From the NCBI GenBank assembly GCA_943842245.1, contig CALTAJ010000001.1, positions 310,001-374,000 of the forward strand: DNA of 64,000 nt, given 5' to 3'. The notes under the pieces were generated by a model. The model did no database searches and had not been told where the DNA came from. It saw only the letters and a list, made by a program, of their open reading frames with translations. Both the position numbers and the translations under genes were made by a program. The stretch comes from an uncultured Flavobacteriaceae bacterium (GTDB taxonomy: Bacteria; Bacteroidota; Bacteroidia; Flavobacteriales; Flavobacteriaceae). Numbering within the stretch: position 1 is the first letter of the stretch; each line of letters opens with the position of its first letter. Positions 1-64,000 of this stretch are shown in pieces.

Positions 1-1590
1 AAATTTAATCCCAAAACTATAACCTCAGGAATTTCAATTAAAAAAGGGGAATTATATAGTGATGAAGATCGTAATTTAACTTATCGATATTTTACAAATC
101 TTAAAAATTTTAAATACCCTAGTATAAATTATTCATTAATTTCAGAAGAAGAAAATGCTCTTCGTGCTTCAATTTACTTGAGTCCAAAAGAACGATTTTC
201 TCTTGGCTTTGATTTAGATTTATCTCATTCTAATATTCAGGATTTTGGAATTGGACTCGGTGGAGGGCTCGGAATTAGAAATGTATTTAGAGGAGCTGAG
301 CTACTAGAATTAAATATAAAAAATACTTTAGGAGCATCCAGGGATATTGCACAAAAGGGAGATCAATTCTTTAACTTGTTTGAACTAGGAGCTGATTTAA
401 AATTAACTGTTCCTAGACTTCTAATACCCTGGGTAAAAAAAGACTTGATTGCATTATTTATGATCCCCAAAACAGAAATTATTCTCGGAACATCTTTTCA
501 GGAAAATATTGGTTTAGATAAACAATTTTTTAAGGGAGTATATCAATTTGACATTAGACCAGATAGTAAAAAAAGAATTCAATTTAAGTTAATTGATCTT
601 GAATTTGTAAACAACAGAAACTTATCTAATTATTTCAACGTATATAAAAATTCTTATGATCGCTTAAATCAAATTGCTAGTGAATTTAATACAAACGGAA
701 ATCTAACAGATCTTTCGAATAATCTATTGATTCCTAATGGTGCAAATGAATTTATAAAGACAGTTTTAAATAATGAAACTGCACTAAATATTGAAGATCA
801 AGAATTTAAAACCGTCAATACGGTCAAGGAGAGACTTGATAGACTTTCAGCGAATAATTTAATCTTAGGTTCTTCTTTTAGTTTTAACATTAATAGCCAA
901 GAAAGTATATTTGATGAAAAATTTTATCAGCTCCGATGGAAGTTTGATTGGGTAGGTAATCTACTAAATCAATTTTTGACAAGTTTAAGTTCTAATCAAA
1001 ATGAAGAAAATAAAAATATATTAGGAGGAGTTAGCCCATCGCAATACATCAAAACAGAAATTGATTACATAAAACATTGGCCTTTAGGTAAGGACCATGT
1101 ATTTGCCCTTCATGCCTTTACTGGTATTGCGATTCCTTATGGAAACTCGACTAATATGCCATTTTCAAGATCTTATTTTTCTGGAGGTGCTAATGAAAAC
1201 AGAGCTTGGAAAGCTTACAAACTTGGGCCTGGAAGCAGTAGTAATATAAATGAGTTTAACGAAGCTAATTTTAAACTTTCCTTTAACTTGGAATATCGTT
1301 TTCCAATCACAGGTCCCCTTAAAGGAGGACTTTTTATTGACTTTGGGAATGTATGGAATATTTGGGACGATGTAAAAGACTCAGCTATGCGTTTTGATGG
1401 TATAGAGGACTTATCCGAAATTGCTATTGGTTCTGGTTTTGGTCTTCGTTATGACTTTGATTTTTTTGTCTTTCGATTTGATACAGGATTTAAAACTTAT
1501 AATCCAGCACTACCTTTAGAGCAAAGGTGGTGGAGTGAATATAATTTTAAAAATGCTGTTTTTAATATCGGTATCAATTATCCATTCTAA
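1..1590 (+). CDS. tamL: TamA/BamA-family outer-membrane assembly protein (TamL-like), 3' part
   Basis: The frame is open from the first base of the window, so the gene starts upstream; 529 residues are visible. The first ~50 residues (KKGELYSDED, then TYRYF and a phenylalanine-rich turn) look like the end of a POTRA domain. The rest has the alternating pattern of a 16-strand Omp85 barrel, with a late GLFIDFGNVW segment typical of D15/surface-antigen barrels and a C-terminal phenylalanine as used for barrel recognition. Omp85 proteins insert or translocate proteins at the outer membrane. The TamL assignment (the Bacteroidota lipoprotein form of TamA) is inferred from length, low similarity to canonical BamA, and position just before fbaA and accD, a neighbourhood I recall from flavobacteria. 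The lipobox that would prove it is outside the window. A second BamA-like protein remains possible. Confidence 0.8.
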   Translation, partial: KFNPKTITSGISIKKGELYSDEDRNLTYRYFTNLKNFKYPSINYSLISEEENALRASIYLSPKERFSLGFDLDLSHSNIQDFGIGLGGGLGIRNVFRGAELLELNIKNTLGASRDIAQKGDQFFNLFELGADLKLTVPRLLIPWVKKDLIALFMIPKTEIILGTSFQENIGLDKQFFKGVYQFDIRPDSKKRIQFKLIDLEFVNNRNLSNYFNVYKNSYDRLNQIASEFNTNGNLTDLSNNLLIPNGANEFIKTVLNNETALNIEDQEFKTVNTVKERLDRLSANNLILGSSFSFNINSQESIFDEKFYQLRWKFDWVGNLLNQFLTSLSSNQNEENKNILGGVSPSQYIKTEIDYIKHWPLGKDHVFALHAFTGIAIPYGNSTNMPFSRSYFSGGANENRAWKAYKLGPGSSSNINEFNEANFKLSFNLEYRFPITGPLKGGLFIDFGNVWNIWDDVKDSAMRFDGIEDLSEIAIGSGFGLRYDFDFFVFRFDTGFKTYNPALPLEQRWWSEYNFKNAVFNIGINYPF

Positions 1591-1605
1591 AATCAAATAA
1601 GTTTC

Positions 1606-1613
1606 TATTTTTG
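1606..1613 (+). promoter_or_regulatory. Putative Bacteroidota -7 promoter element for fbaA
   Basis: TATTTTTG matches the TAnnTTTG consensus recognised by the Bacteroidota housekeeping sigma factor. It lies 17 bases before the fbaA start. I see no clean TTG at the -33 position, so this is a one-element match. Confidence 0.45.
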
Positions 1614-1630
1614 CAGCAAAATTTAAATTA

Positions 1631-2698
1631 ATGAATTATTCTATTCCTTCCGGAGTTATTACCGGAGATAAAGTTCAAGAAGTGTTTAAACTCGCAAAAG
1701 AAAAAGCTTTTGCTCTTCCTGCTGTTAACGTCATAGGGAGTAATACCATTAACGCTGTGTTAGAAACTTCAGCTGAATTAAATAGTCCTGTTATCATTCA
1801 GTTTTCAAATGGTGGGGCACAGTTTAATGCTGGAAAAGGACTATCAAACCATGATCAAAGTGCAGCAATTGCTGGAGCAATTGCCGGAGCTAAACATATT
1901 CATGAAATGGCCGAAGCTTATGGAGCCAGTGTAATTCTTCATACTGATCATTGTGCAAAAAAGTTATTGCCATGGATAGATGGCTTGTTAGAAGCTAGTG
2001 AAATTTATTATAGACAATACGGTAAATCTTTATTTAGCTCCCACATGATTGACCTTTCGGAAGAACCAATCGAAGAAAATATCAGTATTTGTAAAAAATA
2101 TTTAAAACGAATGTCTAAAATGAATATGACTCTCGAAATAGAACTTGGAATTACTGGAGGTGAAGAAGACGGAGTAGATAATAGTGATGTAGATGCTTCA
2201 AAGCTTTACACTCAACCAGAAGAAGTTGCTTATGCATTTGAAGAATTAAATAAGGTAAGTAAACAATTTACAGTTGCAGCTGCTTTTGGAAACGTACATG
2301 GAGTTTACAAACCTGGAAATGTTAAGTTGACTCCTAAAATCTTAAAAAACTCTCAAGAGTACATTTCAAAAAAATATGATCTCCCAAAAAACTCAGTTGA
2401 CTTTGTTTTTCATGGAGGCTCAGGTTCAACACAACAAGAAATTGAAGAATCTATTGGATACGGTGTTATCAAAATGAATATTGACACCGACCTTCAATTT
2501 GCATTTACTGAGGGTATCCGAGATTATATGAACAATAATATTGAATACCTAAGAAATCAAATAGGTAATCCTGATGGAATAGACTACCCCAATAAAAAAT
2601 ACTATGACCCTAGAAAGTGGCTTCGACTTGGTGAAGAAACATTTAAATCTCGTTTAAAAAACGCATTTAAAGACTTAAATAATATTAATACGCTATAA
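1631..2698 (+). CDS. fbaA: Class II fructose-bisphosphate aldolase
   Basis: Cleaves fructose 1,6-bisphosphate to glyceraldehyde 3-phosphate and dihydroxyacetone phosphate (reversibly) in the cytoplasm, using zinc. At 355 aa it has the length of the long class IIA (E. coli FbaA-like) group. Visible motifs are HTDH at about residue 104 (zinc ligand and catalytic Asp), ELGITGGEEDGV around 175, the phosphate-binding loop HGGSGST near 261, and NIDTD near 283. The ATG is 41 bases after the preceding stop and has its own TAnnTTTG element. Function is secure from the motifs. Confidence 0.96.
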   Translation: MNYSIPSGVITGDKVQEVFKLAKEKAFALPAVNVIGSNTINAVLETSAELNSPVIIQFSNGGAQFNAGKGLSNHDQSAAIAGAIAGAKHIHEMAEAYGASVILHTDHCAKKLLPWIDGLLEASEIYYRQYGKSLFSSHMIDLSEEPIEENISICKKYLKRMSKMNMTLEIELGITGGEEDGVDNSDVDASKLYTQPEEVAYAFEELNKVSKQFTVAAAFGNVHGVYKPGNVKLTPKILKNSQEYISKKYDLPKNSVDFVFHGGSGSTQQEIEESIGYGVIKMNIDTDLQFAFTEGIRDYMNNNIEYLRNQIGNPDGIDYPNKKYYDPRKWLRLGEETFKSRLKNAFKDLNNINTL

Positions 2699-2712
2699 TT
2701 TTCTTTTATTTA

Positions 2713-2720
2713 TATCTTTG
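2713..2720 (+). promoter_or_regulatory. Putative -7 promoter element for accD
   Basis: TATCTTTG fits TAnnTTTG and ends 14 bases before the accD ATG, so a transcript from here would have a leader of roughly 10 nt. No clear -33 TTG is seen at the right distance. Confidence 0.4.
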
Positions 2721-2734
2721 ATTAAAACGAGTAT

Positions 2735-3592
2735 ATGAGTTGGTTTAAACGTAGTGAAAAAGGGATTCAAACCAAGACTGAAGAAAAAAAAGATATTCCC
2801 AAAGGGCTTTGGTATCAAACTCCAACAGGTAAAATAATTGAAGCCAAAGAACTTGCTGAAAACAAATATGTTAGCCCCGAGGATGATTATCATGTTCATA
2901 TTGGAAGTAAAGAATACTTTGAAATACTATTTGATGATAATGAATTTGAAGAATTAAATGCAAAATTAAAATCTAAAGATTTTTTAAAGTTTGAAGATTC
3001 TAAAAAGTATATAGATCGTCTAAAAGATGCTCATAAAAAAACAGGTTTATATGATGCTATAAGAACTGCAGTAGGACAATCAAAAGGAAAAAAACTTATT
3101 ATTGCTTGTATGGATTTCAGATTTATTGGAGGCTCAATGGGTTCTGTAGTTGGTGAAAAAATTGCTCGAGCAATCGACTACGCAATTGAGTATAAATTAC
3201 CTTTAGTAATCATCTCCAAATCAGGAGGTGCAAGAATGATGGAATCAGCGACTTCTTTAATGCAGATGGCGAAGACCTCAGCAAAATTAGCTCAACTTGC
3301 TGAAGCAAAAATTCCTTATATTTCTCTTTGTACTGATCCAACTACAGGTGGAACAACTGCTTCATATGCTATGCTAGGTGATATCAATATTGCAGAACCA
3401 AAGGCTTTAATCGCTTTTGCAGGTCCAAGGGTGGTAAAGGACACTACCGGAAAGGAATTGCCTGAAGGCTTTCAAACCAGCGAATTTCAATTAGAAAAAG
3501 GCTTTTTAGACTTTATTTCTCACCGTAATGAATTAAAAACTAAAATAAATTTATATTTAGATTTGATTTTAAATCATCCTCTTCGACAATAA
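2735..3592 (+). CDS. accD: Acetyl-CoA carboxylase carboxyltransferase subunit beta, zinc ribbon degenerate
   Basis: Beta subunit of the carboxyltransferase that moves CO2 from biotin-BCCP to acetyl-CoA, the first step of fatty-acid synthesis; it partners AccA, which is not in this window. The crotonase-like fold is clear: [11 protein letters not shown] near residue 128, SKSGGARM near 160, [10 protein letters not shown] near 198, FAGPRV near 230. Length (285 aa) is normal. The N-terminus keeps the flavobacterial start MSWFKR and the spacing of the zinc ribbon, but the four expected cysteines are gone: the first CxxC aligns with T29-G32 and the second with S47-D50. The protein's only cysteines are in the catalytic domain. 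I recall the same loss in related flavobacteria, so it is probably a lineage trait rather than gene decay. Confidence 0.95.
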
Positions 3593-3622
3593 ACTTATAA
3601 CTACTTAATTATATTTTTATAT

Positions 3623-3652
3623 TGTCTAACGTTTGTTTAATTGTATATTTGC
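3623..3652 (+). promoter_or_regulatory. Putative two-element promoter for rpsO
   Basis: TTG at 3623-3625 (-33) and TATATTTG at 3645-3652 (-7) are separated by 19 bases, a good match to the flavobacterial TTG-N17-23-TAnnTTTG pattern. Transcription would start near 3657, leaving a leader of about 45 nt before the rpsO ATG, where S15 autoregulation could act. I see no convincing structure in that leader. Confidence 0.6.
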
Positions 3653-3702
3653 CGATCGTTAATATAAGCTTATACATAAAAATCATTAAAATTAATATTG
3701 GC

Positions 3703-3972
3703 ATGTACATTTCAAGAAAAGTTAAAGAAGATATCTTTAAAAAACATGGGAAATCAGAAAAAGACACTGGATCAACTGAAGGTCAAATTGCGCTTTTTAC
3801 CCATCGTATTCAACATCTATCAGAACACCTTAAACAAAACAGAAAAGATTTCAATACTGAACGTTCACTAGTCCGTTTAGTTGGAAAGCGAAGAAGTCTT
3901 CTTGATTATTTGAAATCTAAAGACATCTTGCGTTATCGAGAAATAGTAAAAGAATTAGGTTTACGTAAGTAA
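3703..3972 (+). CDS. rpsO: 30S ribosomal protein S15
   Basis: Small-subunit protein that binds 16S rRNA helices 20-22 early in assembly. The 89-aa product from ATG 3703 (MYISRKVKEDIF) has the family length and the conserved blocks GSTEGQIALFTHRI, HLKQNRKDF and LVGKRRSLLDYLK. An in-frame ATG at 3622 would add 27 hydrophobic residues not found in S15 and would place translation upstream of the -7 element, so 3703 is chosen. It is followed by pnp, the classic rpsO-pnp pair. Confidence 0.97.
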   Translation: MYISRKVKEDIFKKHGKSEKDTGSTEGQIALFTHRIQHLSEHLKQNRKDFNTERSLVRLVGKRRSLLDYLKSKDILRYREIVKELGLRK

Positions 3973-4058
3973 CTTAAATCACTTTAAATACAAGCTGAAT
4001 CATAGTTTTTCATTGGTTGCATCAACACACAACAAGAATATTAATCAAAATATGAAAA

Positions 4059-6188
4059 ATGATACCAAAAACATTTAAACAAGAAATCCGTCTTGAAGAC
4101 GGTAGAATTATTACAATAGAGACCGGAAAGTTAGCTAAACAAGCTGATGGCTCTGTAGTTGTAAGAATGGGAGACTGCATGCTACTGGCAACTGCTGTGT
4201 CTGCTCGAAAAAATAGTCCAGTTGACTTCTTACCACTTACTGTAGATTATAGAGAAAAATTTGCTGCTGCTGGAAGATTCCCAGGAGGTTTTTTTAAACG
4301 TGAAGCTCGTCCTAGTGACCACGAGGTTCTTACTATGAGACTTGTAGATCGAGTTTTACGTCCCCTTTTCCCAAAAGACTACCATGCAGAAACACAAGTG
4401 ATGATTCAGCTGATGTCTCATGATGAAAATATAATGCCCGATGCGTTAGCTGGATTAGCAGCGTCAACTGCAATTCAACTTTCAGATATCCCATTTGAAT
4501 ACCCAATCTCTGAAGTACGAGTTGCAAGAGTAGACGGAATGTTTGTTATAAATCCAAGTAGAGAGCAATTAGATTCATCTGATATAGACATAATGATTGG
4601 TGCAAGTGAAGATTCTGTTGCCATGGTTGAAGGAGAGTTTGATGAAATTTCTGAAGAAGAAATGTTAGATGCAATTGCATTTGGACATGAAGCAATCAAA
4701 GATCAAATTAAGGCTCAAATTGCACTAGCAGAAGCTGTAGGTAAAAAAGAAATTCGTAGTTATGATGAAGAGGATAAAGATGACACTTTAGAAAGTCAAA
4801 TTCACAAATCTACTTATCAAAAGTATTATGATATCGCAAAAAAAGGACTTTCTAAATCAGAACGTTCCGAGCAATTTTCAGAAATAAAAGAAGAATCAAA
4901 GGCTTCCTTCTCTGAAGAAGATTTAGAAGAAAAAGGAGATCTAATTTCCAAATATAACAACAGTGCACAGAAAAAAGCTGTTCGTGATCTAGTTCTTGAA
5001 GAGGGCATTCGTCTAGATGGGAGAAAAACTACTGATATTAGACCTATCTGGTGCGAAGTAGATTATTTACCCTCAACTCACGGTTCAGCAATATTTACAC
5101 GTGGTGAGACCCAAGCATTGGCTACAACAACACTTGGAACTTCAAGAGAAGCCAATATGATTGACTCTCCATCACATCAGGGAGAAGAAACTTTTTATCT
5201 ACACTATAATTTTCCTCCTTTTTGTACTGGGGAAGCAAGACCGCTAAGAGGCACCTCAAGACGTGAAGTCGGACACGGTAATTTAGCACAACGCGCCCTC
5301 AAAAAAGTAATTCCTGACAATTGTCCTTACACGGTTCGAATTGTATCAGAAGTTCTTGAATCAAATGGCTCATCGTCAATGGCAACAGTATGTGCAGGGA
5401 CTATGTCTTTAATGGATGCTGGAGTTCAAATTAAAAAGCCTGTTTCTGGAATTGCAATGGGATTGATCACAGACGGAGAACGCTTTGCAGTACTTTCAGA
5501 TATTCTAGGTGATGAAGATCACTTGGGTGATATGGATTTTAAAGTAACAGGAACTGCTGATGGAATAACCGCTTGTCAAATGGATATAAAAATCAAAGGA
5601 TTACGTTTTGATATTATGACTCAAGCTCTAAATCAAGCTAGAGATGGCAGATTACACATATTAAACAGCCTAGTTGAGACAATTTCTAGTCCTAATGAAG
5701 ACGTAAAAGCGCATGCACCAAAAATGATTACTAGACGTATTCCAAACGAATACATTGGAGCGCTTATTGGACCAGGCGGAAAAGTTATTCAAGAACTTCA
5801 AAAAGAGTCAGGTTGTACAATTGTTGTAAACGAAGATCCTGTAACTGAAGAAGGTATAATTGAGATATTAGGTACTTCTCCAGAAGGAATTATTATGGTT
5901 GAAGCAAAAATTGATTCTATTACATTTAAACCCAAGGTAGGAAATACTTATGAGGTTAAAGTAATTAAAATGCTTGATTTTGGTGCGGTTGTTGAATATA
6001 CTGAAGCACCTGGAAATGAGGTATTACTTCATGTTAGTGAATTAGCATGGGAAAGAACAGAAAACGTTAGTGATATTGTTAATATGGGAGACGTTCTTGA
6101 TGTAAAATACTTTGGTAAAGATCCAAGAACTCGAAAAGAGAAAGTATCTCGAAAGGCATTGATACCAAGACCTGAAAAAAAAGATTAA
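4059..6188 (+). CDS. pnp: Polyribonucleotide nucleotidyltransferase (PNPase)
   Basis: Phosphorolytic 3'-5' exoribonuclease of mRNA turnover, acting as a trimer. The 709-aa protein has the full domain set: first RNase PH-like domain (residues ~1-220, with [14 protein letters not shown]), a helical linker, second RNase PH domain (~310-545, with [15 protein letters not shown] and [15 protein letters not shown]), a KH domain starting near 559 ([16 protein letters not shown]), and an S1 domain from about 628 to the end. An ATG at 4051 is out of frame; ATG 4059 gives the conserved start MIPKTFKQ. The acidic insert around residues 225-300 is variable in this family. Confidence 0.97.
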
Positions 6189-6252
6189 TTTTTTAGATAA
6201 TTTTTGAAACATTCAACTGTTTCGAACGTATTATAGTTAAAACACTTTTTAA

Positions 6253-7116
6253 ATGAGACAACTTAAGATTACCAAACAGGTAACTAATCGTGAGACAGCC
6301 TCCTTAGACAAATATTTACAGGAAATTGGTAAAGTAGACTTAATTACTGCTGAGGAAGAAGTCGAATTGGCGCAAAGAATCAAGGCTGGAGATCAAATTG
6401 CTCTTGAAAAATTAACTAAAGCTAATCTTCGATTTGTTGTCTCTGTTGCAAAACAATACCAAAACCAAGGGTTAACACTTCCAGATTTAATTAATGAAGG
6501 AAATTTAGGCTTAATTAAAGCGGCACAACGTTTTGATGAAACCAGAGGGTTTAAATTCATCTCTTATGCGGTATGGTGGATTCGACAATCAATTTTACAA
6601 GCATTAGCAGAGCAATCTCGAATTGTTCGTCTTCCACTTAATAAGATTGGTTCGATTAATAAAATCAATAAAACTTATGCCTTTTTAGAGCAAGCTCATG
6701 AGCGTGCACCCTCTGCTGAAGAAATTGCAAAAGAATTGGATATGACTATTAACGACGTAAAAGAGTCACTAAAAAATTCCGGAAGACATGTATCTATGGA
6801 TGCGCCTTTAGTTGAAGGAGAAGATTCTAACCTTTACGATGTTCTTAATAGTGGAGAATCCCCTAATCCAGATAGAACTCTGCTTCACGAGTCACTCAGA
6901 ACAGAAATAGAACGTGCTCTTGAAACTCTTACCCCAAGGGAAGCTGACGTTGTTCGTTTATATTTTGGATTAGCAAACCAACACGCTATGACTTTGGAAG
7001 AAATTGGGGAAACCTTTGACCTTACAAGAGAGCGTGTTCGTCAAATTAAAGAAAAAGCTATCCGAAGACTAAAACATACCTCGAGAAGCAAAATTCTTAA
7101 GACATATTTAGGATAA
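6253..7116 (+). CDS. rpoD: RNA polymerase primary sigma factor, short Bacteroidota type
   Basis: Housekeeping sigma factor of 287 aa, lacking the long region 1.1 found in proteobacterial RpoD, as is normal in Bacteroidota. Region 1.2 is at ~17-50 ([16 protein letters not shown]), regions 2.1-2.4 at ~60-120 ([30 protein letters not shown]), region 3 at ~145-195 and the region 4 helix-turn-helix at ~225-280 ([26 protein letters not shown]). This factor is the one expected to read the TAnnTTTG promoters found elsewhere in the window. It is followed directly by an intrinsic terminator. Confidence 0.96.
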
Positions 7117-7120
7117 ATAA

Positions 7121-7148
7121 AAAGGCAACTTCAGGGTTGCCTTTTTTT
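7121..7148 (+). terminator. Rho-independent terminator after rpoD
   Basis: A perfect 9-bp stem, AAAGGCAAC (7121-7129) with GTTGCCTTT (7136-7144), and a 6-nt loop; the T-run continues to 7148. It starts 5 bases after the rpoD stop and separates rpoD from rpe. Confidence 0.9.
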
Positions 7149-7174
7149 ATATCTTTACTTCATAAAAAATATGT

Positions 7175-7825
7175 ATGTCTATAATAATAGCACCCTCTAT
7201 TCTAGCCGCCGATTTTGCAAATATTGAACGAGATGTCAATATGATAAATGAGAGTAATGCTGATTGGTTTCATATTGATATTATGGATGGGGTTTTTGTG
7301 CCAAATATATCATTTGGAATGCCTGTACTAAAAGCAATACAAAAACATGCTAAAAAACCCTTAGATATCCACTTGATGATCGTGGATCCAGATAGATATA
7401 TAGAGACATTTGCAGCCTTGGGAGCAGAAATTCTTACAATTCATTTCGAAGCCTGTAATCATTTACATCGAAGCCTTCAAAAGATAAAATCTTGTGGCAT
7501 GAAAGCTGGAGTAGCTTTAAACCCTCATACACCCGTTAACAATTTAATTGATATCATCAGAGATATTGACTTAGTTTGTTTAATGAGTGTAAATCCTGGT
7601 TTTGGAGGTCAATCATTTATTGAAAATACCTTTGAAAAGGTTAAACAACTTAAAAAGTTAATAAAGGATAATCAAAGTTCAAGTCTTATAGAAATTGATG
7701 GAGGAGTTACAAATAAGAACGGTTCGGAATTAATATCCAATGGTGCAGATGTTCTTGTAGCCGGAAGCTATATTTTTAGTGCTAAAAATCCCAAATTAAA
7801 TATTGATTTATTAAGGGAAAACTAG
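7175..7825 (+). CDS. rpe: Ribulose-phosphate 3-epimerase
   Basis: Interconverts ribulose 5-phosphate and xylulose 5-phosphate in the pentose phosphate pathway. The 216-aa TIM-barrel protein shows every family block: PSILAADF at the start, [13 protein letters not shown] (metal-binding His and catalytic Asp) at ~32-44, DIHLMI near 65, [12 protein letters not shown] near 140, and IDGGV near 175. A second ATG at 7171 is out of frame. Its stop codon overlaps the stop of the convergent OmpA-like gene within a shared CTAG (7822-7825). Confidence 0.96.
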
Positions 7826-9153
7826 TATTGCTTTGTTTTAAATTGTACTCTTCGATTAATAGCTCTCCCCTTGGGATTATCATTATCTCCAATGGGGTTT
7901 ATCACACCTAAACCTATAACTTCCAGACGTTCAGCAGGAACCCCTAGTTTTATTAAATACTCAAGTACAGCATTAGCACGTTTTTCAGAAAGCTCCTCAT
8001 TATAAGTTTTATTTCCGTCAGCTGAAGAGTAACCTTCAATCATTAATACTCCTTCTGGATTTTCTTCAAGTAATATTTTAATTTTAGTAAGGTTATCTAG
8101 AGAAGTACGTCCATAAATTTTATAACTGTTTGCGGCAAAATTAATACGTGATCCAAATTCATTTAAAGTTTTTACAATTTCACTGGATAGCTCAGGGCAG
8201 CCATTATTTATTTTAGTTCCAACTTCATCCTTACAAAGATCTTCTTTATCATTTATTCCGTCTCCGTCACTATCAGGCCAAGGACATCCTTTATTTTCTA
8301 TAGTACCCACTTGATTAATACATTCATCTTCAATATCAGAGATATTATCTCCATCTGAATCTGGACATCCATTCATTTCAATTGTTCCTGCTTCTTCAGG
8401 ACATGTATCTTCTGGATCTGAAATACCATCATTATCAGAGTCTTTACAACCATTTAGCTCAATAATACCAGGGATTTCAGGACATTTATCTTCTTTGTCA
8501 ATTATCGAATCACCATCAGTATCAGGACAACCTCCATATTCTTTTAACCCAGAAACATCAGGACATTTATCTTTTTTATCTGGAATACCATCTTTATCTG
8601 AATCACCTGAACCAAAATTATAGCTTAAACCTGCAAAATGTTGGAAATGGTCAAAACCATCATTTTCATTCATATTTCTGTATGTAGATTGCAGATTAAT
8701 AGCTAAGCCTTCAATTATTGGAAAACTAAAACCTACCCCTCCAAAAAAAGTTCTACTAGTTTCTGTAGAAGGAAAAAAACCTAAACGATCAATTCCATCT
8801 GAAAATTTTGAAAAACCATATCCCACAATAATGTGAGGAATAAAAGAGCTACTTAAAATATTAACTTTGACAAACCCGTCTAAAGAATTATATTTGTAGG
8901 GTAAATTAGGATCAGTTAAGTTGTTTGCATTTCCTAAAGAAAATTGTGTTCCTAATGAAATCCCTGAACTAATGTGCTTACTAATTCCAATAGCAGGACC
9001 TCCAAAATTGTGCCCTTTTGCAGCATTCTCTCCCTGAAGATTTATTATGTTTGAGTTAACTGAAAATGACCAGGGTTTTTCAAGTGATTGTCCATGAACT
9101 TTACCCATAACAATTATCAAAAAGATTGAAAAAAATAGCTTATATAATTTCAT
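7822..9153 (-). CDS. OmpA-family outer-membrane protein with thrombospondin type-3 repeats
   Basis: 443-aa envelope protein. A signal peptide (residues 1-21, ending VHGQS) is followed by a ~160-residue OmpA-like beta-barrel ([20 protein letters not shown]), then five to six calcium-binding type-3 repeats at ~183-310 ([15 protein letters not shown] and variants, each with a cysteine pair), and a C-terminal OmpA/MotB-like peptidoglycan-binding domain at ~320-440 ([26 protein letters not shown]). The known role of this architecture is to tie the outer membrane to peptidoglycan; the acidic repeats probably act as a Ca2+-stabilised spacer. No cargo or enzyme activity is visible. The stop codon overlaps rpe by 4 nt. 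Confidence 0.9.
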
Positions 9154-9228
9154 AAGAATTATAACAATGTTATTAAACTAAAATTAAAAATATCTTTAGT
9201 TAATGAACACAATGCCATTAAATATTGA

Positions 9229-9405
9229 TTAATCAAGGTCTTTACTTGACTTGAAAATTGAAGGAAATTTTCTTTCGATCCAGTCTGGAATATAATTTTG
9301 GTTTGCATCCTCTTCTAATCCTGTAGCTGTAGAAATTACTGCATATAATATAACTCCTCCTACTAAAACAATGGCTCCAATAATTACAACTACAATTTCA
9401 CTCAT
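9229..9405 (-). CDS. Small single-pass membrane protein, 58 aa, function unknown
   Basis: An ATG-initiated frame of 58 codons fills most of the gap between the OmpA-like gene and the fusion-enzyme gene. The product begins MSEIVVVIIGAIVLVGG, a single strongly hydrophobic helix (residues ~4-27), followed by an acidic stretch (EED) and an amphipathic tail with YIPDWIERKFPSIF and a charged end. The sharply bipartite composition, intact frame and lack of competing frames argue for a real gene. The tail, rich in aromatic and proline residues, probably lies at the membrane surface. I do not recognise the family and assign no function. Confidence 0.65.
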   Translation of the reverse strand: MSEIVVVIIGAIVLVGGVILYAVISTATGLEEDANQNYIPDWIERKFPSIFKSSKDLD

Positions 9406-9466
9406 ATCAAAATTATAATCCTAAATTACAAAAATAATTAACATATAATAAAATTTATAAATAAAT

Positions 9467-12400
9467 TTAGTTTGATAGCATTAAATCTTCTTGTAAAACA
9501 AGAGTGAAATATTTCAAAAAATCTTTGGCGTTTTGCATTGAAAAAACAAGTGGAGGTTTGATTTTTATAACGTTATGATCAGGACCATCCGTACTCAAAA
9601 GGATTCCATAAGACTTCATACGATTTACAAAATAATCTGCTTGTTCTGCTAAGGGTTGAAGCTGTTTATTAACAAATTCTACTCCCAAGAATAGACCCTG
9701 TCCTCGAACAGATCCTATAATTGAATACTTAGAGGATAATTCTAGTAGATTTGTCTTTAAAAAGTTTCCTACGACTAAAGAATTTTCTTGAAGTTTTTCG
9801 TGTTCAATAACTTCTAATACAGTCTTTGCAATTGCACATGAAACGGGATTCCCTCCAAAAGTATTAAAAAACTCCATTCCATTATTAAATCCTTCTGCTA
9901 CCTTTTGTGTGCATGCAACTGCTGCAATAGGATGTCCATTGCCTAAGGGCTTTCCGATAGTTATGATGTCGGGTATCACATCGTGCAGCTGAAATCCCCA
10001 AAAATGAGAACCCACTCTTCCACATCCTGTTTGAACCTCATCTACAATACAAATTCCATCAGCTTTTCTAACCTCATCGAAAGTCTCTTTTAAAAATCCT
10101 TTAGGAAGTTCGATTTGTCCTCCACAGCTTATAATTGGCTCTATAATCATACCCCCTAGAACCTTTTTCTCCTTTTTTAAAGATTCAATTATTTTCTTTA
10201 CCTCTGCAACATATAATGAAACAGTTTTATCTCCTCTATACATACCCCTAAAAGAATCAGGTATTGGAAAAATATGAGTACTACTTGGTTTTCCGTTACC
10301 TCCCCTTCCATCAAATTTGTAAGAACTTACATCAATACATCTATTAGTGTTTCCGTGGTACCCTTGTTTAGAAGCAATAATTTGATTTGAACCAGTAATA
10401 GTTTTAACCATCCTCAATGCCAATTCATTTGCTTCGCTACCAGAATTAACAAAATGTATGATACTCAACTCTGGGGGTAAAGTAGTAATTAAATGTTTAG
10501 CTAAACGAGTTATGTTTTCGTGTAAATAACGAGAATTTGTGTTTAGTTGACTCATTTGCGCCTGTCCTGCCATCACAACTTTAGGGTGTTCGTGTCCAAC
10601 GTGAGAAACATTATTCACCATATCAAGAAAGTGTCTCCCATTTCGATCAATCAAATACTCTTTTTCCCCCCGCACAATATGAAGTGGTTCTTTATATTGT
10701 AAACTCATTCCCTTTCCAAGGCTTTTCAAGCGATCAGATAAAATTAAATCAGCAGGATTTTTTTGTTTAATCTTCAAAGATTCATTCTGAAAAATAAAGT
10801 TTGGATCTGGACAAATAGATTTCCAAGTTTTAATATGATTATAATAACATACTCCTGGAAAGTCATTTTTATAATCTAATTGAGAAAGCATAATCTGGAA
10901 GTGTAAATGTGGAGCCCAATTTCCATTTTCGGATGAGCTACCGATAAATGCAAGAAAATCTCCCTTTAATATTTTACTCCCAACTCCAACTTTTTGAATA
11001 CTTTCAAGAGCTAAATGTCCGTAGAGAGTGTAAAATGTAAAAGATTTAGTAACATGCTTGAGAATAATCGTTCCTCCATAGGCTTTTTCACCTTGGTCAT
11101 TAAATACTTTAACAATGGTTCCATTATAAGGTGAATGAACAGGAGTATATTTTGGTACCCAAAAATCGATCCCTAAGTGAATGCAGCGCTTCTCTAGACC
11201 ATTATTACCAACCTTATTGTAAGTTTCTGATGTATAGAGTGATCTCGGTTCTAAATAACCTCCAGCTAGGATTTTTTTTGGTTTTTGTTTTTGAAGTTGT
11301 TTTATTTTAAATTTAAATAAATCAAGATTATTAAATTCTTCTTTAAGACCTAACCAAGAACTTGATACACTAAGGTCTAAGTGGTGAACTTCTGTTATTT
11401 CCAGTGAAGGAAAAAGTTCCCTAGGCGAAGTTGTTTTACTTTTTGACCAATCATAAAATAAATGAAATTGTGGATGAGGTTCTAAACCACAAGCTTCCCT
11501 AAATCGGTAGAATGCAAATTCTTCGCTTATTTTGGACCATTTTCTTATAAGTTTCCAGGCAGATCTTTCACTGATTAATAAATATTCATTAAGAGGTGAT
11601 TTAACTTTATTTATTGCAGCTTTTGTTACTGAAACTATAAGTCGCATTGCAATAAGTATATAAAGAAACTCAAGCTCTTTTTCATAGAGAGGAAATTTAC
11701 TATGATAACCTTTAATAACTGGAATTGCGGCTTCTAGTGGATCGTTGACTTCAATAATTGCATAAGCACAACAAATTGCTACATCATTTATGATTTGAGT
11801 ATTAATTGCATCTCCATAATCAATGAGTGAATTCACAAAGGGATTAATAGTAACATTTGTAACAATTATGTTGTTATCATTAGCATCATTATGAACTAGA
11901 CTCTTTCTAAGGATTTGATACTGATTCTGGATTTTTTTAAATGAGACTAAAAAGGGATTAAGTAATGAGATTTGTTCATCATCAAAAAGTGATAAATGAC
12001 TTTCTACCCAAAGACTTTGAGCCAAATCCCATTCAAAAAGACGATGGGCATACTTATGATCAAAAGACTTTAATCTTTCTGTTATTTCTCCACAACATTG
12101 ACCCAAGCTCCACCTTAATGAAGTGGTAATTGGATTAACAGTACTCCAAACTCTTCCAGAAGTCCAAGAGATTAAACGGATATATCGAGTTTCTCCTGTT
12201 TTGTTATCAAATTTAGTTGTGAAATGGCCCTTAAGATTCTTTAATAAATCTGGAGCAGGACTATTTTTAAGATGCAATAAAATTTTTTCTTGAAAATCTA
12301 AATATGATTTGTCCCCGTTCGCTGGAGAAATTTTTAATACAAATTTATTTTCATCTGCAACCTTGACCTTAAAATTTAAATCGACTTCTCCTGGAAGTGG

Positions 12401-12487
12401 ACTAAGAACCCCCTCAAAACCATAGTGAGTTTTTAGCAAATACTTAGCTTGTTTTACATCGATCTTATTTTCTACTTTTTGATGCAA
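9467..12487 (-). CDS. Fusion: APH/hydroxylysine-kinase-like domain + M23 (LytM) domain + class-III PLP aminotransferase/phospho-lyase
   Basis: 1006-aa three-part protein. Residues ~1-330 are an aminoglycoside-phosphotransferase/choline-kinase fold with catalytic loop HNDANDNN (H-x-D-x4-N, ~200) followed by the metal-binding LIDYGD. Residues ~400-570 carry a peptidase M23 domain with HLGIDFW (HxxxD, ~437) and HLHF (HxH, ~526). Residues ~600-1000 are a fold-type I class-III aminotransferase with IVDEVQTG and the PLP lysine in GKPLGNG (~846). The kinase plus PLP pair matches the vertebrate hydroxylysine kinase (AGPHD1/HYKK) and AGXT2L phospho-lyases, so phosphorylation of an amino alcohol and then elimination of phosphate is a reasonable inference; the substrate is unknown. 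No signal peptide is seen, which is odd for an M23 domain. The start is TTG, directly preceded by an in-frame TAA, with no early ATG. Confidence 0.85.
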
Positions 12488-12615
12488 TTAGTCTTAATTT
12501 TATAAAATTAAGATAAGCAATTCTCTTACAATAACCTCTGTGTCCTAATTTTTCAAAATAATATAAAATTAAAGCTTAAATGTTTATAATAAAAAAAGGT
12601 TTTTGTTTTTATAAG

Positions 12616-12689
12616 TGACCCAGGGAGGATTCGAACCCCCAACCCTCAGAGCCGAAATCTGATATTCTATCCAGTTGAACTACTGGGCC
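12616..12689 (-). tRNA. tRNA-Arg (anticodon TCG)
   Basis: On the minus strand the sequence folds as a standard cloverleaf: acceptor stem GGCCCAG/CTGGGTC (with one G-T pair), a D arm with GTTCAACTGGATAGAA, anticodon stem TCAGA/TCTGA around loop TTTCGGC (anticodon TCG, reading CGA and probably other CGN codons), and a T arm GGGGG-TTCGAAT-CCTCC. The discriminator base is A and CCA is not encoded. Confidence 0.95.
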
Positions 12690-12845
12690 ATTTAGAGGTT
12701 TAAAAACTTTTTAAGCTAAATATTCAAAAACTTTATTTTTTAATAAAACACAATAATTTAAAAATACTATATTTTGAGATAGATCGGGAAATAAAATGAA
12801 ACAACTGTAAAAGAAATATTATTTTATTTTAAGAGAAATTAATTT

Positions 12846-13298
12846 TTATAAAGATAATTTCTTTTTAACAAGCATAGCTATAAGTTTTCCTTCAGCTTTA
12901 CCACCTATTTTTTTACTGGCTAAACCCATCACTTTACCCATATCCTTAATTCCTTCTGCACCAGTCTGAGAAATTACATCAGAAACTATTTTAGCAACTT
13001 CTTCTTCTGAAAGTTGTTTTGGAAGAAAGGATGCAATAATTTCTGCTTGTGCTTCCTCGGGTTCCGCTAAATCTAATCGTCCTTGCTCTTTAAAAATAGT
13101 TGCACTTTCTTTTCGTTGTTTTACCAACCGCTGTAGTAGTTTTATAGATTCTTCTTCGTTGAGATCTTCAACTGCACTTGAGGCTGTTTTAGCTAATAAT
13201 AACGCTGACTTAATCGCTCGAAGTGATTCAAGCTTAATAGAATCTTTTGCCCGCATAGCATTTTTTATTTCTTCTGTAAGATTGTTTAGTTTTGGCAT
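12846..13298 (-). CDS. yqeY: GatB/YqeY domain protein
   Basis: 150-aa stand-alone YqeY protein, related to the C-terminal tRNA-binding helical domain of GatB and GatE. Typical features are an opening helix with AMRAKDSIKLESLRAIKSA, QRLVKQRKESA in the middle, FLPKQLSEEEV and the glycine-rich end KDMGKVMGLASKKIGGKAEG. The exact cellular role of free YqeY is unsettled. It starts 2 bases after ftsZ and is the last gene of the dcw run, a position usual in flavobacteria. Confidence 0.93.
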   Translation of the reverse strand: MPKLNNLTEEIKNAMRAKDSIKLESLRAIKSALLLAKTASSAVEDLNEEESIKLLQRLVKQRKESATIFKEQGRLDLAEPEEAQAEIIASFLPKQLSEEEVAKIVSDVISQTGAEGIKDMGKVMGLASKKIGGKAEGKLIAMLVKKKLSL

Positions 13299-13300
13299 GA

Positions 13301-15394
13301 TTAATCTACGTTGTCGTGTAAAAAAGAATTATTTGATCGTATCTGAGGTTCATTATTACCATCGTTTTCAATAGATAATCTTGATTGAGCTTCAGGCAAA
13401 TCACCATTAAGATCTAGCCCTTTACGTTTATAGGCTGGCTCTTTTTCGAATTCTTCGACTTTTTGATATTGGTGAGTAAATTGATAATTATAGGCTTTTA
13501 AATGTGCTTTTCTCGTTTCAGATTGAGATGATATAGTCTGATTAATTGATTGTTCAAAAGGATTTGAATTATTATTCAAGTCAGAATTAGAATCACTTTC
13601 TTCTAGATTTTTTTCTGACAAAATACTTTCATCGAACTCCTTATTAGGTTCAAACTCAACATTTAAAACCGCTTGATCAAAATCTTTTTCTAATGAACTA
13701 TTTTCAATATTAACTTCCTTTTTTAGATCTTGTGTTATTGATGAATTGTGATTTTCTTTTTCAGAAAAAGGAAGTTCAAAATCCATTAAAATCTGACTTT
13801 CTGATTCTATTACTTCAGGATCAATAACATTCATTTCAAAAAGCGAATTATTCACATCATTAAAAACAAACTCTTCTTCATCAGATAAACTAACTTCAGA
13901 TACTTCATAAGAATTAATTTTTTCTATATTATCTTTTTCAAAAATTTCACTTACCGAATCAAACTGAGGCTCAAAAAGTTGTTCTTCTGATATTTCTGAA
14001 AACTCATTTTTAGTCATTTCATCAATTTCATTTGAATTCTGGGATTCAATTGGCGAATATTCATTCTTTATTTCTTCTCCCTCTAATATTTTAAAATTGG
14101 AATCTTCTTCAGAAATTAAAACCTCTTCTTCAGTTAATAACTCTTTTAAGTCAGACTTAATTTCAATTCCGTTAAATACTTCATCTACATCCACCTCAAT
14201 ATCATATAAAATTTCATTCATAGAAATTATTGGATCTTTATTAATAGGAGCCACTTGATGAAAAATCTCCTCCTGATCAGTTATTGGCTCATCAATATTG
14301 ATTAATGGTATATAAGGAGAATCTTGTTCACTTAAATCGTGAACAATTTTTTGATCGTCTTCAAGAGAATGAATAATCTTTTTAGCCTCAGTATTTGAAA
14401 TTTCATTTTGTTGTTCTTGCCCAAATCCAGTTGCAATTACTGTTACTGAAATTTCATCTCCTAAGCTTTCATCTTCACCTACTCCCATAATTATATTAGT
14501 ATGGTTCCCAGCTTCTGTTTGAATATAGTCATTAATTTCTCCAATTTCATCAATTGTGATCTCATCGGATCCAGAAACAATTAATAGAAGTACATTTTGA
14601 CAACCTGTAATTTTATTGTCATTAAGTAATGGTGAATCTAACGCCTTGACAATGGCCTCTTGAGCACGGTTTGTTCCAGATGAGGAAGCAGAGCCCATAA
14701 TAGCCGTCCCAGAATTTGTAAGAACAGTTTTAGCATCTTTTAAATCTATATTTTGAGTATAATGATGTGTGATAACTTCAGCGATACCTCGAGCTGCTGT
14801 TGCGAGTACCTCATCTGCTTTAGCAAAGCCTGCTTTAAAACCTAAGTTTCCATATACCTCTCTGAGTTTATTATTATTAATAACAATTAGGGCATCAACA
14901 GTTTCTTTAATACGCTCTAAACCTTTTTGGGCTTGTTCCAGTCGTAATCTTCCTTCAAATTGAAAAGGCATAGTGACTATTCCTACTGTCAAAATATCTA
15001 AAGATTTTGCCATTTGAGCTATTACTGGTGCTGCACCTGTTCCAGTTCCTCCACCCATTCCAGCCGTAATAAAAATCATCTTTGTTTGCGTTGACAAAAC
15101 ACTATGGATCTCATCTTTACTTTCTTGAGCAGCTCTTGCCCCTACTTCAGGATTTGCTCCTGCACCAAGACCTTCAGTAAGACTTGCTCCAAGTTGAATT
15201 TTTGTTGGAACACCACTCTCGGTTAGTGCTTGAGCATCTGTATTAGTAATTATAAAATCTACACCTTTAATTCCTTGGTGAAACATATAATTAATTGCAT
15301 TACTTCCTCCACCACCAACCCCAATTACTTTGATTACATTACTACGATTTTTGGGTAAGTCAAAATTAATTCCCTTTATTTCTTCATGATTCAT
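13301..15394 (-). CDS. ftsZ: Cell division protein FtsZ with a long acidic linker
   Basis: Tubulin-like GTPase that forms the division ring. The GTPase core occupies residues ~1-330, with GVGGGGSNAINYM near 25, the tubulin signature GGGTGTGAAP near 115, and the T7 loop region with GSDEITIDE. From ~330 to ~630 there is a very acidic, low-complexity linker rich in Glu, Asp, Ser and Asn, followed by the conserved Bacteroidota tail: EPAYKRKGLDLN and the end SNNSFLHDNVD, likely the FtsA-binding peptide. At 697 aa it is much longer than E. coli FtsZ (383), though long linkers are common in this phylum. It follows ftsA by 13 bases. Confidence 0.97.
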   Translation of the reverse strand: MNHEEIKGINFDLPKNRSNVIKVIGVGGGGSNAINYMFHQGIKGVDFIITNTDAQALTESGVPTKIQLGASLTEGLGAGANPEVGARAAQESKDEIHSVLSTQTKMIFITAGMGGGTGTGAAPVIAQMAKSLDILTVGIVTMPFQFEGRLRLEQAQKGLERIKETVDALIVINNNKLREVYGNLGFKAGFAKADEVLATAARGIAEVITHHYTQNIDLKDAKTVLTNSGTAIMGSASSSGTNRAQEAIVKALDSPLLNDNKITGCQNVLLLIVSGSDEITIDEIGEINDYIQTEAGNHTNIIMGVGEDESLGDEISVTVIATGFGQEQQNEISNTEAKKIIHSLEDDQKIVHDLSEQDSPYIPLINIDEPITDQEEIFHQVAPINKDPIISMNEILYDIEVDVDEVFNGIEIKSDLKELLTEEEVLISEEDSNFKILEGEEIKNEYSPIESQNSNEIDEMTKNEFSEISEEQLFEPQFDSVSEIFEKDNIEKINSYEVSEVSLSDEEEFVFNDVNNSLFEMNVIDPEVIESESQILMDFELPFSEKENHNSSITQDLKKEVNIENSSLEKDFDQAVLNVEFEPNKEFDESILSEKNLEESDSNSDLNNNSNPFEQSINQTISSQSETRKAHLKAYNYQFTHQYQKVEEFEKEPAYKRKGLDLNGDLPEAQSRLSIENDGNNEPQIRSNNSFLHDNVD

Positions 15395-15407
15395 CTTATA
15401 CTCAGTT

Positions 15408-16718
15408 TTAAGCGTTATCTAAAAATTCTTTTAACTTCTCTCCAAAACGGTCTAAGATCGATTTTCGTTGTCGATTAACTTCTTTTGAAGATTGATCTTC
15501 ATTTTTTGAAGCTTCTATATCCAAAGGAGCAAATTCACCTGATGGCATTGCAGCAGGCATTTCGTCAAGAGCGCTCATTAATAAACCTACAGAGGTTGCA
15601 AAGAGGGGGCTTGAAACAGCTTCTGTAGTATCTCCTGCCAAATGTTCACTTGGATAACCAACCCGTGTATCCATACCTGTTATATATTCAACTAATTGTT
15701 TTAAATGTTTTAATTGACTTCCGCCACCTGTTAGAACAACTCCTGCAATAAGCTTTTTCTTCTGATCATTATGTCCATAATTTTTAATTTCTAAAAAGAC
15801 TTGCTCAATAATTTCTACTACTCTAGCATTTATAATTTTAGAAAGAGTTTTTAGAGAAATTTCTTTTGGGTCTCTTCCCTGTAGTCCAGGAATAGAAACA
15901 ATCTCGGTATCACGATTTTCACCAGGCCAAGCAGATCCAAACTTTATTTTTAATAATTCTGCTTGCTTCTCAATGATTGAGCAACCTTCTTTGATGTCCT
16001 CAGTAATTACATTACCTCCAAATGGAATAACAGCTGTATGACGAATAATACCATCTTTAAAAATGGCTAAATCTGTAGTGCCCCCTCCTATATCGATGAG
16101 TGCAACACCGGCTTCTTTCTCCTCAAAACTAAGTACTGCTTCTGAAGATGCTAAGGGCTCTAAAGTAATATTAGACATATTTAATCCTGCGCTTTTAATA
16201 CATCGCCCAATGTTTTTTATTGACGAGACTTGACCAACAACTACGTGAAAATTTGCTTCTAATCGACCACCATGCATTCCTATAGGCTCTTTAATTTCAG
16301 CTTGACCATCTACCTTGTATTCTTGTGGTAATACATGAATAATTTCTTCTCCAGGCAACATAACTAATTTGTAAACCTGCTGAATTAACTTTTGAATATC
16401 ATCTTCATCAATTACAGATTCTGGATTTTCACGTGTTATATAATCACTATGTTGAATACTTCTGATGTGCTGCCCTGCAATTCCAACCGAAACATCAATA
16501 ACATTATATCCTGAATTAATTTTAGCTTCTTCAACAGCCTGCTGAATAGATTGTATAGTTTGTGTAATATTGTTTACTACACCACGATGAACACCAAGAC
16601 TTTTTGACTTTCCGATTCCCAAAACTTCAACTTTATTAAATTCATTTTTTCTTCCCACTAAAGCGACTATTTTGGTAGTCCCAATGTCAAGTCCAACTGA
16701 AATGTTTTTTTGCTCCAT
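15408..16718 (-). CDS. ftsA: Cell division protein FtsA
   Basis: Actin-like ATPase that tethers FtsZ to the membrane and signals to the septal synthases. The 436-aa protein has the phosphate 1 motif VGLDIGTTKIVALVG at ~8-22, the phosphate 2 motif LIDIGGGTTDLAIF near 207 and the adenosine motif VLTGGGSQLKHL near 330. The C-terminal end (ILDRFGEKLKEFLDNA) is an amphipathic helix fitting the FtsA membrane-targeting sequence. It sits between ftsQ and ftsZ, 4 bases after ftsQ. Confidence 0.96.
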   Translation of the reverse strand: MEQKNISVGLDIGTTKIVALVGRKNEFNKVEVLGIGKSKSLGVHRGVVNNITQTIQSIQQAVEEAKINSGYNVIDVSVGIAGQHIRSIQHSDYITRENPESVIDEDDIQKLIQQVYKLVMLPGEEIIHVLPQEYKVDGQAEIKEPIGMHGGRLEANFHVVVGQVSSIKNIGRCIKSAGLNMSNITLEPLASSEAVLSFEEKEAGVALIDIGGGTTDLAIFKDGIIRHTAVIPFGGNVITEDIKEGCSIIEKQAELLKIKFGSAWPGENRDTEIVSIPGLQGRDPKEISLKTLSKIINARVVEIIEQVFLEIKNYGHNDQKKKLIAGVVLTGGGSQLKHLKQLVEYITGMDTRVGYPSEHLAGDTTEAVSSPLFATSVGLLMSALDEMPAAMPSGEFAPLDIEASKNEDQSSKEVNRQRKSILDRFGEKLKEFLDNA

Positions 16719-16722
16719 AATA

Positions 16723-17436
16723 TTAATACATTGTAGCTACAACTTGATTAATGTAACTTAAATTGATTTTTTTATAATTTGTCAAACTGTCTTGAACCTT
16801 TTGGAAGGCACAAAAAACTTTTAGTTTTTTAATCTTTTCTTTGATGCGTTTAGGAGATCCAAATATTATGTTAAAATCAAATGATTTTAATTTTAATTGA
16901 TACTCATCTTTAATCAATTCCACCTTATGCAATTCTCCAGATAAAAATGGATCTTTTTTCAGATTTTTAATTACATAGGCTGAAGTTTCAAATGAATGAG
17001 TAGAAGAGATAGTTTTGAATAATGGAAACTTCGACGAGTCTGAGCTATTAAACTTAAATAAAATTCCATTTACATCAGAATAAAGTGATGGGTTTGAATT
17101 CAATTTGAATAAGGGTTTTCGTTCAGTAATTTGAAAAGTTAACTCTCCTTCAGGAAATAGAAAAATCTCTACGTTTTTGAACTCTGGGATTTTATTCATT
17201 TTATTTTCAAGTATATTCAAATCTAAACTATCTTTCTGCAAGCTATACTTCGAGAGCAAGTTTTGTGTTAACAATTTATTAACGATAGAATCATTTAAAA
17301 AACGAGGTGAATTTGAATAACTCACATTGATTTTTAAATTGTTTTTTTGATGATATTTGAAGTTTGAAAACAAAAAGCATCCAACAAGAATTAGACTTAT
17401 AAATATTAAAAATAATATGGATTTATTTAATTTCAA
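16723..17436 (-). CDS. ftsQ: Cell division protein FtsQ
   Basis: Divisome scaffold anchored in the inner membrane. The 237-aa protein has one N-terminal membrane helix (residues ~6-24) and a periplasmic part resembling the POTRA and beta regions of FtsQ/DivIB (ELTFQITERKPLFKL and SDVNGILFKF). Similarity is low, as usual for flavobacterial FtsQ, and the call leans on its position between murC and ftsA. The start overlaps murC's stop by 4 nt (ATGA). Confidence 0.88.
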   Translation of the reverse strand: MKLNKSILFLIFISLILVGCFLFSNFKYHQKNNLKINVSYSNSPRFLNDSIVNKLLTQNLLSKYSLQKDSLDLNILENKMNKIPEFKNVEIFLFPEGELTFQITERKPLFKLNSNPSLYSDVNGILFKFNSSDSSKFPLFKTISSTHSFETSAYVIKNLKKDPFLSGELHKVELIKDEYQLKLKSFDFNIIFGSPKRIKEKIKKLKVFCAFQKVQDSLTNYKKINLSYINQVVATMY

Positions 17437-18770
17437 AGACTTATAAATTCTCGTTTTAATTTTTTAATTTCTTCTCCTATATCACCAGCTCCCAAGAGAG
17501 CAAAAACGTCTGCGTTACTAGATTTTAATATTTTTTTTATTTGATTTTTTTCGATATATCCTTTTTTGGTATGGGAAATACCATCAAATAAAATTTTTGC
17601 ATTAACACCTTTAATAGGCTCTTCTCTTGCAGGATAGATATCCATTAATATCACCTCATCGAACTTACTTAAAGTAGTTTTAAAATCATTCATGAAATCG
17701 CGTGTTCTTGAAAATAAATGTGGTTGAAAGACAACACAATTTTTTTGTTTAGGATAAAAAGTTTTGATGGTTTTGAATACACTATCAATTTCAGAAGGAT
17801 GGTGTGCATAATCGTCAATAATTACAATATCTCTCCATCTATATAAATTCATTCTCCGATAAACACCAGGAAAGCTTTCTAAGGCTAAAAGTGATTTGTT
17901 TATATCTATCCCAGCCTGATCTGCCATGGCTAATGCACCTAATGCATTTGAAACATTATGAATACCCATTTGATTAAAAAAAATATCTTTGAATTCTCGA
18001 TTTGGAGTAGTTAAATCAAAACGATAGCCTTTTTCTGTTATTTTAAGATTGAAGGCTTTATAATCTGCAGCCACCTCAATACCATATGTTAATCCTGAAA
18101 TAGGTAGACCATAAGCTACAATTAACTCATTTGATACCTTTTTAGAAAACTGAACAAAGGCCTCTAAAAATATATCTTCAGATTCATAAATATCCAAGTG
18201 ATCCGCTTCTACTGAAGTAATACATGCTATTGTCGGATTAAGATGGAGAAAGGAACGGTCATATTCATCAGCCTCAACAATTATAGATTCAGACCCAGTT
18301 TGTATTAAATTAGATGAGTCATTATTAAAAAAACCACCCATTACTGAGATAAATGATTGATTAGTCTTAGAAAATATATGAGTTAATATGGAAGAAGTAG
18401 TAGTTTTTCCATGAGTTCCAGCAACAGCTAATGTTTTCTTATTGATACAAACTTTGGCCAGAAATTCTGCACGCTTAATTACATTATTTCCTTGCTTTTT
18501 AAGAAATACTAACTGAGGATGAAAATCAGGAATCGCTGCTGAATAAACAATTTGAACATCAGTAGATAAAAGCAAGTTTTGTAAAGCTTTCACAGAATCA
18601 TCAAATATGATTTTAATACCATTTTCAATAAGCTGTTCAGTAATATCAGATGATGTCTTATCGTAACCATATACCTCGCAACCTTCTTTTAAACATAAAC
18701 GTGCTAAAGCAGACATTCCTACTCCTCCAATGCCAATAAAATAAAAAATATTTTTTTGTTTAGTTATCAT
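17433..18770 (-). CDS. murC: UDP-N-acetylmuramate--L-alanine ligase
   Basis: Adds L-alanine to UDP-MurNAc, the first amino-acid step of the cytoplasmic peptidoglycan pathway. The 445-aa Mur ligase has the N-terminal nucleotide-binding GIGGVGMSALA (~13-23), the ATP loop AGTHGKTTT near 118, the central EADEYDRSFL near 162 and DDYAHHPSE near 318, which is diagnostic of MurC. It overlaps murG by 11 nt and ftsQ by 4 nt, indicating translational coupling. Confidence 0.97.
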   Translation of the reverse strand: MITKQKNIFYFIGIGGVGMSALARLCLKEGCEVYGYDKTSSDITEQLIENGIKIIFDDSVKALQNLLLSTDVQIVYSAAIPDFHPQLVFLKKQGNNVIKRAEFLAKVCINKKTLAVAGTHGKTTTSSILTHIFSKTNQSFISVMGGFFNNDSSNLIQTGSESIIVEADEYDRSFLHLNPTIACITSVEADHLDIYESEDIFLEAFVQFSKKVSNELIVAYGLPISGLTYGIEVAADYKAFNLKITEKGYRFDLTTPNREFKDIFFNQMGIHNVSNALGALAMADQAGIDINKSLLALESFPGVYRRMNLYRWRDIVIIDDYAHHPSEIDSVFKTIKTFYPKQKNCVVFQPHLFSRTRDFMNDFKTTLSKFDEVILMDIYPAREEPIKGVNAKILFDGISHTKKGYIEKNQIKKILKSSNADVFALLGAGDIGEEIKKLKREFISL

Positions 18771-19848
18771 TAAGTTGTATGATTTCTCTTATAATATTTT
18801 GAGTTGCATTTGGTCTAGATAATCGTTTTAAATTTTGTTTCAGCTCTTGTTGAGTTGATTCATCACTAACTAAAATCAAAAAATATTTTTTAAATTTTTC
18901 TTCCAAATCTTTTTCTTCAACCATTAAGGCTGCATTCTCTTTAACTAAAGCTTGAGCATTACGATATTGGTGATTTGCAGTTACATTTGGAGATGGAATT
19001 AATAATATAGGCTTCCCTACACAGCTAAGCTCCGAAATAATCCCTGCGCCTGCACGAGAAATTATAAAATCTGCTGCTGCATAAAGTTGTTCCATTTTTG
19101 AGATAAAAGGTTTAATAACAACTTTATTTGAAGCATCTTTTTTATATTTTTCAAAATATATTTGTCCGCATTGCCACAAAACTTGAAGATCTAATTCATT
19201 GAAAAGATCTAAATTTGACTTAATTAGTTCATTAATCCTTTCAGAACCTAAACTTCCTCCTAAAACTACAAGAGTTTTAATTTTGGGGTTTAAATCAAAA
19301 TGTTTTTTGGATTTCTCACTAGAAATTAAATTAACTAAATTTGATCTAACGGGATTCCCTGTTAAAAGTATTTTAGATTTTGGGAAAAACTTTTCCATAC
19401 CATCATAAGCAACACAGATTCGATTTGCATTTTTACTCAAAATACGATTAGTGAAACCAGGATATGAATTCTGTTCTTGTAAAATGGTTGGTAAATCAAG
19501 CAATTGAGCAACCCATAGTAAGGGACCGCTAGCGAAACCTCCTGTACCTATAACTATGTTTGGCTTAAACTTCTTTAATACTCGGAATGCTTGAATAATG
19601 CTTATAACTAACTTTAAAGGAAATAATAAATTTTCGAAAGAAAGTGAACGTTGAAAGCCACTAATCCATAGCCCTTTTATAAGAAAACCTGCTTTAGGGA
19701 TTTTTTCCATTTCCATTTTCCCTTTTGCCCCTACAAATAAAATACTAGTATTTAAATTTATTTTCTGCATTCCTATTGCAATGGCTAAAGCAGGAAAAAT
19801 ATGACCTCCAGTACCCCCACCAGATATAATTATTTTAATAGGTTTCAC
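18760..19848 (-). CDS. murG: UDP-GlcNAc:lipid I N-acetylglucosaminyltransferase MurG
   Basis: Makes lipid II at the inner face of the inner membrane. The 362-aa GT28 glycosyltransferase has GGGTGGHIFPALA at ~10-22, GGFASGPLL near 105, the donor-site GGSLGSERIN near 197, and SRAGAGIISELSCVGKP near 263. The start overlaps the end of ftsW by 14 nt. Confidence 0.97.
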   Translation of the reverse strand: MKPIKIIISGGGTGGHIFPALAIAIGMQKINLNTSILFVGAKGKMEMEKIPKAGFLIKGLWISGFQRSLSFENLLFPLKLVISIIQAFRVLKKFKPNIVIGTGGFASGPLLWVAQLLDLPTILQEQNSYPGFTNRILSKNANRICVAYDGMEKFFPKSKILLTGNPVRSNLVNLISSEKSKKHFDLNPKIKTLVVLGGSLGSERINELIKSNLDLFNELDLQVLWQCGQIYFEKYKKDASNKVVIKPFISKMEQLYAAADFIISRAGAGIISELSCVGKPILLIPSPNVTANHQYRNAQALVKENAALMVEEKDLEEKFKKYFLILVSDESTQQELKQNLKRLSRPNATQNIIREIIQLNDN

Positions 19849-21022
19849 TTAGAACTCTTAAAGGATTATTTTCACCCAAATGGGTCTCTTTTTTTTCAGT
19901 TTCTTTCTTTGCACTTATACTTAAAATAATACCCATTGATATACAAGTCATCCATGCGGAAGTTCCTCCACTACTTATCATAGGTAAATTTTGGCCAGTT
20001 ACGGGTAGCACTTGTAGAGCTACCCCTATGTTAATAAAAGCTTGTGAAATAATAGGTATACCTAGACCTATGACCGTAAGCTTTCCAAAAATATTTATGG
20101 TTTTATACGAAATCACAACTATTCTGTAAAGCAACAATAGATATAAAATAATAAGACCTCCTCCTCCCAAAAGCCCGTATTCCTCAACAATTATCGCATA
20201 TATAAAATCTGAAGAACTTTGGGGTAAGAAATTTTTCATTCTACTTTTTCCTGCACCTAATCCAAAAATTTTACCTGTTACAATTGCTGTTTTAGCGCGC
20301 TCTACCTGGTAGTTTCCGTCAGTACTTTTACCACTTCTAAAATTCTCAATTCGATTAATCCAAGTATCCACACGGTTAGGAAAAGCTTCTGGGAAAGTTT
20401 TTATTGATAAAAAAAACAATAATATAAAAACTATTCCTACGCATAAAACAGTCATCAAATATCGTAAAGGATAGCCTGCTAAAAAAGATAAAATAAATAC
20501 CATAGTAAATAAGAGTAATGCTGACGAAAGGTTAGAAGGAAAAATAAGTGAAACAATTATAAATACAGGAAACCAAAAACGAATTAATGAACTTTTTAAC
20601 GTTGGTGTTTTGTGACTAATTTTTGATAGGTAAGTTGATGAATAAACCATTAAAACAACTGAAGCCAATGTGGATGTTTGAAAACTTAAACCTATAATTG
20701 GTATTCGAATCCATCGACTGGCATTTGCTCCTGCAATTAAGGTTCCTTGACTAGCAGTGTATATAAGTAAAAAACCTACAATCGGAAGCATCAAAATTGA
20801 GATACCTTTAAAATAATTATATGGGATTCGATGAACTGAGAACATCAAAATAAAGCCAATAACCAATATAATGAAGTGTTTTAAGAGATAGCCCCATGGA
20901 GTGCCTTTGCCAATTACATAAACTAAGTTAGTGCTTGCACTAAAAACAGGTAGAAATGAAAAAATAGCCAATAAGGCCAAAATTCCCCATAACACTTTAT
21001 CCCCTCTTAATGCTTGAAACAT
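19835..21022 (-). CDS. ftsW: SEDS peptidoglycan glycosyltransferase FtsW
   Basis: Polytopic inner-membrane glycan polymerase of the septum, working with the class B PBP encoded upstream at 25043-27022. The 395-aa protein has about ten hydrophobic helices. Hallmarks are GANASRWIRIP near 107, FGLGAGKSRMKNFLPQSSSDFIY (cytoplasmic/periplasmic loop around 250-275), IVEEYGLLGG and, near the end, LPMISSGGTSAW. The cluster position supports FtsW over RodA. Confidence 0.95.
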   Translation of the reverse strand: MFQALRGDKVLWGILALLAIFSFLPVFSASTNLVYVIGKGTPWGYLLKHFIILVIGFILMFSVHRIPYNYFKGISILMLPIVGFLLIYTASQGTLIAGANASRWIRIPIIGLSFQTSTLASVVLMVYSSTYLSKISHKTPTLKSSLIRFWFPVFIIVSLIFPSNLSSALLLFTMVFILSFLAGYPLRYLMTVLCVGIVFILLFFLSIKTFPEAFPNRVDTWINRIENFRSGKSTDGNYQVERAKTAIVTGKIFGLGAGKSRMKNFLPQSSSDFIYAIIVEEYGLLGGGGLIILYLLLLYRIVVISYKTINIFGKLTVIGLGIPIISQAFINIGVALQVLPVTGQNLPMISSGGTSAWMTCISMGIILSISAKKETEKKETHLGENNPLRVLSETY

Positions 21023-21025
21023 AGT

Positions 21026-22360
21026 TTATAAATTTCTTACTGCATTTTTAAATTGATTTCCACGATCCTCATAATTTTTGAATAAATCAAAGCTTGCACA
21101 AGCAGGAGATAGCAATACAGTATCTTTTGCAATAGAAACTTTATGAGCAATTTTGACAGCTTCACTCATTGACTGGGTTTCAATAAAAATTTCACTTACA
21201 TTTTCAAATGTATCACGTAATTTTTCATTATTTAAGCCAAGACATATAATTGCTTTTGCTTTTTTTCGAACCATAGGAAGTAACTCATTATAATCATTTC
21301 CCTTATCAACACCTCCAACAATCCAAACCAATGGACTGTTAATACTATCAATAGCAAAAAATGTCGCATTGATATTTGTGGCTTTTGAATCGTTGATATA
21401 TTGAACATGCTGAATGGTAAGTACTTTTTCCATACGATGTGGTGCGCCTTTAAAATGATATAAACTGTCACGAATAGAGTCTTTACTTACATGCAATAAA
21501 CTTGCTACAGTTGAAGCAGCCATTGCATTCAACAGGTTATGCCTTCCTGATAAAGGAAATTGTGCGGAATTAATCATGATTCTCTTTTTTTTATGTTTTA
21601 TTATGATTTGATCTTTAGTGGCAGTTACCCCTTCTATATCTGAACTTACATCTAAGGGGATTTTTTTAGATTTTAAATTTTTCTTTTTTATAACTCTATT
21701 TAATACTGGGTCTTCAGCATTAAAAAGGAAAAAATCTTTTTCAGATTGATTTCTTAAAATCCTAAGTTTTGATTTTATATAATCCTCAAAATTATAATTA
21801 TACCGATCTAAATGATCAGGAGTAATATTTGTAATAACTGCAATATGTGGAGCAAATTCACGAATATCATCAAGTTGAAAACTACTGATTTCTAAAACGT
21901 AATAATCAAATTTAGTTTGAGCAACCTGTAGAGCGAAGCTTGATCCAATATTCCCAGCTATCCCAACATTTAGTCCTGCATCCTTTAAGATTTTATATGT
22001 GAGCATAGTGGTCGTAGTTTTGCCATTAGTTCCTGTTATTCCAATTAAAGTTGCAGATGTATGTTGAGCAGCAAATTCTATTTCAGAAATAATAATTTTA
22101 CCTTTATCAAGCAAAGTTTTAATTAACTTAGTGTTAGAGGGAATTCCAGGACTTTTAATTATAAAATCTGCTGCTTTTATAGTATTAATTGTATGCTTTC
22201 CTGCTTCCCATTGAATACCCTCTTGATTTAAAAAATCTTGTAAATCTTGGTCAATCTCTTTTATATCAGAAACAAAAACTTCATAGCCTTTCTTTTTTCC
22301 TAAAATTGCTGCACCAACTCCACTCTGTCCCGCTCCCAATATGACTATTCTATTTTTCAT
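21026..22360 (-). CDS. murD: UDP-N-acetylmuramoyl-L-alanine--D-glutamate ligase
   Basis: Adds D-glutamate to UDP-MurNAc-L-Ala. From ATG 22360 the product is 444 aa with NRIVILGAGQSGVGAA at the N-terminus, the ATP loop [14 protein letters not shown] near 110, the carbamylated-lysine region, and INDSKATN near 315. A longer frame reaching 22417 adds 19 unrelated residues inside mraY, so the internal ATG is chosen. That ATG overlaps the mraY stop by one base (TAATG), a standard coupling arrangement. Confidence 0.96.
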   Translation of the reverse strand: MKNRIVILGAGQSGVGAAILGKKKGYEVFVSDIKEIDQDLQDFLNQEGIQWEAGKHTINTIKAADFIIKSPGIPSNTKLIKTLLDKGKIIISEIEFAAQHTSATLIGITGTNGKTTTTMLTYKILKDAGLNVGIAGNIGSSFALQVAQTKFDYYVLEISSFQLDDIREFAPHIAVITNITPDHLDRYNYNFEDYIKSKLRILRNQSEKDFFLFNAEDPVLNRVIKKKNLKSKKIPLDVSSDIEGVTATKDQIIIKHKKKRIMINSAQFPLSGRHNLLNAMAASTVASLLHVSKDSIRDSLYHFKGAPHRMEKVLTIQHVQYINDSKATNINATFFAIDSINSPLVWIVGGVDKGNDYNELLPMVRKKAKAIICLGLNNEKLRDTFENVSEIFIETQSMSEAVKIAHKVSIAKDTVLLSPACASFDLFKNYEDRGNQFKNAVRNL

Positions 22361-23583
22361 TACCTGAGTTTGAGAGTTACAATAGTTAGTACAGCAAGAA
22401 TAATTCCTAAAATCCAAAACCGTGAAACAATCTTACTTTCATGAAAACCAAGTTTCTGAAAATGGTGATGCAGTGGTGCCATCTTGAATATTCTTTGTCC
22501 AATACCAGTCTTTGTTCGGGTATATTTAAAATAACTGACTTGCATAATTACTGACAGTGTCTCTATAAAAAAGACTCCACACAGTAAGGGAATTAATAAT
22601 TCTTTTCTAACAATTATAGCTATTACAGATATTACAGCTCCAATGGATAAACTTCCTGTATCTCCCATAAATATTTCTGCTGGATATGTATTATACCATA
22701 AAAATCCAATTAATGCACCTAAAAAAGCAGAGATAAATACGACAATCTCTCCAACATAAGGGATGTACATAATATTTAAATATGAAGCAAAATTTATATT
22801 TCCCGAAACAAAAGAAAATATTGCTAGTGCAAACACAATAATTGCTGAAACACCTGCTGCTAAACCATCTATACCATCTGTTAAGTTAGCTCCATTTGAT
22901 ACAGCAGTAATAATAAAAATAACAATCGGAATAAAAACTAGCCAAGTGAATTTAGAATCGATACCGGCCCAGCTAATAAGAGAATGATAGTTAAATTCAT
23001 TATTTTTAAAGAGTGGAATAGTCGTCAGACTTTCTTTAATATCCTTAGTGTTTTGAGAAATTTCAACTGAGTATTCTGTTTTATTCACCCTAGAATCAAG
23101 TTCTGTTCGAACTTTAACATCCGGATGAAAAAATAGAATAGCACCTACGAAAACTCCCAACACGACTTGTCCTGTAACTTTAAACCTACCCTGAAGGCCC
23201 TCTTTTTTTTTCTTAAATATTTTTATATAATCATCGAGCCATCCTATCAAACCCATCCAAACCATGGAAACCATCAAAAGTATAATGTATATATTGTTTA
23301 AATGGGCCAATAATAAAACAGGAAATATTGTACTAAAAATGATAATTACCCCCCCCATAGTTGGAGTACCTTCTTTTTCTTTTTGTCCATCTAATCCTAA
23401 ATCACGAATATTTTCTCCTATTTGCTGACTTCTCAAATAATTGATGATTTTTTTTCCAAAAATCATAGAAAAACCCATAGAAAATATAATTGCCATCGCA
23501 GATCTAAATGAAATATATTGAAAAACACTTGCGCCTGGAAATTGGTATTGTTGTTCTAAAAATTCAAATAGGTTGTAGAGCAT
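22360..23583 (-). CDS. mraY: Phospho-N-acetylmuramoyl-pentapeptide-transferase
   Basis: Transfers phospho-MurNAc-pentapeptide to undecaprenyl phosphate to form lipid I. The 407-aa integral membrane protein has ten or so helices. Catalytic motifs are GWLDDYIK near 117, [12 protein letters not shown] near 229, and the C-terminal [21 protein letters not shown] (split here as [10 protein letters not shown] and the following helix). A ~60-residue segment after residue 155 (VRTELDSRV onward) is an insert typical of Bacteroidota MraY. It starts 2 bases after murE. Confidence 0.96.
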
Positions 23584-23585
23584 CT

Positions 23586-25046
23586 CTAGTCTAAGTTTAA
23601 AAATATTTGTTTTGCAATTTTTAGATCACTAAAAGAATAATATTTCCCTTGGATCTCTTGGAAGGATTCATGTCCTTTTCCAGCAATTAAGACTACATCC
23701 CCATCCTGAGCCAACTCAGCTGAAGTGGCAATTGCTTCTTCTCTTAAAGTTATTTTTGATATTTTTTTAAAATTTTCTTGTGACACTCCATCTATCATCT
23801 GTGAGATAATCTTTTCTGGATCTTCATTGCGAGGATTATCAGAAGTGAAAATAACTTTATCGCTATGTTTTGAAGCTATTTGTCCCATTATTGGCCTTTT
23901 TTCTTGATCTCTATTTCCTCCACAACCTAAAAGAGTGAAAAGTTTTTCATTTCTAGTACGAATTTTATTTATCGTTTCTAATACATTTTCTAAAGCATTA
24001 GGCGTATGAGCATAATCAATTATTACTGTGATCCGATTTGGAGTTTGAAATATTTGAAAACGTCCCTCAACATTTTTAAGGCAACTGATTTGTTTTAAAA
24101 TATCTAATTGAGAAAATTCAAAAAGTTCTGCAACAGCATAAACAGCCAAAATATTTTGCATATTAAAACCACCAACTAAGCTAGTCCAAACTTCTTGGTT
24201 TTTTATTTTTATAAGCATGCCAGAAAATTGTTGTTCAAGAAGCTTTGCTTTATAATCAGCATTTTGTTGAATAGCATAAGTATATTTTTTTGCCTTAGTA
24301 TTTTGAAGCATAAAAGCACCATTTTTATCGTCTAAATTTGTCAATGCAAACGCATTTTCAGGTAAAGTGTCAAAAAATGATTTCTTAGTATCTCTATAAT
24401 TTTTAAAATCTCCGTGATAATCTAAATGATCATGAGTTAAATTAGTAAATACTCCTCCCGAGAAAGCTAATCCTTCAGTTCGAAATTGATTTATTCCATG
24501 AGATGATACTTCCATAAAACAGTGAGTGATACCCAATTTTAGCATATTATTCAGATGTACATTTAATGATAGAGCATCTGGAGTAGTGAAGCTATTATTA
24601 TAAACTTTATCTCCGTACTGAATCTTTACTGTAGAAAATAATCCACAATCACATCCTTGTTTAGTGAATAGTTCAAATAATAATGAAGCGATGGAGGTCT
24701 TACCGTTAGTTCCAGTGATACCTACCAATTTGATTTTTTCTGAAGGATTATCGTAAAAATTAGAAGCTATAATTCCTAAAGTTTTTGCTGTATTTTTTAC
24801 TAATACATAAACGACATTCTTCCCAAGTTCTTTAGGAATTAATTCACAAATAATCGCTTTTGCTCCTTTTTCTATGGCTTGTGAAATAAATTTATGACCG
24901 TCAACTTTTAATCCTTTTTGAGCTATATACAAGCTGTCTTTTTCAATAGTCCTACTATCAAAGCTCAGCGATGAAATCTCTGTATTAGGGTTTCCATAAA
25001 TCCCTTCAATTTCTACCTTATATAGTATGTCCTGTAATTTTTTTAT
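23586..25046 (-). CDS. murE: UDP-MurNAc-L-Ala-D-Glu--2,6-diaminopimelate ligase, apparent ATA start
   Basis: Adds meso-diaminopimelate to the nucleotide precursor; the substrate is shown by DNPRNEDP near residue 400. ATP loop [10 protein letters not shown] is near 109. The first ATG/GTG/TTG-type codon in frame (TTG at 24932) would remove 38 residues including the conserved SFDSR of the UDP-binding domain. Extending upstream restores a full N-terminus reading [14 protein letters not shown] after an ATA codon at 25046-25044. This gives 486 aa, the usual length. The ATA overlaps the TAA stop of ftsI as ATAA, in exactly the geometry of an ATGA junction. No ATG, GTG or TTG exists between the upstream in-frame stop and SFDSR. 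Either a non-AUG start is used or one base is wrong. Confidence 0.9.
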
Positions 25047-27022
25047 GATAATTCTAAAATTATTTGTTGTTTATTGTGAATCAGTGATCCTGGTTTAAGA
25101 GATTGTGATTTAACTGACCCTGATCCTTTTATTTTAATCTTTAAACCGCTTTTTTTAACTCTTTCAAGAGCTTCTAATTCTGGTAAACCAGTAACATCTG
25201 GAACAACATCCTTTGATTTTACACTTAAAGCTTCTAAATCTTTTTTAGATACGTTCACCTGGTAAGGAGTATCATTAAATATTTTTTTAGCAATAGTCTT
25301 AAAAATAGGAGCAGCGACGGTAGCTCCGTAATAACCAATAGATTTATTGGGTTTATGAATCACTACAATACAAGAATATTTTGGATTTTCAACAGGATAG
25401 TACCCTACAAAACTTGAAATATATTGTACATCCTTTTTTGTATAATCAACCTGTCCAGTTCCTGTTTTTCCTGCCATTTTGAGCAATGGGTCTTTAATAC
25501 TATGGGCAGTTCCCCAATTCTTATCTACAACGTTAAACAACATTTTTCTAACCTTATCTAAAGTTTCTTTTGAGCAAATCGATGGATTTAAAACTTGTTT
25601 TGAAAAAACTTGAGTAGGTGTATTTCCAAAATTGCTAATTTGATTTAAAAATCTAGGCTTTACCATTTCACCGTTATTAGCAATAGCATTATAAAAAGCT
25701 AAAATTTGAAGTGGAGTAAAACTAACTCCATAGCCGTATGCCATCCAAGGTAAATCTAAACCATCCCAATCAGAATCTTCAGGATAAGGAATCTTTGGGA
25801 GACCCTCACCTAAAATGGGGATTCCCAGAGGTTTATTAAGTCCCATATTATACAATCTATCTACAAACTGCTTGGGATTGTCTTTATAATGATCGTATAT
25901 AATTTTAACTAATCCGACGTTTGAAGAAACCTCAAAAGCTTTTGCAGCTGTAAGGATTCCATAACCACCTCTTTTTGAATCCTTAACCTTATACTTGCCA
26001 TAAAACACCATTTCGCCTGTTCCAGTATCTATGTTAGATTCTTCATTGATCACGTTATCTTCTAAAGCAGCGATCATACCCATTAACTTAAAAGTTGAAC
26101 CTGGTTCAAATGTTTCTCCTACTGCATAATTTAATTTTTCGAAATACTTTCCATCTTTAGTTCGACCTAAATTAGCAATAGCTTTAATAGCGCCAGAATT
26201 AACTTCCATTACCACTACTGTACCGTGATCAGCTTTAAATTTTTCAAGTTGAGAAAGCAACGCATTATGAGTAATATCTTGAATATTGACATCAATTGTG
26301 GTGAATAAATCAAACCCTTCTGTAGGCTCTTTTTCATTTGAATCACTAATTGGCTTCCAATGTCCATTAGCAATTTTTTGTTTCAATCGCAATCCTTTAT
26401 CACCACGTAAATATTGAGAAAATGCACCTTCTAAACCGACTCTAAAATAAGTACCATCTTTATCTTTTTTCTCGTAACCTATGGTTCTCTCAGCAATTTT
26501 CCCAAGGGGATTTTCACGCTTAATTTCTTGTTCTACAATTAAACCTCCTTTAAATGTATTTTGATTAAAAATGGGAAAATTTTTATAACGTTTTAATTGA
26601 TAATACGAAAGATCTTCATCTATTAATAGGTATCTATTTTTTTGTAAACGAGCTTGTTCGATCATTTTCAAAATCTGAGCTGACGATTTAATACTAATCA
26701 TTGCAATGGAATCTGCAAGAGCTTTTTTGTATGAATTAAATAAATATTCTGAAGGTGTAACCGTATCCCAATATAATTCGTAACGGGATATTGAAGTTGC
26801 TAATATATTCCCGTCTGCAGCATATATATTACCTCGACTTGGCTCTAAAACAATATTTTTAACAAGTGAATCAGGTTCAAGTCCTAATCCTAAATCATTT
26901 TCATAAAACTGGATATAAATGAGTTTACCAATTAAGAATAAAGCAAATATGAACAGACTAATCGCAATCATGTAAAACCGATTCATTATTAATTGCTGTG
27001 CAGGTCTTGATTCTTTATTCAT
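25043..27022 (-). CDS. ftsI: Class B penicillin-binding protein (FtsI/PBP3) with PASTA domain
   Basis: Septal peptidoglycan transpeptidase partnering FtsW. The 659-aa protein has a membrane anchor at ~14-33, a PBP dimerisation/pedestal domain (RGNIYAADGNILA near 60), and a transpeptidase domain with SxxK in PGSTFKL (~306), SSN near 368 and KTGTGQ near 516. A single C-terminal PASTA domain spans ~600-659 (VVPDVTGLPELEALE). A single PASTA domain on FtsI is a known feature of this phylum. It overlaps ftsL by 8 nt. Confidence 0.95.
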   Translation of the reverse strand: MNKESRPAQQLIMNRFYMIAISLFIFALFLIGKLIYIQFYENDLGLGLEPDSLVKNIVLEPSRGNIYAADGNILATSISRYELYWDTVTPSEYLFNSYKKALADSIAMISIKSSAQILKMIEQARLQKNRYLLIDEDLSYYQLKRYKNFPIFNQNTFKGGLIVEQEIKRENPLGKIAERTIGYEKKDKDGTYFRVGLEGAFSQYLRGDKGLRLKQKIANGHWKPISDSNEKEPTEGFDLFTTIDVNIQDITHNALLSQLEKFKADHGTVVVMEVNSGAIKAIANLGRTKDGKYFEKLNYAVGETFEPGSTFKLMGMIAALEDNVINEESNIDTGTGEMVFYGKYKVKDSKRGGYGILTAAKAFEVSSNVGLVKIIYDHYKDNPKQFVDRLYNMGLNKPLGIPILGEGLPKIPYPEDSDWDGLDLPWMAYGYGVSFTPLQILAFYNAIANNGEMVKPRFLNQISNFGNTPTQVFSKQVLNPSICSKETLDKVRKMLFNVVDKNWGTAHSIKDPLLKMAGKTGTGQVDYTKKDVQYISSFVGYYPVENPKYSCIVVIHKPNKSIGYYGATVAAPIFKTIAKKIFNDTPYQVNVSKKDLEALSVKSKDVVPDVTGLPELEALERVKKSGLKIKIKGSGSVKSQSLKPGSLIHNKQQIILELS

Positions 27023-27326
27023 TTAAAATATTTATTTTTATTGGTGGTGACGAAGCAGGACCAACTCCTTTTTCTTCCAATATTCGAGTTATATTTGATT
27101 CTTTTCTAAGAACTAAAAGTTGCTTTTTGGAATCAATAAATTCACCCTTAAGTGACTTTATATCAGTATTTAAGGAAGCTATTTTAAAAATTTTATTATC
27201 TGCACTATGTCCACTTGATATCATGATAACTGCTAATAAAGAAAGGAAGAGTATCATTCGCCAGTTTTTAAAAGCATCATCTTTTATCAAAAATTCAATA
27301 TTAAGTATTGATCTCAAATTGTTCAT
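27015..27326 (-). CDS. ftsL: FtsL-like division protein
   Basis: 103-aa bitopic protein: a cytoplasmic N-terminus with the flavobacterial motif FLIKDDAFKNWR, one membrane helix (~25-40), then a periplasmic coiled-coil-like stretch (ASLNTDIKSLKGEFIDSKKQLLVLRKES read in heptads) ending in KGVGPASSPP. Size, topology and place between rsmH and ftsI all fit FtsL, which forms a complex with FtsB and FtsQ. Sequence similarity in this family is weak, so context carries much of the call. Its ATG overlaps the rsmH stop (ATGA). Confidence 0.85.
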   Translation of the reverse strand: MNNLRSILNIEFLIKDDAFKNWRMILFLSLLAVIMISSGHSADNKIFKIASLNTDIKSLKGEFIDSKKQLLVLRKESNITRILEEKGVGPASSPPIKINILNE

Positions 27327-28225
27327 TTTTTCTCTGCAATTCTTAATTTGGCACTTCTAGCCCTAGAATTTATTTTAATCTCTTCTATTGAGGGGACTCT
27401 TAACTTTCCTATTTTAATTAATGGATTTGTAGAATTTCCATAAAAATCTTTTTCCTCTTCTCCTTCAAAATTTCCATTTTTAATGAATCTTTTCACTAGC
27501 CTATCTTCAAGAGAGTGATACGATATACAAACAATTCTTCCTCCAGGCTTTAAGATCTCCGTAGCTTGTTCTAAAAAAGTCTTCAACACCGCCAGCTCGT
27601 CATTCACCTCTATTCGAATTGCTTGAAAAATCTTAGCCAAGACTTTAATTTTAAATCGTTGAGGCACCAAAGGCTCGAGCAGATCTATTAAATCTTTAGT
27701 TGTTTTTATATCACTTATAATACGAGTATTGGCGATTAATTCGGCAACTTTTTTTGAGTTTCTCAACTCACCGTAATTGAAAAATAATTTAGATAATGCT
27801 TCTACTGAGTATTGATTTAGAACCTCATAAGCATCCAAATCTTGTGATTGATTCATTCGCATATCTAACCTTCCTTCTTCGCGAATAGAAAACCCTCGAG
27901 AACCTTCGTTAAATTGATGAGAAGAAACTCCAAAATCAGCTAAAATCCCATCAACTTCAATTACACTGTAATATTTCAAATACTGTTTGAGGTGTCTAAA
28001 GTTTGCAGCTATAAGTTTAAAACGAAAATCATCTATTCGGTTCTTGTAAGCATCTGCATCTTGATCAAATCCATACAGTCGACCATTATCGTTCAACTTA
28101 TCAATTATACCCCTAGAATGACCTCCCCCTCCATAAGTAACATCTATGTAAACTCCTTGGGGTTGAATTTTTAAACCCTGAAGCGTCTCTTTGAGTAAAA
28201 CTGGATTATGATATTGTATCATCAT
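27323..28225 (-). CDS. rsmH: 16S rRNA (cytosine(1402)-N(4))-methyltransferase
   Basis: SAM-dependent methyltransferase modifying C1402 in the decoding centre of 16S rRNA. The 300-aa protein begins with YHNPVLLKETLQGL, has the SAM-binding segment VDVTYGGGGHSRGI near 29, ILADFGVSSHQF near 95 and SYHSLEDRLVKRFIK near 235. Two ATGs stand at the start (28225 and 28222). It overlaps mraZ by 20 nt. Confidence 0.96.
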   Translation of the reverse strand: MMIQYHNPVLLKETLQGLKIQPQGVYIDVTYGGGGHSRGIIDKLNDNGRLYGFDQDADAYKNRIDDFRFKLIAANFRHLKQYLKYYSVIEVDGILADFGVSSHQFNEGSRGFSIREEGRLDMRMNQSQDLDAYEVLNQYSVEALSKLFFNYGELRNSKKVAELIANTRIISDIKTTKDLIDLLEPLVPQRFKIKVLAKIFQAIRIEVNDELAVLKTFLEQATEILKPGGRIVCISYHSLEDRLVKRFIKNGNFEGEEEKDFYGNSTNPLIKIGKLRVPSIEEIKINSRARSAKLRIAEKK

Positions 28226-28673
28226 TTTTATCTCCCATAACTTCTTCAGCTAAAGCACCAAAATCGAGTGTTGCCTCATCTATCGCTTTTTCGTATAGCG
28301 ATTTATCCCAAATCTCAAGAATATTAACTGCGGAAGAAACCACAATCTCTTTTCCAATCTGTGCATGTTTTACTAAATCTTTTGGAATCAAAAGACGTCC
28401 TGAAATATCCATTTCTACTGTCTTTACTCCAGCTGTAAAACGTCTTATAAAATCATTATTCTTTTTATTAAATCGATTTAAGCTATTAATCTTTTCCATG
28501 AGTAAGATCCATTCCTTCACTGGATAAAGCTCCAAACAGGAATTGAATACTGATCTTTTTAAAACAAATCCATTTGTAATAACACTAGATAATTGTTTCT
28601 TTATTGCAATAGGCATCAAAATTCTACCTTTTGTATCCGCTTTACATTCGTAAGTTCCAATTAAATGCTGCAA
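28206..28673 (-). CDS. mraZ: Transcriptional regulator MraZ
   Basis: First gene of the dcw cluster. MraZ forms ring-shaped oligomers with AbrB/SpoVT-like DNA-binding domains and represses its own operon in E. coli. The 155-aa protein has two such repeats, with GTYECKADTKGRILMP near 5-20 and KTVEMDISGRLLIPKDLV near 80-97; the D-x-x-G-R-[IL]-x-[IL]-P cores are the DNA-contacting parts. Three 10-bp-spaced GTGGK boxes upstream look like its operator. Confidence 0.95.
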   Translation of the reverse strand: MQHLIGTYECKADTKGRILMPIAIKKQLSSVITNGFVLKRSVFNSCLELYPVKEWILLMEKINSLNRFNKKNNDFIRRFTAGVKTVEMDISGRLLIPKDLVKHAQIGKEIVVSSAVNILEIWDKSLYEKAIDEATLDFGALAEEVMGDKNDDTIS

Positions 28674-28694
28674 AATTCTTTACTTAGATTTGAT

Positions 28695-28702
28695 CAAATA
28701 TA
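28695..28702 (-). promoter_or_regulatory. -7 promoter element of the dcw cluster
   Basis: TATATTTG on the minus strand fits TAnnTTTG and lies 21 bases upstream of the mraZ ATG. A TTG at 28727-28729 is 24 bases further up, slightly long for a -33 element, and lies inside the putative MraZ operator. Confidence 0.6.
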
Positions 28703-28712
28703 AATTATATTT

Positions 28713-28737
28713 ACCACTTTTTCCCACAAATTACCAC
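28713..28737 (-). promoter_or_regulatory. Putative MraZ operator: three GTGGK boxes at 10-bp spacing
   Basis: On the minus strand, GTGGT (28737-28733), GTGGG (28727-28723) and GTGGT (28717-28713) repeat with an exact 10-bp period and A/T-only spacers. E. coli MraZ binds TGGGN direct repeats with 5-nt spacers, the same 10-bp pitch. The boxes sit just above the -7 element, where bound MraZ would block initiation. Box sequence and spacing are seen; binding is inferred. Confidence 0.75.
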
Positions 28738-28822
28738 ATTGTTAATAAGTTTTATCGCTTTTTTGAATAATTCACAATACCGTCAATAGCTAAATAAAAT
28801 CAGCCACTAAATTGTAATTGTC

Positions 28823-28830
28823 TATATTTG
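28823..28830 (+). promoter_or_regulatory. Putative -7 element for the alpha/beta hydrolase-engB pair
   Basis: TATATTTG fits TAnnTTTG and lies 28 bases before the ATG at 28859. It is divergent from the mraZ promoter, about 120 bp away. Confidence 0.45.
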
Positions 28831-28858
28831 AGCATAAATTTTGAGTGAAGCTGACGTA

Positions 28859-29620
28859 ATGAATAAAATCATACAGGAAGATGAATTTCGGTACATAGAG
28901 TCAGGCAAAGGACAGCCTTTGATTATTTTACACGGACTAATGGGGGGATTGAGTAATTTTAAGGGAGTAATGGATTATTTCCCAAAAAAAGGTTATCAAA
29001 TCATTATTCCAGAGTTACCTGTTTATAGTTTACCAATATTAAATACTTCAGTTAAATCATTGTCAGAATTTCTCTTAAAATTCATTGCCTTTAGAAGCTT
29101 GAAGAATTTTATTTTATTAGGAAATTCACTTGGTGGACATGTTGGCTTACTTTTTGCCAGGAATCATCCTGAGCTAGTTAAAGGCCTAGTGATAACTGGC
29201 AGCTCAGGTTTATATGAAAACAATTTGGGTGATGGATATCCTAAGCGTGGAGATTATGACTATATTAAAAAGAAAAGTGAAGCTGTTTTTTATGATCCTA
29301 AAGTAGCTTCAAAAGAAATTGTAGACGAAGTTTTTGAATCCGTAAACGACAGAAATAAATTAGTCCGAACTCTAGCCCTAGCAAAAAGTGCTATTCGTCA
29401 TAATATGGCAAATGACCTGCCAAAAATGAAAACTCCAGCTGCTATTATTTGGGGTAAACAAGATACGGTTACACCTCCAAACGTTGCAGAAGAATTTCAT
29501 AGTTTACTCCCTAATTCAAATCTATATTGGATTGACAAGTGCGGACATGCTCCAATGATGGAACATCCTAATAAATTTAATAAAATTCTTCAGGATTGGC
29601 TTGATACTAGAAAACTTTAG
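28859..29620 (+). CDS. Alpha/beta-fold hydrolase
   Basis: 253-aa cytoplasmic hydrolase. The oxyanion-side motif LHGLMGG is near residue 23, the nucleophile elbow GNSLGG (Ser) near 90, the acid in GKQDTVTP near 201 and the catalytic His in CGHAPMMEHP near 229, so the triad is complete. The substrate cannot be read from the sequence. A TTG 18 bases upstream is in frame, but the ATG gives the better N-terminus. It is followed 5 bases later by engB, a neighbour pair seen next to mraZ in other flavobacteria. Confidence 0.9.
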   Translation: MNKIIQEDEFRYIESGKGQPLIILHGLMGGLSNFKGVMDYFPKKGYQIIIPELPVYSLPILNTSVKSLSEFLLKFIAFRSLKNFILLGNSLGGHVGLLFARNHPELVKGLVITGSSGLYENNLGDGYPKRGDYDYIKKKSEAVFYDPKVASKEIVDEVFESVNDRNKLVRTLALAKSAIRHNMANDLPKMKTPAAIIWGKQDTVTPPNVAEEFHSLLPNSNLYWIDKCGHAPMMEHPNKFNKILQDWLDTRKL

Positions 29621-29625
29621 AAAGC

Positions 29626-30243
29626 ATGCTTGTCAAGTCTGCCAAATTCATTATCAGCAATACTGATGTCACAAAATGTCCTAAAAGTCAAATTCCCGAA
29701 TATGCCTTTATCGGTAGATCAAATGTTGGAAAATCCTCTTTAATCAATTCAATTTGTAGTAAAAAAAACTTAGCTAAAACTTCTTCAAGACCCGGAAAAA
29801 CTCAATTAATTAATCACTTTTTAATTAATAAAAGTTGGTATCTAGTTGATTTACCCGGCTATGGGTATGCTAGGGTGTCTAAAACTAAAAAGAAAATATT
29901 TCAAACATTTATAACCAATTATTTTAAAAGTCGTTTCAATTTAGTTAGTGCATTTTTACTTATTGACATTAGACACGAACCTCAGCCTGTAGATTTAAAA
30001 TTTATGGAGTGGTTATGTGAAAATCTTATCCCTTTTTCAATAGTCTTTACTAAGGCAGATAAGCTTAAGCCCATGTCTATAGAAAGAAATATTTCAAATT
30101 ATAAAAAAGAAATGCTTTCTACAAACTGGGAAGAAATTCCGCGTATGTTTATAACTTCATCCCATCATAATACAGGGGGCAAGGAAGTTTTGATCTGCAT
30201 CGAACAACTTAACAAGACTTATTTAAAAAACATTAATACTTAA
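29626..30243 (+). CDS. engB: Ribosome biogenesis GTP-binding protein EngB (YsxC/YihA)
   Basis: GTPase needed for 50S subunit maturation. The 205-aa protein has P-loop GRSNVGKSSLIN near 29-40, switch I threonine region ending SSRPGKT, G3 DLPGYGYA near 82, G4 FTKADK near 143 and G5 TSSHHNTG near 176. Length is normal. The stop codon overlaps the stop of convergent gldC by 4 nt. Confidence 0.96.
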   Translation: MLVKSAKFIISNTDVTKCPKSQIPEYAFIGRSNVGKSSLINSICSKKNLAKTSSRPGKTQLINHFLINKSWYLVDLPGYGYARVSKTKKKIFQTFITNYFKSRFNLVSAFLLIDIRHEPQPVDLKFMEWLCENLIPFSIVFTKADKLKPMSIERNISNYKKEMLSTNWEEIPRMFITSSHHNTGGKEVLICIEQLNKTYLKNINT

Positions 30244-30578
30244 GGCTTTTTTAATTCAAGCTTTTCTGCAAAATAGTCACAAAAATCTCTCATAGTTGAT
30301 GTCATTTTTTCGTCCTGGGTAGCTCTGTAAAAGGTATCACTTAAAGAAACTAAAGTTTGATGAAAAAATAATTGCATTTGATCTACAGGCATGTCTTTAA
30401 CCCATAAATCCATTTTTAAAGATTCTTGGTTTTCTGAATCCCAAAATGAAAGTAAAATGGCTTTTGTGTTCATATTTAAAATTCCACCGTCTGGAGCCGT
30501 CCATTTAATTTCCTCTGGAATATTATTCTCATCCATATTAATATCGATAGAAATTTGAGTTTTTTTTACAATAGCCAT
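30240..30578 (-). CDS. gldC: Gliding motility protein GldC
   Basis: 112-aa soluble protein matching flavobacterial GldC, with the opening KKTQISIDINMDENNIPE, the segment ILLSFWDSE and the end of the helix TMRDFCDYFAEKL. GldC is needed for efficient gliding in F. johnsoniae but its biochemical role is not known. It follows gldB directly, their codons sharing one base, matching the known gldB-gldC pair. Convergent with engB. Confidence 0.92.
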   Translation of the reverse strand: MAIVKKTQISIDINMDENNIPEEIKWTAPDGGILNMNTKAILLSFWDSENQESLKMDLWVKDMPVDQMQLFFHQTLVSLSDTFYRATQDEKMTSTMRDFCDYFAEKLELKKP

Positions 30579-31582
30579 TAGTGTTTTGGTTTATATTTTG
30601 ATTGATTAAAAAGTTCTTGAGCAGGCATTTTTAGTAATTTTTTAATAGCGATTCCAGGTTCTTGTTTGTGAAAACTTCGCACAATTTGCCAACCAATCCA
30701 GCGACCTATTCTCCCTGGAGATTCATTATCTAACTGTAAATAAAATTTTGAAAAAGGAGCAGGATCAATAAAACGCTCAACCCATTCAACATTTGTATCG
30801 TACAAAAGCTGCTTTTCGATAAAAAATTTCCATATATAAATTTCATTTTCAATAACCCAATTTAATTCATTATCATTATATGCAATTTTAATGGCGTCTT
30901 TTTCATGAGGAATGATCAAATCTTGTAAAAAAAGTTTTTTACCTTCATAAATCATCTGAGCTAGAAAAGTCCGATCTTCTGAAGGAGGAATTGAAAAAGC
31001 ACTAAACTTATCTGCAATTTGAGATACAATATATTTTTCGTCTAATTCTTTTCGAATATAATTTGGTATACCTTGGTATAGAACATGATCAGATCCAAGA
31101 AAAGTATCAAGGGAAATTAAAAGTAAACTGTCAGAGTATACCGTCTTAATCTGATAGTCAACATTATTAGTTAAAGTAATTACTTGTGGAGTTTTTGTTA
31201 AAGGAAAATAGTATTTTATATATTTAAATAAATTTGAAACTTTTCTTTCTAAAGGTTTAATATCTTTATAAACTTTAATTACTGCATCTTGCAGCAAGAG
31301 CTGTAAACTATCATTTTGACGCTTTATCCAGACACTATCAGAAAATTGTTTAGGGAACAAAAAAGGGTATTTTTTTTTCAGTTCAGGAATTACGTCAGGA
31401 GTTTGATTATAAAATTTTAAATCAAAACGTTCAAAGGTCAAATCAATAGGTATAGATTGAATGTTCTCTTCATTGCTGTTTTCTCTTTTACAGGATGAGA
31501 AAAATATAAAAAAAACAAGAATAACATTAATTAAATACGAAAATGAAAAAAGATTTTCATGTCTCAACTCAAGGTTTGTCAT
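30578..31582 (-). CDS. gldB: Gliding motility lipoprotein GldB
   Basis: 334-aa lipoprotein. From ATG 31582 there is a signal peptide with a hydrophobic core and the lipobox FFSSC at about residue 31, then the conserved IPIDLTFERFDLKFY, IGRWIGWQIVRSF near 300 and the C-terminal LFNQSKYKPK. GldB is essential for gliding and required for GldJ stability in F. johnsoniae. A frame reaching 31612 adds 10 residues before the signal peptide and is less likely. Confidence 0.92.
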   Translation of the reverse strand: MTNLELRHENLFSFSYLINVILVFFIFFSSCKRENSNEENIQSIPIDLTFERFDLKFYNQTPDVIPELKKKYPFLFPKQFSDSVWIKRQNDSLQLLLQDAVIKVYKDIKPLERKVSNLFKYIKYYFPLTKTPQVITLTNNVDYQIKTVYSDSLLLISLDTFLGSDHVLYQGIPNYIRKELDEKYIVSQIADKFSAFSIPPSEDRTFLAQMIYEGKKLFLQDLIIPHEKDAIKIAYNDNELNWVIENEIYIWKFFIEKQLLYDTNVEWVERFIDPAPFSKFYLQLDNESPGRIGRWIGWQIVRSFHKQEPGIAIKKLLKMPAQELFNQSKYKPKH

Positions 31583-31609
31583 CGTGCTTACAAATAATGT
31601 ATTTTTACA

Positions 31610-31617
31610 CAAATTTA
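31610..31617 (-). promoter_or_regulatory. Putative -7 element for gldB-gldC
   Basis: TAAATTTG on the minus strand fits TAnnTTTG and ends 27 bases before the gldB ATG, in the 56-bp gap shared with divergent nadE. Confidence 0.4.
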
Positions 31618-31638
31618 GTTTCTATAAATGATTTAAGC

Positions 31639-32430
31639 ATGAAATCTGTTGAAAAAATAGAAAATCATATTACTAACTGGTTGAAAAATTACCTGAATAA
31701 TTCAAACATGAATGGTTTTGTGATTGGGATTTCAGGGGGAGTAGATTCTGCAGTTACATCAACCCTTTGTGCTAAAACCAGTAACAAGGTTCTATGCCTT
31801 GAAATGCCAATATTACAAGATTCCAGACAAGAAAATCGTGCTAGAAAACACATTGACTGGCTTAAAAAGAAATTTCCTAATGTGACTTCTTATAGACTAT
31901 CACTTGATAAAGTATTTTCATCTTTTCAAGACACTCTCCCAAATACTAAAAAAAAAGATGTTCAGTCATTAAGTCTAGCCAATACTCGAGCAAGACTTCG
32001 AATGACAAGCCTATATTATTTTGCAGCATTAAATAAATACTTAGTTGCAGGTACGGGAAATAAAGTAGAAGATTTTGGAGTAGGTTTCTATACCAAATAC
32101 GGTGATGGAGGAGTGGATATAAGTCCCATTGCAGACTTAAATAAAACACAGGTATTTGAATTATCTAATCATTTAGGTATTAATAAAGAAATTCAAAATG
32201 CTTCTCCTACTGATGGTTTATGGGGAGATGATCGCACTGACGAAGATCAATTAGGCGCCACATATCCTGAACTAGAGTGGGCTATGGAAGCCTATAAAAA
32301 TAAAACTTCAAGAGATCATTTTTCAGATCGAGAAAAAATTGTTTACAATTTATATGTTAATTTACATGCCCAAAATCAACATAAAATGACTCCTATTCCT
32401 GTTTGCCAAATTCCAAAAGATTTTTTATAA
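31639..32430 (+). CDS. nadE: NAD(+) synthase
   Basis: Converts nicotinic acid adenine dinucleotide to NAD. The 263-aa protein is the short form without an N-terminal glutaminase domain, so it should use ammonia. The ATP pyrophosphatase loop ISGGVDSAV is at ~30-38, with LANTRARLRM near 113, VAGTGNKVEDFG near 136 and the end of the active site GLWGDDRTDEDQLG near 194. An in-frame ATG at 31543 would run back into gldB on the other strand; ATG 31639 gives the family-typical start. Confidence 0.96.
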   Translation: MKSVEKIENHITNWLKNYLNNSNMNGFVIGISGGVDSAVTSTLCAKTSNKVLCLEMPILQDSRQENRARKHIDWLKKKFPNVTSYRLSLDKVFSSFQDTLPNTKKKDVQSLSLANTRARLRMTSLYYFAALNKYLVAGTGNKVEDFGVGFYTKYGDGGVDISPIADLNKTQVFELSNHLGINKEIQNASPTDGLWGDDRTDEDQLGATYPELEWAMEAYKNKTSRDHFSDREKIVYNLYVNLHAQNQHKMTPIPVCQIPKDFL

Positions 32431-32450
32431 AATCTTGATTTAAGGTTGTT

Positions 32451-34415
32451 TCAAATCACTCGATTTAATTTTCTAGAGAGTAGTTTTTTAAGGCCCTGAT
32501 ACTGCATAACTTCTTCTAAAAAATCTGGGTCTTTATTTTTAAGATTAAGCTGTTTTGCAACATTCATTAAATTTTTAATTTTTTCATCCACTAGATACCT
32601 TCTAAAGGTCAAAATTGTTTCAGTAACAAGCTGTCCCACAACACTTTTTCGATCTTTTACAAAAATATTTTTCTTTTCCCAATTATGCAGTTGATGTTCC
32701 TCATCTGCTAAAAGAATGTCAGTTAAAATTTTACCTAAATTAGGATCTTCTTGATGAATAATTTTTTCGAGTTGAACTTTACCTTCTATTTGAAACTTTT
32801 CTATTAGCTGTGAGTATAAAGACTGAAATTCTGGCTGAATCATTTCAACTTCGTCTTGTTGAAGATCAAGGAATATTTTTTCATGCACTTTAGAATGGAC
32901 CGTTTTAGATTCCTCAATCAAATTTCCTTCTTTATCAGAAGACACTAAAAGTTCGTCAAAAGACGCTTCATCATTACCATACTGCAATAAAATACTTATG
33001 ATTTGCTTCTCAAGTAGAATGATTGGATTTACTGACTTGGATTTAATGTCACTTTTTTGATTAGACAAAACTTGTTTGTCCATATTGGAGTCTATCTTTC
33101 GAATCGGAACAGATTTTTTGTTTTTTTCCTGTGCTAGTGTATTAAATAAAATAACTTCAGAGACTTCCATCTTTGATGAGCATTCCCTAATGTAAATCTC
33201 TTGTTTAATAGCATCTGGAATTTTGGAAATACTTTGAACAATTTCCCGAATTGTAGTTGCCTTTTTTACGGGGTCATTTGCTGCTTCTTTTAATAGCAAA
33301 TCTGTTTTAAATTGAATAAAATCCTTAGCTTCATCTAATAAGTAAGTTTTTATTTCATCTAAGCTATGTGACTTGGCAAAACTATCTGGATCTTCCCCCT
33401 CAGGAAAAGAACAAATCCGAACATTCATACCCTGCTCAAGAATAAGATCAATACCACGAATAGCTGCACGTAGTCCAGCTGCATCTCCGTCAAATAGGAC
33501 GACTACGTTAGATGTAAGCCTTCTAATTAATTGAATTTGTTCAGATGATAGTGCAGTACCAGATGAAGAAACAATATTTTCTATCCCTTTTTGATACATC
33601 TGGATGACGTCAGTATAACCCTCAACCAAAAAGCAAATATCCTCTCGTACAATAGCTTTTTTTGCTTCGTATATTCCATATAAGACTTGACTTTTATGGT
33701 AAATATCACTTTCTGGAGAATTAAGATATTTCGCTGTTTTTAAATTAGATGAAAGAATTCTTCCTCCAAAACCCTGAATGCGGCCAGCCATACTTCGAAT
33801 TGGAAATATTACCCTACCTCGAAAACGGTCTACAACTCCACGATCATTTTTAATAACTAAACCTGTATCAATAATATTTTTTTCTAAATAACCTGCTTTA
33901 ATTAATATTTTAAAAAAATGATCCCTTTGTTGAGCAGAATAACCCAATCCAAAAAAGCGAATAGTGTGGTCAGAAAAACCTCGCTCTCTGAAGTAACTTA
34001 AGCCAATTGCAATTCCTTCAGAAAATTCCCACAAATCTTTAGAAAATTGCTCCTGAGCAAATTTGTTAACCATAAAGAGGCTTTCTCTTTGGTTGGTTTT
34101 CTTCTTTTCTGCTGTACTTTGCTCAGTTTTTTCAATTTCTATATTATATTTTTTTGCTAAAAACTCTATTGATTCAGGATATGTAAAGTGTTCGTGTTCC
34201 ATCAAAAAAGCCACTACATTACCGCCTTTTCCACTGCTAAAATCTTTCCATATCTGTTTAACAGGCGAAACCATAAAACTAGGAGTTCTTTCTTGAGAAA
34301 AAGGACTTAAACCTTTAAAGTTTGATCCCGACTTTTTTAGAGAAATAAAATCGCCTATAACCTCCTCTACTCTTGCAGCTTCGTATACTTGATCTATGGT
34401 GCTTCTTGAAATCAA
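32451..34415 (-). CDS. dnaG: DNA primase, zinc-binding domain lacks its cysteines
   Basis: Makes RNA primers at the replication fork. The 654-aa protein has a CHC2-like N-terminal domain, a catalytic core with TOPRIM acids in LVEGYTDVI (~265) and LFDGDAAGLRA (~306), and a helicase-binding C-terminal region. In the N-terminal domain the usual CPFH and CxxC ligands are replaced: S37-P-F-S40 and D58-F-S-S61, with the surrounding TPSFMVSP and GKGGN kept. Loss of all four zinc ligands is clear in the DNA. I recall the same replacement in other flavobacterial DnaG. The start is TTG at 34415, aligned with the family's usual Met; no ATG is nearby. Confidence 0.95.
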   Translation of the reverse strand: MISRSTIDQVYEAARVEEVIGDFISLKKSGSNFKGLSPFSQERTPSFMVSPVKQIWKDFSSGKGGNVVAFLMEHEHFTYPESIEFLAKKYNIEIEKTEQSTAEKKKTNQRESLFMVNKFAQEQFSKDLWEFSEGIAIGLSYFRERGFSDHTIRFFGLGYSAQQRDHFFKILIKAGYLEKNIIDTGLVIKNDRGVVDRFRGRVIFPIRSMAGRIQGFGGRILSSNLKTAKYLNSPESDIYHKSQVLYGIYEAKKAIVREDICFLVEGYTDVIQMYQKGIENIVSSSGTALSSEQIQLIRRLTSNVVVLFDGDAAGLRAAIRGIDLILEQGMNVRICSFPEGEDPDSFAKSHSLDEIKTYLLDEAKDFIQFKTDLLLKEAANDPVKKATTIREIVQSISKIPDAIKQEIYIRECSSKMEVSEVILFNTLAQEKNKKSVPIRKIDSNMDKQVLSNQKSDIKSKSVNPIILLEKQIISILLQYGNDEASFDELLVSSDKEGNLIEESKTVHSKVHEKIFLDLQQDEVEMIQPEFQSLYSQLIEKFQIEGKVQLEKIIHQEDPNLGKILTDILLADEEHQLHNWEKKNIFVKDRKSVVGQLVTETILTFRRYLVDEKIKNLMNVAKQLNLKNKDPDFLEEVMQYQGLKKLLSRKLNRVI

Positions 34416-34476
34416 AAAAATGGTGTTTTGATAAATTTAAAAATTTCTTGGTTAACCCAAAGAACAATAATTGAGT

Positions 34477-35454
34477 TTATATCTTTCGTTCGATAACAAA
34501 GCTAACCATCAACTCGAGAGCATCACGATATTCACTTTTTGGAAACTCAAATAACAACTCTAAAGCTCGCTTTCTAAAATCCTCCATACGAGCTTTAGCG
34601 AAACTTAATCCACCCTTATGTTTAACAAACTGAATCAACTCAAGTACTTTTTCTCTATTTCTGTTATAATTCTTCACTATATTAATAATCTTACGTTTTT
34701 CAGAGGAAGAAGCCATATTAAGAGCATATATAAGAGGTAGGGTCATCTTCTTTTCTTTTATATCTATGCCTAAAGGTTTACCAATTTTTTCTTCTCCGTA
34801 GTCGAAAAGATCATCTTTAATTTGAAAAGCCATTCCTATAAGCTCTCCAAACAAGTGAATTTTTTTGACTTCTTGTTCATTACATCTTACAGACTGAGCA
34901 CCAATTGCACAACAAGATGCAAGTAAAGTCGCTGTTTTTTGACGTATGATATCATAATAAACCTCTTCAGTAATATTTAAGGTTCTAGCTTTTTCAATTT
35001 GCAATAGCTCACCCTGACTCATTTCGCGTACTGAAACTGATATTGTCTTTAAAAGGTCAAAATCTTCATTTTCAATTGACAACAGCAATCCCTTTGACAA
35101 TAGATAGTCTCCAACTAAAACAGCAATTTTATTTTTCCATAATGCATTGATAGAAAAAAAACCACGCCGCCTATTACTGCCATCTACAACATCGTCATGA
35201 ACTAAGGTGGCTGTATGAATTAATTCAATAATTGAAGCACCTCTATAGGTTCTTTCATTAATTCTGCCTTTGCCTAACATTTTAGCTGTAAGAAAAACAA
35301 GCATTGGTCGCATCTGCTTCCCTTTTCTATTTACTATAAAGTGAGTAATTCTATTAAGAAGAGCCACTTTAGAGGACATTGATTCAGTGAATTTTTCCTC
35401 AAAGAGCTCCATTTCATTATATATTGGTTTTTTTATTTTCTCAACAACTTTCAT
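34477..35454 (-). CDS. Trans-polyprenyl diphosphate synthase
   Basis: Chain-elongating isoprenyl diphosphate synthase, 325 aa. The first aspartate-rich motif DDVVD is near residue 88 and the second, DDLFD, near 211, with GDYLLSKG near 118. In Bacteroidota the long-chain product supplies the menaquinone side chain (commonly MK-6 in flavobacteria). Chain length cannot be read with certainty here. IspB is the closest E. coli analogue. Confidence 0.92.
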   Translation of the reverse strand: MKVVEKIKKPIYNEMELFEEKFTESMSSKVALLNRITHFIVNRKGKQMRPMLVFLTAKMLGKGRINERTYRGASIIELIHTATLVHDDVVDGSNRRRGFFSINALWKNKIAVLVGDYLLSKGLLLSIENEDFDLLKTISVSVREMSQGELLQIEKARTLNITEEVYYDIIRQKTATLLASCCAIGAQSVRCNEQEVKKIHLFGELIGMAFQIKDDLFDYGEEKIGKPLGIDIKEKKMTLPLIYALNMASSSEKRKIINIVKNYNRNREKVLELIQFVKHKGGLSFAKARMEDFRKRALELLFEFPKSEYRDALELMVSFVIERKI

Positions 35455-35513
35455 ATTAGAAAGATAGTATTTCTATAAGTACTCCCAGTATTTCATTATC
35501 GATTTTCATTTAA

Positions 35514-36554
35514 TTATAATTTATTAGCTAGTTGCCCGCAGGCAGCCGCAATATCTTCTCCTCGAGAACGTCGGTAGGTTACTTTAATTTTTGACTGAGT
35601 AAGTGCTTTTAAGTAAGATTCTATGATTTCTTCTGAGGCCTCCTTCATCAAAGAGTTGTCAATTGGATTATATTGAATTAAATTAACCTTAGATGGAATT
35701 TGATGACAGAATTTTATTAGGGCTTGAATATCTTCTTTTTTATCATTGACACCTTCCCAAATTACATATTCAAAAGTAATTTGTTTTTTAGTGTATTGAT
35801 ACCAATAGGCTAATGATTTAGAAAGATCGTTTAACGGGAATTTATTTGCAAAAGGCATGATTTTTTCTCTTACTTCTTGTCGAGCACTATGAAGTGATAC
35901 AGCTAGATCAAATTTAACCTTATCGTCAGCCATTTTTTTTATCATTTTGGGAATCCCTGAGGTTGATAGGGTTATGCGTCTAGGAGACATTGCGAGTCCA
36001 TCTGGATCAGTTATTTTATCAATTGCTAACAAAACATTTTTATAATTTAATAGAGGCTCGCCCATACCCATGAAGACAATGTTGGATAAAGAACGTTTAA
36101 AATATAATTTACTTTGCTTATCCATAGCAACAACTTGATCATAAATTTCATCTGCATTTAAGTTTCGCATTCGCTTTAACGCTGCTGTTGCACAAAAAAC
36201 ACAATCTAGGCTACAACCAACCTGAGAAGAAACACAAGCTGTAGTGCGTTTTGAAGTTGGAATTAATACTGATTCTACAATGAATTGATCATGAAGCTTA
36301 ACTGCATTTTTAATAGTCCCATCAGTACTTCGCTGTTGGAAATCAATATTAATATGATTTATTTCAAAATATGTATTTAATAAAATTCGATGTTCTAATG
36401 AGAGATTGGTCATCAAATCAAAATCATGAACCCCTTTTTTCCAAAGCCATTGATAAACTTGATTACCCTTAAAAGAAGGAATATTGTGGGACAAAAAAAA
36501 GTCTTGAATTTCTTTCCTACTCAGTACTCGAATATCTTTTTTAGTGTTTTTCAC
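35514..36554 (-). CDS. rlmN: Dual-specificity 23S rRNA/tRNA adenine-C2 methyltransferase RlmN
   Basis: Radical-SAM enzyme that methylates A2503 of 23S rRNA and A37 of some tRNAs. The 346-aa protein has the 4Fe-4S motif in CSLDCVFCATAALK (CxxxCxxC) near 113, MGMGEPLLNY near 166, the GIPKMI region and the C-terminal RRSRGEDIAAACGQL near 330 containing the catalytic methyl-carrier Cys. Confidence 0.96.
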   Translation of the reverse strand: MKNTKKDIRVLSRKEIQDFFLSHNIPSFKGNQVYQWLWKKGVHDFDLMTNLSLEHRILLNTYFEINHINIDFQQRSTDGTIKNAVKLHDQFIVESVLIPTSKRTTACVSSQVGCSLDCVFCATAALKRMRNLNADEIYDQVVAMDKQSKLYFKRSLSNIVFMGMGEPLLNYKNVLLAIDKITDPDGLAMSPRRITLSTSGIPKMIKKMADDKVKFDLAVSLHSARQEVREKIMPFANKFPLNDLSKSLAYWYQYTKKQITFEYVIWEGVNDKKEDIQALIKFCHQIPSKVNLIQYNPIDNSLMKEASEEIIESYLKALTQSKIKVTYRRSRGEDIAAACGQLANKL

Positions 36555-36594
36555 TTTTAATTATAAAAAATCGCAATACTGAGAATTTAGCTAT

Positions 36595-37644
36595 TTATAT
36601 AACCAGCATTGCATCTCCATAAGAATAAAAGTTATATTTTTCTTTTATGGCAACTTTATATGCGTGTTTAATGAAGTCTGGATCTGCAAAAGCAGAAACC
36701 ATCATTAACAAAGTTGATTTAGGAGTATGAAAATTAGTTATCATGCTATTAGCAATTGAAAAATCATAAGGCGGAAAGATAAACTTATGAGTCCATCCCC
36801 GATACACATTTAATAAACCTGAGGAAGAAACTGAACTTTCAAGTCCTCGCATTACAGTGGTACCAACAGCGCAAATTTTTCTTTTCTTAGCTTTTGCTTC
36901 ATTTATTTTAGAAACTGCTAAAGCATCAATAATCAGCTCCTCAGAATCCATTTTATGCTTTGACAGATCTTCAACCTCAACCGGGCTAAAAGTTCCCAGT
37001 CCGACATGTAATGTAAGCTCTGCTAAGTCAATACCCTTAATTTCTAGACGTTTTAGCAAGTGTTTTGAAAAGTGAAGCCCAGCAGTTGGTGCTGCAACAG
37101 CTCCCTCATGTTTAGCATAAATAGTTTGGTACCTTTCTTGGTCATCTTCTTCTATGGGACGTGTAATATATTTTGGTAAGGGAGTTTGTCCAAGTTCAGT
37201 TAACTTAGAGCGAAAATCAGAATAACTTCCATCAAATAAAAAACGTAATGTTCGTCCTCTAGAGGTAGTATTGTCAATAACCTCAGCTACTAAACTATCG
37301 TCATTTCCAAAATAAAGTTTATTTCCAATCCGAATTTTTCTCGCAGGATCAACTAATACGTCCCAAAGTCGTTGTTCTTGATTAAGTTCACGAAGTAAAA
37401 AAACTTCAATACGTGCCCCTGTTTTTTCTTTATTCCCAAATAGACGGGCTGGAAAAACTTTAGTATTATTCAATGCCATTAAATCTCCCTCTTCAAAAAA
37501 GTTAATAACTTCTTTAAAGGCGTGATGCTCTATAGTCTCTTCTTTTCGATTTAGCACCATCATACGAGACTCATCTCTTTCATTTGCTGGTCTTTGAGCT
37601 AATCGGGATTCAGGAAGTTCGAATTGAAAATCAGAAAGTTTCAT
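36595..37644 (-). CDS. queA: S-adenosylmethionine:tRNA ribosyltransferase-isomerase
   Basis: Transfers and isomerises the ribose of SAM onto preQ1 at the wobble base of GUN-reading tRNAs, giving epoxyqueuosine. The 349-aa protein has the start [30 protein letters not shown] near 58, the ATAGLHFS-type motif here as [13 protein letters not shown] near 184, [12 protein letters not shown] near 211 and [18 protein letters not shown] near 303. A two-element promoter lies directly upstream. Confidence 0.96.
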
Positions 37645-37661
37645 TTATTAATTTTAGAATG

Positions 37662-37693
37662 CAAATATAGGATGTTCAAGTAGGGGTTGTCAA
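37662..37693 (-). promoter_or_regulatory. Putative two-element promoter for queA
   Basis: On the minus strand, TTG (37693-37691) and TATATTTG (37669-37662) are separated by 21 bases, a full match to the flavobacterial promoter pattern. The -7 element ends 17 bases before the queA ATG. It probably drives queA and perhaps the downstream rlmN. Confidence 0.6.
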
Positions 37694-37705
37694 GTAAATT
37701 AACAA

Positions 37706-38929
37706 TTATATCTTATCTATTTTAAAATTAAGACTATTCAAGTCCTCCCAAAAACTAGGATAAGACTTTGAAACTACTTCTGCTTTCTTAACAGATAAGG
37801 GAATTTTAAGAGCTAATGGAGCAAAAGCCATTGCCATGCGATGGTCATTGTAAGTGGAAATAGTTATTCCTTTTTGAAAATCTTGATCTGAGGCAAGATG
37901 TAAGCTTTTGTTTGTAACTGAAATTTTTGCTCCTAGTTTACTAAGCTCTGTATCCAAAGCCACTAAACGGTCAGTTTCTTTGATTTTTAAAGTATGTAAG
38001 CCCTCTAGGTCACAAGCCACTCCCAAACCATAACAGCTTACTGCTATAGTTTGAGCAATATCAGGAGCATTTGAAAGGTCCCATTTAATACTTTTGGGTG
38101 ATGAAATACTTTCTTTTTCTAAGATTAAATTATTTCCTTCAAAATAAGAATTTACTCCTAACTGTTTATATATGATTCTTAAAATCGAGTCACCTTGCAG
38201 GCTTTTCGATTTATAATTACTTAGATAAATTTTAGCTTTATCAGATAAGGCGGCTATGCTAAAAAAGTATGAGGCAGAGCTCCAATCAGACTCAACTACT
38301 TGAATTGTATTTTTTGATTTCGAGGTGTTTTTAACTAGAATTCGATGTCCTTTAAACTCAGTTTTAATTCCTAACCTTTTTAATAAATCTAGTGTCATAT
38401 TGATATATGGCATTGAGGTTATTGTCCCTTTAAGATTTAATTCAATCCCAGCTTTTAAGACAGCACCCAACATTATTAAAGATGAAATATACTGACTGCT
38501 AATATCAGCAGGAAGGCTTATCGTGCCTCCATCTAATTTCTTGCCTTTTATTCTTAAAGGTGGATAACCTTGTTTTTTTTCGTATTCAATAGAAGCTCCT
38601 AAAGATCTGAGGGCATCAACAAGAATCTTAATTGGTCGTTGTTGCATTCTTTCGGAACCAGTCAAAATGACCTCTCTACCTTCTAGTTGAGAAAAATAGG
38701 AAGTCAAAAAGCGCATAGCGGTTCCGGCATGATTTATATCAATGAAATCAGAAGTAGATTTTAATGCCGCTTGCATAATAGAACTATCGTCTGAATTAGA
38801 TTTATTTTGAATTTTAAAATTAGGAAATAGAGATTGTAGAAAGAGTAATCTATTAGTTTCGCTTTTAGAACCTGTGATTTTTATTTTCCCATTACAAATT
38901 TGTGTATCGTGAGAGAGATTAAGATGCAT
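37706..38929 (-). CDS. aroA: 3-phosphoshikimate 1-carboxyvinyltransferase (EPSP synthase)
   Basis: Sixth step of the shikimate pathway. The 407-aa protein shows GSKSETNRLLFLQSLF near 20, NHAGTAMRFLTSYFS near 66 (a divergent form of the usual LGNAGTAxRxL), RPIKILVDALRSLGA near 98, the KETDR motif in IKETDRLVAL near 312 and STYNDHRMAMAFAP near 350. The departure from the NAGT(A/S)MRPL consensus resembles class II-like enzymes; inhibitor behaviour is not inferred. Confidence 0.93.
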   Translation of the reverse strand: MHLNLSHDTQICNGKIKITGSKSETNRLLFLQSLFPNFKIQNKSNSDDSSIMQAALKSTSDFIDINHAGTAMRFLTSYFSQLEGREVILTGSERMQQRPIKILVDALRSLGASIEYEKKQGYPPLRIKGKKLDGGTISLPADISSQYISSLIMLGAVLKAGIELNLKGTITSMPYINMTLDLLKRLGIKTEFKGHRILVKNTSKSKNTIQVVESDWSSASYFFSIAALSDKAKIYLSNYKSKSLQGDSILRIIYKQLGVNSYFEGNNLILEKESISSPKSIKWDLSNAPDIAQTIAVSCYGLGVACDLEGLHTLKIKETDRLVALDTELSKLGAKISVTNKSLHLASDQDFQKGITISTYNDHRMAMAFAPLALKIPLSVKKAEVVSKSYPSFWEDLNSLNFKIDKI

Positions 38930-38936
38930 CTTTGAC

Positions 38937-39272
38937 CTAGGGTTTTAACTTGGAATTATTGTGGTGTCGATCGTGATCACGTTCGGATTTTTTTTTTAGC
39001 TTCTTTTCAAAAGCAGCATTTATATCTACCCCAGTTTGATTGGCTAAACAAAGAGCTACAAAGATAACGTCAGCTAGTTCTTCTCCAAGATCTTTGTCTT
39101 TATCTGATATTTTTTCAGATTGTTCCCCGTAGCGTCGAGCAATAATACGTGCTACTTCTCCTACTTCTTCTGTTAATTGAGCCATATTGGTTAGCTCATT
39201 GAAATAGCGTACTCCATGAATTTTAATCCAATTGTCAACTGCTCTTTGAGCTCCATCTAATTCCATCTTCAA
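38937..39272 (-). CDS. MazG-like nucleotide pyrophosphohydrolase
   Basis: 111-aa all-alpha NTP pyrophosphatase-type protein. The metal-binding ExxE-x(n)-ExxD pattern is present as LTEEVGEVARII near 31 and LGEELADVIFVAL near 62. The family hydrolyses nucleoside triphosphates to monophosphates, often as housecleaning enzymes; the substrate here is unknown. Start may be at either of two close Met codons. Gap to aroA is 7 bases, so the two are probably co-transcribed. Confidence 0.88.
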   Translation of the reverse strand: MKMELDGAQRAVDNWIKIHGVRYFNELTNMAQLTEEVGEVARIIARRYGEQSEKISDKDKDLGEELADVIFVALCLANQTGVDINAAFEKKLKKKSERDHDRHHNNSKLKP

Positions 39273-39312
39273 AAATAAGAATTAATGTTGGCATTGCATA
39301 GCAGATGAAGTT

Positions 39313-40008
39313 TTAGATAAAAAACTGTTTGATTTCATTTATTGAATATACAATTGGACAATGATTATGTACTGCTTCGTGATGAGAATTAAAATGAATA
39401 GCTTGCATGCCAACGGCTAATGCACCTTGGATATCAGCTCCATAACTATCGCCAATCATAACTGAGCTAGATGCTGATGTTTGTGCGATCTCTAATGCAG
39501 TTATAAAAATTTGAGGTTGTGGTTTTTTAAAACCTATTTTTTCTGCAGTAAAAACATGATAAAAGTAATTTTTTAATCCTGAATTGGCTATTTTGAAATG
39601 CTGAACTTCTTCAAAGCCATTTGTAATAATATGTAATCGATACTTGTCTTTTAGTTGCTTAAGGAGGTCGTGAGTCCCATCAAATAAGTGAGGAAATGTA
39701 CTTAAATGAGTTATATAAAGATCTGACACTTCTTCAATTTGATTTGATTTTATTTCAAATTTTATTTTTTTAAATGTTTGAGATAAACGTTGAATACGGA
39801 GATCTTTTTGACTGATTTTATTTTCTCTATATAACTTCCAAAAAGCATGATTTATAGGTATATAATGAGAAAGAAAATCCTTTATTTTTATTGAATAATT
39901 TAGTTTATTAAATATCAAATTAAATGCCAAAGCAGAGTTTTTTTCAAAATCCCACAATGTATGGTCTAAGTCAAAAAAAACATCAGTAATTTTTCTAGTA
40001 TTAATCAC
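39313..40008 (-). CDS. HAD-superfamily phosphatase, YjjG type
   Basis: 231-aa haloacid-dehalogenase hydrolase. Motif I is FFDLDHTLWDF near 11 (nucleophile Asp), motif II HIITNGF near 119, motif III lysine in GFKKPQPQIF near 155 and motif IV VMIGDSYGADIQGA near 178. The YjjG group dephosphorylates pyrimidine nucleoside monophosphates, including non-canonical ones, which would fit the MazG-like neighbour, but substrate is an inference. The 142-bp gap upstream contains only AT-rich sequence. Confidence 0.88.
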   Translation of the reverse strand: MINTRKITDVFFDLDHTLWDFEKNSALAFNLIFNKLNYSIKIKDFLSHYIPINHAFWKLYRENKISQKDLRIQRLSQTFKKIKFEIKSNQIEEVSDLYITHLSTFPHLFDGTHDLLKQLKDKYRLHIITNGFEEVQHFKIANSGLKNYFYHVFTAEKIGFKKPQPQIFITALEIAQTSASSSVMIGDSYGADIQGALAVGMQAIHFNSHHEAVHNHCPIVYSINEIKQFFI

Positions 40009-40150
40009 TTTTTAAACTTGGTATAATCTATAAATTTTGTTTTAATAAAGTTTTGAGACAAAGAGTAATAAAATAGTTCACATTTATAAATATAATTTTA
40101 GATAAAATGTAAAACAATTTTTAATCTTAGAATTTTTTTTTGAATTATAT

Positions 40151-41515
40151 TTAAAATTCTGAAACACGAGCCTTTAGAATCTCCCAATCTAAGTCTCCAA
40201 AACTTCCTGAACTCATCATCACAAGGACCTTGTTTTCATACTTTTTTTTGAGCAAAAAATTTAAAAGAGAGTCCTTATGGTTAAAAATATTAATTGAAGT
40301 ACTCCTAAATGCTTGTTTAATGGATTCAGGAGCAATAGGTGCTCGTTTTTTTATTTTCAAAGCTTCGGGGTTATAAAAAACTACAACTTCATCGGCTTGA
40401 TCTAAAGAATGTGCATACTGTTCAATAAATTCAGAATCTAGACTACTATATGTGTGTAATTCAAGACAAATCACAATTTTATGATTTGAAAATTGTTTTT
40501 TTATAGCTTTTGAAGTTGCCGTCACTTTACTTGGTGCATGAGCAAAATCTTTAAAAAGAAAAGCTGTTTTACTTTTTACTAGACATTCTAATCGCTTTGA
40601 GGCCCCAATAAAGCTCGGAATAGCTTCATAAAATTCTGATGCATCTAAACCCATTAATTGAGTAATCCACTTTGCTCCTGCCAAATTCAATAAGTTGTGT
40701 TCTCCAAAGACTGAGAGGGGTAAATTACCCTCAGTTGTTTCAAGATAAGTAATGCTATTATTTATATAATGTTTTGGAGTTTTGTAAGGAATTTTTTTTA
40801 TAGAATGTGGGTGCGCTTCGACCAGTGATTTTAATATTTCATCTTCTTCGTTATATATCAAAACACCCCCTGGTTGAATAGAATTAATAAAAGACTCAAA
40901 TTGTTTGACATAATTTTCAAATGTTGGAAAAACATTTATATGGTCCCATGCAATTCCACTAATCAAAGCAATTTCAGGATGATACCACAAGAACTTCGAT
41001 CTTAAGTCAATTGCAGAAGATAAATATTCGTCTCCTTCCAATAAAATAAAATCATTATCATTCGAAATTGAAAGTGTTTCACTCATAAATTTTTGCTGGG
41101 CTCCAACCATAAAATCAGTTTTTATTTCATGGTAATGTAATACATATAAAATCATTGAAGTGATGGTAGTTTTTCCATGGCTTCCTGCAATAACAACTCG
41201 AGATTTGTTTTGTGATCGAGCTGCCAAAAATTCAGGATATGACTGAATTTTTAATCCCTTCTTTTGTGCTTCAAGCAATTCTGGATTATCTTTTTTTGCG
41301 TGCATTCCTAGTATAACAACATCAAATTCAGAATTAATTTTTTCAGGAAACCATCCTAGATTTTGAGGAAGCAATCCTGAAGCCTCTAAATTACTTCTCG
41401 AGGGATCATAAATAGCATCGTCACTTCCGCTAACTTTATGACCCAAAAGATGCATTGCAATTGCTAGACTGTGCATAACACTTCCTCCTATAGCAATAAA
41501 ATGTAATCGCATCAT
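40151..41515 (-). CDS. mpl: UDP-MurNAc:L-Ala-gamma-D-Glu-meso-DAP ligase (Mpl)
   Basis: Peptidoglycan recycling ligase that attaches recovered tripeptide to UDP-MurNAc. The 454-aa Mur ligase relative starts MRLHFIAIGGSVMHSLA, has the ATP loop AGSHGKTTITSM near 111, EGDEYLSSAIDLRSKF near 160 and the DFAHAPSKV motif near 322, which separates Mpl from MurC (DYAHHP). It fits the meso-DAP chemistry shown by MurE. It overlaps the upstream TPR gene by 4 nt. Confidence 0.94.
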   Translation of the reverse strand: MMRLHFIAIGGSVMHSLAIAMHLLGHKVSGSDDAIYDPSRSNLEASGLLPQNLGWFPEKINSEFDVVILGMHAKKDNPELLEAQKKGLKIQSYPEFLAARSQNKSRVVIAGSHGKTTITSMILYVLHYHEIKTDFMVGAQQKFMSETLSISNDNDFILLEGDEYLSSAIDLRSKFLWYHPEIALISGIAWDHINVFPTFENYVKQFESFINSIQPGGVLIYNEEDEILKSLVEAHPHSIKKIPYKTPKHYINNSITYLETTEGNLPLSVFGEHNLLNLAGAKWITQLMGLDASEFYEAIPSFIGASKRLECLVKSKTAFLFKDFAHAPSKVTATSKAIKKQFSNHKIVICLELHTYSSLDSEFIEQYAHSLDQADEVVVFYNPEALKIKKRAPIAPESIKQAFRSTSINIFNHKDSLLNFLLKKKYENKVLVMMSSGSFGDLDWEILKARVSEF

Positions 41516-42417
41516 GATTTCAATTCTTTGAGTAAAAATTTTAGTATTTGATCAGGGGATTCTTTTAAATTATATAGAGCTTTTGAAATTAAAAAATTCA
41601 TTTGTTCGATATTTTTTAGTCTCTTTGCCAAACGGGCACTTTGAAAATAAACCCATGCTATAGGAACAGTATCTCTTTGACCGTATGTACGAATAAAATG
41701 GGATAAAGCACATTGACCCCATTTTAATTCTAATTCGAAATCTGCTGCAATTCTTCCCAAATCATAGGCAAGATTTCTTCGCTCATCTTTAATAAAAGTT
41801 AAGGAACAAAAAGAATAGTTTTGATTTAAAAAATCGAATAGCTGATTGTAGACTTGTTTTGCACTATCAAAATCTTCATTAATTTCATGCATTGATCCTT
41901 CTGCCAAAAAACCCTCTACAGGGTTTAAAGATTTTATTTTTTTTATATGTTGTTTTGCTTTATATGTACTTCCCCCCAGAATTATAGGTAAGGACAACAA
42001 AACATCTACTTGAGCTCTCAAATATTTGACATTCATTGGCTCTAAGCGAACTGCTTGTTCAAAAGCAGGTTTCATAATATTAACATACTTAAGAGAAGAT
42101 AGTATAGGGACCTCAAGAGCACGAAAACCAGAAGCTCCACCTAAAATAAAATATCTTTCAGCAGTAGGATTAACCTCAATAGCTTTTTTAGCATAATCAA
42201 TAGAAGTCTCCCAATCTTTATAAATAAATGACAAGCTGGCTAAGGAGTCCAAAGTTTTTACAGCTTTAGTTTGTTCGTAAATCTTAATCAAATTCTCAAT
42301 CTGATTTTGATAAAAAATATCTGAATCGAATGAATAGGAGGAAATCGGAGTTATGTCTTGTGTGAAAGATTCAAAGCTTTTAAGAATAAATAAAATTAAT
42401 ACTAATCTTTTTATCAT
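41512..42417 (-). CDS. Exported TPR-like protein, function unknown
   Basis: 301-aa protein with an N-terminal signal peptide (hydrophobic LVLILFIL, likely cut before QDITPIS at about residue 20) and no membrane helix afterwards. The body is helical with repeats of the tetratricopeptide type, for example DWETSIDYAKKAIEVNPTA near 72-90 and FEQAVRLEPMNVKYLRAQ near 118-135. It lies between obgE (1-base gap) and mpl (4-nt overlap), so it is part of that transcript. A periplasmic scaffold role is possible; no specific function is visible. Confidence 0.82.
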   Translation of the reverse strand: MIKRLVLILFILKSFESFTQDITPISSYSFDSDIFYQNQIENLIKIYEQTKAVKTLDSLASLSFIYKDWETSIDYAKKAIEVNPTAERYFILGGASGFRALEVPILSSLKYVNIMKPAFEQAVRLEPMNVKYLRAQVDVLLSLPIILGGSTYKAKQHIKKIKSLNPVEGFLAEGSMHEINEDFDSAKQVYNQLFDFLNQNYSFCSLTFIKDERRNLAYDLGRIAADFELELKWGQCALSHFIRTYGQRDTVPIAWVYFQSARLAKRLKNIEQMNFLISKALYNLKESPDQILKFLLKELKS

Positions 42418-42418
42418 T

Positions 42419-43417
42419 TTAAAGGTTTAAAAGTCTCCAAAGTGAGTCTTTAAGTTCAATTAAATTATATTGATTAAGACTCGAAATTATTAAGTGCGGG
42501 GCTTTAAAAATTGAACTCATCTCCGCGGCATATTCTTTTTTTAATTCATCATCTAACAAATCTCCTTTTGACAGAATCACCATATATTTTTTATCTAATA
42601 GCTCTGAATTATATTTCTTAAGCTCGTTAAAAAGGATTTCAAACTCAGCTTTTAAATCTTTAGTATCAGAGGGGATCACAAAAAGTAAAATAGAATTTCT
42701 TTCAATATGTCTAAGAAAATAATGTCCTAATCCTTTTCCTTCAGCTGCACCTTCAATAATCCCTGGGATATCAGCCATTACAAACGAGCGATATTGCCTA
42801 TAATCCACAATACCTAAATTGGGTTTAAGTGTAGTAAATTCATAATCTGCGATTTTAGGCTTGGCACAAGTCAAAGCTGCTAGAAGAGTTGATTTTCCAA
42901 CATTCGGAAAACCCACCAAACCTACATCGGCCAGAACTTTTAACTCAAGAGTTATTTGAGAGCTAGTGCCCTTAGTCCCTGGCTGAGCATAACGTGGGGT
43001 TTGGCGTGTAGAGGATTTAAAATGCCAATTTCCTCGACCCCCAAGACCACCCTTGAGTATTATTTCTTTTTGATCCTCATCCGTAATTTCGAATAATACA
43101 TCATTTGTTTCAGTATTTCTAATAACTGTGCCCAGGGGAACCTCAATAAATATGTCCTCTCCTTGATTTCCACTGCTTCGGTTTTTACTCCCATCTCCTC
43201 CATGACCTGCTGAAAAATTTTTTTTAAATTTAAAAGAATATAAGGTCCATAATTGCTTGTTAGCTTTTATTATTACATGACCACCTCTACCACCATCTCC
43301 CCCATCAGGACCACCCTTGGTGATGAATTTCTCTCGATGCAAGTGTATAGAGCCTTTTCCTCCATTTCCTGAAGTCACAAAAAGTTTCACGTAATCAACA
43401 AAATTGCCTTCAGTCAT
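42419..43417 (-). CDS. obgE: GTPase ObgE/CgtA
   Basis: Essential ribosome-associated GTPase of late 50S assembly and stress signalling. The 332-aa protein has the glycine-rich Obg fold at ~1-158 ([27 protein letters not shown]) and a GTPase domain with [11 protein letters not shown] near 168, [10 protein letters not shown] near 214 and LSKGDLL near 283. The variable C-terminal OCT domain is absent, as is common. It follows adk by 6 bases. Confidence 0.96.
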
Positions 43418-43423
43418 TTTGTT

Positions 43424-43996
43424 TTATAAACTATCTATAAGCTTTGTCAGACGTCCTGTAATTTGATCAATAGTCCCAATGCCATTTATACTATAAAATT
43501 TATTTTGATTTTTATAATAAGTTTTTAGAGGAGACGTTTTTTTATTGTATTCTTTAAAACGGTTACGGATTTTTGTTTCATCTTGATCATCAATTCTACC
43601 ACTAGACTTTCCTCTATTCAAAAGACGTTTAACCAATTCATTATCGTCGGCCTCTAGAGCTAACATGAAATTGATTTTAATATCTTTTCTAGTTAAAAAA
43701 GCATCTAAAGATTTAGCTTGAGATTCCGTTCTAGGAAACCCATCAAAAATAAAGCCTTTGGCTTGAGGATTTTTATCTACCTCTGCCTCAAGCATATCAA
43801 TTGTAACCTGATCAGGAACCAAATTGCCTTTATCCATGTATGATTTTGCTAGAATTCCTAGTGTAGTTTTTTCTGTTATGTTATTTCGAAATAAGTCTCC
43901 AGTTGAAATGTGAATCAAATTATATTTAATTTTTAAAAATTCTGCTTGAGTTCCTTTTCCTGCGCCAGGTTTTCCAAATAAAACAATATTAATCAT
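43424..43996 (-). CDS. adk: Adenylate kinase
   Basis: Interconverts ATP + AMP and 2 ADP. From ATG 43996 the protein is 190 aa with P-loop GKPGAGKGTQAEFL at ~7-20, STGDLFR near 31, IFDGFPRTESQA near 82 and RIDDQDE near 128. It is the short form lacking a zinc LID. An in-frame ATG at 44023 would add nine residues (MGIFRQNII) before the conserved start MINIVLFGKPGAGK; the second ATG is preferred. Confidence 0.96.
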   Translation of the reverse strand: MINIVLFGKPGAGKGTQAEFLKIKYNLIHISTGDLFRNNITEKTTLGILAKSYMDKGNLVPDQVTIDMLEAEVDKNPQAKGFIFDGFPRTESQAKSLDAFLTRKDIKINFMLALEADDNELVKRLLNRGKSSGRIDDQDETKIRNRFKEYNKKTSPLKTYYKNQNKFYSINGIGTIDQITGRLTKLIDSL

Positions 43997-44060
43997 TATT
44001 ATATTTTGTCTAAAGATACCCATTTTAGGTGGCTTTTTTCCTTTCCAAAAAACTTATCCG

Positions 44061-44068
44061 TATTTTTG
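44061..44068 (+). promoter_or_regulatory. Putative -7 element for purK-purE
   Basis: TATTTTTG fits TAnnTTTG and ends only 10 bases before the purK ATG, predicting a leader of about five nucleotides. Confidence 0.45.
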
Positions 44069-44078
44069 CTAAAAGTAA

Positions 44079-45236
44079 ATGATGAGATTTTTTTCTGGAC
44101 AACATACTATTGGAATATTGGGAGGCGGACAACTAGGAAAAATGCTCCTTAACATTACTCGCCAGTGGGATATTCGAACAAAGGTAATGGACCCTAGTGA
44201 TCAATCTCCTTGTAAAATTAGCTGTAATCAATTCGTGCAAGCAGACCTTATGGATTACGATGCAGTAATTAAATTCGGAGAAGATTTAGATATTTTAACA
44301 ATTGAAATTGAAAATGTTAATACAGACGCATTAGTTGTTCTTGAAAATCAAGGAGTAAAAGTTTATCCCCAAGCTGCAGTTCTTAAAATCATCCAAAATA
44401 AATGTCGACAAAAAGAATTTTACATAAAAAATAAAATTCCTACTGCATCCTATCAGCTTTTTGAATCCAAGGAGCTTTTAAAAGATGCTGTAGCTAGAGG
44501 ATTTGTTTCATTCCCATTTGTTTGGAAATCTGAATCTATGGGCTATGATGGTTATGGTGTAAAAATTGTTCGGTCAAATCAAGATTTAGAAAATATTAAT
44601 GAAGGTAAGTGTATGGCCGAAGACCTAGTTTCCATTGATAAAGAATTAGGGATTATTGTTTGCAGAAGCTATAAAGGAGAGACCCAAATTTACCCATGTG
44701 TGGAAATGGAATTTCATCCTGAAGCTAATCAAGTTGAATATGTTTTGAGCCCTGCACGAATATCAAAATCCATAGCTGAAAAAGCTAAAAAAGTAGCTCT
44801 ATCGGCATCAAAAGCTTTTAAACATGTTGGCTTATTGGCTGTAGAGTTGTTTTTAACTAAAGAAGGAGAAATATTAGTAAACGAAGTTGCTCCACGACCA
44901 CATAATAGTGGTCACTATAGTATCGAGGCTTCCTATACTTCACAATTTGAACAGCATATTAGGGCTATTATGAATCTTCCCTTAGGAAGGACAGAAAATA
45001 AAGTAGCAGGGGTGATGGTCAATCTTGTAGGAAAAGAAGGATACACTGGACCTGTTCATTATAAAAATATTGAACATATTTTAGCAATTGAAGGTGTAAA
45101 ACCCCATATTTACGGAAAAAAAGAAACTCGACCGTTTAGAAAAATGGGACACATTACCATTATAAATAAAAATTTAGACGTTGCAAGAAAAATTGCAGAA
45201 GAAGTAAAAGAAACTATAGAAGTAATTTCAAAATAA
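44079..45236 (+). CDS. purK: N5-carboxyaminoimidazole ribonucleotide synthase
   Basis: ATP-grasp enzyme that carboxylates AIR with bicarbonate in purine synthesis. The 385-aa protein has the N-terminal [12 protein letters not shown] near 12, [14 protein letters not shown] near 149 (ATP-grasp loop), [17 protein letters not shown] near 184 and [17 protein letters not shown] near 269, which is diagnostic of PurK. Two ATGs are adjacent (44079, 44082). It is followed one base later by purE. Confidence 0.96.
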
Positions 45237-45237
45237 T

Positions 45238-45723
45238 ATGGCAGAAATAGGAATAATTATGGGAAGTAAATCAGACCTTCCAATTATGAAAGAAGCAGTT
45301 GAAATTTTAGATACTTTAGGAGTAACTTCTGAAGTAGATATAGTATCTGCACACCGAACCCCAGAGAAAATGATGTCTTACGGAACTCAAGCACATACTC
45401 GCGGTATTAAAGTAATTATTGCAGGTGCTGGCGGGGCAGCTCACCTTCCTGGCATGATTGCTGCCTTGAGTCCTCTTCCAGTTATAGGAGTTCCTATAAA
45501 ATCTAGTAACTCTATCGATGGCTGGGATTCAATACTCTCGATTTTACAAATGCCCGGTGGGGTACCTGTGGCAACAGTAGCATTAAATGGAGCTAAAAAT
45601 GCTGGGATTATAGCTGCTCAAATTTTAGGTGTTCAAAATGAAAAAATTCTGAAAAAAATCATAGACTATAAAAACACTCTAAAAGAAAAAGTTGTTCAAA
45701 GTAGTGAGCAGTTTAAAAAATAA
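45238..45723 (+). CDS. purE: N5-carboxyaminoimidazole ribonucleotide mutase
   Basis: Class I PurE, which moves the carboxylate of N5-CAIR to C4 to give CAIR. The 161-aa protein has [12 protein letters not shown] near 6, [11 protein letters not shown] near 36 (catalytic His), [12 protein letters not shown] near 62 and [15 protein letters not shown] near 97. It is paired with purK as expected for the two-enzyme route. Confidence 0.97.
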
Positions 45724-45728
45724 AAATA

Positions 45729-47756
45729 TTGAGTAATCCATTACTTACTGCATTTCATACTGATTTTGAATCAGCTCCCTTTTCCAAAATAAAAATAGAA
45801 CAGTTTACACCAGCCATAAAAGAAGCTATTAAAGTTGGATTAAGTGAAATTGATACGATAATTAATGAAAAAGAAACTCCAAGCTTTAAAAATACAATAG
45901 AAGCTATGGATAATTGCGGATCTCTTTTGGGGAGAAATACTTCCTTACTATTTAATCTAAATAGTGCAGAAACAAATGATGAGCTTCAACAAGTAGTTCA
46001 AGAAGTTGCGCCTTTACTTACCAAATTTCAGAATGACATTCGCTTAAATGAAGACTTATTTAAACGTATTCGATTTGTCTATGAGAATGAAGATCATAAA
46101 AAATTGAGTGTAGAGCAAGTCACACTTTTAGAAAAAGAGTATAAAGGATTTGTTCGTAATGGTGCTTTGTTAGACGAGGCTTCAAAGAATGAGTTAAGAA
46201 ATATAGATGCTAAGTTGGCTCAATTAAGTTTAAGATTTGGAGAAAATATATTAGCTGATACTCAAAATTATCAACTTCATATTAAAGATGAGAAAAAACT
46301 TAAAGGGTTACCCGTCTCTGTAATTGAGATGGCAAAATTCAATGCAAAAAATAAAAATAAAAAAGGGTGGGTTTTTACATTAGATTATCCTAGCTATGTT
46401 CCCTTAATTACATATGCTGAGGACAGAAATCTAAGAAAAAAAATATGTCTTGCTTTTTCAAAACGTGGCTTTCAAAAAAACGAAAATAACAATTCAAAAA
46501 TTATATTAGAAATTATAACTCAAAGACAAAAGCGCTCAATACTGCTAGGCTACGATTCCCATGCAGATTTTGTTTTGGAGGAACGTATGGCTAAATCAGT
46601 TAAAAATGTTAATGCCTTTTTAGATGATTTAACTGAAAAAGCTAAACCCTTTGCAAAACAGGAATGGAAAGCAATGGAGTTATTTGCTAAAAAAAAATTA
46701 AATCTGAAAGATTTAGAAAAATGGGATTCTGCTTTTGTTTCTGAAAAATTAAAAGAAGCTGAACTTCAATTAAATGAGCAAGAACTTAAGCCCTATTTTG
46801 AATTAGATCAAGTGTTAAATGGATTATTTGAAATAGTAAAAAAACTTTATGGAATAGAGTTTAAAGAAAATACAGAACTAGATGTATATCACTCCGAAGT
46901 TAAGGTCTTTGAAGTTTATAAAAATGATAACTTTTATGCATTACTATACACTGATTTTTTCCCAAGATCTGGAAAAAGGAGTGGTGCTTGGATGACCAGC
47001 TATCGGTCTCAAAAAAAAGATCAACGTCCTCATATTTCAATTGTATGTAATTTTTCAAGACCTACCGTAACACAACCTTCCCTTTTAACTTTTCAAGAAG
47101 TGACGACTTTATTTCATGAGTTTGGACATGCCCTACATGGAATATTAGCTAATACTAATTATAATGGATTAAGTGGAACAAACGTATATTGGGATTTTGT
47201 AGAGCTTCCAAGTCAAATAATGGAAAACTGGTGTTATGAACCTGAAGCTTTAAAGCTTTTTGCAAAACATTATCAAACTGAAGAGTTGCTACCCCAAAAT
47301 TTAGTTGAAAAAATTAAAAAAGCAGCTCATTTTCAACAAGGGCTTCAAACTTTAAGGCAATTGAGCTTTAGTTATCTTGACATGTCTTATCACAATTCCA
47401 GCGCTTCTAATATTAAAGACGTAAAACTACACGAAAAGAAACAAGTTGAAAGTCTACAATTTACCAAAGATATCCCAGATAGTTGTATGAGTGCCAGCTT
47501 TTCTCATGTTTTTCAAGGAGGTTATGCAGCAGGATATTATAGTTATAAGTGGGCAGAAGTTTTAGATGCAGATGCGTTTGAATTGTTTATTGAAAAAGGT
47601 GTATTTGATTCTAAGACCGCTACAAGTTTTTTTGATAATATACTTTCTAAAGGTGGAACTGAGCATCCAATGGTTTTATATAAAAAGTTTAGAGGCAAAG
47701 AACCTGATACATCCGCTTTACTTAGAAGAGCAGGATTAATAAAATCAAATGAATAA
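45729..47756 (+). CDS. M3-family metallopeptidase (oligopeptidase A / peptidyl-dipeptidase Dcp type)
   Basis: 675-aa zinc peptidase that degrades short peptides, probably in the cytoplasm since no signal peptide is seen. The zinc site FHEFGHALHG (HExxH) is near residue 461, followed by the third ligand in VELPSQIMENW near 497. The opening ending FESAPFSKIKIEQF and the C-terminal HVFQGGYAAGYYSYKWAEVLDADAF block are typical of Dcp/OpdA. Initiation is at TTG, 5 bases after purE; the first internal Met is about 55 residues in, past conserved sequence. OpdA and Dcp cannot be separated with confidence. Confidence 0.92.
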   Translation: MSNPLLTAFHTDFESAPFSKIKIEQFTPAIKEAIKVGLSEIDTIINEKETPSFKNTIEAMDNCGSLLGRNTSLLFNLNSAETNDELQQVVQEVAPLLTKFQNDIRLNEDLFKRIRFVYENEDHKKLSVEQVTLLEKEYKGFVRNGALLDEASKNELRNIDAKLAQLSLRFGENILADTQNYQLHIKDEKKLKGLPVSVIEMAKFNAKNKNKKGWVFTLDYPSYVPLITYAEDRNLRKKICLAFSKRGFQKNENNNSKIILEIITQRQKRSILLGYDSHADFVLEERMAKSVKNVNAFLDDLTEKAKPFAKQEWKAMELFAKKKLNLKDLEKWDSAFVSEKLKEAELQLNEQELKPYFELDQVLNGLFEIVKKLYGIEFKENTELDVYHSEVKVFEVYKNDNFYALLYTDFFPRSGKRSGAWMTSYRSQKKDQRPHISIVCNFSRPTVTQPSLLTFQEVTTLFHEFGHALHGILANTNYNGLSGTNVYWDFVELPSQIMENWCYEPEALKLFAKHYQTEELLPQNLVEKIKKAAHFQQGLQTLRQLSFSYLDMSYHNSSASNIKDVKLHEKKQVESLQFTKDIPDSCMSASFSHVFQGGYAAGYYSYKWAEVLDADAFELFIEKGVFDSKTATSFFDNILSKGGTEHPMVLYKKFRGKEPDTSALLRRAGLIKSNE

Positions 47757-47776
47757 AGGGATATGTTCAAGAAAAA

Positions 47777-48118
47777 CTACCATGATAAGAAACCTCCTTT
47801 TAAATCGTATATTTTTTTAAATCCTTGAGATTTAAATACTTTTGAAGCTTTAGAACTTCTACCTCCCATTGCACAATAAAGAAGAACAGGCTTATTTTTA
47901 TTTAATTTAGAAATTTTGTTAGCAAAATCAGTTGAATTGTAATCAATATTTTGAGCTTCTTCAATAAAACCCTTGCTATATTCCTCAAAAGTTCTAACAT
48001 CTATTAATTGAACATCTTGATTCATCAAAACTTGAAATTCGTGTTTTTCCAACAATTGAATCTCAGACTTTTGATCAACACAAGCAAAGAATAAGATTAT
48101 TAAAAAGAATTTTTTCAT
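47777..48118 (-). CDS. Rhodanese-like lipoprotein
   Basis: 113-aa protein with a lipoprotein signal (hydrophobic FFLIILFF, lipobox ending in Cys at about residue 13) and a single rhodanese domain. VQLIDVRTFEEYSKGFI near 35 and the active loop LLYCAMGGRSSKA with a catalytic Cys near 82 are intact. It would act at the periplasmic side of a membrane, perhaps in sulfur transfer or redox sensing; the partner is unknown. Confidence 0.88.
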   Translation of the reverse strand: MKKFFLIILFFACVDQKSEIQLLEKHEFQVLMNQDVQLIDVRTFEEYSKGFIEEAQNIDYNSTDFANKISKLNKNKPVLLYCAMGGRSSKASKVFKSQGFKKIYDLKGGFLSW

Positions 48119-48149
48119 TACGCTTTTTTATTTCTTGATTATCATAAAA

Positions 48150-48962
48150 TTAAGTAATTAAATAGAAACTTCCAGCCCAAAAAAAAGGAATGGACTCAAC
48201 CCACAAACTACTTAAATATTTTGATTTATTTGGACAGGAAAGTTTTAATAACAAAGCAAGAAGAATAAAGCTCGGAATAGAACTTAGTGTCATGGGTGAA
48301 ATAAAGTCAAAACAAATTATAGTAAAAATAGAATTTACAAACAAAAGAACATACCCTAAAGTCTTAGATTTAGAAACTCCTAATTTTTGAGGAATAGTAT
48401 TTAGGCATGTAGAATCAGAATCCAAATCACGAATATCAAACGGTAAGATTGCAACATATATATATATGCCTTGGATTAATACTAACTGTATAAATAATCT
48501 AATCTCAAAAATTGTATTAGATAAGAAAGGAAGACAAACAGTGATTAATATCCAGGTTAATACAACCAAATAGACTTTCCATCCTTTAGTATTTCTTAAA
48601 TTATTTAAATCTTTATTAAGAGGGAAGGTGTAAAGTAATACCAAAATTCCTCCTGTAACAACTATAATTTTTGACAAGATTGTTAATTGAATAAATAAGT
48701 AAAGACTCAATAACAAACACGCTAATGATAGAAAGAAAATAACATAAGAAAAACCGTGATTTCTAATGTTCCATATTATAGGAAAAAACTTGATAAAATT
48801 ATAGGCAAATAAAGCAATACAAAAAATAAATATTAACATTGATATAGATAACTCGTACTGACTCAAGCTTAAAGAAATTGAAGCTAATGAAACTACAGCT
48901 AAAGCCACGTGAATACTTGATTTTATATAAAAATCTAAAAATTTTAATACTGTTTTTTTCAC
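48150..48962 (-). CDS. UbiA-like integral membrane protein, one prenyltransferase motif degenerate
   Basis: 270-aa protein with eight or so predicted membrane helices. The loop ILPFDIRDLDSD near 176-187 matches the second aspartate motif of UbiA prenyltransferases, and the following IPQKLGVSKSKTLG fits the family. The first motif (normally NDxxDxxxD) falls at AYNFIKFFPIIWN near 53-65 and lacks the aspartates, so classical prenyl transfer is doubtful. A conserved but divergent flavobacterial UbiA-like group is the best description. Confidence 0.75.
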   Translation of the reverse strand: MKKTVLKFLDFYIKSSIHVALAVVSLASISLSLSQYELSISMLIFIFCIALFAYNFIKFFPIIWNIRNHGFSYVIFFLSLACLLLSLYLFIQLTILSKIIVVTGGILVLLYTFPLNKDLNNLRNTKGWKVYLVVLTWILITVCLPFLSNTIFEIRLFIQLVLIQGIYIYVAILPFDIRDLDSDSTCLNTIPQKLGVSKSKTLGYVLLFVNSIFTIICFDFISPMTLSSIPSFILLALLLKLSCPNKSKYLSSLWVESIPFFWAGSFYLIT

Positions 48963-49075
48963 GTGTAAATATCGAAAGTTTCTTGTATGCGTCTAAATTT
49001 TTTATAAGTTATTTTTAAATCAAAAAAAGTAGTCTAAAAAAATCAAAAGGAAAGTGTAATTTTAAACTTTAAAAC

Positions 49076-51925
49076 ATGACTATGAGAACCGATATGTTTC
49101 TGGGAAGACATTTAGGACCAAATGAAGACGAGATTAAAAAAATGTTGAATAAAATTGGAGCTTCTTCATTATCGGAATTACTTCAAGAAACCATTCCAGA
49201 GTCCATTAGGTTAGAAAAAACATTAGAACTTCCGGAAGGAATCAGTGAGTATGAGTTTTCTAAACATATCCATTTAATTGGAAAAGAAAATAAAGGCTTT
49301 GATACTTTTATAGGATTAGGTTATCATAGATCCATATTACCAGCAGTTATTCAAAGAAATATATTAGAGAATCCTGGATGGTATACAGCATATACCCCAT
49401 ATCAAGCCGAAATAGCTCAAGGAAGGCTAGAAGCTTTGTTTAATTTTCAAACAATGATTTGTGATTTAACGGGTATGGAACTTTCCAACGCTTCCCTTTT
49501 AGATGAAAGCACTTCAGCGGCCGAAGCTATGACAATGCTTTTTGGAGCTCGAACTAGAGAACAAAAAAATAACAAAGCATACCAATTTTTTGTAGATGAA
49601 AATATCTTACCCCAAACACTTTCTTTACTCAATACCCGTGCAAATCCTCTAGGAATTGATATTATTTCTGGAAATCCAGATGATTTTAACTATACTTCTA
49701 ATTTCTTTGGTGCAATCTTTCAATATCCAGGAAAAAAAGGAAATATTCCAGACATAGATATCTGGATCAATAACGCAAAAAAACAAGGTTTATGTACAGT
49801 TGTTGCAGCCGATATTATGAGTTTAGTTGTCCTTGAAAGCCCGGGAAAGTTTGGTGCTGACGTAGTTGTAGGCACTACTCAAAGATTTGGAATTCCATTG
49901 GGGTACGGAGGGCCTCATGCTGCATTTTTTGCTACTAGAAATCGTTATAAGAGAAATATTCCTGGTCGAATTATTGGTCAAACTGTTGACTTAGATGGAA
50001 ACTCTGCTCTGAGAATGGCATTACAAACAAGGGAACAGCACATCAAAAGAGACCGTGCAACTTCAAATATATGTACTGCTCAAGTCTTACTTGCTGTTAT
50101 GGCTGGAATGTATGCAGTTTACCATGGTCCAAAAGGACTAACATTTATTGCTGAAAAAATTCATAAAAACACATCCAAGCTAAATCAAAATATAGAATCC
50201 CTTGGATTTATTCAAAATAACTCTAACTTCTTCGATACTCTCCAGATTAAGATTCAATCTGATTCAATTAGAAGTCTTGCTGAAGCTAGTGAAATTAACT
50301 TTTATTATCCAGATCAAAATACCGTTTGTATTTCTTTAAACGAAACAACTTCTGAAAAAGATATTGTAAACATCACTTCTATCTTTGAATCTTATGTAAA
50401 AAAAACTGCTCAAAAAATTATTCCACCCCTAAGTCATAAGCTTCCAGAAAAGCTTTTGAGGAAAAGCTCTTTTCTTGAACATACTGTTTTTAATTCCTTT
50501 CATTCAGAAACTGCATTAATGCGTTATATAAAATCATTAGAAAGAAAAGATTTAGCATTAAATCATTCGATGATTTCTCTTGGCTCATGTACTATGAAAT
50601 TAAATGCTGCTTCTGAAATGCTACCCCTTAGTGATCCAAATTGGGGAAATATGCACCCATTTGTTCCTTTTAATCAAGCAGCAGGTTACAATATTATTCT
50701 TTCAGAACTTACTAATCAACTCAATAAAGTAACTGGTTTTGCTGCGACATCTTTACAACCAAATTCAGGAGCACAAGGGGAATATGCTGGCTTGATGGTA
50801 ATTAGGGCCTATCACAATAACAATAATGAGTCTGGGCGAAACATTTGTTTAATTCCTGCATCAGCTCACGGAACTAATCCTGCTTCGGCTGTTATGGCAG
50901 GAATGAAAGTTGTTGTTACGGGAACAGACACGAAAGGGAATATTGACTGGGACGATATTCATGAAAAAGCTTTACTTCATAAAGAAAATCTTGCAGCATT
51001 GATGATAACATACCCCAGTACTCATGGCGTTTTTGAAATTAAAATTAAAGAAATCACAAAACTTATTCATGATTGTGGTGGACAGGTTTACATGGATGGA
51101 GCAAACATGAATGCTCAAGTGGGTTTAACAAGTCCCTCTGCAATTGGTGCTGATGTTTGTCACCTTAATCTTCATAAAACTTTTGCAATACCACATGGTG
51201 GAGGCGGACCAGGAGTAGGACCAATTTGTGTTGCTGCTCATTTATCACCTTTTTTACCTGGGAATCCAATAATAAATACAGGGGGAACAAGTGCAATTAC
51301 TTCTATCTCAGGAGCTCCTTTTGGTTCTGCTTTAGCTTGTTTGATCTCATATGGATATATTAAAATGCTTGGAGGTTCAGGTTTAAAAAAGTCGACAGAA
51401 ATAGCAATTTTAAACGCAAATTATATTCAGAAACGTCTTGAAGGTGCATTTGATGTTCTTTACTCAGGAGAAAACGGACGATCAGCTCATGAACTTATCA
51501 TCGACTGTAGAAAATATAAAGAACATGGTATCGAAGTTGTAGATATTGCAAAACGCTTAATGGATTATGGTTTTCATGCTCCAACAGTTTCTTTTCCTGT
51601 TGCAGGAACTATGATGATTGAACCAACAGAAAGTGAAAATATTAACGAAATGGATCGCTTTTGTGAAGCAATGATATCAATTCGAATGGAAATTGATTCA
51701 GAGAATGAAAATGATCGTGAATTACTTAAGAACGCACCACATACCTTAGATATGGTAACTGCTGATAATTGGAATTTTCCCTACTCGCGTCAAAAAGCAG
51801 CATTTCCATTAGAGTTTGTTAATGAAAATAAATTTTGGCCTACAGTGAGAAGAGTCGATGAAGCCTATGGAGATCGTAATTTAGTATGTAACTGTAACTC
51901 TATAGAATCCTACGTAGAGAGTTGA
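49076..51925 (+). CDS. gcvP: Glycine dehydrogenase (decarboxylating), P-protein
   Basis: PLP enzyme that decarboxylates glycine in the glycine cleavage system and passes aminomethyl to GcvH. At 949 aa it is the single-chain form with both halves fused: the N-terminal half (FLGRHLGPNEDEIKKML, YTPYQAEIAQGRLEAL) and the C-terminal half with the PLP lysine in LNLHKTFAIPHGGGGPG near 702 and HPFVPFNQAAGY near 526. GcvT and GcvH are not in this window. The start is taken at the first ATG; a second ATG follows two codons later. Confidence 0.97.
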   Translation: MTMRTDMFLGRHLGPNEDEIKKMLNKIGASSLSELLQETIPESIRLEKTLELPEGISEYEFSKHIHLIGKENKGFDTFIGLGYHRSILPAVIQRNILENPGWYTAYTPYQAEIAQGRLEALFNFQTMICDLTGMELSNASLLDESTSAAEAMTMLFGARTREQKNNKAYQFFVDENILPQTLSLLNTRANPLGIDIISGNPDDFNYTSNFFGAIFQYPGKKGNIPDIDIWINNAKKQGLCTVVAADIMSLVVLESPGKFGADVVVGTTQRFGIPLGYGGPHAAFFATRNRYKRNIPGRIIGQTVDLDGNSALRMALQTREQHIKRDRATSNICTAQVLLAVMAGMYAVYHGPKGLTFIAEKIHKNTSKLNQNIESLGFIQNNSNFFDTLQIKIQSDSIRSLAEASEINFYYPDQNTVCISLNETTSEKDIVNITSIFESYVKKTAQKIIPPLSHKLPEKLLRKSSFLEHTVFNSFHSETALMRYIKSLERKDLALNHSMISLGSCTMKLNAASEMLPLSDPNWGNMHPFVPFNQAAGYNIILSELTNQLNKVTGFAATSLQPNSGAQGEYAGLMVIRAYHNNNNESGRNICLIPASAHGTNPASAVMAGMKVVVTGTDTKGNIDWDDIHEKALLHKENLAALMITYPSTHGVFEIKIKEITKLIHDCGGQVYMDGANMNAQVGLTSPSAIGADVCHLNLHKTFAIPHGGGGPGVGPICVAAHLSPFLPGNPIINTGGTSAITSISGAPFGSALACLISYGYIKMLGGSGLKKSTEIAILNANYIQKRLEGAFDVLYSGENGRSAHELIIDCRKYKEHGIEVVDIAKRLMDYGFHAPTVSFPVAGTMMIEPTESENINEMDRFCEAMISIRMEIDSENENDRELLKNAPHTLDMVTADNWNFPYSRQKAAFPLEFVNENKFWPTVRRVDEAYGDRNLVCNCNSIESYVES

Positions 51926-52031
51926 TTTTTAAGTTATTATTGATATTATCTTATTAATTTTTTACTTGATTTTATATATTTAGACTTCGTATCAATTTTT
52001 ATATAATTCAAGGTTCAATTTATTATTAAAT

Positions 52032-52039
52032 TACTTTTG
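52032..52039 (+). promoter_or_regulatory. Putative -7 element for the FabH-like gene
   Basis: TACTTTTG fits TAnnTTTG and ends 9 bases before the ATG at 52049, predicting a very short leader. Confidence 0.35.
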
Positions 52040-52048
52040 AAATTGTAT

Positions 52049-53104
52049 ATGAATATTAAGATTACAGGTACTGGAAGTAGCATTCCTAATAATATTGAAC
52101 TCAATTCAAGTTTTTCAAAGCATTCTTTTTATGATGCTAATGGTAGTGTGATTTACAACTCAAATGAAGTTGTTATAGAGAAGTTCAAGGCTATAACAGG
52201 TATTGAAAAGCGACGCTATATTAACGACGATCAAACTGTTGTTGACATAGCTATTGAAGCTGCAAAAAAAACAATTTTAGACGCCAAAATAGATCAAGAA
52301 TCAATTGACTACATTATAGTTGCCCACAATGTTGGTGATATTACATTAAATTCAAATCAAGTCAATACATTACCAAGCTTAGCTTCGAAAGTAAAAGCAG
52401 GACTTAATATAAAAAGTCCAGACTGTGTGGCTTACGATATTCTTTTTGGATGTCCGGGATGGGTTGAAGGTGTAATTCAAGCAACTGCTTTCATAAAAGC
52501 TGGAATGGCAAAAAAGTGTTTAGTTCTAGGGGCAGACACGCTTTCGCGTGTACTAGATCATAGTGATCGTGACTCAATGATCTATGCCGATGGAGCAGGA
52601 GCATCAATGATTGAAGCTTCAAAGGGTAAAGGGGGAATTTTATCTCATAAAACTGTCACTTACACTTCCGAAGGGGAAGCAGATTTTATTTTTTACGGTC
52701 CTTCTAATGACAAAGGAAAAGGAACTAAATATATAAAAATGCATGGTCGAAAAGTTTATGAATTTGCGTTGAGCAAAGTCCCTTTAGCCCTAAAAAAATG
52801 TCTTGAAACTTCTGGTAAAAGTATTGATGATGTTAAAAAAATATTTATTCACCAGGCCAATTTAAAGATGGATGATGCAATTGTAAAACGTTTTTACAAA
52901 CTCTATGGAAAAGCCATGCCCAATAATGTTTTACCTATGAATATTCAAGAATTTGGTAATAGTTCTGTTGCAACAGTTCCAACTTTATTTGATCTAGTTC
53001 TTAAGGAAAACTACGGGGGTCACAAACTCAAAACAGGTGATTTAATTCTATTTGCTTCGGTTGGCGCAGGAATGAATATTAACGCTATCACTTATTTGGT
53101 TTAA
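52049..53104 (+). CDS. 3-oxoacyl-ACP synthase III family protein (FabH-like)
   Basis: 351-aa thiolase-fold condensing enzyme. The catalytic triad is complete: Cys in FGCPGW near 132, His in IFIHQANLKM near 268 and Asn in EFGNSSVATVP near 302. It is longer than FabH (~330 aa) and its active-site sequence differs from FabH's AACSGF, so it may be a paralogue with a different acyl primer rather than the main FabH. No partner ACP is adjacent. It precedes mlaE by 66 bases; a link with lipid supply to the envelope is speculative. Confidence 0.87.
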   Translation: MNIKITGTGSSIPNNIELNSSFSKHSFYDANGSVIYNSNEVVIEKFKAITGIEKRRYINDDQTVVDIAIEAAKKTILDAKIDQESIDYIIVAHNVGDITLNSNQVNTLPSLASKVKAGLNIKSPDCVAYDILFGCPGWVEGVIQATAFIKAGMAKKCLVLGADTLSRVLDHSDRDSMIYADGAGASMIEASKGKGGILSHKTVTYTSEGEADFIFYGPSNDKGKGTKYIKMHGRKVYEFALSKVPLALKKCLETSGKSIDDVKKIFIHQANLKMDDAIVKRFYKLYGKAMPNNVLPMNIQEFGNSSVATVPTLFDLVLKENYGGHKLKTGDLILFASVGAGMNINAITYLV

Positions 53105-53155
53105 AAATAGAATCTAAATTCTATATTAAAAAATATCTTTTTTATCTAAAATAGC

Positions 53156-53163
53156 TACCTTTG
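53156..53163 (+). promoter_or_regulatory. Putative -7 element for mlaE-mlaF
   Basis: TACCTTTG fits TAnnTTTG and ends 7 bases before the mlaE ATG, so a transcript from here would be nearly leaderless. Confidence 0.45.
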
Positions 53164-53170
53164 AGAGTGT

Positions 53171-53908
53171 ATGAAATTCCTTTCAAACATCGGAAAATAT
53201 TTCTTAATGATCCAAAGTGTTTTTGGAAAATTCACTAAATGGAATATTCTCAAACAACTAATTTTAAAAGATATTGATGTCCTAATCATCGGATCGTTAG
53301 GGATAGTATCTTTCATTTCTTTTTTTGTTGGAGGTGTAGTTTCAATTCAAACAGCATTGAATCTTGAAAATCCTTTACTTCCTAAAAATTTAATTGCTTT
53401 TGCAACACGCCAATCAGTAATTTTAGAATTTGCTCCAACCTTTATTTCAATTATAATGGCGGGAAAAGTAGGATCATATATAACTTCTAGTATTGGAACT
53501 ATGAGAGTTACTGAACAAATTGATGCATTAGAGGTTATGGGAATTAATACATACAATTACCTAGTTTTCCCAAAAATTATTGCATTATCACTATATCCTT
53601 TAGTAATTTGTGCTTCAATGTTCCTTGGGATTTTTGGAGGGTATATTGCATGTGTATACGGTGGGTGGACAACTAGTGGTGAATTTATAGAAGGGATTCA
53701 ACTAGATTTTATTCCTTTTCATGTAACTTATGCTTTTATAAAAACTGGGTTTTTCTCTTTTGTATTAGCCACAATTCCTTCATTTCATGGATATTTCATG
53801 ACTGGTGGAGCTTTAGACGTCGGAAAAGCTAGTACAGTTTCATTCGTGTGGACTAGTGTAGTTATCATCTTATTAAATTATCTGTTAACTCAACTATTGC
53901 TAACCTAA
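53171..53908 (+). CDS. mlaE: MlaE-family ABC transporter permease
   Basis: Inner-membrane permease of the Mla-type phospholipid transport system that maintains outer-membrane asymmetry. The 245-aa protein has five to six membrane segments and the conserved stretch VSIQTALNLEN near 60, TSSIGTMRVTEQIDALEVMGI near 105-126 (the family's signature loop), and the C-terminal TGGALDVGKAST near 220. It is followed at once by its ATPase. Confidence 0.93.
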   Translation: MKFLSNIGKYFLMIQSVFGKFTKWNILKQLILKDIDVLIIGSLGIVSFISFFVGGVVSIQTALNLENPLLPKNLIAFATRQSVILEFAPTFISIIMAGKVGSYITSSIGTMRVTEQIDALEVMGINTYNYLVFPKIIALSLYPLVICASMFLGIFGGYIACVYGGWTTSGEFIEGIQLDFIPFHVTYAFIKTGFFSFVLATIPSFHGYFMTGGALDVGKASTVSFVWTSVVIILLNYLLTQLLLT

Positions 53909-54670
53909 ATGATTAAAGTCAAAAATATAAGTAAAGCTTTTGACGGTATTAAAGTACTTAATCAAATATCGACTGTTTTTGACAAAGGAAAAACTAATTT
54001 AATTATTGGTCAAAGTGGATCTGGAAAAACAGTTTTTATAAAGTGTCTTCTAGGACTCATTGAGAGTGACTCAGGATATATTGAATTTGATAATAAAGCT
54101 TTTAATACAATGAGTATAAAAGAACGTTCTATTCTTAGACAAGAAGTTGGGATGGTCTTTCAAGGTAGTGCACTTTTTGATTCTATGACAGTAGAGGAAA
54201 ACATAATGTTTCCTATGCAGATGTTTACTAATAAGGAAGAAAGTGAAGTTCGTGATCAAGCTAATATTGTTATTAAAAGAGTAAATCTTATTAATGCAAA
54301 TGAAAAATATCCAGATGAAATTTCGGGAGGTATGAAAAAACGTGTTGCTATTGCACGTGCTATTGTGATGAATCCAAAATATTTGTTTTGTGACGAACCC
54401 AACTCAGGTTTAGATCCAAAAACAGCTATTCTAATTGATAACTTGATTCAAGAAATTACAGAAGAATATAATATCACAACCGTAATTAATACTCATGACA
54501 TGAACTCCGTTATGGAAATTGGTAAGAAAATCGTATTTCTCCAAAATGGCAAAAAAGCTTGGGAAGGAACTAAAGAGGATATTTTCAATACTGACAATAA
54601 AGCAGTTTCTAATTTTGTCTATTCGTCAGATCTTTTCAAAAAAGTAAGAGAGGTATATCTTAAAACCTAA
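53909..54670 (+). CDS. mlaF: MlaF-family ABC transporter ATP-binding protein
   Basis: ATPase partner of MlaE, with no gap between the genes. The 253-aa protein has Walker A GQSGSGKT at ~34-41, the Q-loop VFQGSALFDSMTVEENI near 86, the signature EISGGMKKRVAIARA near 134, Walker B YLFCDEPNSGLDPKT near 157 and the switch His in NTHDMNSV near 194. No substrate-binding MlaD gene follows; the next gene is convergent and its stop overlaps this one by 4 nt. Confidence 0.94.
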   Translation: MIKVKNISKAFDGIKVLNQISTVFDKGKTNLIIGQSGSGKTVFIKCLLGLIESDSGYIEFDNKAFNTMSIKERSILRQEVGMVFQGSALFDSMTVEENIMFPMQMFTNKEESEVRDQANIVIKRVNLINANEKYPDEISGGMKKRVAIARAIVMNPKYLFCDEPNSGLDPKTAILIDNLIQEITEEYNITTVINTHDMNSVMEIGKKIVFLQNGKKAWEGTKEDIFNTDNKAVSNFVYSSDLFKKVREVYLKT

Positions 54671-55269
54671 TAATAAATTGGTTTTACTTCTGATTGAGGA
54701 CTAAAAAGATAAATTTTACCTGTTGATTTTTCTCTACATTCAAAAAGTGTCCTTCGTTTTTTTAACTTAATAAAAACACGGTCATTTTCTAAGGCAAAAT
54801 GTTTTCCGTCTTTCAATTGATAAATTAATGTTTTAGAACTTGAAGGATCAAACTGTCGTAAAGCAATTATTAATTTAAAATCACGATCTGTACTTGCCTT
54901 TGGATTTTTCATATGATTAGCTAATAATCTACAAATTGGCTCAGGAAAAATGTCTGGATTTAAAAAAGGAATCAAAATCTCACGATAAATTGATTTCCAC
55001 TCTAAACCATGAGGTTTAACTTTGTAAGGATATAACTGCGAAACTTTAAAGTGAGCTAACTCATGGAGTAGAGTAATTAAAAAACGATAGGGATTAGATG
55101 TATTATTGACTGTGATTAACGAAGTTCCGTTAGTATATCGTCTAAAATCTCCATGTTTTGTTTTTCTTTTTTTAGTAATCTTAATAGCTATATTAGAAGC
55201 CTGTAAAATTTTTTTTATTTGATATTTTGAACTTTCGGGAATTAATGATAGTAATTGCTTCATTTTCAC
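54667..55269 (-). CDS. SprT-like zinc-metalloprotease-type protein
   Basis: 200-aa protein with a SprT-like domain: LLHELAHFKVSQ (HExxH) near 66-77 and the third ligand region KPHGLEWKSIYREI near 85. The C-terminal part (KDGKHFALENDRVF, RRTLFECREKSTGKIY) resembles the small beta/zinc-ribbon-like tail of SprT proteins, but only one cysteine is present, so a zinc ribbon is unlikely. The eukaryotic relative Spartan cleaves DNA-protein crosslinks; the bacterial role is not established. It abuts the SDR gene, sharing one base. Confidence 0.85.
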   Translation of the reverse strand: MKMKQLLSLIPESSKYQIKKILQASNIAIKITKKRKTKHGDFRRYTNGTSLITVNNTSNPYRFLITLLHELAHFKVSQLYPYKVKPHGLEWKSIYREILIPFLNPDIFPEPICRLLANHMKNPKASTDRDFKLIIALRQFDPSSSKTLIYQLKDGKHFALENDRVFIKLKKRRTLFECREKSTGKIYLFSPQSEVKPIYY

Positions 55270-55946
55270 TAAGGAGTAGAAGAAGAAATGGGTAGAATTT
55301 TTCCATTATAGTACTTTTGGCCGGTTATGGCGAAATCTAGTATATAGGAAGCCATTTTTTCAGCGGAAATTGGAGCTTTTAATCCAGGAAAAGCCTCTTC
55401 TAACATTTCTGTTTGTACGGCACCTAATGCTAACGAATTAAAGACAGGTCCAGTCTCTTTATATTCCTCTGCTAATAATTCTGTTAAAATATTTACGGCA
55501 CCTTTACTGCTACTGTAAGCAGACAAACCTGGGAATTTTACACTTCCATCTATTCCTCCCATACTACTAATATTAATAACATGACCTTTGGTTGAGATTT
55601 GAGGAAGAAGCATCCTGGTTATTGATGCTAAACCAAAAAGATTTACTTGATATATAGCTTCAAACTCAGCTTTAGTAGTGTCAGAAAAGGGTTTATTTAA
55701 AAAAGCACCAGCATTATTTACTAAGGCATCGATAGTAACTTCCTCTTTTTTAAGCTCCAAAATAAAATTTGAAAGTGACATTTCATCAGAAATATCTATT
55801 GATATTGGATAAACAAAATTTGTGAAATCAAGATTTTTTATATTTCGAGATAGTGCATAAACTTTATATTCTTTTTTTTCTGCAAGCTTTACTAGTTCAA
55901 AACCTATACCTCGTCCTGCTCCGGTAATTACAATTGTTTTTGACAT
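55269..55946 (-). CDS. Short-chain dehydrogenase/reductase
   Basis: 225-aa classical SDR: nucleotide-binding TGAGRGIGFEL at ~7-17, NNAGAF near 79, catalytic Ser in INISSMGG near 126 and the YxxxK pair in AYSSSKGAVN near 142. The family reduces or oxidises carbonyls and alcohols with NAD(P)H; the substrate cannot be inferred. Lies downstream of pdhC with a 32-base gap. Confidence 0.9.
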   Translation of the reverse strand: MSKTIVITGAGRGIGFELVKLAEKKEYKVYALSRNIKNLDFTNFVYPISIDISDEMSLSNFILELKKEEVTIDALVNNAGAFLNKPFSDTTKAEFEAIYQVNLFGLASITRMLLPQISTKGHVINISSMGGIDGSVKFPGLSAYSSSKGAVNILTELLAEEYKETGPVFNSLALGAVQTEMLEEAFPGLKAPISAEKMASYILDFAITGQKYYNGKILPISSSTP

Positions 55947-55978
55947 GAATTATATATAAGTGAAATCAATGTTGCATC

Positions 55979-57589
55979 CTAAAGAACCATAGTCAAGGGA
56001 TTCTCTATATATTCCCGTAGCGTTTGAAGAAACTTGGCTCCTGTAGCTCCGTCAACCACACGATGATCACTAGCTAAGGTTAACTTCACAGTATTTCCTA
56101 TAACAATATTTCCGTTTTTTACTACAGGTTTTTGAATAATAGCTCCAACAGATAAAATAGCACTATTTGGTTGATTTACAATAGATGTAAATTCTTGAAT
56201 TCCAAACATTCCTAAATTAGAAACAGTAAATGTACTTCCTTCCATTTCATCAGGTTTTAATTTTTTTTCACGAGCCCTTAATGCAAAGTCCTTAACTAAA
56301 GCTCCAATTTGTGGAAGTGTTTGTTCGTTCGTAAACTTTACTACAGGGACAACTAATCCATCCTCAACTGCTACAGCTACACCTACATGAACATGATGAT
56401 GTTGCGTAATCTGATGATCCTCCCATTTAGAATTTACTTGAGGATGTGTCTTCAATGAAAGAGCTACAGCTTTTACAACAATATCGTTAAAGGAAATTTT
56501 AGTATCAGGAATGGAATTATATTGATTTCTAAAATCAACAGCATTGTCCATATCTAATTCAACACCAAGATAGTAATGAGGTGCTGAAAATTTTGATTCT
56601 GAAAGACGTTTAGCAATAGTCTTTCGCATTTGGGAATTTGCAATTTCAGTAATGGATTCTAATCCTTTTGGAGTGGGAGGCTGACTAATTACTCCCGATA
56701 TTTGTTGGAAATTATCAATGTCCCTTTTAATAATCCTTCCTAAATCACCAGAGCCTTCAATAATTCTTAAATCAATTCCTTTTTCTATAGCTAATTTCTT
56801 AGCTAATGGCGAAGCTATAATACGATCATTTTTGGATAAAAATTGGGGAGCGCTAGCGGTCTCAATACTTTTAATCAAAGGAACATCATCTCTTTTTTGG
56901 TGAATTGATTTATCCTCAGAAGGCTTTATATCTTCTTTTACATCGCTCGAGTTAGAAATACTAGATAAAGATGAAAGGACTTTATCTACATCAGTTCCCT
57001 CTTTTCCTATAATAGCTATAAGACTATCTACGGAAGCAGATTGACCCTCGTTTAATCCAATGTGCAATAATGTTCCCTGATAAAAGGACTCAAATTCCAT
57101 AGTTGCTTTATCAGTTTCAATTTCAGCTAAAATATCACCTTCGTTAACTTTGTCTCCAACACTTTTATTCCATTTAGCTACAGTACCCTCCTCCATGGTA
57201 TCACTCAGGCGAGGCATGGTTATAATTTCTACACCTTCAGAAATAGTTTTATCTTCATTTATTTCTTCAACTTCTTTAGTAACTTCATTTTTTGTTTTCT
57301 CTATCGGGGTTTCTAATTTGGATCCAGAAATTAGATCTGATATATCTTCACCTTTTTCCCCGATAATAGCCAAAAGAGTATCTACTGGAGCATTACCTCC
57401 TTCCTCAATTCCTATATAAAGAAGATTTCCTTCATTAAAAGACTCAAACTCCATTGTGGCTTTATCGGTTTCTATTTCAGCTAAAATATCTCCTTCATTA
57501 ATTTGATCTCCAACTTTTTTAAACCACTTTGCTACAGTTCCTTCTTCCATAGTATCACTCAACCGCGGCATGTTTATTATCTCTGCCAT
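55979..57589 (-). CDS. pdhC: Pyruvate dehydrogenase E2, dihydrolipoamide acetyltransferase with two lipoyl domains
   Basis: Core of the pyruvate dehydrogenase complex. The 536-aa protein has two near-identical lipoyl domains (~1-78 and ~122-200), each with lipoylation site ETDKATMEFESF, Ala/Ser/Glu-rich linkers, an E3-binding domain at ~255-295 (ASPLAKKLAIEKGIDL, GDLGRIIKRDI) and the acetyltransferase domain at ~315-536 with the catalytic SDHRVVDGATGAKFL near 505. The doubled lipoyl coding segments are about 360 bp apart and remain highly similar at the DNA level. It follows pdhA by 3 bases. Confidence 0.96.
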   Translation of the reverse strand: MAEIINMPRLSDTMEEGTVAKWFKKVGDQINEGDILAEIETDKATMEFESFNEGNLLYIGIEEGGNAPVDTLLAIIGEKGEDISDLISGSKLETPIEKTKNEVTKEVEEINEDKTISEGVEIITMPRLSDTMEEGTVAKWNKSVGDKVNEGDILAEIETDKATMEFESFYQGTLLHIGLNEGQSASVDSLIAIIGKEGTDVDKVLSSLSSISNSSDVKEDIKPSEDKSIHQKRDDVPLIKSIETASAPQFLSKNDRIIASPLAKKLAIEKGIDLRIIEGSGDLGRIIKRDIDNFQQISGVISQPPTPKGLESITEIANSQMRKTIAKRLSESKFSAPHYYLGVELDMDNAVDFRNQYNSIPDTKISFNDIVVKAVALSLKTHPQVNSKWEDHQITQHHHVHVGVAVAVEDGLVVPVVKFTNEQTLPQIGALVKDFALRAREKKLKPDEMEGSTFTVSNLGMFGIQEFTSIVNQPNSAILSVGAIIQKPVVKNGNIVIGNTVKLTLASDHRVVDGATGAKFLQTLREYIENPLTMVL

Positions 57590-57592
57590 TTA

Positions 57593-58591
57593 CTACAATT
57601 TGTGTTTTAAAAATGGATAATCTTCTTGTTCATAAACTGCATCATACATCAAACTTGGATCTGGGTAAGGTGAAGATTCAGCAAATTTTTCACATTCGAT
57701 TACTCTTTCTTTTATAGATAAGCCGATTTCATCAAGATGTTTTTGTGATGTATATTTTTTTGACAAAATCACATCTTTTACTTGAGTAATTGGATCAATT
57801 TTTCGATATTCTTCAACCTCATCTTTAGTTCTATATTGTTGTGCATCAGACATAGAATGACCACGATATCTGTAAGTATTCATTTCAATGAATGATGGTC
57901 CTCCTCCCTTTCTAGCGAGAGTAATTGCCTTATCCATTGTTTTTGCAACAGCTGAGGGATTCATGCCATCACAAGGCTCACATGGCATATCGTATCCTAA
58001 CCCCAATTTCCAAATTTCTTGATGAGAAGCAGTTCTTGCAACAGAGGTACCCATTGCATAACCATTATTTTCAACTACAAAAACAACTGGTAATTGCCAA
58101 AGTGTCGCCAAATTTAAGGTTTCGTGAAGAGAGCCTTGACGTACAGCGCCATCACCCATAAAACATAATGTAACATTATCACGGTCAAAATATTTATCCC
58201 CAAATGCCATGCCTGCTCCTAGAGGAATTTGACCTCCTACAATTCCATGACCTCCATGAAACTTATATTCTTTTGAAAAAATATGCATTGAACCACCAAG
58301 ACCTTGGGATGTACCAGTAGCTTTTCCGTATAATTCGGCCATCACTCTTTTTGGATCCACTCCCATCCCAATTGGCTGAACGTGATTTCTGTATGCTGTA
58401 ATCATTCGGTCTTTACCAATTTCCATAGCATGAAGCGAACCAGCTAATACGGCCTCTTGACCATTATATAGATGTAAAAATCCCCTAACTTTCTGTTGAA
58501 TGTATACTGCAGCTAGCTTGTCTTCGAATTTTCTCCAAAAAAGCATGTTAGTATACCAATTCAGATAAGTTTCTTTTGTTATTTTCTTCAT
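57593..58591 (-). CDS. pdhA: Pyruvate dehydrogenase E1 component subunit alpha
   Basis: Thiamine-diphosphate-binding alpha subunit of heterotetrameric E1. The 332-aa protein has LYNGQEAVLAGS near 41, YRNHVQPIGMGVDP near 67, GGSMHIFSKEY near 99, the TPP motif FMGDGAVRQGSLHETLNLA near 143 running to VVENNGYAMGT, and YRYRGHSMSDAQQYRT near 247 (phosphorylation-loop region). The beta subunit gene (pdhB) is not in the window, so E1 beta must be encoded elsewhere. Confidence 0.96.
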   Translation of the reverse strand: MKKITKETYLNWYTNMLFWRKFEDKLAAVYIQQKVRGFLHLYNGQEAVLAGSLHAMEIGKDRMITAYRNHVQPIGMGVDPKRVMAELYGKATGTSQGLGGSMHIFSKEYKFHGGHGIVGGQIPLGAGMAFGDKYFDRDNVTLCFMGDGAVRQGSLHETLNLATLWQLPVVFVVENNGYAMGTSVARTASHQEIWKLGLGYDMPCEPCDGMNPSAVAKTMDKAITLARKGGGPSFIEMNTYRYRGHSMSDAQQYRTKDEVEEYRKIDPITQVKDVILSKKYTSQKHLDEIGLSIKERVIECEKFAESSPYPDPSLMYDAVYEQEDYPFLKHKL

Positions 58592-58602
58592 AAAAACTTA
58601 AT

Positions 58603-58621
58603 GACTATTACGATAATAGTC
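58603..58621. promoter_or_regulatory. Perfect 19-bp palindrome in the pdhA leader
   Basis: GACTATTA (58603-58610), spacer CGA, TAATAGTC (58614-58621). It lies between the putative -7 element and the pdhA ATG, overlapping the expected transcription start. It could be an operator for a dimeric regulator or, in RNA, a short leader hairpin. No T-run follows, so it is not a terminator. Confidence 0.6.
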
Positions 58622-58623
58622 TT

Positions 58624-58631
58624 CAAAATTA
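58624..58631 (-). promoter_or_regulatory. Putative -7 element for pdhA-pdhC
   Basis: TAATTTTG on the minus strand fits TAnnTTTG, 32 bases before the pdhA ATG and directly upstream of the 19-bp palindrome. Confidence 0.5.
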
Positions 58632-58681
58632 CTCATTTCTCTTCTATATTCAGTTAATATTTAAGCTAATTCTTGGATACA

Positions 58682-59863
58682 TTACAAACTATTTTCGCTA
58701 TCATAATTTATGGTTGACTGGGATGAAGACTGGTCAAGATTCATTGATAAAGAAAATCGAATGGTGTTTTCCAATGGATTTCTAACTCTAGATGTTGAAA
58801 ACAAATAAGAAATATCTATATCAATAAAATTCAAATTAAATCCAGCTCCCATGGTAAAGTAGCGTCTTGAACCTTTTTCTACACTTTCATTAAAATAACC
58901 TGTTCTAATTAAAAAAGCCCCTTGGAAACTATACTCCAGCCCCAATGCAATTGTTATTTCACTTAACTCTTCAGATAATCCATTTGGGGAATCAGTAAAT
59001 GATTTAAAAATACCACTAACAAAGTCAATATCAGGTTGACCGTAACCTATTATGTTTTGGTTTTTGTCATATACAGCAACTGGAGTAGGGACTAACAGCT
59101 TACTAAATTCTGAATATAGACCTATGCTATTGTTTTCATCAATAAATAGTTCTAAGCCAGCACCCGTTCTCAAATTAGTTGGAATAAAACTTTTTTGTTC
59201 ACCTGAATCATAATTAAGCTTAGGTCCAATATTTGAAATATTTAAGCCCGATCTAAAAACTGCTTTTTTAGAGCTTAAATCAAAAACTTCGCTTTTATAA
59301 AAAGCCGCAATATCTACTCCTAATGTACTAGCCGATGAATTGTCTGAATTAGCAGCTATTTTAAGATCAGAAAAAATAAATCTGCCCGCTACAGCCATAG
59401 AAAATTCAGGACTCAATTTAAGAGAATAAGACAAATCTAAAGTTAACTCTGAAGGACGCTCCATTCCTTGATCTATAATTGAGCCTCCAATAAAGTCGTT
59501 AAATTGGATTTCACCTAAGCTGAAATAACGTATACTAGTTGCCCAAGAACTTCGTTCATCAACTTTGTTATAATAGGTAATATTACCCAAAAAAATATCA
59601 TCAACTAATTTACTTAGGTATGGAGTATAACTCAATCCAAATCCTTTTTTATTAGAAGAAAAAACATATTTAGCTGGATTCCAATATTGAGAATAATTAT
59701 CTACAGAGGTAGCAACACCTAGATCACCCATTCCAGCTGCTCTAGCATCAGCGGTGATCAACAAAAAAGGCACACCAGTTGTGATTACCCGATTTGAATT
59801 TTGAGCAAAAGAAAGAAGTGAACCTAAAACAAAATTAATTGTAAAAAAAGTAAACGCTCGCAT
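58682..59863 (-). CDS. porV: Type IX secretion system outer-membrane protein PorV (LptO)
   Basis: 393-aa FadL-like barrel protein. A signal peptide (ending LLSFAQ near residue 21) is followed by the strongly conserved PorV opening FLLITADARAAGMGDLGVAT and NYSQYWNPAKYVFS, then alternating beta-strands up to the C-terminus. PorV shuttles type IX cargo from the SprA translocon to the PorU sortase on the cell surface. It is next to gldJ and pdhA as in other flavobacteria, but porU and cdd are not beside it. Confidence 0.93.
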   Translation of the reverse strand: MRAFTFFTINFVLGSLLSFAQNSNRVITTGVPFLLITADARAAGMGDLGVATSVDNYSQYWNPAKYVFSSNKKGFGLSYTPYLSKLVDDIFLGNITYYNKVDERSSWATSIRYFSLGEIQFNDFIGGSIIDQGMERPSELTLDLSYSLKLSPEFSMAVAGRFIFSDLKIAANSDNSSASTLGVDIAAFYKSEVFDLSSKKAVFRSGLNISNIGPKLNYDSGEQKSFIPTNLRTGAGLELFIDENNSIGLYSEFSKLLVPTPVAVYDKNQNIIGYGQPDIDFVSGIFKSFTDSPNGLSEELSEITIALGLEYSFQGAFLIRTGYFNESVEKGSRRYFTMGAGFNLNFIDIDISYLFSTSRVRNPLENTIRFSLSMNLDQSSSQSTINYDSENSL

Positions 59864-59882
59864 GAATTATAATCTTTAATTC

Positions 59883-59971
59883 AAACGTTTATTTTTAAAA
59901 AATCTTATACCATTATTAAATATTTAAGTGTTTTAAGATTATTGAGCAATATTTGAGGAATACAAACGTTT
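59883..59971. repeat. Two copies of palindrome AAACGTTT between porV and gldJ
   Basis: AAACGTTT occurs at 59883-59890 and 59964-59971, each preceded by C, in the ~200-bp divergent region. Both could be binding sites of a regulator controlling the two surface genes. Eight base pairs is short, so chance is not excluded. Confidence 0.3.
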
Positions 59972-60067
59972 TGTTAATACAAAATAAATTAAATCAAAAG
60001 TTGCAATATCAGCTAAAATCTATTATTCGTATATTGCAATATGTTTATTGAATTAATAACAAACTAT

Positions 60068-61726
60068 ATGAAAGTGAGTAACTTAAAATTATTTTCAATC
60101 ATATTCATTGGGATGCTCATCTTTTCCGGTTGTGGTGGAGGTAGTAACGCTTCTCGTGGTACAGGTTGGGATATAAATTCTAAAAAAGGTGGATTTCAAT
60201 ATAATACAGATTTTGATGACCAAGAAACAGGACCAGGTTTAGTATTTATTGAAGGTGGTACCTTTACAAAAGGTCAAGTTCAAGATGATGTTATGAGAGA
60301 TTGGAACAACTCACCCTCTAAACAACATGTTATGTCGTTTTATATCGACGAAACTGAAGTTACTAATATGATGTACATGGAATACCTTGACTGGTTAGAA
60401 TTTGTTTTTCCAACAAACGAAACTCGTTATCGACAAATTTACGAAGGAGCTCTTCCTGACACTCTTGTTTGGAGAAATCAATTAGGATATGTTGAAGAAC
60501 TAACTGCTAATTATTTACGCCATCCGGCATACGCTGAATATCCTGTAGTTGGAGTAAATTGGCTTCAAGCAGTTCAATATGCCGAATGGAGAACCGATCG
60601 TGTAAATGAATTTATTTTGGAGAGAGAATCTTTTGTTCAAAAAGATGTTCGCTATAACGAGGTTGGTACTAATAGCACATTCAATACACAAGCATACTTA
60701 AAAAGACCTGAGACAACTTATGGTAATAAAATGGACACATTAGCTGGTAAAAACTCGGAAGAAAAGAAAGGGGATTCAATAGTAAAAGTATATGCAGGTG
60801 TTGAAAAAGGAATTCTCCTACCCTCATATAGACTTCCTACAGAGGCAGAATGGGAATACGCTGCTTTATCATTAGTTGGAGATAGAGAATACAATAATTA
60901 TCGTGGAAAGAAGAAATACCCTTGGTCTGGAGAATACACCAGGTCTAGTGATAGACGTACTGAAGGTGATCAGCTAGCAAATTTTAAATTAGGGAAAGGA
61001 GATTACGGAGGAATTGCTGGATGGTCTGATGACGGTGCTGACATCACCATACAAGTAAAACAATACCCTCCAAATGATTTTGGTGTTTTCGATATGGCTG
61101 GAAATGTTTCCGAATGGGTATCTGACGTATACAGGCCTATTGTTGACGATGAAGCAAGTGACTTCAATTATTATCGCGGTAATATATATACAAAAACTTT
61201 AATAGGAGAAGACGGTAAAGCACAAATAGTGGCAGCAGATGAGCTTGTATTTGATACACTTCCAAATGGAAAAGTATTACTCAAACGTTTACCCGGTGAA
61301 CTTGAAGAAATTGCCATTGATGAAAATGAAACTTTTTTACGCCAAAATTTTTCAGAGAGTGACAATCGAAATTTTAGAGATGGAGATACTGAGTCTTCTA
61401 GGAATTTTGCAGCAGGAAAAAGAGATTTAGACGATAGTTCCAAACCAGAAACAACCCAAATGTACGATGCTCCTACCCCTCCTAAAATCGTAGATGGCAT
61501 TCGAGAATATGACAAGAATTCTAAAAGAACTACGCTAATTACTGATGAAGTACGTGTTTACAAAGGAGGTTCTTGGAAAGATCGTGCTTACTGGCTAGAT
61601 CCTGCACAAAGAAGATATTTACCTCAATATATAGCTACGGACTACATCGGGTTTAGGTGCGCTATGTCACGATTAGGATCTAAAAGTCAAGTCAAGAAAA
61701 CTGCTCGTCACAAAAGACGCGGTTAA
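60068..61726 (+). CDS. gldJ: Gliding motility lipoprotein GldJ
   Basis: 552-aa lipoprotein of the gliding/type IX machinery. From ATG 60068 there is a signal peptide with lipobox FSGC at about residue 23, then a formylglycine-generating-enzyme/sulfatase-modifying fold: FIEGGTF near 67, DETEVTNMMYMEYLDWL near 97, YRLPTEAEWEYAAL near 257, DFGVFDMAGNVSEWVSD near 338 and the final GGSWKD...GFRCAMSRLG. The GldJ-type insert and basic C-terminal tail (KKTARHKRRG) are present; the tail is reported to matter for gliding in F. johnsoniae. GldJ is a structural paralogue of GldK and has no known enzymatic role. A frame from 60041 adds nine residues and is less likely. Confidence 0.93.
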   Translation: MKVSNLKLFSIIFIGMLIFSGCGGGSNASRGTGWDINSKKGGFQYNTDFDDQETGPGLVFIEGGTFTKGQVQDDVMRDWNNSPSKQHVMSFYIDETEVTNMMYMEYLDWLEFVFPTNETRYRQIYEGALPDTLVWRNQLGYVEELTANYLRHPAYAEYPVVGVNWLQAVQYAEWRTDRVNEFILERESFVQKDVRYNEVGTNSTFNTQAYLKRPETTYGNKMDTLAGKNSEEKKGDSIVKVYAGVEKGILLPSYRLPTEAEWEYAALSLVGDREYNNYRGKKKYPWSGEYTRSSDRRTEGDQLANFKLGKGDYGGIAGWSDDGADITIQVKQYPPNDFGVFDMAGNVSEWVSDVYRPIVDDEASDFNYYRGNIYTKTLIGEDGKAQIVAADELVFDTLPNGKVLLKRLPGELEEIAIDENETFLRQNFSESDNRNFRDGDTESSRNFAAGKRDLDDSSKPETTQMYDAPTPPKIVDGIREYDKNSKRTTLITDEVRVYKGGSWKDRAYWLDPAQRRYLPQYIATDYIGFRCAMSRLGSKSQVKKTARHKRRG

Positions 61727-61738
61727 AACTAAAGAATC

Positions 61739-61767
61739 AAGCATCTTACTTAAGATGCTTTTTTTTT
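61739..61767 (+). terminator. Rho-independent terminator between gldJ and murF
   Basis: AAGCATCTT (61739-61747) pairs with AAGATGCTT (61752-61760) around a 4-nt loop, and the T-run (9 T) ends at 61767. The murF ATG is only 3 bases further on, so murF either depends on readthrough or has a promoter inside the end of gldJ. Confidence 0.88.
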
Positions 61768-61770
61768 ACC

Positions 61771-62664
61771 ATGGAGATACAAAAACTTTATAGAATCTTT
61801 TTAAATTCAAAGGGAGTTTCAACTGACACTAGAACTCTGCAAAAAGGAACAATATTTTTTGCATTAAGTGGACCTAATTTTGATGGTAACCAATATGCTG
61901 AAAATGCAATAGAAAAAGGGGCTTCTTTTGTAGTTGTCGATAAGCTTGATTCAATTGAATTAAATTCTCAAGTTATTTTTGTAAAAAATACTCTTACTGT
62001 TCTTCAGAAATTAGCTACTCATCATAGAAAAATATTGAATATTCCAATTATTGCTATTACAGGAAGCAATGGTAAGACAACTACTAAAGAATTGATTCGT
62101 GAAGTCCTTTCTAAAAAATTTAATGTTCTTGCTACAAAAGGAAATTTTAATAATCACATTGGCGTCCCTTTGACACTCCTTAAATTAACCAAAAAACATG
62201 AAATTGGAATAATCGAGATGGGAGCTAATCATTTAAGTGAAATACAATTACTTAGTGATATTTCTCTTCCCAATTGGGGATATATTACAAATTTTGGAAA
62301 AGCTCATCTAGAAGGTTTTGGGGGTAAAGAGGGAGTGATACAGGGAAAATCTGAATTATACAAACACCTTGTCCTCAATGACGGCCAAATTCTAATCAAT
62401 GGTAATGATCCTGAACAAGTAAAGCAAACCAGAAACCAAAAAGTAATTCAATTTGGTAGTCAAGAAATTCATGATTTTAAAATAAATTTCACTTCAAAAA
62501 ATAGTGGAATTCAACTCGAATTCCAAGGACTAAATTTTAAAAGTCCTCTACATGGAGATTATAATTTGACCAATATTGCAGCATCAATTGCTTTTGGAGT
62601 AATCTTTAAGGTTAAATTAATTAATATTCAAAATGCTATTGTCAGAGTATCAGTCAGAAAATAA
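61771..62664 (+). CDS. murF: MurF, N-terminal and central domains (frame-disrupted)
   Basis: UDP-MurNAc-tripeptide--D-Ala-D-Ala ligase, last cytoplasmic step of the peptidoglycan precursor. This 297-aa frame carries STDTRTL near 19, the ATP loop ITGSNGKTTTKEL near 96, GNFNNHIGVPLTLL near 126, EMGANHLSEI near 148 and NFGKAHLEGFGG near 176. It ends abruptly: after NIQNAI the reading goes out of frame near 62641-62645 and meets TAA at 62662. The remainder of MurF continues in the +1 frame. Without one base near there, a single ~430-aa protein of normal length results. Confidence 0.9.
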   Translation: MEIQKLYRIFLNSKGVSTDTRTLQKGTIFFALSGPNFDGNQYAENAIEKGASFVVVDKLDSIELNSQVIFVKNTLTVLQKLATHHRKILNIPIIAITGSNGKTTTKELIREVLSKKFNVLATKGNFNNHIGVPLTLLKLTKKHEIGIIEMGANHLSEIQLLSDISLPNWGYITNFGKAHLEGFGGKEGVIQGKSELYKHLVLNDGQILINGNDPEQVKQTRNQKVIQFGSQEIHDFKINFTSKNSGIQLEFQGLNFKSPLHGDYNLTNIAASIAFGVIFKVKLINIQNAIVRVSVRK

Positions 62665-63064
62665 TCGTTCCCAAAAGTTGAAAATTGGTAATGTTGAATA
62701 CGTTTTAGATGCTTACAATGCAAATCCAAGTAGTATGGAAGCTGCTTTAAAAGCTTTTTCAGAAAATAAATCTAATTCTAAAACAGTTATTTTAGGCGAT
62801 ATGCTAGAATTGGGAATTTATAGTAAAGAAGAACATGAAAATATACTAAAGCTTTGTCTTGAATATAAATTTAACAATATTTTTACTATAGGGAATCATT
62901 TTAATACTACATCAATTAAAGCTAAGGAGATAATTAAATTTGAAAGAATAGAGGTATTTAAAAAATATTTAAAAAAACAAAATATTCTATTTGATTTTGT
63001 CTTAATCAAAGGTTCACGTGCTCTCAAATTAGAGGATTTGATCCCATTTTTAAAATCAAAATAA
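62633..63064 (+). CDS. murF: MurF, C-terminal domain (continuation in the +1 frame)
   Basis: The frame contains SEYQSENNRSQ, YVLDAYNANPSSMEAALKAF, VILGDMLELG and the C-terminal LIKGSRALKLEDL, all typical of the last third of MurF. It overlaps the first part by 32 nt. An ATG at 62633 exists but lies out of register with the family, so independent translation is unlikely unless the protein really is split at the central/C-terminal domain boundary. Sequencing or assembly error, a recent mutation and frameshifting are the options. Confidence 0.85.
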   Translation: MLLSEYQSENNRSQKLKIGNVEYVLDAYNANPSSMEAALKAFSENKSNSKTVILGDMLELGIYSKEEHENILKLCLEYKFNNIFTIGNHFNTTSIKAKEIIKFERIEVFKKYLKKQNILFDFVLIKGSRALKLEDLIPFLKSK

Positions 63065-63069
63065 TTTTA

Positions 63070-63330
63070 ATGTATAGAGGATTCCTTATTCTGGTGATAT
63101 CAATACTTTTTTTAAAATGTGAGAAGTCTGATGATCGGTGTGGAATTATTATTCAAAAGGTAGAGATACAGACAACATTGTATTTTGTTTTGCAAACAGA
63201 TGAATATATAAATTATTACAATAATCCTGGCCAGCCAAATCTTCCTGATGATGGAGTAAGGCAAGGTATTGTAACAAGAGAAGCTTACGATAAATTTGAA
63301 ATTGGTGAGAAGTATTGTTCTGAAATATGA
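63070..63330 (+). CDS. Small lipoprotein, function unknown
   Basis: 86-aa protein with a hydrophobic N-terminus (FLILVISILFLK) and Cys at 17, a plausible though imperfect lipobox (Lys at -1). The mature part has two further cysteines (DRCGII, KYCSEI) that may form a disulfide, several Tyr and Asn, and the segment DDGVRQGIVTREAYDKFEIG. It starts 5 bases after murF and stops 4 bases before the convergent acs. I do not recognise a function. Confidence 0.65.
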   Translation: MYRGFLILVISILFLKCEKSDDRCGIIIQKVEIQTTLYFVLQTDEYINYYNNPGQPNLPDDGVRQGIVTREAYDKFEIGEKYCSEI

Positions 63331-63334
63331 ACTC

Positions 63335-64000
63335 TTATTTTATGTTTGCCCCTTGTATTATTTCATTTACAACCTCTGGATTAAGAAATGTTGATGTATC
63401 TCCTAAATTAGTGAAATCTTTACTAGCTAACTTTCTCAATATTCGACGCATTATTTTTCCTGATCTAGTTTTAGGTAATCCAGAAACTATTTGTACTTGA
63501 TCAGGTTTTGCAATAGGGCCAATAATTTTTCGAACTGTATCTTTTATTTCCTCAATCAAACTCTCCTGTGATCGACCTTCCATATCACAAATTACATATG
63601 CATAAATTCCCTGTCCTTTTATTTCATGGGGATAACCTACCACGGCTGACTCGATTACTTTAGGATGCTCGTTAATAGCATTTTCAACTTCAGCTGTCCC
63701 CATACGATGGCCTGATACATTCATCACATCATCAACTCGTCCAAGTATTCGCAAGTAACCATCGTGATCTCGTTTTGCACCATCTCCTGTAAAATACATT
63801 CCAGGATAAGTGGAAAAATAAGTATCCTTACAGCGTTTATGGTCACCATATGTAGTTCTAATCATAGAGGGCCAAGGAAACTTGACACAAAGATTCCCCT
63901 CTACATTATTTCCAACCAATTCATTTCCTTCAGCGTCTAAAATAATTGGCTGTATTCCAGGCAATGGCAAAGAGGCGTGTGCTGGTTTATTGGGAGTAAT
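63335..64000 (-). CDS. acs: Acetyl-CoA synthetase, C-terminal part
   Basis: Activates acetate to acetyl-CoA through acetyl-AMP. The frame is open to the window edge, so the 5' part lies beyond it; 221 residues are visible. They include PLPGIQPIILDAEG, the hinge region TGDGAKRDHDGYLRILGRVDDV (seen as TGDGAKRDHDGY and GRVDDVMNVSGHRMGTAEVE), and the catalytic, acetylation-controlled lysine in KTRSGKIMRRILRK. The C-terminal length is normal. Confidence 0.95.
   Translation of the reverse strand: MTPNKPAHASLPLPGIQPIILDAEGNELVGNNVEGNLCVKFPWPSMIRTTYGDHKRCKDTYFSTYPGMYFTGDGAKRDHDGYLRILGRVDDVMNVSGHRMGTAEVENAINEHPKVIESAVVGYPHEIKGQGIYAYVICDMEGRSQESLIEEIKDTVRKIIGPIAKPDQVQIVSGLPKTRSGKIMRRILRKLASKDFTNLGDTSTFLNPEVVNEIIQGANIK

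Follow-up and report, generated by a model that had tools for sequence, protein, structure and literature searches.

A conserved ATA codon in the start position of murE, overlapping the ftsI stop codon, in a clade of Flavobacteriaceae

The murE gene of an uncultured Flavobacteriaceae bacterium (GenBank assembly GCA_943842245.1, contig CALTAJ010000001.1) raises the question of where, and at which codon, its translation begins. The gene is encoded on the minus strand of the window, i.e. the whole stretch of 64,000 nucleotides that was analysed (positions 310,001–374,000 of the contig), downstream of ftsI, which codes for a penicillin-binding transpeptidase (25043–27022, minus strand) and whose terminating ribosomes would supply murE. 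The minus strand reads TATCATAAAA at 25050–25041. The 3' end of ftsI is GAA TTA TCA TAA, and the murE frame, which at the junction is shifted by -1 relative to ftsI, runs ATT ATC ATA AAA AAA TTA CAG GAC ATA. An ATA (25044–25046) occupies the start column of murE and shares bases with the ftsI stop codon TAA (25045–25043) in an ATAA stop/start overlap (25043–25046), as the first-pass annotation of this DNA had described. Its claim that murE lacks a canonical start codon is likewise confirmed: none occurs among the eight codons (ACA ACA AAT AAT TTT AGA ATT ATC) that separate the ATA from the TAA stop upstream in its frame, and the 38 codons from the ATA on are free of ATG, GTG and TTG, the first canonical codon being the TTG at codon 39 (24930–24932).

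Counted from the ATA, murE comprises 486 codons to its stop (23586–25046, minus strand), and the model names its product a UDP-MurNAc-tripeptide synthetase of the meso-diaminopimelate-adding type. The NCBIfam profile NF001126 matches this product over its full length (residues 3–482; 598 bits, cut-off 373). The window genome (hereafter G000) contains this single full murE, and the gene is intact; the three other murE-like matches, 25–27% identical, are murF, murC and murD by their places. Among 58 open frames of the window (at least 90 codons, overlaps removed), the first canonical codon of murE stands 46 codons past the upstream stop, the deepest missing start apart from that of one frame truncated at the edge of the window (59). 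A piece of murF (29) and a small overlapping frame (25) come next, and every other frame has 14 or fewer.

A search of the genus returned a murE match in all 38 genomes, and in all but G011, which has just a 3' fragment of murE, the junction was readable (37 genomes); that of G016 was taken from a second piece (L235). The start column contains ATG in 13 genomes, GTG in 11, TTG in 10 and ATA in three. The ATA genomes, G000, G024 and G025, represent three species: the MurE proteins of G024 and G025 are 81% and 77% identical to that of G000, from which 17% and 22% of their murE bases differ. Both are draft genomes, 54% and 62% complete, and the record L035, most likely of the same genome as G024, has the same junction sequence. 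In 35 of the 37 loci the murE start and the ftsI stop overlap, in the form of ATGA (13), GTGA (11), TTGA (8) or ATAA (3). A near-cognate codon at the start column of the homologues, with no canonical codon nearby, is found in G000 (next canonical codon at 39) and in G025 (TTG at codon 27), whereas G024 has a TTG at codon 8 and a GTG at codon 11.

Beyond the genus, 100 family genomes from 100 genera were searched and murE was found in 98, G000 among them. The other 97 were all read, and every one of them has ATG, GTG or TTG at column -1, 0 or +1, the murE start overlapping the ftsI stop in 77. At the level of the class, 144 of 149 genomes have murE, and a canonical codon is located at the start column or a few codons before it in each of the 69 loci read (29 + 40, including L337, L339 and L340 from the same family as the window). 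A pattern search for ATA starts on murE across the family was rejected as a source of further cases. It gave matches in 45 of 397 genomes, with 51 places listed; among the 30 places read as loci only L171 (in G089) was murE, with an ATG one codon upstream, the rest being chance matches, and one of the other 21 was the window's own murE. A matching NTG pattern was found in 125 of 299 genomes. The pattern is therefore insensitive, and direct reading of the start columns was used instead.

A maximum-likelihood tree of 36 MurE proteins from the genus and three outgroups places the three ATA rows in one clade (support 99/96), with G002 and G028 as its sister (fork 100/99). The sister clade reads ATGA at the junction (TATCATGA). 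Because the ATA rows form one clade with an ATGA sister, one G-to-A change explains all three, which agrees with the earlier proposal that a single such change in ATGA would suffice; the breadth of this evidence is three species and one evolutionary event. The fourfold sites of murE differ among the three species by 40%, 54% and 49%, and the retention of the ATA over this divergence implies that the state has been held for a long time. The comparison with sister strains suggested by the first-pass annotation favours a genuine ATA, since the two closest relatives among the genomes compared have ATAA and ATGA appears in the next clade out. The ATA looks like a real, inherited change, and a sequencing error is made very unlikely by the sister genomes. 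Across the genus tree (loci L005–L034 and L228–L235), murE genes with ATG, GTG or TTG starts group for the most part by clade, so the start codon of this gene changes rarely and is inherited.

The initiation machinery of the ATA clade looks ordinary as judged from its genes. The tRNA search of G000 yielded 36 matches, 35 of them named by ARAGORN; none has the anticodon TAT, for a search that scored 150 of 201 first-look candidates and so does not fully exclude a rare extra tRNA. The remaining match, the weakest (30 bits, L419), was not recognised as a tRNA. All three tRNA-Met genes found in G000 have the anticodon CAT. In one of them (L210), position 1 is a C opposite the T at 72 and the anticodon stem is GGG/CCC, features that we take to be those expected of an initiator tRNA; copies of this gene identical at 72 of 73 bases, with the anticodon CAT, are present in G024 (L420) and G025 (L423). 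At columns conserved to 90% or more in 59 other sequences, the IF3 proteins of G000 and G024 have no change; no infC was found in the 62% complete assembly of G025. Neither an altered initiator-like tRNA in the three species nor a clade-specific IF3 change in G000 and G024 was found.

The gene of IF3 itself seems to offer a second case of a missing canonical start. All 31 infC matches of the genus (L119–L148, L304) and 30 of the 59 matching family genomes (L307–L336) were read, and the 61 loci without exception have ATA-GCN at the position of M-A-I-R (GCA in 59, GCC in one, GCT in one). The infC of G000 is located on C2 near 442991–443494. In 59 of the 61 loci the open frame has no canonical codon upstream of the ATA. 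In the family, infC appears to start at AUA, judging by these frames, and AUA initiation would consequently be an inherited ability here. The near-cognate start of E. coli infC is AUU. A C directly precedes the infC ATA in 54 of the 61 loci. An ACATA motif shared by murE and infC was considered and discarded, as infC outside the genus mostly has GCCATA and only the preceding C is common to both genes. By eye, a stretch like AAGTTTAAYTWAAA is seen about 10–30 bases before the infC ATA in most loci (L119–L148, L307–L336); it is possibly a regulatory or initiation element.

We consider it likely that murE is translated by coupled re-initiation at the AUA, or at the adjacent AUU or AUC, after ftsI, in a manner that is probably sensitive to IF3. 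In the common ancestor of the three species, a G-to-A change would have made the ATGA overlap of ftsI and murE an ATAA, keeping the ftsI stop (TGA to TAA) and leaving murE with AUA as a near-cognate start. On terminating ftsI at UAA, ribosomes would have the AUA one base back and would re-initiate there, or at the adjacent AUC or AUU, using the ordinary initiator tRNA (anticodon CAU) and no Shine-Dalgarno sequence. By eye, no AGGAGG-like Shine-Dalgarno stretch is present upstream of murE in AATAATTTTAGAATTATC. The RNA structure at the junction is no stronger than that of shuffled sequence (z -0.09 in G000 and 0.13 in G024), and an Rfam search at the junction gave a single match, below the gathering score, that was judged to be due to chance. 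IF3 is expected to discriminate against AUA starts, and murE and infC would then answer to IF3 together, MurE output being dependent on ftsI translation and lowered by IF3. Initiation at the AUA, the coupling and the IF3 sensitivity are here inferred. The original observation on the murE ATA is confirmed, and its interpretation as a whole, in which the throttling of MurE is conjectural, is partly supported.

A tenable alternative, somewhat improbable on balance, is that the ATA is a neutral relic: coupling would supply enough ribosomes for the start codon hardly to matter, and TAA would have been favoured as the better stop for ftsI. In line with this proposal, one change serves both codons, and the ATA has lasted through changes at about half of the fourfold sites. 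However, column 1 is always ATG, GTG or TTG in the 34 other readable genomes of the genus, and never another near-cognate codon, which indicates that the identity of the start usually matters.

It is unlikely that murE starts instead at another in-frame codon, be it the upstream AUU or AUC, the AUA at codon 7, or a canonical TTG (codon 39 in G000, 8 in G024 and 27 in G025). The ATT and ATC lie directly 5' of the ATA (25047–25052, minus strand) in all three species, and the first-pass annotation was right to name them as real alternatives. Codon 7 is ATA in all three as well and is preceded by C in two of them, as is the infC ATA in the large majority of loci. Against these codons, the start column of the other genomes read coincides with codon 1 or its neighbour, and the AUU and AUC are by-products of the conserved C-terminus ELS of ftsI, which is encoded in the other frame. 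Because the same bases encode this ending, AUC and AUU are inseparable from the AUA by sequence. The canonical alternatives differ in place from species to species. In G000, the TTG at codon 39 lies behind the DSR motif (residue 30) and was for this reason judged not to be the start: it would cost 38 residues including the motif, so that initiation at this downstream TTG, which had been set against the ATA at first pass, is disfavoured in the window genome. The exact DSR string was not found in G025. In G024 and G025, a shortened MurE made from a canonical start is possible.

The seventh codon belongs to an element, GAC ATA at codons 6–7 of murE (25026–25031, minus strand), that is conserved at the nucleotide level. 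A codon alignment was made of 133 murE genes (36 from the genus and 97 from the family; the fragments L033 and L235 were left out). When its 481 columns are ranked by synonymous conservation in excess of the codon usage of each gene, codon 7 comes first and codon 6 second (z 15.7 and 15.5); these z values ignore kinship, and the weight is placed on how columns within the same genes rank against one another. Isoleucine at codon 7 is encoded by ATA in 26 of 28 genus rows (expected 8.5) and in 89 of 92 family rows (expected 30.5), and aspartate at codon 6 by GAC in 22 of 27 (expected 6.4) and 74 of 82 (expected 18.3), respectively. Of the 69 loci in the class sample, 64 were parsed; 44 have GAC ATA, and Ile is ATA in 54 of 61. 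The 26 full murE genes from other families show the same preference (ATA in 22 of 26, expected 7.3; GAC in 18 of 25, expected 6.7), and their four ATT cases at codon 7 are all GAT ATT. By comparison, only 6 of 103 Asp-Ile pairs in the open frames of the window are GAC ATA. Within the genus alone, where rows are closely related, codons 6 and 7 reach z 6.5 and 7.7 and are in the top eight of 465 columns without being extreme, and mraY, beside murE, has genus columns of up to z 7.8; the claim is based on the family set and the class sample, and not on the genus-only test. An overlapping gene was dismissed as the cause of this conservation, as four of the other frames are short (median 8–15 codons); the fifth frame across codons 6–7, which is antisense, has a median of 53 and a minimum of 5 codons. 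The ATA-start species keep the ATA of codon 7, and codon 6 is GAA in G024. That the C-AUA at these codons acts across the class as a further start under IF3 control, or as some other AUA-based signal for initiation or pausing, and so let the clade lose its canonical start at codon 1, is improbable. If it were true, murE and infC would form a small gene set controlled by AUA and IF3.

A sequencing or assembly error, with G as the true base and ATG as the start, is very improbable, unless one systematic error affects all three genomes alike. ATAA and ATGA differ by one substitution, and one place at least in the G000 assembly is doubtful: near 62.64 kb, murF (window 61684–63064, plus strand) breaks into two reading frames, whereas in G024 and G028 it occupies one frame, the split being either an assembly error or a broken gene. 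Such doubt about the assembly gives the sister genomes their importance for the ATA. The fault in murF, however, is a frame change and not a single-letter change, and ATAA recurs in two genomes that differ from G000 at 17% and 22% of murE bases. Hardly credible, finally, is a joining of FtsI and MurE by ribosomal frameshifting that leaves murE in need of no start: murE does lie in the -1 frame of ftsI, but TTA TCA TAA is not a slippery heptamer as these are generally known, the run of A stands after the stop, the structure does not exceed that of shuffles, and relatives have separate murE starts at the same column.

Coupled re-initiation at the AUA, if true, would mean that an essential cell-wall gene has kept an AUA start over speciation in a phylum seemingly without Shine-Dalgarno use. 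The murE case would test whether the coupling of stop and start is enough by itself to sustain a near-cognate start codon. A gene caller limited to ATG, GTG and TTG would shorten the MurE of G000 by 38 residues and, in the family, place the infC start wrongly. Among the titles and abstracts listed in searches of the open-licence literature, none describes an AUA start of murE or its GAC ATA element.

The closest parallel is infC, with AUU in E. coli and AUA in S. aureus: as there, murE has an in-frame AUA in place of AUG, in an essential gene, conserved across species. Unlike infC, murE does not encode IF3, so no loop of self-regulation arises; its AUA arose in one clade, it has no leader, and its start overlaps a stop. 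Natural AUA starts are rare. In the part of PMC13009471 available to us, AUA starts are given for S. aureus infC, where ribosome density marks the codon, and, outside infC, for ccpN and citZ, and murE would resemble the latter two as a natural AUA start in another gene. The same part of that source credits extended Shine-Dalgarno motifs to infC, cvfC1 and ccpN, which sets them apart from murE with no such stretch seen upstream; none was seen there for citZ, and a strong motif is not a general requirement of such starts. The ATAA junction resembles ATGA termination-reinitiation in its stop/start overlap, with the same order and spacing (PMC6728339 and PMC2268962, as far as the accessible parts of both go), and Bacteroidetes seem to use no Shine-Dalgarno motifs for re-initiation (PMC6728339, same part). 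In E. coli, according to the accessible part of PMC2268962, ribosomes can re-initiate at non-AUG codons when initiator tRNAs with mutated anticodons match them, and extra IF3 inhibits the process. The murE case differs in that AUA would be read by an initiator-like tRNA with its normal anticodon. A recJ mutant with a GUA start is affected by IF3 mutations (Haggerty and Lovett 1997, as cited in the accessible part of PMC2268962). Like murE as proposed here, it combines a non-canonical start with an apparent coupling to an upstream frame, its output being IF3-dependent; unlike the murE ATA, a natural and conserved state, the recJ GUA is a laboratory mutant.
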